A DNA stretch of 40,732 bases, from positions 1-40,732 of the forward strand of contig JABUFC010000032.1 in the NCBI GenBank assembly GCA_013314715.1. The letters are read 5' to 3'. Origin of the DNA: Bacteroidales bacterium. GTDB taxonomy: Bacteria; Bacteroidota; Bacteroidia; Bacteroidales; GWA2-32-17. The translations under genes were made by a program, and so were the position numbers. The notes beneath the pieces are model-generated. The model worked only from the letters and a program-made list of their open reading frames with translations. It searched no databases and was not told the origin of the DNA. Positions 1 through 40,732 of this stretch are shown piece after piece. Each line of letters begins with the position of its first letter. The stretch's first letter is position 1.

Positions 1-2
1 AC

Positions 3-377
3 GAAACGCAGTTAGTAGCCGTTACCAATAAGGGTTGTACCGATACCGCCAAGGCTATCATAAAAATACTTGAGCAATATACGTTCTATGCTCCTACTGC
101 CTTTAGTCCCGATGGCGACCGCAACAATGACTTTTTCTATGTGGTAGCTCATGGTATTAAAGAAGAAGGCTTTTATTTAGAGGTTTACGATCGTTGGGGC
201 GAGGTAATTTGGAGCACTAAGACCTATAGCAAGCTCGATGAGCGTAGCGAAAAATGGGACGGACGTGCTAAAAACCATGAAATTGTGCCAATCGGCACCT
301 ATACATGGAGGGCTGTGTTTAGAGATAGTTTTGATAAGTTGCACGAAGAAGTTGGAGCAGTTTCTGTAATTCGATAA
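3..377 (+). CDS. Secreted protein, C-terminal fragment with gliding-motility-associated (T9SS type B) sorting domain
   Basis: The reading frame is open from base 3 at the left window edge and ends with TAA at 375-377, so only the last ~124 codons are present. The fragment carries the hallmark FSPDGDRNNDFF block followed by EVYDRWGEVIW, which is the gliding-motility-associated C-terminal domain (CHU_C, T9SS type B). In this family the domain directs export of large surface proteins through the type IX secretion system. A residue run just before it (VTNKGCTDTA) looks like the end of a PKD-like or immunoglobulin-like repeat. The function of the missing N-terminal part cannot be judged. The next gene has its own promoter, so this is probably the end of its transcription unit. 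Confidence 0.85.
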   Translation, partial: ETQLVAVTNKGCTDTAKAIIKILEQYTFYAPTAFSPDGDRNNDFFYVVAHGIKEEGFYLEVYDRWGEVIWSTKTYSKLDERSEKWDGRAKNHEIVPIGTYTWRAVFRDSFDKLHEEVGAVSVIR

Positions 378-381
378 TTTT

Positions 382-412
382 TTTGATTAAAACGATTTAG
401 TTCGTATCTTTG
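382..412 (+). promoter_or_regulatory. Bacteroidota-type promoter of the C10 protease gene
   Basis: TTTG at 382-385 and TATCTTTG at 405-412 match the Bacteroidota primary sigma-factor consensus (TTTG, then TAnnTTTG) with a 19-nt spacer. The ATG at 430 lies 17 nt after the -7 box, giving a very short leader. The same TATCTTTGAC core precedes the peptidase E gene. Confidence 0.6.
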
Positions 413-429
413 ACAAAAATTTTTTTGTT

Positions 430-2139
430 ATGATACGAACTTTTGCTTTTTTATATTTGGTTGTTATTCCATTTTTTGTATTTGCCAAGTATGTAGAATC
501 AGATAGAGCTCTTAAAGTAGCTAAACAATTTTATCAAAAACAATACTATCGTTTTAACTATGAAATTAAAAACATCTCGATAAAAGATGTTCATAGTTAT
601 TTTATAAATAATCGTTTAGCATGCTATATTATTAGAATAAACCCCAATGGATTTGTTATTACCAGTGCAGATGATAACGCTTTTCCAATTATTGGATATT
701 CTTTTAATGAAGATATTATACCTCAGCAATTACCGGAGTCTATGAAAAATTATTTAGATTTGGCATCTGAACAAATTCTAAAAGCTAGAGAATTAAAAAA
801 AAGTTATTATAACGATATCTGGCTTAAAATTGAAAATGAACCTCTAACCAAAACAACGTTATCAAGTAATGCAATAAGTCCTTTTTTGAATTTATACTGG
901 GATCAAGGAGTACCTTATAATAACTACTGTCCACCAAGTAGTCATGGTCCTGGTGGTCACTGCGTCACGGGTTGTGTTGCCACAGCTATGGCAATGACGA
1001 TGAAATATTACAATTATCCTGAACATGGGAAAGGTGAAAAAACTTTTATCTGGTCAGATATTGACACCATTGATTACGAAAACACCTATTATCGATGGTC
1101 TGAAATGACGTCTTATGCCAATAGTCAGAGTGGCGATGCTATAGCTGAATTGATGTATCATTGTGGTGTAGCCGTTAATATGAACTATGGACCCGATGGA
1201 TCTTCAAGTTACACAGAATGGGTTCCAGATGCTATGAAAGATTACTTTAGATATCATCCTTCTATCCGTTTTAAAGATAGATCTAAGTTTACCGATTATG
1301 ACTGGGATATTCTAATAAGAGACCAATTAAATCTTAAACGACCTGTTATTTATAGTGGGAGCGGTACAGGTGGACATGCATTTGTTTGCGACGGTTATCA
1401 AGATACTTGTTTTTATCATTTTAATTGGGGATGGAGTGGTTACGCTAATGGTTACTATTACTACAATGACCTAACTCCTGGAAGTAATGATTTCTCTTAT
1501 GGCCAAGGAGCTGTTATAAACATTATGCCGTATTTTGCAGATTATTGTAATCAAGACAATATCTTAATTGACACTACACGAACATTGGAAGATGGTAGCG
1601 GATTATCTTATTATTGGAATAATACACATTGTTCATGGCTTATAAAACCCAGAGGCGCTAGTCAAATAAAATTAAATTTCACAAATTTTAATACCGAAAC
1701 TAATTATGACGTTCTCTCCATTTATGATGGCGAAACCGATCAAGCTCCCCTTATTGGAAGTTTTTCGGGCAACCAATTACCTAGTGAGATTTTATCTACC
1801 GGGAATGCTTTGTTTTTAACATTCAATACCAATGATACCATTCAAGGGCAAGGATGGGAACTATATTACACTTCTATTTTTGTTGGAATTGAACCAATCA
1901 ACTTAGAAAATCAGTTTCAACTTTTCCCTAATCCTGTTAATAATTATTTAACAATCACCTCTAAATCAAATGAAAATTATACAATTCATATTTATAATGT
2001 ATTGGGCGAAAAGGTTTATTCACAGACGACAAAAAATGATTTGCTAATCAATACTGCTTCGCTTAACAACGGACTTTATCTAATTGAAATTTCACAACAG
2101 TATCAAAAAATCAGAAAAAAATTCATCGTTAAGCACTAA
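430..2139 (+). CDS. Secreted C10 (streptopain-like) cysteine protease with CUB-like and T9SS type A sorting domains
   Basis: Residues 1-19 form a signal peptide ending FVFA. Residues ~20-130 resemble the C10 propeptide (YVESDRALKVAKQFY). The catalytic domain holds the Cys motif GCVATAMAM (Cys182) and the His motif GGHAFVCDGY (His316), followed by FNWGWSGYANGYY; these match the streptopain Cys/His/Trp blocks in order and spacing. Residues ~395-480 look like a CUB domain (NTHCSWLIKP, NYDVLSIYDG, LFLTFNT). The last ~75 residues are a T9SS type A sorting domain starting LFPNPVNNYLTI and ending KKFIVKH. The expected role is an extracellular or surface-bound protease secreted through T9SS. The start is set by the signal peptide and the promoter 17 nt upstream. 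Confidence 0.9.
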   Translation: MIRTFAFLYLVVIPFFVFAKYVESDRALKVAKQFYQKQYYRFNYEIKNISIKDVHSYFINNRLACYIIRINPNGFVITSADDNAFPIIGYSFNEDIIPQQLPESMKNYLDLASEQILKARELKKSYYNDIWLKIENEPLTKTTLSSNAISPFLNLYWDQGVPYNNYCPPSSHGPGGHCVTGCVATAMAMTMKYYNYPEHGKGEKTFIWSDIDTIDYENTYYRWSEMTSYANSQSGDAIAELMYHCGVAVNMNYGPDGSSSYTEWVPDAMKDYFRYHPSIRFKDRSKFTDYDWDILIRDQLNLKRPVIYSGSGTGGHAFVCDGYQDTCFYHFNWGWSGYANGYYYYNDLTPGSNDFSYGQGAVINIMPYFADYCNQDNILIDTTRTLEDGSGLSYYWNNTHCSWLIKPRGASQIKLNFTNFNTETNYDVLSIYDGETDQAPLIGSFSGNQLPSEILSTGNALFLTFNTNDTIQGQGWELYYTSIFVGIEPINLENQFQLFPNPVNNYLTITSKSNENYTIHIYNVLGEKVYSQTTKNDLLINTASLNNGLYLIEISQQYQKIRKKFIVKH

Positions 2140-2182
2140 TTTTTTCATTTTTCAACAAGCTTTTTTTCATTATTTGACGAAA

Positions 2183-2203
2183 ATTTATCATTATGGGATA
2201 AAT
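2183..2203 (+). terminator. Possible weak terminator after the C10 protease
   Basis: ATTTATC at 2183-2189 pairs with GATAAAT at 2197-2203 around a 7-nt loop and is followed by a T-rich stretch (TATTTTTATTTG). The stem is entirely A/T except for one G-C pair, so this is only a candidate. Confidence 0.25.
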
Positions 2204-2301
2204 ACGTATTTTTATTTGATGAAAATTGAGTAAATTTACCTACAGCCTTATAACGTTTGACAAACTTTTACGTAAAAATTGACAAAGAAATTACTTTTGT
2301 C

Positions 2302-5300
2302 ATGAAAAGAATATTTACTTTAATAGGTTTAATAATAGCGAGTAATCTTATCTTTTCGCAAAGTACAACTAATTATACATTTAGCTCGCTATCAGATGGT
2401 TCATTAACCGATATGTCGTCGGGAACGACACAACTTATTGGTCCTAATACCGATGGTTTAAACACCGGTATTTTTTCAAATACGAACCCAATCGGTTTTA
2501 CTTTTTATTTTATGTCCACTGCTTATGACCAATTTGTTGTTACCGAAGACGGAGTAATGCGTTTAGGCACATCATTATCGGCTATAAGTCGCACTCCCGA
2601 ACTGAATGTTAATAAGCCACGACTTGTTGCTTTCTCTTGCGATATGGCTACAGGATCTAACGGTAAAGTTCATTATAAAGTAGAAGGCACAGCCCCCAAT
2701 CGTGTTTGTATTGTGGAATGGAAAAACTGCTATGGTACCTTTCCTGCTTCCATGCCGGTTTTAGGTCAATTAACATTTCAAATTCGTTTGTACGAAACCA
2801 CAGGAATTATTGAATATGTCTATGGATATATGAACATGCAACGAAGAAGAGATAATAGTGATCTTGGAGCTATAGGGATAGGCAATTCGAATGCTAATAA
2901 TGGAGTTTTATATAAAACAACATCATTTTCTGACAATTCCATAGGAACAACCTTACCTGTTTATCTAATATGTCAATCCAAAATAACTACAACCGGTGAA
3001 GTAGCCGGCTTATCCTCAACAACCGATGGAGCTCGAAGGGTATATCGTTTTGTTCCTCCTGTTGCACCTGCAGCACCATCAGGGTTATATTTTACAGGCG
3101 TTAGTCAAACCAGTGTAACCTTAAATTGGACCGATAATGCTAATAATGAAACCCATTACCATGTTTATAGAAGCGATGATGGTGGATTAACTTATGAATT
3201 AGTGGCTGTTCTTCCAGCCAATTCTACCACCTCAGGACCTATAAACGGACTTCCAGATAGAACCTATTACTGGAAAGTATATGCTGTAAACGAAGGTGCA
3301 CGAAGTGATGCACTTGAAGGAGTTTGTTCTACTTTACCTGCAGGAACCATTCATTCTACAGTTACTGGAGGTTTATGGAGCCAAACAACTACTTGGGAAG
3401 AAGGTGTTTTACCGGGACCCAATGATGATGTCATTATCAAAGATGGAGCAACGGTAACTATTGATATCACTACTGCCGTTTGCAACAATTTAACCATAGG
3501 CGAAGGGAATTCGGGCAGATTAACTTTTATCGGTGGGAACACCAATGCCACTCTTACATGTGATGGCGACATTTGGGTAAAGCCCAATGCCACTTTTGAT
3601 GTAGATGGTTCAGCTACCGGAGGTACAAGAAAACTTATCGTTGGTAATCGTTATTATTCACAAGGTAATCTTACTGTGGACGGTATTTTTGACATGAACT
3701 GTAGCTCAACTGCAATAGCTGATGTTTATTTTAAAGGAAGTGTAAATGGCATTGTTTCCGGTAATGGACCAACTTGCGACTTCTATTCCATTTATGTTGA
3801 CAAAAGCAATAATTACAATAAATATATTGATATTCAACGCATTATCACTATTAGTTCACCCACAACAAATGGAAGCAGGTTAAATTTAACGAATGGATTA
3901 TTCAAACTTTCGAGCGCCTCAACCCTATCACCTTATTATGGCAATAATACCATAGGAAGCACAACAGCAGGTTTATGGCTAAATAATCCAAATGCCATTA
4001 TACAATGTGTAGGAGCTGGTACTACAACAGGAGCCGGCAATGCTACTATTGATGGTCTTTTACAAATATCTGCCGGACATTTTATTTATGGAAGTGGCGA
4101 TAATACTCTTTCTGTAACAAATAATGGTACTATTCAATTAGATGGTGATAATGCTAAAATAACCTTTTATGGGAAAGCTGATTTTGCAGCCAATGCCCAC
4201 TTAACGATTACAGCCGGTGATTTCAGATTAGATCCTCAAGCAGGGAATAATTTAGCAACAGGACATGTTTGTAATTTTAATACTACATCATATGTTATAT
4301 TCACGGGTGGTTATATTACTTTTATTGATCCTAAAAAATATACTACTTCAAGCGATTTTTATATTCCTTCATCAGGAGAGCAAAATAAAATACTAGTGGG
4401 AGGCACCATCCGATTAGGCGATGGTAGTAGTTCTGCCAATGGTTCTACCAGCGGTTTTATGATTACCATACCAACAACCTATGGATTTCCACTGGGTAAT
4501 ATAGAAATCAATAATCCTACTGGTACTGATAGATTTGTACGATTTACTCGATCTTCAGGAACTAATCCTATTATTGTTAATGACATTAACATTATTGCCG
4601 GCACATGGAATTTAAAAGGCATTTCTTTCAATGTTGGCGGTAACATAGTAAATAATGGAACCATTGACGTTTCAACTGCAAGCTCAACTATTAATATGAC
4701 AGGTTTAGCCTTACAAACTATAAGTGGTAGCGGTACACTTTCAGCAACCAATAATTTAGTATTCAGCATCAACAATTCGAACGGCATAACATTAAATATG
4801 CCCTTATCGGTTTTAAAATTAACGTTAACCAATGGAATCATTAATACCACAAGCACCAATATTTTAAAAGTATTATCTACAGCCGTAACTGACTTATCAG
4901 GCGGTTCATCAAGTTCGTATATCAACGGACCTTTAGAACGTAATATTACAACAGTAGCTAATACCTACAAATTTCCTATTGGCAAATCGGGTTATACATA
5001 TTTTGAACTAAAAAATCCGACGACTTCAGGTACTGTAACAATTAGAGCTGAAGTATTTGATCAAGATTGCGGTGGAAGCATCACTTCTCCTGCCGGTTAT
5101 GAAATTAACACTAACCGCTATTGGAATGTTCAAGTTCAATCAGGAACTTTTACTAATGGAATAGCAATTATATATGAAACGAACCCTACAACTAATCTTA
5201 TCATTGCAAAATCGAATACCCTTTCGGGAGTTTATGATGGGACTATTCACGCTTCGCAAAGTGGCACCTCGCTTACCACTAGTACTATCACAAGTTTAGG

Positions 5301-8300
5301 TTATTTCTGTTCAGCTGCTCCAACCTTTTTAAGCGGTACGTACAACTGTGGGAGTGGACAACCCTTTACTTCATTAACCAATAATGATGCTTCAGGATTT
5401 TTTAAAACAGTAGCATCAAGAGGATTAAAAGGAAATGTTACGTTACTCATAACTTCAGATTTAACTGAATCTGGAGCAGTCGCCCTTACTCCTTGGTCTG
5501 AAATAAATGGTAGCGGATATACCATTACGATTAAACCTGCTGATGCAACTATTAAAACAATTTCAGGGGCTGTAGCCAATGGAATGATTCGTTTAGATGG
5601 TTCAGATAAAGTTACATTTGACGGAAGTTACAATGGAATCGGTAATTACTTATTATTCAGAAATACCAATACTTCTAATCCTGTATTTACTTTTATGAAT
5701 GAAGCTACCTATGATACTCTAAAAAATATTACCATTGAATCAGGAAATACTAACGCAACTAGCGGAGCTGTTTTGTTCAGAACCTCTACAGCAACTACAA
5801 ACCTTGGAAATAGTTTTAATGGAATAATAAATTGTACAGTAAGAGATCGTTCAGATGCAGCGGGAGTTCCTGCCAATTTAATCTATTCAAGCGGCACTGC
5901 TGGTAAATTAAATAATTCTAATTCTATTATTAATTGTTATCTATTTAATTTTACAAATAGTGGTGTTAATATTTTAGCTACAGGAAATGGTGATAATTGG
6001 ATAATAAACAACAATCATTTTTATCAAACAGCAAGCAGAAATACTGCCCAAAGTGCAATCAATATATCAAGTGGAATTGGTCATCAGATTCATCAAAATT
6101 ATATTGGTGGTAGTACTATTAATTGCGGTGGTACACCATGGACCAATACAGGCAATGTTACAGTTAAAGGCATAAGTATAAGTTCTACAGTTGGTTCGCC
6201 TATATCTATTCAAGGAAATGTTATTCAAAATCTATCTTTATCAGGTGCAAGTTCAACCTTTTATGGTATTGAAACTCTTAACGGTTCATTCAACATAGGA
6301 ACTACCGAAGGAAATACCATTGGCGACCCCAGTAGCACTTCAGATATTGCATTAGCAGGCAATACAATCAATGTTGGAATTAAAAACAACTCGTCAGCTT
6401 CGGTAAGTATATGGAATAATAATATCTATAGAATCACATGTACAAGTACAGGAACAAGCAGTACATTTATTGGAATATGGCATGCCGGAACCGGCTCATC
6501 AAATATTTACAATAATACCCTAGATAATTTACGTTCTGTTAGTTCAAAAAACACCATTGATACCATGGCTTTACAAGGCATATATGTGAGTGGTGCTGCA
6601 ACCGGTGGCGTTTATATTACTGAAAATAAAATCAGTAACCTTTTGCTTAATAATACCGGAACAGTGCAAAATAATGTTGCAGGAATTAGTATTACTGCGG
6701 TTGCTAACCCAATTATCAACAGAAATAAAATTTGGAATATAAAAAATGCCTCTACGAGAACAACAACCACGTCTCCCCCCACAGCATCAGGAATTAGCAT
6801 ATACAGACCATCTGCTTCATCCGTAGTTGAAATTAGAAATAACATGATTAGCCTTGGTAATGGAGCAACCACCAATACCGAATTTAATGGAATTTGGATT
6901 CAATCATCAACCAATGCATATACGGCAAAAATATATTATAACTCTATTCTCATATCAGGAACTCCTTCGAGCGGTGCCTTATCTTCATTTGCTCTGTTAA
7001 GAGGTGATAATTCTTCGACTACCCAAGGAGTATCTTTAGACATTAAAAATAATATTTTTGCTAACATTCGTAAAGGAGGTACCGGAAAACATTATTGCCT
7101 TGGAAACCAAGGCACATCACCCACGACCAATTGGTCGAATATTTCTGATGCCAATTTATTTATTTGCCCCAATGGAACTAATACAATTGCATTATGGAAC
7201 TCAAGCGATTTAAATATTAACTCATTAAGAACGAATTCGAATGGTGAAGCTACAAGTATTAGCATCATGAGCAGTACCTCAACAAATGCCGACGAAATAA
7301 TAGTTGCCAATTTATTTAACGATATCAACTCCGGAGATTTGCATATCAATGGAAACAACAGCGAAGCTTGGTTTGTAAACGGTAAAGGAAATCAAATTAC
7401 CATTAACAACGACATTGACAACGATAGCCGAAGTACTACATTTGTAGATGGCACAACCGACATTGGTTGCGATGAAGTTACGGTAACATCTACACCCATC
7501 AATGCAAAAACAGTAGGAACTATCGCTGATGGTAATACTACTGAATTTTGGTTTGGAAGCATTAAATTTGGACAAATAACATGGCATGGAAGCAACTTAC
7601 CAACCGCTGTTAATTTTACTATTTTTTCTCAAAAATATCCTGATTTAACAGATGGTCTAGGTAATCCATACAACAACTTAATGGGTGCTCAATATTCAAA
7701 TATTGTGTTTGAAATTTCACCCGTAGGCGGTGATATAAATACTTACACCTACGATTTAAGATTGTATTTTGATAAAAAATATGTTGGTACTATCGATGAT
7801 TTATCCGTAATTAGTATAGCAAAAAATCCTTATATTTATCCTACTCCTTCCTCTACCCCTGTCAACGATTACGGCATTTATTCTACCGTTACCGATTTAG
7901 GAAATACTTATTATGAAATTTCAGATGTTATAGGTTTTAGTCAATTTATTTTCTATAAAGGCACAGCTACTCCACTACCTGTAAATTTAGTTCATTTCTC
8001 CGGAAAGTGTAATAATGGTGATGTTGACTTAACATGGATTACAGCCTCTGAAACAAACAACCATTACTTTGTTGTAGAAAAAAGCAATGATGCCATTAAC
8101 TTCAATGCGATTGCTCAAATTCAAGGAGCCGGAAATTCCAACACTATGTTAACATATAATTACACCGACAAAAATGCTCTCTCTCAAGCAGTAAATTACT
8201 ACCGCCTCAAGCAAGTGGATTACGATGGAAAAACAACAACTTCTGAAATCATTGCTATTCAATGTAATTCTTTAGAAGAAAACTATGTTCGTATTGGAAA

Positions 8301-8523
8301 TTCTGAAAACTATTTAACCTTATTATTTAACACATCTTTATCTGGTAAAATCAATGTTCAGGTATTTGACAAAATCGGACGTTGTATGATTTCAAAGCAT
8401 TACGAAGGCGAAGAAATAACTACCATCCCCATCGAAAAACAAAACTTATCTACCGGACTATACACCATCGTTATACAATCGTCGCAAGGAACATTAGCCA
8501 AGAAAGTCGCCGTAGTTAAATAA
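2302..8523 (+). CDS. Very large secreted surface protein: Fn3, G8-like region, beta-helix and T9SS sorting domain
   Basis: A longer frame opens at a TTG at 2257, but the ATG at 2302 begins a clear signal peptide (MKRIFTLIGLIIASNLIFSQ), giving ~2073 residues. Visible parts in order: an N-terminal beta-rich domain; a fibronectin type III domain at ~252-345 (PAAPSGLYFTG, TSVTLNWTDN, YYWKVYAVN); a G8-like segment at ~350-450 (GLWSQTTTWEEGVLPGPNDD); a long Asn/Ser/Thr/Gly-rich stretch with recurrent short beta strands typical of parallel beta-helix repeats (for example WIINNNHFY and SIWNNNIY); a domain starting LPVNLVHFSGK that is common near the C-termini of T9SS cargo; and a type A sorting domain ending TLAKKVAVVK. 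It is likely a cell-surface adhesin or polysaccharide-binding protein. No catalytic residues are assignable. Confidence 0.85.
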   Translation: MKRIFTLIGLIIASNLIFSQSTTNYTFSSLSDGSLTDMSSGTTQLIGPNTDGLNTGIFSNTNPIGFTFYFMSTAYDQFVVTEDGVMRLGTSLSAISRTPELNVNKPRLVAFSCDMATGSNGKVHYKVEGTAPNRVCIVEWKNCYGTFPASMPVLGQLTFQIRLYETTGIIEYVYGYMNMQRRRDNSDLGAIGIGNSNANNGVLYKTTSFSDNSIGTTLPVYLICQSKITTTGEVAGLSSTTDGARRVYRFVPPVAPAAPSGLYFTGVSQTSVTLNWTDNANNETHYHVYRSDDGGLTYELVAVLPANSTTSGPINGLPDRTYYWKVYAVNEGARSDALEGVCSTLPAGTIHSTVTGGLWSQTTTWEEGVLPGPNDDVIIKDGATVTIDITTAVCNNLTIGEGNSGRLTFIGGNTNATLTCDGDIWVKPNATFDVDGSATGGTRKLIVGNRYYSQGNLTVDGIFDMNCSSTAIADVYFKGSVNGIVSGNGPTCDFYSIYVDKSNNYNKYIDIQRIITISSPTTNGSRLNLTNGLFKLSSASTLSPYYGNNTIGSTTAGLWLNNPNAIIQCVGAGTTTGAGNATIDGLLQISAGHFIYGSGDNTLSVTNNGTIQLDGDNAKITFYGKADFAANAHLTITAGDFRLDPQAGNNLATGHVCNFNTTSYVIFTGGYITFIDPKKYTTSSDFYIPSSGEQNKILVGGTIRLGDGSSSANGSTSGFMITIPTTYGFPLGNIEINNPTGTDRFVRFTRSSGTNPIIVNDINIIAGTWNLKGISFNVGGNIVNNGTIDVSTASSTINMTGLALQTISGSGTLSATNNLVFSINNSNGITLNMPLSVLKLTLTNGIINTTSTNILKVLSTAVTDLSGGSSSSYINGPLERNITTVANTYKFPIGKSGYTYFELKNPTTSGTVTIRAEVFDQDCGGSITSPAGYEINTNRYWNVQVQSGTFTNGIAIIYETNPTTNLIIAKSNTLSGVYDGTIHASQSGTSLTTSTITSLGYFCSAAPTFLSGTYNCGSGQPFTSLTNNDASGFFKTVASRGLKGNVTLLITSDLTESGAVALTPWSEINGSGYTITIKPADATIKTISGAVANGMIRLDGSDKVTFDGSYNGIGNYLLFRNTNTSNPVFTFMNEATYDTLKNITIESGNTNATSGAVLFRTSTATTNLGNSFNGIINCTVRDRSDAAGVPANLIYSSGTAGKLNNSNSIINCYLFNFTNSGVNILATGNGDNWIINNNHFYQTASRNTAQSAINISSGIGHQIHQNYIGGSTINCGGTPWTNTGNVTVKGISISSTVGSPISIQGNVIQNLSLSGASSTFYGIETLNGSFNIGTTEGNTIGDPSSTSDIALAGNTINVGIKNNSSASVSIWNNNIYRITCTSTGTSSTFIGIWHAGTGSSNIYNNTLDNLRSVSSKNTIDTMALQGIYVSGAATGGVYITENKISNLLLNNTGTVQNNVAGISITAVANPIINRNKIWNIKNASTRTTTTSPPTASGISIYRPSASSVVEIRNNMISLGNGATTNTEFNGIWIQSSTNAYTAKIYYNSILISGTPSSGALSSFALLRGDNSSTTQGVSLDIKNNIFANIRKGGTGKHYCLGNQGTSPTTNWSNISDANLFICPNGTNTIALWNSSDLNINSLRTNSNGEATSISIMSSTSTNADEIIVANLFNDINSGDLHINGNNSEAWFVNGKGNQITINNDIDNDSRSTTFVDGTTDIGCDEVTVTSTPINAKTVGTIADGNTTEFWFGSIKFGQITWHGSNLPTAVNFTIFSQKYPDLTDGLGNPYNNLMGAQYSNIVFEISPVGGDINTYTYDLRLYFDKKYVGTIDDLSVISIAKNPYIYPTPSSTPVNDYGIYSTVTDLGNTYYEISDVIGFSQFIFYKGTATPLPVNLVHFSGKCNNGDVDLTWITASETNNHYFVVEKSNDAINFNAIAQIQGAGNSNTMLTYNYTDKNALSQAVNYYRLKQVDYDGKTTTSEIIAIQCNSLEENYVRIGNSENYLTLLFNTSLSGKINVQVFDKIGRCMISKHYEGEEITTIPIEKQNLSTGLYTIVIQSSQGTLAKKVAVVK

Positions 8524-8549
8524 AGCGACAAGTCCATCAACTTCTCTTC

Positions 8550-9479
8550 TCAGTTTTCATTTTTACCAGAACCTATCTTATGTAGGTATTTATAAATATT
8601 ACCCAACGATAATAATTTTAAAATAGTAAAAGCTATCAAGACACGAGTTAAAATAATGATCCAGAAATTTCCGCCAACAATAGCAAAAATAAGCGAATCT
8701 TCGACAATAGCATGAGCTAAAACCAGAAAAATAGTTATTAACGCAGTATCTTTAACTTTGATGACACCATTTTGCATGAATTGAAACATAATACCCGAAC
8801 CATAAACAATACCAAAGAAAAATCCTGTGAGCCAAGGTACCACTCCCCCACCTGAAATACCAAAAAAACGTCCAATTGCATGGAAAATGGGTTTTAATTT
8901 TTGCATAAAAGACCAACGTTTTAACAGCTCATAGCTTACCTGAATAAGAAAAACCAAGATGAAAATCTGCATCATAGTGGTAATAATGCCCAATACAACC
9001 TTATACCAATCGACCGTTGTCGATGTTTTAAAAAAGGGATTTAATACAGCCCCATAAACTTCTGCAGGAAGTAATAAATTAGCCATAAATCCAGCAAAAA
9101 GTCCTAACACTATCCTAAAAAAAGCAATGCGAATGGTAGCAAAACGAAGTTTCATTAAAATACCCGTCTCCACAAGTAAATTATGTGAGAATCCAATAAC
9201 AATTCCTAAAATAGTAATCTCGCGAGCCGAAAGATTTAAAGCAGGAATAGTGGCTATTCCCGCATATACATTTCCTAAAAAAGATGCAATAAGAGTGATA
9301 GAAGCTTTACCAGGTAAACCCATAAATTCCATCACAGGCGACAGGTAAGGACTTAGCCAATCGAAAAAGCCTACTTGTCGCAACAACGATGACAATAACG
9401 ACAACGGCACATAAACTTTTATTAACAACCACGATACCTTGGTCGCTGCTTTTATTGCATGAATGGCTATTTTCTTCAT
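8550..9479 (-). CDS. Nucleoside-recognition (Gate) domain membrane protein
   Basis: This 309-residue polytopic membrane protein has about eight hydrophobic segments. It shows the pattern of the nucleoside recognition/Gate family (YjiH and SpmA/B-like), including LPGKASITLIASFLGNVYAG and GIVIGFSHNLLVETGIL. A frame eight codons longer exists, but MKKIAIHAIKAATK is the better start because a TAnnTTTG box lies inside the longer version. The family is predicted to take part in transport, but its substrate is poorly defined, so none is claimed. The gene converges on the large surface-protein gene with a 26-nt gap. Confidence 0.7.
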   Translation of the reverse strand: MKKIAIHAIKAATKVSWLLIKVYVPLSLLSSLLRQVGFFDWLSPYLSPVMEFMGLPGKASITLIASFLGNVYAGIATIPALNLSAREITILGIVIGFSHNLLVETGILMKLRFATIRIAFFRIVLGLFAGFMANLLLPAEVYGAVLNPFFKTSTTVDWYKVVLGIITTMMQIFILVFLIQVSYELLKRWSFMQKLKPIFHAIGRFFGISGGGVVPWLTGFFFGIVYGSGIMFQFMQNGVIKVKDTALITIFLVLAHAIVEDSLIFAIVGGNFWIIILTRVLIAFTILKLLSLGNIYKYLHKIGSGKNEN

Positions 9480-9491
9480 ATAAATATCGGA

Positions 9492-9499
9492 CAAAAATA
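9492..9499 (-). promoter_or_regulatory. Candidate -7 box for the nucleoside-recognition gene
   Basis: On the minus strand this reads TATTTTTG, matching TAnnTTTG, 12 nt before the chosen ATG (9479). The -33 element is not convincing. The box argues against the upstream start at 9503. Confidence 0.4.
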
Positions 9500-9503
9500 A
9501 CAA

Positions 9504-9764
9504 ATAAATTCGAGCTTTTGCCTAAATCTCATTATTTGTTTTTACCAACTATACAATAACAACTACCATTTGTAAATTCAAACCAACTATATATGCAATA
9601 ACAACGTAGTTTAAAAAAATATGCCGCTTGAAAATCAAGGCTGTCTAAAATAATTTATAAATAAAACTTATACTATTGATAATTGATAATCGATAATATA
9701 ATAAATAACTTATTTTCAAAATTACAAAAGTCAAATTAGTTTTGTTCTATGATAAATTTATTTA
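9504..9764. other. AT-rich divergent intergenic region with short direct repeats
   Basis: No gene is supported here. Two short patterns are visible. One is an imperfect direct repeat (9544-9563 and 9582-9605, both starting ACCAACTATA and ending CAATAACAAC). The other is three copies of GATAAT with a 7-nt period at 9678-9697. The region separates divergent genes, so it should hold both promoters; the repeats could be regulator sites, but nothing proves it. Confidence 0.4.
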
Positions 9765-9796
9765 TTTGGGTAATAAAACTAAAAAAAGTATCTTTG
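9765..9796 (+). promoter_or_regulatory. Promoter of the peptidase E gene
   Basis: TTTG at 9765-9768 and TATCTTTG at 9789-9796 are separated by 20 nt, a good match to the Bacteroidota consensus. The box lies 15 nt before the ATG at 9812 and downstream of the longer in-frame start at 9749, which supports the shorter protein. Confidence 0.6.
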
Positions 9797-9811
9797 ACAA
9801 AAAAAAACATT

Positions 9812-10516
9812 ATGAAGCGATTACTATTATTTAGCAATTCGACCAATGCAGGCGAAGAATATTTAACTTACCCTTTACCACATATAAAAGATTTTTTAAA
9901 AAACAGTAAAACCCATTCTATAGCTTTTATTCCTTTTGCCGCTGTAACTTTTTCGTTTGACGAATACGAACATAAAGTTAATCAACGCTTTGGCGAAATA
10001 GGGTTAAAAGTTCGTAGTGTACATCGCGAAACAAAACCGGTTGAATTTATTAAAAACGCCGACGTTATAGTTGTGGGTGGAGGAAACACTTTTCATTTAT
10101 TAAAACATATTTATGAATACAATCTAATAGACATTGTTCGCCAAAAAGTAAACAACGGAACTCCCTATATTGGATGGAGTGCCGGAAGCAACATGGCATG
10201 CCCAACCATATGCACTACCAACGATATGCCCATTGTTCAGCCACCCTCGTTCGAAGCGTTTAACCTCATCCCCTTTCAAATCAACCCGCATTATTTAGAC
10301 GCCAATCCCGATGGTCATGCCGGCGAAACAAGAGAACAACGAATTTTAGAATTTCTGGCAGCCAACCCCACTAAACATGTACTGGGATTAAGAGAAGGAT
10401 GCTGGTTATTGGTCGATAATAATACAATTACACTCCATGGATCAAAAACAGCTCGCATTTTTAAGTTTAATACCCCACCCTACGAAGTAACACAAGGCAG
10501 TATTATTAACCTATAA
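9812..10516 (+). CDS. pepE: Peptidase E (alpha-aspartyl dipeptidase, family S51)
   Basis: This cytoplasmic serine peptidase cleaves dipeptides with N-terminal aspartate. From MKRLLLFSNS the protein is 234 residues, close to the usual ~230. The nucleophile elbow GWSAGSNMACPT carries Ser123; TTNDMPIV gives Asp138; FQINPHYLD gives His160. These have the same mutual spacing as the Salmonella PepE triad (Ser120, Asp135, His157). VVGGGNTFHLL is the conserved glycine-rich segment. A frame 21 codons longer exists, but the promoter lies inside it. The gene stands alone, with SecDF 131 nt downstream under its own promoter. Confidence 0.93.
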   Translation: MKRLLLFSNSTNAGEEYLTYPLPHIKDFLKNSKTHSIAFIPFAAVTFSFDEYEHKVNQRFGEIGLKVRSVHRETKPVEFIKNADVIVVGGGNTFHLLKHIYEYNLIDIVRQKVNNGTPYIGWSAGSNMACPTICTTNDMPIVQPPSFEAFNLIPFQINPHYLDANPDGHAGETREQRILEFLAANPTKHVLGLREGCWLLVDNNTITLHGSKTARIFKFNTPPYEVTQGSIINL

Positions 10517-10565
10517 CTACATATAATACTGACTTACTGATACTTATATCAAATATAAATATTAT

Positions 10566-10596
10566 TTTGATTTTTGCTAAAAAAACAGTACGTTTG
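10566..10596 (+). promoter_or_regulatory. Promoter of secDF
   Basis: TTTG at 10566-10569 and TACGTTTG at 10589-10596 have a 19-nt spacer. Directly after it, CACCT (10597-10601) and AGGTG (10613-10617) form a small inverted repeat spanning the expected transcription start, which could be an operator or a 5' hairpin. The leader to the ATG at 10648 is ~45 nt. Confidence 0.55.
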
Positions 10597-10647
10597 CACC
10601 TTGATTTTTTTTAGGTGAGAAATTGTAAATATTAAATTTATAGACAC

Positions 10648-13600
10648 ATGCAGAATAAAGGATTTATTAAGTTTTTCGCAGTTGCTTTAGCATTAGCAGC
10701 TATTTTTCAATTATCGTTCACATTTGTAGTTCGTAAGGTTCAAAACGATGCCAAAGAATACGCTCAAGGCGATCCCCAAAAAGAATATCGTTATCTCGAT
10801 TCTATAGCCAATGAGCCAGTATATAATTTTCTTTGGTTAAAAAAATACACCTTACGTGAATGCCAAGAAAAAGAAATCAACCTTGGTCTCGACTTAAAAG
10901 GTGGTATGAACGTAACCTTAGAAGTTTCTGTTGTAGATGTGCTTCGTTCCTTAGCACATTATACAAACGACAGTACATTTAACAAAGCTATTGCCAAAGC
11001 AAAAGAATTGCAAAAAAATAGTAGTGAAGATTTTATCACTCTCTTTGGCAAAGCTTTTCAGCAAATTGACCCCAATGCTAAATTAGCTGCCTTTTTTATA
11101 TCAAAAGATTTAAAAATTGACTTCAACACTCCTAACGATGAAGTATTAAAAATCGTTCGCAAAGAAGCCGAAGGTGCTATTGACAATTCGTTTAATGTTT
11201 TAAGAAATCGTATCGACCGTTTTGGTGTAACACAGCCCAATATTCAAAAAATAGCAACAACGGGTCGTATTTTAATTGAATTACCAGGTGTTAAAGACCC
11301 CGAACGCGTTCGCAAATTATTACAAGGAACAGCCAATCTCGAATTTTGGCAAACATACGAAAATGCTGAAGTCTATCCATTATTAGAAAAAGCTAACACA
11401 CTTCTAGCTGAACTCTTAATGGGTAAAAGTAACGACACTTTAAAAAACGACTCTTTAAAAAATGTTAATGATAGCCTTGCTGCAAAAACAGATACAACCA
11501 AATCTTTATTAGAAGCCGTTAAACAAAACAAAGACACTTCTAAAAAAACACCCCAAAATGCAACGGCAGAACAATTTAAACAAAACAATCCTCTGTTTAG
11601 TATTATGTATCCAAGCGTTGATAATGAAAAACGTTTGGCCAAAGGTGCTGCTGTTGGATTGGTATTAGGTAAAGACACTTCGTTAGTTAACAAATATTTA
11701 AATATGAAGCAGGTAAAAGCTTTATTCCCTGCAAATTTAAAATTCTTATGGTCGTATAAACCACTTAAAAACACTGAAATTTATCAACTCATTGCTATAA
11801 AAACCGATCCTCGTACCAATAAAGCTCCTTTAGATGGTGGAGTTATTACAAATGCACGTGTTGAATTTGATAATATGACCAACGAACCTCAAGTATCGAT
11901 GTCGATGAATGGCGAGGGCGCCAAAGAATGGGCTCGCCTTACCCGCGAAAACGTTGGACGCCAAATAGCCATTGTACTCGACAATTATGTATATTCATTC
12001 CCCGTCGTTCGTCAAGAAATAAAAGGTGGTAACTCCTCTATTTCTGGTGGCTTTACTTTAGAAGAAGCAACCGACTTAGCCAATGTTTTAAAATCGGGAA
12101 AACTTCCTGCACCTGCAGTAATAATTGAAGAAGCAATTGTTGGACCTACTCTTGGCAAAGAAAGTATCAATGCAGGACTTATATCATTTATTATAGCATT
12201 TATATTAGTTCTTTTATATATGCTATTCTTCTATGGCAAGCCGGGTCTTATTGCCAATATTGCTTTGCTTGTAAACGTATTTTTCTTAATTGGTGTTTTA
12301 GCTTCCATTGGTGCAGTATTAACACTACCCGGTATTGCAGGTATTGTTTTAACATTAGGTATGGCAGTTGATGCTAACGTAATTATTTACGAACGTGTTT
12401 GCGAAGAAATACGAGCTGGTAAAGGCATAAAACTTGCCCTTTCAGATGGTTACAAAAATGCATACTCTGCCATTATCGACGGAAACGTTACAACTTTAAT
12501 TACAGGAGTTGTTTTATATGCCTTTGGTAGTGGTCCAATTCAAGGTTTTGCAACTACTTTAATTATTGGTATATTAACTTCACTATTCACAGCCATCTTT
12601 ATTTCAAGATTAATTTTTGAATATGGATTTAATAAAGGCTGGAATTTTGTTTTCGAAACAAAAATAACACGAAACTTCTTAGATCATGTAAATCTAGATT
12701 TCATCAAAGCAAGAAAAGCAGCTTACATCTTCTCTTCTAGCATTATTATATTAGGTTTAATCAGCTTATTTACACGTGGTTTAAGTTGGAGCACCGACTT
12801 TACAGGTGGTAGAACTTATGTGGTTCGTCTTGACCAAAATGTTAAAGTTAACGATGTAAGAGCTTCTTTGTCTAAAGTATTTGGTGAAGCACCCGAAGTA
12901 AAAACATTTGGATCGGACAATCAACTTCGCATTACAACAAAGTATTTAATAAACGAAAATACTGCCGAAGCCGATAGCATTGTTGAAAGCAAATTGTATG
13001 AAGGCTTAAAACCTATGTTCAAAAAAGATATTTCTTTTATTGATTTCAGTAGTTCATCTAATGTTAGCACCGAAGGCATCATGAGTTCATCTAAAGTTGG
13101 ACCTACCATTGCTGATGACATAAAGGTTGCTGCCATTATTGCTGTATTATTATCTCTATTAGCTATATTTATTTATATTGCCATTCGCTTCCGCCAATGG
13201 CAATGGGGATTAGGAGGTGTTATTGCATTGTTCCACGACTCTATGTTTGTAATTGCCTTTTTCTCATTCTTTAACGGTATATTACCCTTTAACCTCGACA
13301 TTGATCAAGCATTTATAGCTGCTATATTAACAGTAATAGGTTATTCTATCAACGATACCGTTATTATTTTCGACCGCATTCGTGAATATAGAACCCTGCA
13401 TCCTCGTTGGGAATTACCTGTTGCTATTAACTCCGCTATTAATTCTACATTACGTCGTACCATCAATACAGCTGGTATCACCATCGTAGTATTACTTGCC
13501 ATTTTTATTTTTGGAGGCGATGTATTGCGAGGATTTATTTTTGCATTACTTGTTGGTGTTACTATAGGAACCTATTCATCTGTATTTGTTGCAACTCCAT

Positions 13601-13650
13601 TAGCATACGATATTCTTAAAAGGAAGCAAAAAACTATTGCTGAAAAATAA
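10648..13650 (+). CDS. secDF: Protein translocase subunit SecDF (fused)
   Basis: SecD and SecF are fused in one 1000-residue chain, the usual form in Bacteroidota. SecDF uses the proton gradient to help pull proteins through SecYEG. The order is: TM1 (residues ~8-28); the D1 motif LGLDLKGGMNVTLEV near 79-93; a long periplasmic P1 domain containing a Lys/Asp/Thr-rich low-complexity insert (~255-310); the SecD TM block starting at VGPTLGKESINAG with GMAVDANVIIYERV; then the SecF half with STDFTGGRTYVV, VGPTIADDIKVAA and YSINDTVIIFDRIREY. The full length and all signature blocks are intact. A terminator follows at once, so it is transcribed alone. Confidence 0.95.
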   Translation: MQNKGFIKFFAVALALAAIFQLSFTFVVRKVQNDAKEYAQGDPQKEYRYLDSIANEPVYNFLWLKKYTLRECQEKEINLGLDLKGGMNVTLEVSVVDVLRSLAHYTNDSTFNKAIAKAKELQKNSSEDFITLFGKAFQQIDPNAKLAAFFISKDLKIDFNTPNDEVLKIVRKEAEGAIDNSFNVLRNRIDRFGVTQPNIQKIATTGRILIELPGVKDPERVRKLLQGTANLEFWQTYENAEVYPLLEKANTLLAELLMGKSNDTLKNDSLKNVNDSLAAKTDTTKSLLEAVKQNKDTSKKTPQNATAEQFKQNNPLFSIMYPSVDNEKRLAKGAAVGLVLGKDTSLVNKYLNMKQVKALFPANLKFLWSYKPLKNTEIYQLIAIKTDPRTNKAPLDGGVITNARVEFDNMTNEPQVSMSMNGEGAKEWARLTRENVGRQIAIVLDNYVYSFPVVRQEIKGGNSSISGGFTLEEATDLANVLKSGKLPAPAVIIEEAIVGPTLGKESINAGLISFIIAFILVLLYMLFFYGKPGLIANIALLVNVFFLIGVLASIGAVLTLPGIAGIVLTLGMAVDANVIIYERVCEEIRAGKGIKLALSDGYKNAYSAIIDGNVTTLITGVVLYAFGSGPIQGFATTLIIGILTSLFTAIFISRLIFEYGFNKGWNFVFETKITRNFLDHVNLDFIKARKAAYIFSSSIIILGLISLFTRGLSWSTDFTGGRTYVVRLDQNVKVNDVRASLSKVFGEAPEVKTFGSDNQLRITTKYLINENTAEADSIVESKLYEGLKPMFKKDISFIDFSSSSNVSTEGIMSSSKVGPTIADDIKVAAIIAVLLSLLAIFIYIAIRFRQWQWGLGGVIALFHDSMFVIAFFSFFNGILPFNLDIDQAFIAAILTVIGYSINDTVIIFDRIREYRTLHPRWELPVAINSAINSTLRRTINTAGITIVVLLAIFIFGGDVLRGFIFALLVGVTIGTYSSVFVATPLAYDILKRKQKTIAEK

Positions 13651-13657
13651 AAAAAGA

Positions 13658-13678
13658 GGCTGTCTTTTAAGGGCAGCC
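13658..13678. terminator. Bidirectional Rho-independent terminator between convergent genes
   Basis: GGCTGTC (13658-13664) pairs with GGCAGCC (13672-13678), including one G-T wobble, around a 7-nt loop. It is flanked by an A-run upstream and TTTTTTATT downstream, so it can act on both strands for secDF and the minus-strand gene ending at 13708. Confidence 0.8.
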
Positions 13679-13707
13679 TTTTTTATTCTTTATTTGAACC
13701 CATTTTT

Positions 13708-15099
13708 TCAATGCTTATAATAAGTTTTAAATGAAACTTTTTGACTACCATATCGAATTACTATTAAATATATCCCCTCTTCTAAATTATTTATTATAGG
13801 AACCTTGTTCTCACCCAATTCTAATCGAATATCGTTAATCAAAAATCGATTTTTACCTAAAACATCATAACCTTCGAGTGAGACAATCATAGCTTTAGGA
13901 GCAATAATAAATATATACTCGTTAAATAAATTGGGATATATATATAAATCTTTTATATTTTCAACAAACTCCATCGATGTAAAATTAACACAAAAAGCCT
14001 CACTTGTATCTCTACAAGTATGATTAACTGTTACCCAATTAAAACAATGCATGCCACTGTTATTTACAACTGCCGTAACATTGCATGGAGTATTATTAGA
14101 TGGTTGAAATAGGGTTCCTGCATTATTATCAATCCAATAACCATAACCATAAGTGGGTGTTACTGCACATAACGACTGATACTCATTATAACTTGAAACG
14201 GTATCTGCTAAATTTGTTGTTATTATAGGCGGATAAGAAAAGTAAAATGATACATTAACAGAATCATAATTATAACAATAACCATTAAAAGTAATATAAT
14301 ACATGGTAATAGTTTCGTTAAAATTGTTATTTTTTATCCAAGTACATTTATTATTTTTTCCATTGGGATTAAGTAAAGAATCATGGGGTCCATCATAAAA
14401 AGTAATACCGATAGGACCACTCCACTCACCTATTACATTACTGTCTGTATGGGCACATAAATAAGCAAAATGACTATTGCATATCATCAAATCAGGTCCA
14501 ACCTCAATATAAGGTATATTAACAATATTGACCATAAATGTATCTGAACATCTGCATGCATTATTTTCAGCATTCATTTCGGTCCATACAACAGAATAAT
14601 TACCTGTCAATGGAAAAAAAGCATTAGTCGAACTTTCATTTGAATTTGAAAAAATAACATTAGAGGGATTAGAACCAATACCACCCCAGTTTACTAAGGC
14701 ATTACTTATAGAAGTATGCCCTATTAAATATAAAGAATGATTACAAATAGTGGTATCGGTATAATGATGACAATTGGGCATTTCGTAAAACAACACATTT
14801 ATACTATCTCTATGTAAATTATTTTGATGGTCCATATATTCCCAATAAAACCATACCGACTGCATACCGTTTACAAAAAAATTGGGTATTCCCGAAGCAT
14901 CAGCAATCACTTTAAAATGCAAAGGCGACGGATCGATATTAGATATTACAATCTGATTATGCGAACAAGTCCACATACCAGTAACTGCATTTGTACCCAT
15001 AGTATCGGCAGTTAATTCGATAGAACTACCACAGACCGAAATCTGCGAAAATAATCTTAACGAAAAAATTAAAGCTAAAATTAAAATGATGGTTCTCAT
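13708..15099 (-). CDS. Secreted protein of unknown function with degenerate T9SS type A sorting domain
   Basis: The 463-residue product starts with a signal peptide (MRTIILILALIFSLRLFS). The C-terminal ~80 residues read YIYPNLFNEYIFI, then GYDVLGKNRF and LEEGIYLIVIRYGSQKV, the pattern of a T9SS type A sorting domain. The usual PNP of the first strand is PNL here. The body has scattered Cys residues and short beta-rich segments (IEVGPDLMICN, YWIDNNAGTLF) that resemble the repeated Ig/PKD-like modules of SprB-type proteins, but I recognise no family. It converges on secDF. It is probably exported to the cell surface; its role is unknown. Confidence 0.7.
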   Translation of the reverse strand: MRTIILILALIFSLRLFSQISVCGSSIELTADTMGTNAVTGMWTCSHNQIVISNIDPSPLHFKVIADASGIPNFFVNGMQSVWFYWEYMDHQNNLHRDSINVLFYEMPNCHHYTDTTICNHSLYLIGHTSISNALVNWGGIGSNPSNVIFSNSNESSTNAFFPLTGNYSVVWTEMNAENNACRCSDTFMVNIVNIPYIEVGPDLMICNSHFAYLCAHTDSNVIGEWSGPIGITFYDGPHDSLLNPNGKNNKCTWIKNNNFNETITMYYITFNGYCYNYDSVNVSFYFSYPPIITTNLADTVSSYNEYQSLCAVTPTYGYGYWIDNNAGTLFQPSNNTPCNVTAVVNNSGMHCFNWVTVNHTCRDTSEAFCVNFTSMEFVENIKDLYIYPNLFNEYIFIIAPKAMIVSLEGYDVLGKNRFLINDIRLELGENKVPIINNLEEGIYLIVIRYGSQKVSFKTYYKH

Positions 15100-15407
15100 A
15101 AAACAAAAAATTTAGTTTTTGATTTAAAGACAAAAACAAAATCCATTTAGTTGCCTGTTATTATATTGAGATAAGCGTTTAACTATTTATAGACCTCATA
15201 TTAATATACATTTCTTGCAATTTTTAACATGATAAAAAAATTTAAACTATTTTAATTGTACCCAATAAACTATTTATACATTTTTATTGCACTATCAATA
15301 TTTCAAATATAAATCAAAACTATTTATATTTTTTAACATTAGTAAAATGATTTCAATTGAATTTTTAATAAAAAATATATAAATTGCCGTCAAAAAAAAT
15401 GTCAGCT
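15100..15407. other. AT-rich divergent intergenic region, no gene seen
   Basis: This spacer separates a minus-strand secreted protein from the plus-strand TPR gene. It is strongly A/T-rich, with no good TAnnTTTG box; the nearest match for the rightward gene is the imperfect TATAAATTG at 15378-15386. No RNA gene or structured repeat was recognised. Confidence 0.4.
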
Positions 15408-16457
15408 ATGAAACCTTTTTTAATCTCAATTTGGCTATTTACATTGCTATGTTTCTATAATGTAAATGCTCAAAAAGACAGTACTTTAGTTATTCTTGAG
15501 AATCAGGATGCCGAACTTGCATACAATCGAGGTATTGAAAACTATACTAATAAAGCATATCAAGAAGCCATACAAGCATTTACCGAAGCAATAAAATTTA
15601 AACCAGACTTTATAAAAGCCTATTTTAATAGAGGTAATGTTTATTTTGAAACACAACAATACAAAGATGCAGTTGAAGACTTCAAAAAAGTTACCGAACT
15701 CGATTCAAACGATGTTCAGGCGTGGTATTTAAAAGGACGTTCTAACCAACTGCTTGGCAAACAAGATGAAGCATTCGATGATTTTACCCGTGCTATCAAC
15801 AAAGGGACCAAAGATGCTAAAGCTTATTATTTTAGAGGTCAAATACAATTTTTAAAAGATAATTTTGAAGGAGCATTAGAAGACTTTACCGAGGCAATAG
15901 CTTTAGATAATAAATATGCTGTTGCTTACAACGACCGTGGTAGTACTTATAGAAAAATGGAAAAATACGATGAAGCCATAGCCGATTATCGAAAAGCGAC
16001 GGCTTTGGATGCTTCGCTCGATTATGCTTTTAACAATCTTGGAAGCGTTCTAAGAAAAAAAGAAAAATTCGATGATGCTATCGATGCATATACACAGGCA
16101 ATAAAAGCAAACCCTAATAGTTACATTGCATATAATAACAGAGGAAGTGCCAAATTTGAAAAAAAAGATTACAAAGGAGCAGCCGAAGATTTTAATAAAG
16201 CCATAAAAATAAAATCTGACTACATGCCAGCACTAAATAATTTAGCTGCCACCAAAATAAAAGAAAAAGATTATAAAGCAGCTATCGACGAATATACTAA
16301 AATAATTCAAAAAGATTCTAATTACGGTTACGCATACTTAAACAGAGGCATCGCATATGAAGAATTACGAATGCAAAAAGAAGCTTGTGCCGATTGGAAT
16401 AAAGCCAAAGAACTTGGCGTAAATGCAGTTAATCAATTCATGTCAGATTGTAAATAA
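15408..16457 (+). CDS. Secreted tetratricopeptide repeat (TPR) protein
   Basis: After a signal peptide (MKPFLISIWLFTLLCFYNVNAQ) the chain consists almost entirely of about nine TPR units. Each has the A-Y-x-x-R-G and D-A-I-x-D-F/Y signatures (for example AYFNRGNVYFETQQYKDAV, AYNDRGSTYRKMEKYDEAI). TPR arrays are protein-binding scaffolds; the signal peptide puts this one in the periplasm or outer envelope. In-frame starts also exist at 15399 (ATG) and 15384 (TTG); 15408 gives the best signal peptide. The next gene, a PorE-like OmpA protein, follows after 14 nt behind a strong ribosome-binding site, so the two are probably co-expressed and may interact. Confidence 0.8.
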   Translation: MKPFLISIWLFTLLCFYNVNAQKDSTLVILENQDAELAYNRGIENYTNKAYQEAIQAFTEAIKFKPDFIKAYFNRGNVYFETQQYKDAVEDFKKVTELDSNDVQAWYLKGRSNQLLGKQDEAFDDFTRAINKGTKDAKAYYFRGQIQFLKDNFEGALEDFTEAIALDNKYAVAYNDRGSTYRKMEKYDEAIADYRKATALDASLDYAFNNLGSVLRKKEKFDDAIDAYTQAIKANPNSYIAYNNRGSAKFEKKDYKGAAEDFNKAIKIKSDYMPALNNLAATKIKEKDYKAAIDEYTKIIQKDSNYGYAYLNRGIAYEELRMQKEACADWNKAKELGVNAVNQFMSDCK

Positions 16458-16458
16458 T

Positions 16459-16464
16459 AGGAGG
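16459..16464 (+). promoter_or_regulatory. Canonical Shine-Dalgarno sequence before the OmpA-family gene
   Basis: AGGAGG lies 7 nt before the ATG at 16472. Such perfect sites are uncommon in Bacteroidota, and most genes in this window have none. It fixes this start. Confidence 0.7.
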
Positions 16465-16471
16465 ATTAAAA

Positions 16472-18538
16472 ATGAAAACAATAAAATATTTAATTAACTT
16501 ATTTTTATTTGCCTTTTTATTTAATAACACGAATGCACAAGAAGTTATCATAAAAAAAGAAGATTTTGCAAGTAAAGACGATTACAAAATTGCTAAAGAA
16601 TATTTATCTAAAGCCGAAGAATATTATGTCTTAGGACGAGGAGGAATGAAATCTGCTTTAGATTTTTATCTTAAAGTACATCAATATATCCCTAATCATG
16701 CTATGCTCAATTACAAAATTGGTTCGTGCTATTTGCATTCCATCCAAAAAGTAAAATGCCTCGATTATTTCAAAAAAGCCTATAGTCAAAATCCCACCAT
16801 TCAACCCGATATTGTATGGCTATTAGCTACAGGATATCATCTTAATGCTGATTTTGATAAAGCAATAGAACTCTATACAAAATATAAAAATCAATTATCG
16901 CCCAGCGACTTACAACAAAAACGCAAAGAAATTGAAAAAAGAATACAAGAATGCAACAATGGTAAAGAACTCATAAAAAACCCTGTTCGTGTATTTATCG
17001 ATAATTTAGGTCCTAATGTAAATACCATGGCACCCGAATACAGCCCCTTAATTTCAGCAGACGAATCAATGTTACTTTTTACTTCGCGCCGTTCCGACAC
17101 TTATGGTGGTGGCTCCGATCCAGAAGACAACCTCTATTTTGAAGATATTTATGTATCTTACAACGATGGCAATGGTTGGTCGTTAGCTAAAAATGTAGGC
17201 AAACCTTTGAATACCAAGAACAACGATGCTACCGTAGGTTTGTCGCCCGATGGAACACAATTATTTACATTTAATGGTAAAATTAATAATGGTGATATTT
17301 ATGTATCGAAACTCAAAGGTTCCGAATGGACAGCACCCGACGATAGCCCTTTAAAAAAATACATCAATTCTGAATTTCATGAAACCTCTGCATCTTTTTC
17401 GTTCGATGGAAAAACCATGTATTTTGTAAGCGATCGCGAAGGTGGATTTGGTGGACACGATATATGGGTTTCTCAATGGGAAACAGAAAAAGAACGTTGG
17501 GGACAACCTCGTAATATAGGCAGTGTTATCAATACCGAATACGACGAAGAAGGTGTTTTTATGCATCCCGACGGACGAACCCTATATTTCAGTTCACGAG
17601 GACATAATACCATGGGAGGATTCGATGTATTTAAATCGACGATGAATGATGATGGCACTTGGTCGAAACCTGAAAATATCGGATACCCCGTTAATACGCC
17701 CGACGACGACCTCTTTTTTGTAATGAGCGGAAGCGGTAAACATGGTTATTATAGTTCGGCTAATGATAACGGATATGGCGATTACGATTTATACATGATT
17801 ACTTTTAGAGGTCCCGAAAAACCACCTGTATTACACAACGAAGATAATTTATTAGCCAATGTAGCTCCTGTTGGCGAAAGCGTTGTGGCTGAAAAAGTTG
17901 AAATTAAAACCATGCGACTTACTATTCTCAAAGGAACCATAAAAGATGCCATGACAAATGCCCCTGTTGAGGCTCAAATTGAGATTGTAGATAATACTAA
18001 AAACGAAGTAGTATCTGTTAATACATCCAATAGTACCACCGGCAAGTACTTAGTATCGTTACCTTCTGGACGAAATTATGGAATCGCTGTTAAAGCAGAA
18101 GGATATTTATTCCATTCAGAAAACTTCGATATTCCTGCCGCTACAGGTTACCAAGAAATAACGAAAGACATCCTTTTAAACAAACTTGCAGTAGGACAAA
18201 AAGTAGTACTTCGCAACATCTTCTTCGATTATGGTAAATCTTCACTAAGAGCAGAATCATATCCTGAACTTGATCGATTGGTTAAACTATTAACCGACTT
18301 ACCAAAATTAAGAATAGAAATTAGTGGACATACTGACAACAAATCTTCATTACAATTTAATCAAAAACTTTCGGAGGCACGTGCAAAAGCCGTTGTCGAT
18401 TACTTAATAAGTAAAGGAATTTCTGCTAGTAGGCTCGAATATAAAGGATATGCATATTTACAACCCATTGCTACCAACGATACCGAAGAAGGACGCCAAC
18501 AAAACCGTCGTGTAGAATTTAAAGTTTTAGAAAATTAA
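16472..18538 (+). CDS. TPR - PD40 propeller - CRD - OmpA outer-membrane protein (PorE-like)
   Basis: The 688-residue protein starts with a signal peptide (ending NTNAQ). In order it has TPR-like helices (~25-140); a WD40-like PD40 beta-propeller (~170-460) with repeated blades such as LLFTSRRSDTYGGG, MYFVSDREGGFGGHDIW and LYFSSRGHNTMGGFDVF; a carboxypeptidase-regulatory-like domain (~495-580, LKGTIKDAMTNAPVEAQIEIVD); and an OmpA C-terminal peptidoglycan-binding domain (~582-688, ISGHTDN and NRRVEF). This four-part order is that of PorE, a T9SS component that ties the secretion machine to peptidoglycan. Paralogues with the same order are common in the phylum, so PorE identity is not certain. 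Its TPR partner gene lies just upstream. Confidence 0.8.
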   Translation: MKTIKYLINLFLFAFLFNNTNAQEVIIKKEDFASKDDYKIAKEYLSKAEEYYVLGRGGMKSALDFYLKVHQYIPNHAMLNYKIGSCYLHSIQKVKCLDYFKKAYSQNPTIQPDIVWLLATGYHLNADFDKAIELYTKYKNQLSPSDLQQKRKEIEKRIQECNNGKELIKNPVRVFIDNLGPNVNTMAPEYSPLISADESMLLFTSRRSDTYGGGSDPEDNLYFEDIYVSYNDGNGWSLAKNVGKPLNTKNNDATVGLSPDGTQLFTFNGKINNGDIYVSKLKGSEWTAPDDSPLKKYINSEFHETSASFSFDGKTMYFVSDREGGFGGHDIWVSQWETEKERWGQPRNIGSVINTEYDEEGVFMHPDGRTLYFSSRGHNTMGGFDVFKSTMNDDGTWSKPENIGYPVNTPDDDLFFVMSGSGKHGYYSSANDNGYGDYDLYMITFRGPEKPPVLHNEDNLLANVAPVGESVVAEKVEIKTMRLTILKGTIKDAMTNAPVEAQIEIVDNTKNEVVSVNTSNSTTGKYLVSLPSGRNYGIAVKAEGYLFHSENFDIPAATGYQEITKDILLNKLAVGQKVVLRNIFFDYGKSSLRAESYPELDRLVKLLTDLPKLRIEISGHTDNKSSLQFNQKLSEARAKAVVDYLISKGISASRLEYKGYAYLQPIATNDTEEGRQQNRRVEFKVLEN

Positions 18539-18539
18539 T

Positions 18540-19241
18540 ATGTTAACCCATAAAAACATTAAGCTCAGTGATAACCTTTTTGATATCATTGAGCTTAATC
18601 CTTATGTTCTATTTGTTTTTGAACATTTACAACTTTTAGATAAGCCCAAAAATTTAACAGTAAAATCATTTTGCAAGGAATACTCATTAGACGTAGAACT
18701 ATTTATTGCACTGCTAAATGTCTATAACGGCAATGATAACAACATTATACTAAAACCTGAAAAAAAACACCTTAAAACCATTGTTCCTTTTTTAAAACAC
18801 TCTCATCAATATTATAAAAACGAAAAATATCCATTTATTACCAATCTTCTCGATATTCTTCAACTAAAAGTAAATTCAAAAGAAATAACTATACTGAAAA
18901 ACTTTTTTGAAACATATAAAAACGAAGTTATTGAACACCTCGAATACGAAGAAAAAAACGTTTTTCCATATATCGAACAATTACTTACAAAAAAAAGATA
19001 CTATCAAAATAAGGTTTCTTTTTCGATTAAAGATTACCAAGAACATCATAATGATATTGAAGAAAAATTAAGCGATTTAAAAAATTTACTCATTCATCAT
19101 TTTAAAGTTGGCGACTTTGCTTCACTTAAACGACAAATTATTTTAAACTTATACGAATTACAATACGACTTACATGCTCACTCCATTATAGAAGACAAAA
19201 TATTAATTCCTATTCTTTTAACCATTGAAGCAAACGAATAA
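18540..19241 (+). CDS. Hemerythrin-domain protein resembling RIC (YtfE/ScdA) di-iron proteins
   Basis: The 233-residue protein is mostly helical. The N-terminal ~65 residues (IELNPYVLFVFEHL, FCKEYSLDVELFIALLNVY) resemble the ScdA_N domain of iron-sulfur-cluster repair proteins but lack their Cys-Cys pair. The rest carries a plausible di-iron set: His89, His133 and Glu137 (HLEYEEKNVFPYI), His169/170 (EHHND), His214 and Glu218 (HSIIEDKILIP). The two H-x3-E pairs have the spacing found in YtfE. RIC proteins handle nitric-oxide or oxidative stress. Here the gene sits 1 nt after the OmpA gene and overlaps a LuxR-type regulator gene by 1 nt, which suggests sensing of O2, NO or redox state rather than repair alone. 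Confidence 0.75.
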   Translation: MLTHKNIKLSDNLFDIIELNPYVLFVFEHLQLLDKPKNLTVKSFCKEYSLDVELFIALLNVYNGNDNNIILKPEKKHLKTIVPFLKHSHQYYKNEKYPFITNLLDILQLKVNSKEITILKNFFETYKNEVIEHLEYEEKNVFPYIEQLLTKKRYYQNKVSFSIKDYQEHHNDIEEKLSDLKNLLIHHFKVGDFASLKRQIILNLYELQYDLHAHSIIEDKILIPILLTIEANE

Positions 19242-19831
19242 TGACAAACAAATGGATTATTGCCATTATTGAGCCCTCAGAAATTATAGTTGAAGGAATT
19301 TCTTCATACTGGTTAAAATCCGGACTTTCAGTCGAAATAAAAAAATATACTTCATTAGAACATTTTATACATAAACATCAAACAATCCGTCACAACATTG
19401 TATTTTTAAACCCAATTACAATCCAAAACATAGAAAATCAATGGATAAAGTTCAAAGAAAAACATAATGAATTAATTTCAATTGCAATTGTTTATCAACA
19501 CTTTTCGCATGACACCTTATCATTATTTACTCAAGTTTTTCATATAGATAATTCATTTCAACAACTCATTAAGTTTATTTTAGAACAAAAAAACACCAAT
19601 CAGACTAAAGAAAACAAAGAAAAATTATCTGTTCGCGAAAAAGAAATTTTACGTCTTTTATCTCAAGGAAAATCTATAAAAGAAATAGCCGAAAAAGTTC
19701 ATTTAAGTCATCATACAGTACTTACCCATCGAAAAAACATAAGTGCTAAAACAGGCATTAAAACGCTTGCTGGTTTAACTGTATATGCAATAAGCCTTGG
19801 AATTATCAATATAGACGAAATGAATCAATAA
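19241..19831 (+). CDS. LuxR-type transcriptional regulator with degenerate receiver domain
   Basis: Residues ~129-185 form a LuxR/NarL helix-turn-helix (LSVREKEILRLLSQGKS, EIAEKVHLSHHTVLTHRKNI). Residues 1-115 have the length and strand pattern of a receiver domain, but the phosphoacceptor Asp at the end of strand 3 is Asn57 (IVFLNP), the acidic pocket is reduced, and the conserved Lys of strand 5 is missing. Control by phosphorylation is therefore unlikely. The ATG overlaps the stop of the hemerythrin gene (TAATG), so the two are translationally coupled; direct signalling between them is an inference. The 3' end overlaps the convergent truA gene by 26 nt. Confidence 0.85.
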   Translation: MTNKWIIAIIEPSEIIVEGISSYWLKSGLSVEIKKYTSLEHFIHKHQTIRHNIVFLNPITIQNIENQWIKFKEKHNELISIAIVYQHFSHDTLSLFTQVFHIDNSFQQLIKFILEQKNTNQTKENKEKLSVREKEILRLLSQGKSIKEIAEKVHLSHHTVLTHRKNISAKTGIKTLAGLTVYAISLGIINIDEMNQ

Positions 19832-20567
19832 ATATTTCGGATGGATATAATACAGAATCTAAAAATAAGCCACCTGCAAAAACAGACTCACCTGCCAAAC
19901 AGCGATTTTTTGATGCTATAATATTTTCAAATTCACTTAAACCTAATTTTCCTTTTCCTATTTCTACCATAGTACCTACAATAGCACGTACCATATTTCG
20001 CGTAAATCGATTAGCAGCTATCGTAAATATTAGTTGTTGTTCGTTGCGTTCCCATTTGCAATAATACAGCTGACACAAATTATTTTTTTGTCCTCCATGT
20101 AATTTTGAAAAACTTGTAAAATCAGTTGTTTTCATTAAGATATCACAAGCTTTATTCATTAATTCCATATCTAAAAATAATGTAAAATCCCACACAAATT
20201 TTGTATTAAAAGGATTTTTAACTGTTTGGATATAATACTTATATGTTCGCTCTATAGCCGAAAAACGTGCATGTGCATAAGATTGTACTTTATATAAGCC
20301 TATAACCGCTATATTCGAGGGCAAAAAACGATTTAGTTTAAAAACCGTTTGCTTTAAATCAAGCTGAATATTAACATCGAAATGAGCAAAAAACTGTCGT
20401 GCATGTACACCCGCATCGGTTCGCCCACAACCTACCAATTCTATATTTTCCCTCAATTGAAGCGAAAGTTTCAATTCTAATACCGCCTGTACACTTATAC
20501 CATTGTTTTGCTTTTGCCAACCATGGTAGTTAGAGCCATCAAATGATATTTCTATAAAATATCGCAT
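19806..20567 (-). CDS. truA: tRNA pseudouridine synthase A
   Basis: TruA converts uridines 38-40 of the tRNA anticodon arm to pseudouridine. The protein is 253 residues, a normal length. It has the catalytic motif GCGRTDAGVHARQFFAHFD with Asp51, the N-terminal FIEISFDGSNYHGWQKQ block, the later TRNMVRAIVGTMVEIGKG block, and the C-terminal LAGESVFAGGLFL region. It has its own promoter immediately upstream. Its last 26 nt overlap, in antisense, the end of the LuxR-type regulator gene. Confidence 0.95.
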   Translation of the reverse strand: MRYFIEISFDGSNYHGWQKQNNGISVQAVLELKLSLQLRENIELVGCGRTDAGVHARQFFAHFDVNIQLDLKQTVFKLNRFLPSNIAVIGLYKVQSYAHARFSAIERTYKYYIQTVKNPFNTKFVWDFTLFLDMELMNKACDILMKTTDFTSFSKLHGGQKNNLCQLYYCKWERNEQQLIFTIAANRFTRNMVRAIVGTMVEIGKGKLGLSEFENIIASKNRCLAGESVFAGGLFLDSVLYPSEIFIDSFRLY

Positions 20568-20574
20568 TTTTTCA

Positions 20575-20606
20575 CAAACCTAATCTATTTATTAGAAATC
20601 TGCAAA
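20575..20606 (-). promoter_or_regulatory. Promoter of truA
   Basis: Read on the minus strand, TTTG (complement of 20603-20606) and TAGGTTTG (complement of 20575-20582) are separated by 20 nt. The -7 box ends 8 nt before the ATG, so transcription would start very close to the start codon. Confidence 0.6.
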
Positions 20607-20802
20607 AAATAATTTAAATAATCAATTTACTTTTAATATATTTTTTTCAAATTTATAGCAAATGATAAATATATCGTTAATCACCCTTATATTTTCGATA
20701 AAATTATTAACAATAAAACTTGTAGTATCTTAAAAAATGTATAAACCATAATAAGTTAACGTCTTTTAACAAAAATATAAAGTTTTTTTCAAAACATCGT
20801 TT

Positions 20803-20810
20803 TACTTTTG
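20803..20810 (+). promoter_or_regulatory. Candidate -7 box for the moxR-bat operon
   Basis: TACTTTTG matches TAnnTTTG and lies 26 nt before the moxR ATG. The expected -33 region is only T-rich (TTTTTTT at 20783-20789), so this is moderate evidence. It is the best promoter visible for the ~8.5-kb operon. Confidence 0.45.
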
Positions 20811-20835
20811 TTTCAAATTTAAAATACCCTCAATT

Positions 20836-21831
20836 ATGAATGTAGGAATTGATATTAAAGAACTTAATGAGAAAATTCAACGCGAAAGTGAATTTGTTAA
20901 CCTTATTCAAATGGAAGTCAACAAAGTTATTGTTGGACAAAAACACTTGGTTGACAGTTTACTCATATCATTATTATCTAACGGTCACATTCTTCTTGAA
21001 GGTGTACCTGGATTAGCTAAAACACTTGCTATAAATACATTAGCACAAGCCATACAAGCAAAATTTTCACGCATCCAATTTACTCCCGATTTATTACCTG
21101 CCGACCTTATCGGAACTCTCATTTACAGTCAAAAAAACGAAAACTTTACCGTTAAAAAAGGACCTATTTTCTCGAATTTTATTTTAGCCGACGAAATAAA
21201 CCGTTCTCCAGCAAAAGTACAAAGTGCACTACTCGAAGCCATGCAAGAGCGCCAAGTAACTATTGGCGAACAAACCTATAAACTCGACGAACCCTTTATG
21301 GTATTGGCAACCCAAAACCCTATCGAACAAGAGGGCACCTACCCGCTTCCCGAAGCACAACTCGACCGTTTCATGCTAAAAGTAATCATTAGCTACCCCA
21401 CCAAAGACGAAGAACAACGCATTATTCGCATGAACGTTGCCAAAGAATTCCCAAAAGCCAATGCTGTTATTAACCCCGAAAATATTATCAAAGCTCGCGA
21501 AGTCGTAAAAGAAGTATATTTAGATGAAAAAATTGAACGATATATTCTCGATATTGTATTTGCTACCCGATTCCCGCAAGATTATAAACTCGAAAAATTC
21601 AAAGATATGATCTCTTACGGTGCTTCACCTCGTGCAAGTATCTTTTTAACCATGGCAGCTAAAGCCAATGCCTTTATTAAACGACGTGGATATGTTATAC
21701 CCGAAGATGTTAGAGCTGTTTGCCACGATGTAATGCGACATCGCATAGGACTTACATATGAAGCCGAAGCCGAAAACATTACCACCGAAGATATTATTAA
21801 CGAAATATTAAATACCATTGAAGTCCCTTAA
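20836..21831 (+). CDS. MoxR family AAA+ ATPase
   Basis: The 331-residue ATPase has Walker A GVPGLAKT (56-63), Walker B ILADE (116-120), sensor 1 ATQNP (158-162) and the family block EQEGTYPLPEAQLDRF. MoxR ATPases act as chaperones that insert metals or mature vWA-domain partner proteins. Here it heads a run containing DUF58 and three Bat proteins with vWA-type folds, the usual Bacteroidota aerotolerance arrangement. Downstream genes follow with gaps of about 11 nt or less. Confidence 0.9.
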   Translation: MNVGIDIKELNEKIQRESEFVNLIQMEVNKVIVGQKHLVDSLLISLLSNGHILLEGVPGLAKTLAINTLAQAIQAKFSRIQFTPDLLPADLIGTLIYSQKNENFTVKKGPIFSNFILADEINRSPAKVQSALLEAMQERQVTIGEQTYKLDEPFMVLATQNPIEQEGTYPLPEAQLDRFMLKVIISYPTKDEEQRIIRMNVAKEFPKANAVINPENIIKAREVVKEVYLDEKIERYILDIVFATRFPQDYKLEKFKDMISYGASPRASIFLTMAAKANAFIKRRGYVIPEDVRAVCHDVMRHRIGLTYEAEAENITTEDIINEILNTIEVP

Positions 21832-21842
21832 ACCACATTAAA

Positions 21843-22238
21843 ATGATAACATTTATAATTATATTAACCACTTGCCTTTTAAATGTTCAAATAGCTTTCG
21901 AACAAATGTTAGGCAAAACCAAAAAAGAAATTCAAGCTATGATGAATAATCACAGCGAATACAGCATGAACAATTTTGGAATTAGCACTAACGATAATAC
22001 TTTGCGATATTATAATGCAAAAAAAGACAATACCCTTATTTTTTACTTCGACAAAGCTCAAAAATGTAAACACATTAAATTCATGGACGATATTGATAAC
22101 TTAACCAGTAAATCACAAGAACTCAATCAAAAATACAATAAAACAGGCAAAAAATGGACTTGTAAAACAAATAATGCAAATGTTATCATCGAAATAGAAC
22201 AAGAAGAATACAATTATTCGCTTAATTATCATTATTAA
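21843..22238 (+). CDS. Small predicted secreted protein in the bat operon, unknown function
   Basis: The 131-residue product has a hydrophobic N-terminus (MITFIIILTTCLLNVQIAF) that could be a signal peptide or anchor. A mixed alpha/beta domain follows, with a LGKTKKEIQAMM start and alternating polar strands (TLIFYFD, CKHIKFM). The pattern vaguely recalls SmpA/BamE-like folds, but I recognise no family. It sits between moxR and the DUF58 gene with gaps of 11 and 6 nt, in the same codon style, so it is probably a real operon member. It is not one of the usual Bat proteins. Confidence 0.6.
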   Translation: MITFIIILTTCLLNVQIAFEQMLGKTKKEIQAMMNNHSEYSMNNFGISTNDNTLRYYNAKKDNTLIFYFDKAQKCKHIKFMDDIDNLTSKSQELNQKYNKTGKKWTCKTNNANVIIEIEQEEYNYSLNYHY

Positions 22239-22244
22239 AAAATA

Positions 22245-23120
22245 ATGAATGTGGAAGCCAAGGAATTATTAAAAAAGGTTAGACGAATAGAAATAAAAAC
22301 ACGACTATTGTCGAACCAGATATTCGCAGGCGAATACCATAGTGCCTTCAAAGGCAAAGGTATGACCTTTAGTGAAGTTCGCGAATATCAATACGGCGAC
22401 GATATTCGTAATATTGACTGGAATGTAACAGCTCGCTTCAATCACCCATACGTTAAAGTCTTTGAAGAAGAACGCGAACTAACAGTAATGCTCATACTCG
22501 ATATGAGTGGCTCAGCAAATTTTGGAACTCAAAAACAACTAAAAAAAGAACTTACTGCCGAATTAGCGGCTGTTTTAGCCTTCTCAGCTAGCTTTAACAA
22601 CGACAAAATTGGAGCAATTCTTTTCACCGATAAAGTCGAAAAATTTATTCCACCTAAAAAAGGCAGAAAACATATTTTACGCATTATTTCTGAAATATTA
22701 ACTTTTGAGCCTACATCGCATCAAACAAATATATCAAATGCACTAGAATATTTTACAAATGTTATAAAAAAGAAATCTACCTCCTTTATTATTTCCGACT
22801 TTTTCGACCAAACTTTCGAATCAGCCTTAAAAATTGCTTCTAAAAAACATGATATTGTTGCAATAAAGGTTTCTGATTATAGAGAGAAAGAATTTCCTGC
22901 TATGGGGCTTATGTATGTTAAAGACCCCGAAACCAACAAGATAAAACTCATCGATACTTCTGATAAAGCTACTCGTATGGCATATTCAGCTTGGTTTGAC
23001 GAACACCTTAATCAATTAAAACAAACTTTTTCGCGTTATAAAGTCGACTCTTTAGTACTCCATACAGGAAGCGATTATGTAAAACCTTTGATGCAAATGT
23101 TTAAAATGCGAACAAAGTAA
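22245..23120 (+). CDS. DUF58 domain protein (vWA-like, MoxR-associated)
   Basis: The 291-residue protein carries the DUF58 signature REYQYGDDIRNIDWNVTAR at 46-64. A vWA-like segment follows at 83-90 with a DxSxS metal site (Asp86, Ser88, Ser90 in LDMSGS). DUF58 proteins are encoded beside moxR in most Bacteroidota bat operons and are thought to be MoxR clients. There is no membrane segment, so it is cytoplasmic or membrane-associated. The stop is followed by the TAATATG junction to the next gene. Confidence 0.88.
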   Translation: MNVEAKELLKKVRRIEIKTRLLSNQIFAGEYHSAFKGKGMTFSEVREYQYGDDIRNIDWNVTARFNHPYVKVFEEERELTVMLILDMSGSANFGTQKQLKKELTAELAAVLAFSASFNNDKIGAILFTDKVEKFIPPKKGRKHILRIISEILTFEPTSHQTNISNALEYFTNVIKKKSTSFIISDFFDQTFESALKIASKKHDIVAIKVSDYREKEFPAMGLMYVKDPETNKIKLIDTSDKATRMAYSAWFDEHLNQLKQTFSRYKVDSLVLHTGSDYVKPLMQMFKMRTK

Positions 23121-23121
23121 T

Positions 23122-24096
23122 ATGAGAGCGATAATTATATTTTGTGGGCTTATTTTATGGGTTACTTTGACGCAAGCGCAAGTAATTCAGACACAAGCAA
23201 CCATCAACAAAAACGAATGTCTTATTGGCGATCAACTAAAACTTGAATTAACACTCTCTAAACCTAAAGATAAACCCATAAGTTTTCCCATTTTTACGGA
23301 TACACTTTCAAAATCAATCGAAATTGTAAATGCCTCTGGTATTGACACCATTTTTAAAGAAAATAACCAAATAAAACTCAAACAAACCCTTACCATAACT
23401 TCATTCGATACTGGAGCTATCGTAATTCCTCCCCTCGCTTTTATTGCACCCCACGACACCACAGCCGATACCATTTATACCAACGAACTTTTACTTACTG
23501 TTCATGCATTGCCTGTAGATACCAATAAGAAAACTATTTTCGACATTAAGCCACCCTTAACCGAACCCTTTAGCTGGAAAGAAATACTCGACTATATTTT
23601 ATGGGGACTCTTAATTTTACTTATATTAGCGATTGCTGTATATATTTATTTACGGATACGCAAAAATAAACCCATTATACCAATACCCGAAAAACCCAAA
23701 GACCCACCCTATGTTGTGGCATTAAACGATTTAAATAAATTAAAAGAAAAAAAATTATGGCAAAAACAATTATATAAGCAATATTATTCAGAATTAACTG
23801 ACATTTTACGTATTTATCTCGAACAACAATTTAATATTCCTGCCCTCGAAAGTGTAAGTTCAGAACTTATCAACTATTTAAAACAACATCCTTTCGACGA
23901 CGAACTAGTACGTACTATGAATGCACTCTTTACTACTGCCGACTTTGTTAAATTTGCTAAAGCCGAACCCCTACCCGACGAAAACGATTGGCATTTAAAA
24001 AATGCGTATTTGTTTGTCGAAAAAACAAAACCAACCGATTTAGAAACAAAAGAAGAAATAAAAACCGACGAACAGAAAGGAGGTAGCAATGACTAA
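23122..24096 (+). CDS. Membrane protein with BatD-like layout, bat operon
   Basis: The 324-residue protein has a signal peptide (ending TLTQAQ), a periplasmic beta-rich domain opening with QATINKNECLIGDQLKLELT (like the first domain of BatD), one transmembrane helix at ~157-178, and a charged cytosolic tail with a helical segment (YYSELTDILRIYLEQQF) similar to the tail of the later BatD (606 residues). It is thus a shorter BatD-like relative in the same operon. It overlaps batA by 8 nt, and its C-terminal Lys-Gly-Gly codons double as the batA ribosome-binding site. Confidence 0.7.
   Translation: MRAIIIFCGLILWVTLTQAQVIQTQATINKNECLIGDQLKLELTLSKPKDKPISFPIFTDTLSKSIEIVNASGIDTIFKENNQIKLKQTLTITSFDTGAIVIPPLAFIAPHDTTADTIYTNELLLTVHALPVDTNKKTIFDIKPPLTEPFSWKEILDYILWGLLILLILAIAVYIYLRIRKNKPIIPIPEKPKDPPYVVALNDLNKLKEKKLWQKQLYKQYYSELTDILRIYLEQQFNIPALESVSSELINYLKQHPFDDELVRTMNALFTTADFVKFAKAEPLPDENDWHLKNAYLFVEKTKPTDLETKEEIKTDEQKGGSND
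24076..24084 (+). promoter_or_regulatory. Perfect Shine-Dalgarno for batA embedded in the upstream coding end
   Basis: AAAGGAGGT ends 4 nt before the batA ATG at 24089 and encodes Lys-Gly-Gly of the upstream protein. It is unusually strong for this phylum and for this window. Confidence 0.7.
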
Positions 24097-25081
24097 CATT
24101 ACCTTTGCTCATCCCTACTGGTTTATTCTAATCATCATTCCTATTTTGATGATATTCTGGTATATATTCAAAAGAAACACCGTAGCCCCATCACTCATAT
24201 TAAGCACAGCACCTATTTTGTTTAAACAAAAAAATAATTATAAAATTGTTTTGAAACATCTATTATTTGGTTTACAAATTATCGCTTTAATTTTAATCAT
24301 TATAGCCTTAGCAAGGCCTCAATCATCGAACAATTTACAAGATATCGAAACCGAAGGAATTGACATTGTACTTTCGCTCGACGTTTCGGGTAGTATGTTA
24401 GCACGCGACTTTAAACCCGACCGGTTAGAAGCGAGTAAAGATATAGCTGCCGAATTTATAAACAACCGTCCTAACGACCGCATTGGGCTTGTTATTTTTA
24501 GTGCCACTAGCTTTACTCAATGTCCCTTAACAACCGACCACGCAGCACTTATAAATTTATTTAAAGGCGTTAAATATGGCTTTCTCGAAGACGGAACCGC
24601 TATTGGCGACGGTTTATCGACAGCCATACTCCGCATTAAAGATAGTAATGCTAAAAGCAAAGTTATTATTTTACTTACCGATGGTGTAAATAATTCTGGT
24701 TCTATTGATCCCATTACAGCAGCAGAAATTGCAAAAACATATGATATTCGCGTTTATACAATTGGCGTAGGAACTCTTGGGCAAGCCCCCTACCCTGTTC
24801 AAACACCTTTTGGAACACAACTTCAAATGATGAAAGTTGAAATTGATGAACCTGTATTAAAACAAATTGCTCAAATTACCGGAGGCAAATATTTTCGTGC
24901 CACTAGCAACGATAAACTACGTCAAATCTACAACGAAATAGATAAAATGGAAAAAACTAAAATACTTGTTCACGAATATAAAAAGAAAAAAGAAGAATTT
25001 TATCCCTTTACGCTTATTGCATCGATTATTTTTATTTCAATTTCAATTTTTAATGTTTCACTTCTAAAAAAATTACCGTAA
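24089..25081 (+). CDS. batA: BatA, vWA-domain inner-membrane protein
   Basis: The 330-residue protein has two N-terminal membrane helices (~10-27 and ~56-75) of the BatA N-terminal type, then ARPQSSN. A von Willebrand A domain follows with an intact MIDAS motif DVSGS (Asp98, Ser100, Ser102) and LLTDGVNNSG, and a C-terminal helix lies at ~305-325. Bat proteins were linked to aerotolerance in Bacteroides fragilis and are thought to form an envelope complex. A strong Shine-Dalgarno sits just upstream. The stop is followed by T and the batB ATG (TAATATG). Confidence 0.9.
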   Translation: MTNITFAHPYWFILIIIPILMIFWYIFKRNTVAPSLILSTAPILFKQKNNYKIVLKHLLFGLQIIALILIIIALARPQSSNNLQDIETEGIDIVLSLDVSGSMLARDFKPDRLEASKDIAAEFINNRPNDRIGLVIFSATSFTQCPLTTDHAALINLFKGVKYGFLEDGTAIGDGLSTAILRIKDSNAKSKVIILLTDGVNNSGSIDPITAAEIAKTYDIRVYTIGVGTLGQAPYPVQTPFGTQLQMMKVEIDEPVLKQIAQITGGKYFRATSNDKLRQIYNEIDKMEKTKILVHEYKKKKEEFYPFTLIASIIFISISIFNVSLLKKLP

Positions 25082-25082
25082 T

Positions 25083-26792
25083 ATGTTTAGGTTTGGACAT
25101 CCTTGGTTGATTTGGGTTATGGTAGTTGTAATACCCATTCTTATAATTTTATATCTATGGTATCATTTTCGCCAACAAAAAAAATGGAAATCTTTTGCCG
25201 ACGAACAAAATCTAAATGCAATTTTACCCGATTTAGCCCTCTCACGAAAACATATTAAGTTTATTGCACTTTTATTGGGCTTAGCATTTCTTCTTTTTGC
25301 TGCTGCCGATCCACAAATTGGAAGTAAAATAAGTAAGGTTAAGAAAAAAGGAGTTGAAGTTATAATTGCACTCGATGTTTCGAATTCTATGCTAGCCGAA
25401 GACGTTTACCCCAATCGATTAGAGGCAGCTAAAATGGCATTAGAAAAACTCATCGACCGCCTCGACGAAAATAGAATAGGACTTATTGTATTTGCTGGCG
25501 ATGCATTTGTACAATTACCTATAACCAGCGACTATGTTTCGGCCAAAATGTTTCTTTCGTCTATTAGTCCCGCTTTAGTCCCAGTTCAAGGCACCAACAT
25601 TGCTGCTGCTATAGAATTGGCTACTAAATCATTCTCATCAAAAGAAAAAGAAAAAAACAAAGTTCTGATCATTATATCTGATGGCGAAGACCACGAACAA
25701 GGTGCTATTGACATAGCCTCAGAAGCATCAAAACAAGGCATCATTATTCATACAATTGGCATGGGAAAACCCGAAGGTGCCCCTATTCCCATTATCAATA
25801 AATTTGGCAAAAAAGACTATAAAATCGATAAAGATGGCAATGTAATCATTACAAAAACTAACGATGCACTCATGCAACAAATTGCATCGTCTGCCAATGG
25901 AGTTTACGTTAGAGCACAAAATTCATCAACCATTTTAAACGAAATTATTAGCCGTATTGAAAAATTATCGTCAAAAGAAAGCGAAGCTGAACATTATTCA
26001 GAGTTCGATCATCAATATCAATACCCACTTATTATGGCTTTTTTATTATTTATTTTCGAATTTTTCTTTATAGAACGAAAAACACAAAATTCATTATTAC
26101 AATGGCTAAAAAAACTTAATCCCAAAACATTAACTATCATTTTATTACTAATTTCATTTAGTTTATCTGCTCAAAACTATAAAAAAGAATTGCGTCAAGG
26201 GACGAATTTATATCTAAAAAATAAATACAAAGAATCAGAAGTCGCTTTCAGAAAAGCATATAAACTCAACCCCAACGAATTTAAAACACCTTTTAATTTA
26301 GGCGACGCACTTTATAAACAAGAAAAATTCGAAGAAGCTGAAAAACTATATCAAGAAGCACAAAATAAAACAAAAAACTCAACCGACCAAGCCAAAGCTT
26401 TTCACAATTTAGGAAACACTTATTTGATGCAAAAAAAATTAGACGAAAGTATTGAAGCATATAAAAATGCACTGCGTAAAAATCCTAACGACACACAAAC
26501 CAAATATAACCTATCGTATGCACTACACTTAAAAAAACAACAAGAACAACAAAATAAAAATCAAAATAATAAAAACCAGCAACAACAGCAACAAAATCAA
26601 CAACAACAGCAAAATCAACAACAAAACAAAGACAAGCAAAATCAACAGCAACAACCACAGAATCAAAAAATATCTAAAGAAGATGCAGAGCGTATGCTTC
26701 AAGCACTTCAAAACGATGAACAAAATAGGCAAGATAAAAAAAGACAAGAGCAAATTATAATGGGAAAACGTAAAATAGAAAAAGATTGGTAA
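25083..26792 (+). CDS. BatB-BatC fusion: vWA domain joined to TPR and Gln-rich tail
   Basis: Residues 1-330 are a BatB: two N-terminal helices, a vWA domain with MIDAS DVSNS (Asp98, Ser100, Ser102), and a helix at ~313-330. Then comes a second hydrophobic segment ending ISFSLSAQN (~349-364) that looks like a leftover signal peptide. It is followed by three TPR-like units (~366-480, TNLYLKNKYKESEVAFRKAY, AFHNLGNTYLMQKKLDESI), a Gln/Asn-rich stretch (487-528) and a charged end. That second half is the layout of BatC, which is a separate gene in Bacteroides fragilis. No stop codon or frame break lies between the halves, so this appears to be a real gene fusion. Confidence 0.85.
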   Translation: MFRFGHPWLIWVMVVVIPILIILYLWYHFRQQKKWKSFADEQNLNAILPDLALSRKHIKFIALLLGLAFLLFAAADPQIGSKISKVKKKGVEVIIALDVSNSMLAEDVYPNRLEAAKMALEKLIDRLDENRIGLIVFAGDAFVQLPITSDYVSAKMFLSSISPALVPVQGTNIAAAIELATKSFSSKEKEKNKVLIIISDGEDHEQGAIDIASEASKQGIIIHTIGMGKPEGAPIPIINKFGKKDYKIDKDGNVIITKTNDALMQQIASSANGVYVRAQNSSTILNEIISRIEKLSSKESEAEHYSEFDHQYQYPLIMAFLLFIFEFFFIERKTQNSLLQWLKKLNPKTLTIILLLISFSLSAQNYKKELRQGTNLYLKNKYKESEVAFRKAYKLNPNEFKTPFNLGDALYKQEKFEEAEKLYQEAQNKTKNSTDQAKAFHNLGNTYLMQKKLDESIEAYKNALRKNPNDTQTKYNLSYALHLKKQQEQQNKNQNNKNQQQQQQNQQQQQNQQQNKDKQNQQQQPQNQKISKEDAERMLQALQNDEQNRQDKKRQEQIIMGKRKIEKDW

Positions 26793-26793
26793 T

Positions 26794-28614
26794 ATGAAAC
26801 AAATAATAACCTTATTCTTATTTCTTTTAACGAACTTTCTTGCAACTTCGCAAGAAGTTCGTATAACAGCTCAAGCTCCGACAACGGTAGCCACAGGCGC
26901 AACATTTCGATATACCGTCAATGTGAATGCCCGACCCTCAAATTTTAAAGGTCCCAATTTTGGAGAATTTAATGTAATTATGGGACCAAGTACCTCATCA
27001 AGTTCAAGTATTAGTATAGTTAACGGACAAGTGAGCCAAGACATTTCATATTCCTATTCTTATGTTCTTAGTGCCGATAAAGAAGGCAAATATACCATTT
27101 CACCCGCTGAAGCAATAGTGAACGGAAAAACTTATAAATCTAATGCTATAACAATTGAAGTGGTTAAAGGCAACACCAATGTTGCTAATCAAAACAATCG
27201 GTCAAATTATAACTATGATAACGACAACTATTCACAACCCGCAAACGTTAGCAACGAAGATGTTTTTATACGTGTTAATGTCAACAAAACAAACGTATAT
27301 CAAGGAGAACAATTAGTAGCATCGGTATATATATACACAAGACTAAATATTGTTGGCTTTGAAGATATAAAATTTCCTAACATGAATGGTTTTTGGAGCG
27401 AAGACCTCGAAAACCCCAATCAAATAAATTTAAAGCAAGAATATATCAATGGTCAATTATATGGAGTTGGCTTATTGAAAAGAGTTATACTAAGCCCAAC
27501 ACGTTCAGGAAAATTGACTATCGACCCTGTACAAGCAACCATTATGGTTCAACAAAAAGTACAAAGTCGTCGTAGAAGCATTTTTGATGATTTTTTTGGA
27601 ACCTATCAAAATGTATCTAAAAAATTGGTGAGCCCAACCATCACCATCTATGTTAAACCACTTCCCGAAAACAAACCTCAACCTTTTAGTGGAGGTGTTG
27701 GATCGTTTAATTTAGAATCGCACGTTGACAATACTTCTGTAAAAATGAACGAAGCATTTACCTATAGTCTAAAACTTTCAGGTACTGGCAATATAAAACT
27801 TATCGATATTCCTAAACCTAATTTTCCAAGCGATTTCGAAGTATACGACCCTAAAACAACAAATAATTATAGTATAAAAGATGGTCAATCGTCTGGCTCT
27901 AAAACAGTATCTTATATAATTATACCACGACATCATGGTAATTACACTATACCTGCATTCGATTTTCATTATTTCGACCTAAAAACCCGTAGTTATAAAA
28001 CCATACACATCAACGAAGTTACTATTTCTGTTTCAAAAGACTCATCGTACAACGCAACTGCTGTTGTAAGCGAATTTGCTAAGAAAGATGTTAGCGTATT
28101 AGGAAGCGATATACGTTACATTAAAAACAAAGTAGAACCACTAAAACCTATTCATCAATATATTTGGGCTTCAACACTATTTAAAATGGTGTACCCTTTT
28201 AGCTTTTTATTACTTATTGTACTATTGTTTTTACGCCGTGAACAGATAAAACAAAGAGCCAATATTATGGCTATGCGCAACAAAAAAGCCAATCGTGTTG
28301 CAACCAAACGACTCAAACAAGCTCAAAAATGTATTAAAACGAACAACCAAAATCAATTTTACGAAGAAATTACCAAGGCTTTATGGGGTTATCTTAGCGA
28401 TAAACTTATGATTCCTATAGCTGAATTTACACGCGAAAGTGCTATCGAAAAACTTAAAGAAAAAAATATCGAAAACGAAATCATTGATGAGCTTAATCAA
28501 ATATTAGATAACTGCGAATATGCACGTTATGCACCCTCGGCCATTAACCAAAGTATTACAGAAATCTATAATAAAGCAGCTAAAACAATCAAAACATTGG
28601 AATCGTTAATTTAA
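26794..28614 (+). CDS. batD: BatD, oxygen-tolerance family protein
   Basis: The 606-residue protein starts with a signal peptide (ending NFLATSQ). It has several periplasmic beta-sandwich regions of the BatD family (ATVATGATFRYTVNV-type first strand, NVYQGEQLVASVYIYTR, NTSVKMNEAFTYSLKLSGTGNI). A transmembrane helix lies at ~465-482 (PFSFLLLIVLLFL), and an Arg/Lys-rich cytosolic tail ends with an EITKALWGYLSDKL helix. It is the membrane partner of BatA/B in aerotolerance operons. The junction with the BatB-C gene is TAATATG, and batE follows after 11 nt. Confidence 0.88.
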   Translation: MKQIITLFLFLLTNFLATSQEVRITAQAPTTVATGATFRYTVNVNARPSNFKGPNFGEFNVIMGPSTSSSSSISIVNGQVSQDISYSYSYVLSADKEGKYTISPAEAIVNGKTYKSNAITIEVVKGNTNVANQNNRSNYNYDNDNYSQPANVSNEDVFIRVNVNKTNVYQGEQLVASVYIYTRLNIVGFEDIKFPNMNGFWSEDLENPNQINLKQEYINGQLYGVGLLKRVILSPTRSGKLTIDPVQATIMVQQKVQSRRRSIFDDFFGTYQNVSKKLVSPTITIYVKPLPENKPQPFSGGVGSFNLESHVDNTSVKMNEAFTYSLKLSGTGNIKLIDIPKPNFPSDFEVYDPKTTNNYSIKDGQSSGSKTVSYIIIPRHHGNYTIPAFDFHYFDLKTRSYKTIHINEVTISVSKDSSYNATAVVSEFAKKDVSVLGSDIRYIKNKVEPLKPIHQYIWASTLFKMVYPFSFLLLIVLLFLRREQIKQRANIMAMRNKKANRVATKRLKQAQKCIKTNNQNQFYEEITKALWGYLSDKLMIPIAEFTRESAIEKLKEKNIENEIIDELNQILDNCEYARYAPSAINQSITEIYNKAAKTIKTLESLI

Positions 28615-28625
28615 ATTTCTGGGCT

Positions 28626-29387
28626 ATGAAAAAAATTGGGTTATTCATCCTGTTATTCAACATTATATACATTAGTTTTGCTAACAATCATTCGTTTAAA
28701 CCAATGCTAGATAGTGCTTTTAAAGCATACCAAAAAGGAAATTATGAACAATGCATTCAATACTATCAAAAAATAGAGCAACAAGGTTACACCTCTGCTT
28801 ATATGTATTACAATATGGGAAATGCTTTTTTTCGCTCAAACCAAATAGCTAAAGCCATTTTATACTATGAACGTGCATTACGACTTCATCCATCTGACCT
28901 TGATATTCAACATAATCTCCAATTTGCCAACACTTTTGTAACCGATAAAATTACTGAACTACCAAAACCTTTTTATACAAACTGGTTCAACTCATTAATC
29001 AACCTTTTTTCAGCTAATTTATGGGCATGGATTTCGTTAATCTCCTTTTTGCTGCTATTAGCATTCATTTATGTTAATTTTCTTACTTCAATAGATTGGT
29101 TATTAAAAGCAGTTAAAATTTCTATTGTTTTATTAATTATCATTTTTAGTATATCAACGATATCGGCTTATGCCACATACCATAAACAAGTATCGCAAAA
29201 CGAAGCCATTGTAATGGCTGATGCCTTAGAAGTTAAAAGCTCTCCCGATGAAAAAGGAACCACTTTATTTGTTATTCACGAAGGAACCAAAATAACCATC
29301 ACCGATGAGTTCGAAAATTGGGTAGAAATTCGCTTAGCCGATGGTAATACAGGTTGGATTAAACAAAGCGATATTGAAATAATTTAA
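28626..29387 (+). CDS. batE: BatE: TPR - membrane - SH3 protein
   Basis: The 253-residue protein has a signal peptide (1-19), TPR units at ~25-100 (AYMYYNMGNAFFRSNQIAKAI), two membrane helices (~132-152 and ~162-182) and a bacterial SH3 domain at ~194-253 (ALEVKSSPDEKGTTLFVIHEG, NTGWIKQSDI). This is the standard BatE layout and the last gene of the operon. It converges on corA with only 4 nt between stop codons and no hairpin visible. Confidence 0.85.
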   Translation: MKKIGLFILLFNIIYISFANNHSFKPMLDSAFKAYQKGNYEQCIQYYQKIEQQGYTSAYMYYNMGNAFFRSNQIAKAILYYERALRLHPSDLDIQHNLQFANTFVTDKITELPKPFYTNWFNSLINLFSANLWAWISLISFLLLLAFIYVNFLTSIDWLLKAVKISIVLLIIIFSISTISAYATYHKQVSQNEAIVMADALEVKSSPDEKGTTLFVIHEGTKITITDEFENWVEIRLADGNTGWIKQSDIEII

Positions 29388-29391
29388 ATAT

Positions 29392-30336
29392 TTATAACCA
29401 CTTACGTTTTTTAAATAATGCAAGGGTAATACCCACTGAAATTAACATAAGTAAAATAGCAAAGGGATAGCCATACCTCCACTTTATTTCAGGCATATGA
29501 TGAAAATTCATGCCATACATACTTGCGATGAGTGTGGGTGGCATAAATATAACAGTAGCTACCGTAAAAATTTTAATAATTTTATTCTGTTCAACATTAA
29601 TAAGACCTAAAACCGTATTTTGTAAATAATCGAGTCGTTGAAAACTAAATGCAGTATAATCTAACAACGAACCAATATCTTTGAGCATAATACGCACTTT
29701 ATTATGCATCTCAACGGGAAACGAGTCACTTTTTAAAATAGAAGATAAAACACGCTGTTTATCGACAATATTTTCTCGAATCAACATAGTATCTTCTTGG
29801 TATTTCGATATCTGTACAAGCAATTCTTCAGAAAGCTTGTTTTGCATTAAGGTAGACGATATCGAAGCTATTTCTTTTACAATCGACTCAATTAAATCGG
29901 CATCAAGATCGATGCGTATTTCGAGAATAGTAAGAAATGTATGAAAAGCATCGGATATACGTGTGTTAAATTCCATTCGCTTATACATTTCGGCAAAGGT
30001 TCGAAGCTCAGCGTTACGGTACGAAACCAATATATTATTTTTAATGATAAACGAAACCGGTTCTCGACGAAACTCACTATCGTATGGAATTAAAAAGTGA
30101 GAGTTATTAACAATAAGTTCATTGGTTTCAAAATAACGCGACGACACCTCAATTTCTTCAATCTCTTGACGTGTTTGAAGTGTTATATTGCAAAGTTCCT
30201 CAGTTTTTATTCGTTCATCGTATGAAGGTTGAATAAGGTCAATCCAAATAATGTTTTCTTTAGGAATTTGCATCAAACCATCGGTGCTCTGGTGCAATAA
30301 GATTCGGTCGTTTTCTTTGTAAAAAATATTTACCAT
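29392..30336 (-). CDS. corA: CorA family magnesium/cobalt transporter
   Basis: This inner-membrane divalent-cation channel has a large cytosolic N-terminal domain, then two helices near the C-terminus. The signature YGMNF lies at the end of the first helix, with the periplasmic loop HHMPEIKW after it and a basic end KKRKWL. From MVNIFYKEND it is 314 residues, a normal length. A GTG seven codons upstream (30357) is possible. The gene begins ~33 nt after tRNA-Gly on the same strand with no promoter of its own visible, so it may be read through from the tRNA transcript. Confidence 0.92.
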   Translation of the reverse strand: MVNIFYKENDRILLHQSTDGLMQIPKENIIWIDLIQPSYDERIKTEELCNITLQTRQEIEEIEVSSRYFETNELIVNNSHFLIPYDSEFRREPVSFIIKNNILVSYRNAELRTFAEMYKRMEFNTRISDAFHTFLTILEIRIDLDADLIESIVKEIASISSTLMQNKLSEELLVQISKYQEDTMLIRENIVDKQRVLSSILKSDSFPVEMHNKVRIMLKDIGSLLDYTAFSFQRLDYLQNTVLGLINVEQNKIIKIFTVATVIFMPPTLIASMYGMNFHHMPEIKWRYGYPFAILLMLISVGITLALFKKRKWL

Positions 30337-30369
30337 TGGTAGTAATTTTAATTGCACCTTTGATTTGTG

Positions 30370-30442
30370 AGCGGGAAACGGGATTCGAACCCGCGACCCT
30401 TAGCTTGGGAAGCTAATGCTCTGCCAACTGAGCTATTCCCGC
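30370..30442 (-). tRNA. tRNA-Gly (anticodon CCC)
   Basis: The minus strand folds into a full cloverleaf. The acceptor GCGGGAA pairs with TTCCCGC, the anticodon stem TTAGC/GCTAA holds the loop TTCCCAA (anticodon CCC), and the T arm is GCGGG-TTCGAAT-CCCGT. The discriminator is T at 30370 and CCA is not encoded. It reads GGG codons. Confidence 0.95.
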
Positions 30443-30449
30443 TTTTAAG

Positions 30450-30522
30450 AGCCTCTCACGGGACTTGAACCCGCGACCTGCGGTTTACGAAACCGCTGCT
30501 CTACCGACTGAGCTAAAGAGGC
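30450..30522 (-). tRNA. tRNA-Thr (anticodon CGT)
   Basis: The cloverleaf on the minus strand has acceptor GCCTCTT with AGAGGC at the 3' end, anticodon stem GCGGT/ACCGC with loop TTCGTAA (anticodon CGT), and T arm GCGGG-TTCAAGT-CCCGT. CCA is not encoded. It lies 7 nt upstream of tRNA-Gly, so the pair is one transcript. Confidence 0.95.
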
Positions 30523-30533
30523 ATTTCGGACTG

Positions 30534-30541
30534 CAAATTTA
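30534..30541 (-). promoter_or_regulatory. Candidate -7 box for the tRNA-Thr/tRNA-Gly transcript
   Basis: The minus strand reads TAAATTTG (TAnnTTTG) 11 nt before the 5' end of tRNA-Thr. The -33 element is not clear. Confidence 0.45.
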
Positions 30542-30593
30542 AGAAATTATTTTGTACGTCATTTATCTTTTTTGTAAAATTTATAATCATAGC

Positions 30594-31223
30594 TTAATGT
30601 AATTTTTGGCCAATTAAATGCAAAAATTCTGAACGTGTAGGTTCTTTTAAAAAAACACCAGAAAAATCGCTCGTAGTAGTTACACTGTTTTGCTTTTGAA
30701 TACCACGCATCATCATACATAAGTGCTGTGCTTCAATAACAACCCCCACACCCAACGGATTTAAAGTTTGTTGAATACATTCCTTAATTTGAGTAGTGAG
30801 TCTTTCTTGAACTTGCAAACGACGAGCAAAGGCATCGACTACTCGAGCTATTTTACTTAACCCGGTTATATAGCCATTTGGAATATAAGCTACATGAGCC
30901 TTACCAAAAAATGGTATCATATGATGTTCGCACATAGAATATATTTCTATGTTTTTAACAATGACCATTTGACGATAATCTTCTTTAAACTTAGCCGAAT
31001 TTAAAATTTCTTCCGGTTTTAAATGATAACCATGCGTTAAAAACTGAATAGCTTTTGCCACTCGCTCAGGAGTTTTTTCTAAACCCTCGCGGTTTGGATT
31101 TTCGCCCACTAAACCTAATATCCAACGATAATGCTCAGACAAAGCATAAGTTACCGATTCATTATACAATTCAATTTTAGCAAAACCTTCTTGTTCTGTT
31201 GGATCAAAATCATCTATTTTCAT
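30594..31223 (-). CDS. folE: GTP cyclohydrolase I
   Basis: FolE converts GTP to dihydroneopterin triphosphate, the first step of folate/pterin synthesis. The 209-residue protein contains the zinc and catalytic set [18 protein letters not shown] (Cys98, His100, His101) and [12 protein letters not shown] (Cys169), with the same spacing as E. coli Cys110/His112/His113/Cys181. It also has the [10 protein letters not shown] block and [15 protein letters not shown]. The start is [11 protein letters not shown]. The gene is on the same strand as the tRNA pair and corA, 71 nt upstream of tRNA-Thr. Confidence 0.96.
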
Positions 31224-31524
31224 GTGTAAATATTTTTTATTTTAAAATTATCTCGTCTATATGACGGTTGGCTATTTCATATTTTTTTTAAGAAACAAAG
31301 TAAAGCAATTATTTATAAAATTAAAAGAAGATTTTTAAGTAATGACTAAATCTAAAAATAACGATATATAAAACAAAATTTCTTTAAAAAAGTATTATTC
31401 CAATTTTTTAATTTTCAAATGATCAAATATAAAATGGCACCTCCATCCTACTTAGTTATTAACATAAACAAAATTTTGTTGAAAAACTAAGCATTTTTTT
31501 AGCTATAAAATGCCAAATTCAACT
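31224..31524. other. AT-rich divergent region between folE and parA
   Basis: No gene is supported. The region must contain the folE promoter; a TACTTTG-like box on the minus strand near 31304-31310 is the best but imperfect candidate. Long A/T runs dominate. No parS-like sequence (GTTTCACGTGAAAC type) was seen. Confidence 0.4.
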
Positions 31525-31532
31525 TATTTTTG
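31525..31532 (+). promoter_or_regulatory. Candidate -7 box for the parA operon
   Basis: TATTTTTG matches TAnnTTTG and lies 28 nt before the parA ATG. The upstream element is only T-rich (TTTA near 31498), so confidence is moderate. Confidence 0.45.
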
Positions 31533-31560
31533 CAAGTTTAAAACTAATCACTAGCAAACA

Positions 31561-32367
31561 ATGTCAAAAGTAATAGCATTAGCAAATCAGAAAGGCGGAG
31601 TAGGAAAAACAACCACAGCCATAAACTTAGCTGCAAGTTTAGCTATTTTAGAATACAAAGTGTTAATAGTAGATGCCGACCCGCAAGCCAATGCCACATC
31701 GGGTTTAGGATTCGATTTAAAAAATATTAAAACAAGCATCTATGAATGCCTAATTGAAGAAGTTCATCCCAAAAATATTGTACTCGAAACCGAAATACCG
31801 GGCTTGCATCTTATTCCATCACACATCGACTTAGTAGGTGCCGAAATAGAAATGCTCAACCAACCCAATCGCGAGAAAATGATGAAAGCTACCATCGATA
31901 AAATTAAAGACGACTACGATATTGTTCTTATCGATTGTAGCCCATCGCTAGGTTTAATTACTGTAAATGCTCTTACTGCTGCTAACTCGGTTATTATTCC
32001 TGTACAATGCGAATATTTTGCTTTAGAAGGTATTGGCAAACTGTTGAACACCATTAAAATAATCCAAAGTCGCCTTAATCCTTCATTACAAATCGAAGGC
32101 TTTTTACTCACGATGTATGATTCACGTCTAAATTTATCGAACCAGGTTGTACAAGAAGTAAAAAAACATTTTCAAAACATGGTATTTACCAGCATAATAC
32201 CTCGAAATGTAAAACTTGGCGAAGCTCCCAGCTTTGGTAAACCTGTTATTCTATACGATGCCAATAGTAGCGGAGCCGTTAGCTATTTAAACTTAGCTCG
32301 CGAAGTATTACAAAAAAATAATTTAACCCGAGTAGCCAACGAAGATAAAATAATTGATAACGTATGA
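31561..32367 (+). CDS. parA: Chromosome-partitioning ATPase ParA (Soj)
   Basis: The 268-residue protein has the deviant Walker A KGGVGKTT (11-18) with the signature lysine, LIVDADPQANATSG (switch I), and VLIDCSPSLG (Walker B). The C-terminal IIPRNVKLGEAPSFGKP block is typical of chromosomal Soj/ParA. It binds DNA non-specifically with ATP and works with ParB in chromosome segregation. The stop overlaps the parB start by 4 nt (ATGA), showing translational coupling. Confidence 0.95.
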   Translation: MSKVIALANQKGGVGKTTTAINLAASLAILEYKVLIVDADPQANATSGLGFDLKNIKTSIYECLIEEVHPKNIVLETEIPGLHLIPSHIDLVGAEIEMLNQPNREKMMKATIDKIKDDYDIVLIDCSPSLGLITVNALTAANSVIIPVQCEYFALEGIGKLLNTIKIIQSRLNPSLQIEGFLLTMYDSRLNLSNQVVQEVKKHFQNMVFTSIIPRNVKLGEAPSFGKPVILYDANSSGAVSYLNLAREVLQKNNLTRVANEDKIIDNV

Positions 32368-33227
32368 ATGCCAAAAAAAATGCTTTAGGTCGTGGCTTAG
32401 GAGCTCTTATCTCCGATGCCGAAACTAAACCTGCAGCCGTATCAGAAATACCTATTGAGTACATAGAACCCAATCCTTTTCAGCCAAGAACTGAATTCAA
32501 CGAAGATGCATTACAAGAACTTTGCGAATCGATAAAACAACTTGGTGTAATACAGCCCATTACTGTTCGCAAAATAAACGAAAACAAGTATCAGCTTATA
32601 TCGGGCGAACGCCGATACAGAGCTTCTAAAATGGCAGGCTTAGACACCATTCCTGCTTATGTTCGCGAAGCCAACGACCAAGAAATGCTCGAAATGGCCT
32701 TGGTTGAAAATATACACCGCCAAGATCTCGACCCTATCGAAATAGCCATTAGCTATCAACGACTCATTGACGAATGCCAGCTCACACAAGAGCAACTAAG
32801 CGAACGCGTTGGCAAAAATCGCTCTACAGTAGCAAATTTTTTGCGATTGCTCAAACTTTCTCCCGAAATTCAGGCCGGTCTCCGACAAGGAAAAATATCG
32901 GTTGGGCACGCCCGTGCACTTATTAACATCGACGACGAAGAAACACAAAAAATGATCTATCATCAAATTTTACGCTACGACTTTTCCGTTCGTAAAGTTG
33001 AAGATATTGTTCGCGAACTTAATTTGTCTGAAAAATCATCAACCAAAACAATTATACATTACAAACGCACTAAAGAATTGAAAAATATTCGCGAAAATAT
33101 AGCTCAAAACCTATCATGTAAAGTCGATTTAAAAAAGACATCCGAAGGCAGTGGAAAAATTATTTTACATTTCGAAAACGAAGTAGAATTTGAGCATTTA
33201 ATTAATGTTTTATCTCAAAAAAAATAA
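32364..33227 (+). CDS. parB: Chromosome-partitioning protein ParB (Spo0J), CTP-dependent clamp
   Basis: The 287-residue protein has an N-terminal ParA-contact motif (LGRGLGALI), PNPFQPRTEF, the CTP-binding motif GERRYRAS (81-88), the ENIHRQDLDPIE box, and a DNA-binding helix-turn-helix (LTQEQLSERVGKNRSTVANFL) for parS. The C-terminal part (KIILHFENEVEFEHLI) is the dimerisation region. It starts inside the parA stop. No parS site was recognised in this window. Confidence 0.95.
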   Translation: MNAKKNALGRGLGALISDAETKPAAVSEIPIEYIEPNPFQPRTEFNEDALQELCESIKQLGVIQPITVRKINENKYQLISGERRYRASKMAGLDTIPAYVREANDQEMLEMALVENIHRQDLDPIEIAISYQRLIDECQLTQEQLSERVGKNRSTVANFLRLLKLSPEIQAGLRQGKISVGHARALINIDDEETQKMIYHQILRYDFSVRKVEDIVRELNLSEKSSTKTIIHYKRTKELKNIRENIAQNLSCKVDLKKTSEGSGKIILHFENEVEFEHLINVLSQKK

Positions 33228-33233
33228 AACTCA

Positions 33234-33785
33234 ATGCACAAAAGTCTTTGCTTGCTCATACTAACTTATGCCATATTAGCACAAGGCTTTTCGCAAAAAT
33301 TATCGAACGACACTTTAAAAAGACAACATTCGCCTAAACTTGCTGCTACTTTATCGACCGTTTTACCCGGACTCGGACAAGCATATAATAAAAAATACTG
33401 GAAAATACCCATTGTTTATGCTGGTATAGGTTCGCTTGCCTATCTTACAATAAGAAATAACAATTACTATCAAGATTTTAAAAAAGCTTATAAAACTCTT
33501 TATGAAACAAACCCTTCGGGATTTTATAATATGTACAACACCACCTATACTTTATCAGGACTTGAGGCAGGAAAAAATTACTATCGACGCTACCGCGATA
33601 TGTATGCTATTTTCACAGTCGGAGTTTATGTACTCAATATTGTTGACGCCGCTGTTGACGGTTATTTATTCGATTTCGATGTCAGCGACGATTTGTCGTT
33701 AAAAATACAACCCGATATTTTACCCATAGCCCAAACAAATACCATAGGAACTGGATTTAAAATTTGTTTAAACATTGAAAAATAA
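33234..33785 (+). CDS. DUF5683 family membrane protein
   Basis: The 183-residue protein has a signal peptide (ending GFSQ), then the DUF5683 hallmark HSPKLAATLSTVLPGLGQAYNKKYWKIP. Two hydrophobic stretches follow, around YAGIGSLAYLTI and YAIFTVGVYVLNIVDAAVDGYLF. The family is of unknown function and is typically encoded between parB and cell-wall or signal-peptidase genes in Bacteroidota, as here (6 nt after parB). It is likely an envelope protein. Confidence 0.85.
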   Translation: MHKSLCLLILTYAILAQGFSQKLSNDTLKRQHSPKLAATLSTVLPGLGQAYNKKYWKIPIVYAGIGSLAYLTIRNNNYYQDFKKAYKTLYETNPSGFYNMYNTTYTLSGLEAGKNYYRRYRDMYAIFTVGVYVLNIVDAAVDGYLFDFDVSDDLSLKIQPDILPIAQTNTIGTGFKICLNIEK

Positions 33786-33812
33786 CTAATATTACAGCTT
33801 AAAAATTGAATT

Positions 33813-35345
33813 ATGGGGCGACGTTTAATTGTTATACTATTTGTAATTCTGAACTTAAGTATTTTTGCTCAAAACGATACCATTATTAGCGATGCCGACG
33901 CTGATTTTAAAGAATTTGAAGCATTTACCGACAGCCTTTTACAATTATGGTACAAACAAAATGCTCCTTTTAATAAAGACCTAGAACAAGATTTTTTTAA
34001 AAATGATACGGCACAAGCACCTTATTTTTCTGACGAGGTATTATTAACGCAACTCAACCGAATGAACACATATATAGAAATGACTTATAATAACATTACC
34101 AAACAATATATAGACTTTTACGCACGTAAACGACGCAACCTTGTATCGTATATGCTTGGTAATAGCGAATATTATTTTCCATTTTTTGAAGAAGCTCTTG
34201 ATAGGTATGGACTCCCTCTTGAATTAAAATATTTACCTGTTATAGAATCGGCTCTTAATCCTAGAGCTTATAGCCGCGCTAGAGCTGTGGGCTTATGGCA
34301 ATTTATTTTACCCACAGCCAAATTATATAAACTTAATGCTACATCGTTTATTGACGAACGTATGGATGTGATTAAAGCTTCTGATGCCGCAGCACGTTAT
34401 TTACGCGACTTATACAATGTTTTCCAAGACTGGCATTTGGCGATTGCAGCTTACAATTGTGGACCAGGAAATATAAATCGAGCTATTAAACGCTCAGGTA
34501 AAACCACATATTGGGGCATGTACAACTATCTACCCCGCGAAACTCGTGGCTATGTTCCTGCTTTTATTGCTGCCGCTTACACTTTTCATTATTATAAAGA
34601 ATTAAATATCACACCACGAAAAACATATTTACCCAATAAAGTTGATACTATTTATGTGCACAAAATGCTGCATTTACGACAAGTATCAGAAAAATTAAAT
34701 ATCCCTTTTGAATTATTACAACTACTTAATCCACAATATAAAAAAGATATTATACCCGCATTACCCGAACAACCTCTACCCCTTTATTTGCCTATTGAAT
34801 ACATCAACAATTTTATTGCCCTTGGCGATTCTATTTACAAATATAAAGATACTTTGCTCTTTAAATCGATTCGACCCAGTTTATATGCATCAAACTCATC
34901 GTCAGCTTACGAAGAAGTGGCCATCTATCATAAAGTAAAAAAAGGCGAAACCATTGCAACTATTGCAAAAAAATATCACGTTTCAGTTAGTGAATTACGA
35001 TCATGGAATAATATCCGAAGCAAAAAACCATTAAAAACAGGTCGTAACTTAGTTATTTTTGTAACACGTAAAAAGAAAGAAAATCCAACTAATTTAAATA
35101 ATTCTTTATCTAACGATACTTTAAATTCTTCAACATCTATTAACCCAACCGATACTACAAAACCATTACTCCCAACACCCCAACCATCGCAAAAACCTAA
35201 TACTCACATTGTAAAACGAGGCGATACCTTATATTCTATTGCTAAAATGTATGATATTACACTTGATGAATTATGCAAAGCAAATAACCTCAAAAACACC
35301 TCACCTATAAAAGTAGGACAAAAACTATCATTACCTGCTAAATAA
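33813..35345 (+). CDS. LysM lytic transglycosylase (MltD-like)
   Basis: The 510-residue protein has a signal peptide (ending SIFAQ) and a family 1 lytic transglycosylase domain with catalytic Glu145 in LPVIESALNPRAYS, plus GLWQFILPTA and IAAYNCGPGNINRA. Two LysM peptidoglycan-binding repeats follow at ~370-416 (VKKGETIATIAKKYHVS) and ~464-510 (VKRGDTLYSIAKMYDIT), joined by a Ser/Thr/Pro-rich linker. It cleaves glycan strands to form 1,6-anhydro-muropeptides in the periplasm. It lies 27 nt after the DUF5683 gene in the par run. Confidence 0.93.
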   Translation: MGRRLIVILFVILNLSIFAQNDTIISDADADFKEFEAFTDSLLQLWYKQNAPFNKDLEQDFFKNDTAQAPYFSDEVLLTQLNRMNTYIEMTYNNITKQYIDFYARKRRNLVSYMLGNSEYYFPFFEEALDRYGLPLELKYLPVIESALNPRAYSRARAVGLWQFILPTAKLYKLNATSFIDERMDVIKASDAAARYLRDLYNVFQDWHLAIAAYNCGPGNINRAIKRSGKTTYWGMYNYLPRETRGYVPAFIAAAYTFHYYKELNITPRKTYLPNKVDTIYVHKMLHLRQVSEKLNIPFELLQLLNPQYKKDIIPALPEQPLPLYLPIEYINNFIALGDSIYKYKDTLLFKSIRPSLYASNSSSAYEEVAIYHKVKKGETIATIAKKYHVSVSELRSWNNIRSKKPLKTGRNLVIFVTRKKKENPTNLNNSLSNDTLNSSTSINPTDTTKPLLPTPQPSQKPNTHIVKRGDTLYSIAKMYDITLDELCKANNLKNTSPIKVGQKLSLPAK

Positions 35346-35355
35346 AAAATGCCAT

Positions 35356-36777
35356 ATGTTTAAGCCTATATATACGTTTTTACTATTATTGGCTATTTTT
35401 TTGTTTTTTTTTATTTTATCACTATTACCTATTCCATCAAAATTTTATTTAAATCAGATTGAAATTAAAATTCCAAAACTCAACTTATCATTTCAAACAA
35501 AAGTACCTACAACCAACAAAAAAGCAAAACTTATAATTCAGTCATTCAATACACCCGATACCATCACAAATACAGATACCACCGTAAGTTTAATTACCTT
35601 ACCTGTAAGTCAATCTATTGAGTACCCAGATAGCAATAGTTCAAGCTTAAATTTATTTTTTAAAGCAATCGAATCTGAACCCAAAATACACATTTTGCAT
35701 TATGGCGATAGTCAAATAGAGGGCGACCGCATTACGGGTTATATACGTCAACACTTTCAAACCAACTGGGGTGGATCGGGAGCTGGTTGTATTATTCCAG
35801 TTAAAGTTAATGGCATTGTACAAGCAATTGATGTTGAAAATAAAGGAAATTGGAAAAGATACACACTGTATGGAAATAAAAATAAAAAAATTAAACACCG
35901 CAAATACGGACCTTTACTACAATTTGTTCGTTATGCCCCAATTGCCGATTCACTCATTAACGATAGCATCATTTACGAAGCATCATTGATTTTTAAATCA
36001 AACAGTAATGCATATAGTTCTAATTTTAAATTTAATACGATTCAACTTTATTATGGTAACCTTAAACGACCTGTATTACTTCAATACTACGATGGCGATA
36101 ATTTTATTGGGATGAAAACCTTAAACCCCACTCAGGCAGAACAAATTATATCATTAGATTTTGAACAACAACCCAAAGAAGTTGTATTAGAATTTGTGGG
36201 TAAAGATAGTCCCGATATATATGGTGTTAGCTTTGAATCGGCAAGAGGTATTTGGGTCGATAATGTACCTATGCGTGGTAGTTCGGGAACCGATATTGCA
36301 AGGGCTTCACTAGGTCATGTTGCAGCATTCTATAAAAACATAAATGTTAAATTGATTATTTATCAATTTGGTGTTAATGTAGTGCCCTATTTTTCCGACA
36401 ATTATAACTTTTACGAACAATGGGTATATCAGCAATTGCATTTTTTAAAACAAGCCAACCCCGAAATGAGTATTTTGGTGGTGGGCGTTTCGGATATGTC
36501 GATGAATACCGACTCGGGATTGGTATCGTATCCTAATATTGAAGCCATTCGAGATGCTCAAAAAAGAGCCGCTTTTAAAGCAGGTTGCGCTTTTTGGGAT
36601 ACCTATCAAGCTATGGGTGGACGCAATTCAATGCCCGAATGGGTTAAATCTGGTTTTGCCGCCAAAGACTATACTCATTTTACACCTCAAGGAGCAAAAA
36701 AAATTGCTACCATGCTCTATAATGCCATTTATAACGATTACATCAAATTTAAAAAAATAAAAAAAATATCACTTTGA
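35356..36777 (+). CDS. Membrane-anchored SGNH hydrolase-like protein (first of a pair)
   Basis: The 473-residue protein has one N-terminal membrane anchor (~5-27) and an extracytoplasmic SGNH/GDSL fold. Block I is ILHYGDSQIEG (Ser119), a central FGVNV block follows, and block V is DYTHFTPQGAKKI (Asp438, His441), so the catalytic triad looks complete. Proteins of this type next to an MBOAT gene act as periplasmic O-acetyltransferases or esterases on glycans, as in the AlgI/AlgJ/AlgX and PatA/PatB systems. A Thr/Ser-rich linker (~65-100) separates anchor and domain. Its stop overlaps the TTG start of the next gene. Confidence 0.8.
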   Translation: MFKPIYTFLLLLAIFLFFFILSLLPIPSKFYLNQIEIKIPKLNLSFQTKVPTTNKKAKLIIQSFNTPDTITNTDTTVSLITLPVSQSIEYPDSNSSSLNLFFKAIESEPKIHILHYGDSQIEGDRITGYIRQHFQTNWGGSGAGCIIPVKVNGIVQAIDVENKGNWKRYTLYGNKNKKIKHRKYGPLLQFVRYAPIADSLINDSIIYEASLIFKSNSNAYSSNFKFNTIQLYYGNLKRPVLLQYYDGDNFIGMKTLNPTQAEQIISLDFEQQPKEVVLEFVGKDSPDIYGVSFESARGIWVDNVPMRGSSGTDIARASLGHVAAFYKNINVKLIIYQFGVNVVPYFSDNYNFYEQWVYQQLHFLKQANPEMSILVVGVSDMSMNTDSGLVSYPNIEAIRDAQKRAAFKAGCAFWDTYQAMGGRNSMPEWVKSGFAAKDYTHFTPQGAKKIATMLYNAIYNDYIKFKKIKKISL

Positions 36778-37985
36778 AAAAATATCTATACCATATTGCT
36801 CTGTTGTTTATGAGTATTGTTTTATATGCTCAAAATGATACGAACTCTTATCCTTTTCTACGTAATGATAGCAATATGTTTATTTTTTGGGGTAATCAGT
36901 GCAATTACGACAGCTTATTTTTAAAATTTAATGATTTGCAAATTACCGGTGAACATCAAATTCGCATTTTACACATTGGCGATTCGCATGTACAAGCCGA
37001 CATCTTTACCAATCAGATACGTAAAAATTTTGCCAATACCTTTTTTCATCTACTGGGACCTCCATCTATTGCTTTCCCTTATGGTATTATTAAATCAAAC
37101 AACCCCGTTACAGCAAAGCTTTTGTGCAACGGCAATTGGGAAGGGTTTACATTGGTCGGAAAATCGCAAGCACAATCATTACTTGGATTTACTGCCATTA
37201 CACGCGATACTTGTCATTCAAAGCTTATGTTTACTATAAATAAGAGAGCTATTCAAAATGTTAGTTTTAATAAAATATTGCTTTTTACCAATAACGACAG
37301 CCTCAATACGGTATTGCACTCAGCTTCTGTAACAAAGCACCATTATTCGTTGCTCAACGATAGTATTGCCATACGACAATTCAATTTAAACAACTACCTC
37401 GATACCATTCATTTTGATATTCATTTAAAATCCGATTCTATACCATTTATTTTGTATGGACTTGTTGCCATGAACGATGATCCAGGAATTGTTTATCATT
37501 CATTAGGTTTTAACGGAGCCAAAGCTACCACCTTTTTAAATACTTTGCTCCCCGAATACATTAGAATTATGCAATACGATTGGGTTATCATTTCTTTAGG
37601 AACCAACGATTGTTATTTGGCAAAAATGGATAGTATATTAGCCTATCGGTCGTTTGAGCAACTTATACGAAACATCAAAAAACTTAATCCTCATGTACCC
37701 ATTTTGCTTACAACTCCTATGGAGCATTATCGCAAACGAAAAATTTTAAACACGAATGTGGTTAAAATGAGGGACATATTATTGCAAGTTGCTAAAAATG
37801 AGCATTGTGCTGTTTGGGATTTGTATCGCGTTGCCGGTGGACATGGCAGCATGATGCAATGGTATCGCCATCGCTTAACTGCTGGTGATAAACTTCACCT
37901 AAATGCTAACGGATACCATCTTGTAGGAAATTTATTTTTCGAAGCATTTATGAATACTTATTTAAATGGCTTTTTAGTAGAATGA
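36774..37985 (+). CDS. Secreted SGNH hydrolase-like protein (second of a pair), TTG start
   Basis: The 403-residue protein begins at TTG, overlapping the previous stop as TTGA. No ATG is available upstream of the clear signal peptide (MKKYLYHIALLFMSIVLYAQ). SGNH blocks are ILHIGDSHVQAD (Ser71), ISLGTNDCYLA (the G-x-N-D block) and DKLHLNANGYHL (Asp372, His375). Unlike its neighbour it has a textbook GTND block and a cleavable signal. Expected role: acetyl transfer or removal on a surface glycan with the MBOAT partner, whose start overlaps its stop (ATGA). Confidence 0.82.
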   Translation: MKKYLYHIALLFMSIVLYAQNDTNSYPFLRNDSNMFIFWGNQCNYDSLFLKFNDLQITGEHQIRILHIGDSHVQADIFTNQIRKNFANTFFHLLGPPSIAFPYGIIKSNNPVTAKLLCNGNWEGFTLVGKSQAQSLLGFTAITRDTCHSKLMFTINKRAIQNVSFNKILLFTNNDSLNTVLHSASVTKHHYSLLNDSIAIRQFNLNNYLDTIHFDIHLKSDSIPFILYGLVAMNDDPGIVYHSLGFNGAKATTFLNTLLPEYIRIMQYDWVIISLGTNDCYLAKMDSILAYRSFEQLIRNIKKLNPHVPILLTTPMEHYRKRKILNTNVVKMRDILLQVAKNEHCAVWDLYRVAGGHGSMMQWYRHRLTAGDKLHLNANGYHLVGNLFFEAFMNTYLNGFLVE

Positions 37986-39499
37986 ACGATTGGTTGATAA
38001 ACATATTAACGTATCACGATAACGAGCCTTTGTTGTTTACACAACTCTATTTCTGGATATTTTTGGGCTTAGTCATGTTGGTTTATTCGTTTATATACAA
38101 ACATAATACATGGCGTAATGCTTATTTATTTGTTGTTTCGTTGTTTTTTTATTATAAGTCGGGCGGATACTTTTTTTCGCTTTTAATTCTATCTACGCTC
38201 ATCGACTACACGGCAGGGTTGATGATTGCTTCGACCCGCAAAAAGTTTAAACGCCGATTGTGGTTAATCATCAGCCTTGTTATGAATTTAGGCTTATTGG
38301 CATATTTCAAATATGCTTATTTCTTTACCGACTTAGTAAATCAATTGTTCGATACTCATTGGGAGGTAAATAATGTTTTGGCTCAATATACCAATAGCTG
38401 GTTTGGAACATCGTTCGATGTATCGACTATTATTTTGCCCGTAGGCATTTCGTTTTACACTTTCCAAACAATGAGCTATACCATTGATGTATATCGACGC
38501 AAACTAAAACCCGTAAAAAATATAGTTGATTTTGGCTTTTATGTTACTTTTTTTCCGCAATTAGTAGCCGGTCCTATTGTGCGAGCATCGGAATTTATAC
38601 CGCAGTTGTTCCAAAAATATCAACTTACAAAAGCCGAATTTTCGTATGCTGTTTTTTTAATTCTGAATGGATTGATAAAAAAAATGCTCATCAGCGACTA
38701 TATTTCGGTAAATTTTGTAGATAGAGTGTTCGATAATCCATCGGCTTTTTCGGGAGTAGAAAACCTATTGGCTGTTTATGGGTATGCCATACAAATTTAT
38801 TGCGATTTTAGTGGATATACCGATATTGCCATTGGCGTTGCTTTGTTACTTGGCTTTCGACTTCCGGTTAATTTTAATTCTCCTTACAAAGCTACAAATA
38901 TCACCGATTTTTGGCGACGCTGGCACATATCGTTGAGTTCGTGGCTGAGGGATTATTTGTATATTTCGCTGGGTGGCAACCGCAAAGGACGTGTACGCCA
39001 AAACATCAACCTTATGCTAACCATGTTGTTGGGTGGCTTATGGCATGGAGCACACCTTCGTTTTATTATTTGGGGCGGTATTCACGGATTATCGCTCATG
39101 CTCCACAAAGGCTTTATGCAAATGAAATGGGCTATACCTACCCAACGCTGGTGGGGACGCTTAATAAGTGTATTTATTACATTTAATTTGGTTTGCTTAA
39201 CGTGGATTTTTTTCCGTGCAAGCGATATGCAAAATATAGGTATTATGTTTAAACAAATATTTACCTCGTTTCATGCCAGCATATTAGTCGATTTTACCAA
39301 AGCTTACCCAACAGTTATTTTTTTAATGATGCTGGCTTACGGTGTTCATTGGCTGCCAGCTTGGTTTAAAGAATGGTATCGAGGTGTGTTTATTAAAACA
39401 CCTCTATGGTTAAAAATGATAATTGTTATTTTGGTTATTTTGGTGCTTTATCAAGCCAAATCGAGCAATATTCAGCCTTTTATTTATTTCCAGTTTTAG
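37982..39499 (+). CDS. MBOAT family O-acyltransferase (AlgI-like)
   Basis: The 505-residue polytopic membrane protein has about ten hydrophobic segments and the MBOAT signatures FPQLVAGPIVRASEF, CDFSGYTDIAIG, DFWRRWHISLSSWLRDYLY (His315) and LLGGLWHGAHLRFIIWGGIHG (putative catalytic His355). AlgI-type proteins move an acyl group, usually acetyl, across the inner membrane for O-acetylation of exported polysaccharide or peptidoglycan. The two upstream SGNH proteins, translationally coupled to it, are the likely periplasmic partners. It is the last gene of the par run; no clear terminator follows. Confidence 0.92.
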   Translation: MNDWLINILTYHDNEPLLFTQLYFWIFLGLVMLVYSFIYKHNTWRNAYLFVVSLFFYYKSGGYFFSLLILSTLIDYTAGLMIASTRKKFKRRLWLIISLVMNLGLLAYFKYAYFFTDLVNQLFDTHWEVNNVLAQYTNSWFGTSFDVSTIILPVGISFYTFQTMSYTIDVYRRKLKPVKNIVDFGFYVTFFPQLVAGPIVRASEFIPQLFQKYQLTKAEFSYAVFLILNGLIKKMLISDYISVNFVDRVFDNPSAFSGVENLLAVYGYAIQIYCDFSGYTDIAIGVALLLGFRLPVNFNSPYKATNITDFWRRWHISLSSWLRDYLYISLGGNRKGRVRQNINLMLTMLLGGLWHGAHLRFIIWGGIHGLSLMLHKGFMQMKWAIPTQRWWGRLISVFITFNLVCLTWIFFRASDMQNIGIMFKQIFTSFHASILVDFTKAYPTVIFLMMLAYGVHWLPAWFKEWYRGVFIKTPLWLKMIIVILVILVLYQAKSSNIQPFIYFQF

Positions 39500-39543
39500 C
39501 AGTTTTGAGTTACTATCAATCATCAATTGGTGTAAATACAAGA

Positions 39544-39661
39544 CCTTTGCAAAACTTTTTTTTGTCATTACGATTCGTCTCATGTAATTGAGAAGAAGCA
39601 ATATAAATGATTGAACTTTTTATAGCAATAAACGAGTACGTTTTTTTTAGTTTTGCAAAGG
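39544..39661. mobile_element. 118-bp MITE-like element with perfect 13-bp terminal inverted repeats
   Basis: CCTTTGCAAAACT (39544-39556) is the exact reverse complement of AGTTTTGCAAAGG (39649-39661). The 92-nt interior is AT-rich, has T-runs just inside both arms, and encodes nothing. This is the form of a miniature transposable element. No target-site duplication is obvious (left flank ACAAGA, right flank GCTCAA). It lies 45 nt after the MBOAT stop and 16 nt before the CRISPR-like array. A long-armed terminator is a less likely reading because of the 92-nt gap. Confidence 0.55.
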
Positions 39662-39677
39662 GCTCAAAGTTGTCGAA

Positions 39678-39812
39678 GTCTTAATCCTTGTTTTTCCTAT
39701 TGTAGCAAAAGGATTCGTCCGAATGCCAACTACAAAAAACACTACTCAGGAATTTAGTTCGCTTTGGCTCCTAAATTCCTATTCGGAACGAAAATGGACC
39801 ATGTACTACGAC
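39678..39812 (-). repeat. Split repeat L1 (98-nt insert)
   Basis: The unit starts with the normal repeat beginning (GTCTTAATCCTTGTTTT) and ends with AATGGACCATGTACTACGAC. Between them lie 98 nt holding nested inverted repeats: AGGAATTTAG (39748-39757) with CTAAATTCCT (39771-39780), perfect, 13-nt loop; and outside it TTCGTCCGAAT (39714-39724) with ATTCGGAACGAA (39781-39792), imperfect. L2 is the same unit with three base changes. Confidence 0.75.
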
Positions 39813-39850
39813 ACCCACATTTCCAAATTTCCTAATTTCCACATTACCAT
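39813..39850. repeat. Recurrent 38-nt sequence S, copy 1
   Basis: It occupies a spacer position but recurs four times here. After its first three bases it is built of 8-nt units: CACATTTC, CAAATTTC, CTAATTTC, CACATTAC. Copy 1 differs from copy 3 only at its last base. Confidence 0.75.
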
Positions 39851-39923
39851 GTCTTAATCCTTGCGAAGTTCTTCCAAACAACGTTAGTTGTTGGTAGAAT
39901 TTTAATGGACAATGCACGACGAC
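39851..39923 (-). repeat. Split repeat M1 (36-nt palindromic insert)
   Basis: The first 13 nt (GTCTTAATCCTTG) and last 24 nt of the repeat flank a 36-nt insert (39864-39899). The insert contains CCAAACAAC (39874-39882) and GTTGTTGG (39887-39894), an 8-bp stem with one bulged A and a GTTA loop. The repeat end is the variant GCACGACGAC, shared with M3. Confidence 0.75.
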
Positions 39924-39961
39924 ACCCACATTTTCAAATTTCCTAATTTCCACATTACCAC
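39924..39961. repeat. Recurrent 38-nt sequence S, copy 2
   Basis: It is identical to copy 3 except for one C-to-T change in the first TTTCC. It lies between M1 and M2. Confidence 0.75.
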
Positions 39962-40034
39962 GTCTTAATCCTTGCGAAGTTCTTCCAAACAACGCTAGTT
40001 GTTGGTAAAATTTTAATGGACAATGTACTACGAC
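39962..40034 (-). repeat. Split repeat M2 (36-nt palindromic insert)
   Basis: It has the same insert position and length as M1, with two base changes (GCTA in the hairpin loop and TAAAA near the insert end). The repeat end is the consensus GTACTACGAC. It borders the clean core of the array. Confidence 0.75.
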
Positions 40035-40449
40035 AGTTTATGAAAAAGTTAATAGTAATAAGCAATCATGAGTCTTAATCCTTGTTTTAATGGACAATGT
40101 ACTACGACACCATGTATTAAACGGCTATAAAAAAGCCGTAAGAGGTCTTAATCCTTGTTTTAATGGACAATGTACTACGACTTCTCTTCATTGAGAATGG
40201 TTCAATTATTGCAATGACGTCTTAATCCTTGTTTTAATGGACAATGTACTACGACAAAACAAAAAATTAATCGTGATTTCAAATCATGATCCGTCTTAAT
40301 CCTTGTTTTAATGGACAATGTACTACGACATGTATGCAAAGATATTTGTACAATCGAATGTATAAAAAAGTCTTAATCCTTGTTTTAATGGACAATGTAC
40401 TACGACATAATAATTATGTCGATTTGCCTAATCTCGAAACAATAAAAGG

Positions 40450-40584
40450 GTCTTAATCCTTGTTTTTCCTATTGTAGCAAAAGGATTCGTCCGAATGCCA
40501 ACTACAAAAATCACTGCTCAGGAATTTAGTTTGCTTTGGCTCCTAAATTCCTATTCGGAACGAAAATGGACCATGTACTACGAC
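40450..40584 (-). repeat. Split repeat L2 (98-nt insert)
   Basis: It has the same 135-nt structure as L1, with three substitutions. The perfect 10-bp inverted repeat is at 40520-40529 and 40543-40552; two of the changes fall outside this stem and one falls in its loop. Confidence 0.75.
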
Positions 40585-40622
40585 ACCCACATTTCCAAAT
40601 TTCCTAATTTCCACATTACCAC
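40585..40622. repeat. Recurrent 38-nt sequence S, copy 3
   Basis: This copy follows L2 as copy 1 follows L1, and precedes M3 as copy 1 precedes M1. Confidence 0.75.
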
Positions 40623-40695
40623 GTCTTAATCCTTGCGAAGTTCTTCCAAACAACGTTAGTTGTTGGTAGAATTTTAATGGACTATGCACGACGAC
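40623..40695 (-). repeat. Split repeat M3 (36-nt palindromic insert)
   Basis: The insert is identical to that of M1. The repeat end has the same GCACGACGAC variant plus one extra change (GGACTATG instead of GGACAATG). Confidence 0.75.
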
Positions 40696-40732
40696 ACCCA
40701 CATTTCCAAATTTCCTAATTTCCACATTACCA
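40696..40732. repeat. Recurrent sequence S, copy 4, cut by the window end
   Basis: The first 37 bases match copy 3 exactly, then the window stops. Confidence 0.75.

Follow-up and report, generated by a model that had tools for sequence, protein, structure and literature searches.

By analogy, the closest precedent for the repeats described here would be the long crRNA repeats of type VI-B (Cas13b) CRISPR systems, in which, according to the available text of the report, the 5' and 3' parts of the ordinary repeat are parted by an intervening repeated sequence, and the long and short forms stem from distinct parts of the CRISPR locus (PMC8209922). On repeat copying there are data from type I-E, I-B and II-A arrays, where a ruler, mostly located 8-10 bp short of the far end of the repeat, is reported to set the second integration site, and where insertions placed before this ruler move the integration site along and also gave spurious integration sites, although the part of that work available to us concerns changes of 1-3 nt in these three subtypes and not type III (PMC6895254). 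Insertions and deletions in leader-distal repeats have likewise been described, as far as the accessible text goes (PMC4869251), and primase-polymerases of type B (CAPP_B) are reported, in the available part of a survey, to occur mostly in type III operons of Bacteroidetes (PMC8211822).

The window analysed here is the whole stretch of 40,732 nt that forms contig C32 of a Bacteroidales genome of 3.0 Mb in 100 contigs. Its last 1,055 bases (39678-40732) are a CRISPR array, and the window ends where it does because the contig ends inside this array. A first-pass annotation, made from the letters alone, had described CRISPR repeats split by inserts at one position per insert type, and this was confirmed: of ten repeats, five are normal (37 nt), three carry a 36-nt insert and two a 98-nt insert, so that repeats of 37, 73 and 135 nt coexist, the longest almost four times the normal length. 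The normal repeats (at 40072, 40145, 40219, 40293 and 40370) are five identical 37-mers. The 36-nt insert always follows GTCTTAATCCTTG (copies at 39851, 39962 and 40623), while the 98-nt insert follows GTCTTAATCCTTGTTTT, 4 nt beyond the 36-nt site (copies at 39678 and 40450). Both sites had been placed near the loop of the weak TTGT/ACAA stem, which holds for the 98-nt site, lying in the loop, but not quite for the 36-nt site, which cuts the ACAA arm itself (A|CAA). Towards the leader the split leaves 20 or 24 nt of the repeat intact, and towards the spacer 17 or 13 nt. When the insert is excised from one copy of each type, both on contig C46, the 37-nt repeat is restored letter for letter, without target duplication; in the window, the copy at 39962 has no change in its repeat once the insert is removed, and the other four have one to three point changes each.

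Read from the distal end, the array opens with a repeat split by the 98-nt insert (39678-39812, minus strand; insert 39695-39792), with one change in its halves. The 38-nt spacer that follows, c (39813-39850), is the first of several near-identical copies that join split units to each other, whereas the spacers beside normal repeats are unique. A repeat split by the 36-nt insert (39851-39923, minus strand; insert 39864-39899; two changes in the halves) is followed by the second copy of c (39924-39961), which differs from the first in one base and in the last base, and then by another 36-split repeat (39962-40034, minus strand; insert 39975-40010) with perfect halves and a unique spacer next to it, u1 (40035-40071; translation FMKKLIVISNH). 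The five normal repeats with their four unique spacers of 36-40 nt occupy 40072-40406 (minus strand), and a 43-nt unique spacer, u6 (40407-40449), stands ahead of a second split block. This block consists of a 98-split repeat (40450-40584, minus strand; insert 40467-40564; one change in the halves), a third copy of c (40585-40622), a 36-split repeat (40623-40695, minus strand; insert 40636-40671) with three changes in its halves, lying within a stretch of 110 nt that matches the start of C46, and a last copy of c cut by the contig end (40696-40732). Spacer c resembles a low-complexity intergenic motif, ACATTTCCAAATTTCC, which is present in this genome and in some other genomes of the order. 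Just beyond the distal array end, at 39541-39664, lies an inverted repeat, AGACCTTTGCAAAACT / AGTTTTGCAAAGGGCT, and a similar motif, TTGCAAAG, precedes the array on contig C13.

The first-pass annotation had pointed to the sequence beyond the window as the place to look for a leader and cas genes, and both were found in the same genome. The 37-nt repeat recurs at three further contig ends (C20, C46 and C13). Contig C20 carries, in order, two 36-split units, 35 normal repeats, a presumed leader, cas2, a type B primase-polymerase (CAPP_B) gene, cas1, cas6b and csm1-5. Csm1, Csm2, Csm3, Csm4 and Csm5 are each matched over the NCBIfam cut-off in genes beside the array with the same repeat, the adaptation genes cas1 and cas2 by TIGR00287 and TIGR01573, and a Cas6-type nuclease by the Pfam families Cas6b_N and Cas6b_C, all over cut-off; the repeat thus belongs to a type III-A CRISPR system (csm1-5, cas6b, cas1, cas2), and at the C20 locus the effectors beside the array are csm genes, not cas13b. 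A gene with a Fic domain lies between csm1 and csm2 (L009; 8857-9603), and downstream of csm5 there are an AAA_14/DUF4143 gene and a gene for a Card1-like CARF nuclease (L009; 13546-15845). On C46, two 36-split units are followed by a unique spacer (u7), a 98-split repeat, a second unique spacer (u8) and another 98-split repeat that directly adjoins the leader, which is identical to that of C20 over 137 nt. The end of C13 holds four 98-split units joined by c, of which the last is incomplete because the contig stops there. Each of the four contigs with an array thus breaks inside it.

The last 110 nt of C32 are exactly the first 110 nt of C46, and it is on this overlap of contig ends that the junction between the two rests; an overlap of C32 or C13 with C20 was looked for and not found. 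The window probably holds the leader-distal portion of a second array (array 2) that has its leader on C46; the order of repeat types along array 2 is then 98, 36, 36, five normal, 98, 36, 36, 98, 98, leader. Given a leader on the right, the array is expected to be transcribed on the minus strand, and split repeats retain 13 or 17 nt at the 3' end of the crRNA-sense repeat. The 13 spacer-side nucleotides, earlier proposed as a possible crRNA handle, are indeed intact in the split repeats.

Every full insert copy found in the genome lies in a CRISPR repeat on C32, C13, C46 or C20. A search at E values up to 10 returned no full copy of the 36- or 98-nt insert outside CRISPR repeats, the matches outside the arrays being short and partial. 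The repeats themselves differ in how well they are kept. Normal repeats on C32, C20 and C46 are perfect in 40 of 40 cases, and the halves of split repeats are perfect in 5/5 cases where the neighbour towards the leader is a unique spacer or the leader itself, versus 1/8 where it is c, counting complete, distinct copies (Fisher p = 0.0047), or 1/9 if a probable duplicate is counted (p = 0.0030), the 13 units being related by descent, which makes these p-values only indicative. The duplicate in question is the first split unit of C46, a likely copy of that at 40623, which was left out of one version of the test, and the incomplete last unit of C13 was left out of both. The c-joined units look like a decaying, amplified zone. 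Among the eight copies of the 98-nt insert, a C at insert position 45 is common to the two C46 copies and absent from the other six, and three sites distinguish the two C46 copies, a pattern that copying of one from the other, with later divergence, would produce.

Palindromy, which the first-pass annotation had ascribed to the inserts in general, is supported for three of the four inserts known from this genome and its relatives. Compared with dinucleotide shuffles, the inserts alone fold with z values of -3.6 (36 nt), -2.5 (98 nt) and -4.3 (a 67-nt insert of genome G003), and the 24-nt insert of genome G194 has no fold signal on its own (z +1.0). Whole split repeats fold more weakly against shuffles (z -1.0, -1.6 and -3.2 for the 36-, 98- and 67-nt forms), so the two window types hardly exceed chance once the repeat halves are included.

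A repeat of this type was found in 28 of 393 genomes of the order, and among the fetched arrays of these carriers, which are not every array of every genome, true splits occur in three: the genome studied here, G003 (a sister species of the same genus) and G194 (another family). G003 has its 67-nt insert at the 98-nt site and G194 its 24-nt insert at the 36-nt site, and neither insert has a full copy outside CRISPR-type repeats within its own genome. In one split repeat of G003, which is followed by a unique spacer, the first bases of the repeat are missing. G002 has, on a 3.2-kb contig, two units almost identical to those of G003, although the arrays proper to G002 use another repeat. The 98-nt insert is found whole in no other of the 393 genomes, with at most two candidate stretches scored per genome. 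A 25-nt part of it (window 39721-39745) matches at 24/25 positions in G004 (L017; 1501-1525), where the stretch is presumably part of feoB; the E value of 1e-4 applies to one genome, whereas 393 were searched, and the match may be due to chance.

A gap pattern devised for further splits matched in 40/393 genomes of the order, but about 18 genomes were also matched by the reversed pattern used as a control. Of the places listed, which are the first ones in each genome, only those in the present genome and G194 read as true splits of an array repeat; the G167 matches include a 214-nt element, and the remaining ones are either normal repeats with TGGA in a spacer or hits presumed to be chance. 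G003 was missed by this pattern, its 67-nt insert falling outside the gap range, and since detection needed a near-intact first 13 nt, the conservation of insert position is partly a matter of ascertainment. In viral contigs the same gap idea picked out 21 stretches, all taken as chance since none had more than one 5' half, and an exact repeat scan of these contigs found nothing. GTCTTAATCCTTGCGAAG, with one mismatch allowed, occurs in 2/395 genomes of the phylum, this genome among them, and a Cas1 scan of genome contigs returned two loci, at which no split repeat was seen.

Two further relatives show other irregularities. In G001 (L122, contig C49, 312-407), a palindrome precedes the only repeat seen in the array: AATCCTTGTT, a short duplication of the repeat, occurs twice and flanks the CACTGAGCTTGTCGAAGTG palindrome, and two other places in G001 have 25-29-nt sequences related to this palindrome. 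A 15-mer, CACTGAGCTTGTCGA, has at least 28 copies listed in the genome studied here. In G167 (L084, contig C41), a 213-nt sequence flanks a truncated distal repeat (2344-2556), and the same sequence, at 214 nt, occurs twice more inside the array (4063-4276 and 4595-4808), each time followed by a 20-nt duplicate of the repeat core, so that either the distal array end was duplicated internally or a mobile element is involved. Of 31 array rows scanned (40 loci minus nine with fewer than two 5' halves), ten have a leader-distal repeat that stops short near (A)ATCCTTG. In the ten rows (L083, L084, L085, L086, L089, L091, L093, L094, L121 and L129), the truncation looks like a regular loss of the last few bases of the crRNA-sense repeat.

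When translated, the spacers resemble each other in one orientation, the plus orientation: 10 of 903 pairs among 43 spacers score 30-53, versus 25 for the best pair with one member reversed. Spacer u1, which adjoins a 36-split repeat, resembles at the protein level the spacer at 40256 between normal repeats (FMKKLIVISNH and NKKLIVISNHD; score 44), and a second such pair joins a spacer of array 1 with the window spacer at 40182. Matches in one orientation support real, transcript-directed spacers and are consistent with crRNAs antisense to target transcripts, and at least one spacer beside a split repeat, u1, looks genuine on these translated matches. Many spacers match a small recurrent set of protein segments in variant form, LSVRRNGRLI, EEILNAPEFQ, FVDNGSIVAM and KKLIVISNH, again in one orientation (in L009, the spacers after 336, 558, 851, 926, 1366, 1442, 1515 and 1885; in the window, those at 40182 and 40256). 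Two scans of viral contigs with degenerate patterns yielded no target for u7 or u8.

The account we favour, at roughly even confidence, is that the inserts arose once each and spread by recombination and by repeat copying at spacer uptake, among CRISPR repeats only. Inserts would arise rarely, in single repeats, and most probably towards the leader-distal end, a zone in which decay is common, as seen in the distal truncations above and, in the accessible text, in reported distal indels (PMC4869251). Along one route, tandem and unequal recombination would amplify units of a split repeat plus spacer c and place blocks of them inside the array; recombination may act within and between arrays, and in array 2 it would have brought inserts up to the leader. 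Along the other, the adaptation machinery, Cas1-Cas2, would copy a split repeat once it is leader-adjacent, as on C46. The insert sites may be tolerated because they spare a putative integration ruler and the Cas6 handle, with 20 or 24 nt of repeat untouched towards the leader and 17 or 13 nt towards the spacer: with inserts 13 or 17 nt from the far end, a ruler of the I-E, I-B or II-A kind, if this system has one, would stay intact, and the whole split repeat could be copied. The order of repeats in array 2 does not follow from simple leader-proximal copying, so that recombination or precise insert loss is also needed, in which case u7 and u8 may themselves have been moved in; and the G003 split repeat that lacks its first bases in front of a unique spacer shows that clean halves are not universal. 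The recurrence of the 213/214-nt sequence in G167 may offer a parallel to distal blocks moving inward. A more specific version, in which the integrase takes a leader-proximal 135-bp hairpin repeat as its template and duplicates it whole with each spacer, the insert perhaps extruded as a cruciform so that the effective length is still about 37 bp, and in which an inherited mixture of normal and composite repeats would give rise to different crRNAs, seems to us doubtful.

Spread by recombination and copying has to be weighed against several other readings. Split repeats might be functional composite repeats under selection, as in type VI-B, with the hairpin altering crRNA processing, stability or spacer-specific expression. 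The same anatomy is on record there, in the available text (PMC8209922); next to a unique spacer or the leader the repeat halves are kept perfect, whereas the inserts vary; other lineages have other inserts at the same positions; and three inserts fold better than their shuffles. Set against this are the G194 insert without a fold of its own, insert sequences that vary by lineage, the rarity of the trait (3/28 carriers of the repeat type, among fetched arrays) and the decay of many split units, and we consider selection of this kind unlikely. A CRISPR-derived array whose split units serve another purpose, as the first-pass annotation had put forward, is a possible reading as well. The same annotation had suggested a mobile family targeting CRISPR repeats, and a palindromic element of the REP or MITE kind that repeatedly enters repeats site-specifically would account for mostly palindromic inserts at fixed positions, for the G001 palindrome with its flanking duplication and its relatives elsewhere, and for the G167 element with its adjoining 20-nt duplicate of the repeat core. 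It fares poorly in the genome itself, where full copies outside CRISPR repeats are lacking (as they are in G003 and G194), target-site duplication is absent at the inserts, the empty site being exactly a normal repeat, and no transposase of the Y1/RAYT type is found: PF01797 (Y1_Tnp) has no match at E <= 0.001, versus matches in 5/14 control genomes. The 98-nt insert, moreover, recurs elsewhere in the 393 genomes solely as the 25-nt stretch in G004, at up to two candidates scored per genome. We hold such an element to be improbable, and IS200/REP transposition in particular was rejected for want of Y1_Tnp and of dispersed copies in this genome. An error model based on the CAPP primase-polymerase was also rejected: NF040562, which matches in 12 of 31 genomes examined (10 over cut-off), is absent from the split-bearing G003, G002 and G194, and also from G001 and G167.

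Neutral decay, in which the adaptation machinery copies nothing, could have built a leader-distal satellite by slippage and by recombination with intergenic repeats, and recombination would then have supplied u7 and u8. The c-units stand in tandem and most of them are mutated, spacer c is similar to an intergenic motif, and distal repeats are truncated in 10/31 rows, in line with known distal indels (PMC4869251, in the text available). Decay alone, however, leaves unexplained both the clean 98-split repeat beside the leader and the unique spacer between two closely related 98-split repeats, and we give it little credit as the whole explanation. That the split units are an assembly artefact or chimera is hardly credible. 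Breakage of all four array contigs inside the array would fit it, but the copies bear distinct point changes and the same architecture, with other inserts, is present in the separately assembled G003, G002 and G194; that the sister species G003 and G194, from another family, have different inserts (67 and 24 nt) at these two sites makes an artefact unlikely.

If split repeats are indeed copied at spacer uptake, the machinery that writes CRISPR memory may tolerate repeats almost four times the normal length, and natural arrays with repeats of 37, 73 and 135 nt, one of the longest lying beside the leader, would make repeat-length tolerance directly testable. Split repeats are also a possible route to long-repeat crRNAs, and a candidate reason why such arrays may break short-read assemblies, as in four of four array contigs here.

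In its gene content the system resembles other type III-A (Csm) systems with CAPP_B of Bacteroidota, having csm1-5, cas6b, cas1, cas2 and a type B primase-polymerase beside the array, and it differs from them in its interrupted repeats. A literature search, whose coverage left out most subscription journals, found no report of interrupted CRISPR repeats in type III. Degenerate and truncated distal repeats are shared with leader-distal (trailer) decay, but here split repeats also occur in mid-array and by the leader, the one at the leader with perfect halves. Like REP and MITE elements, the inserts are short and mostly hairpin-forming, yet in their own genome they lack dispersed full copies, target duplication and a Y1 transposase. 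Split repeats of this kind are rare among the arrays fetched; split ('long') repeats have already been described for type VI-B crRNAs, in the available text of that report (PMC8209922); the anatomy of a normal repeat parted into its 5' and 3' portions is common to both, and the present case differs in belonging to type III-A with Cas6b and in having inserts that differ between related lineages.
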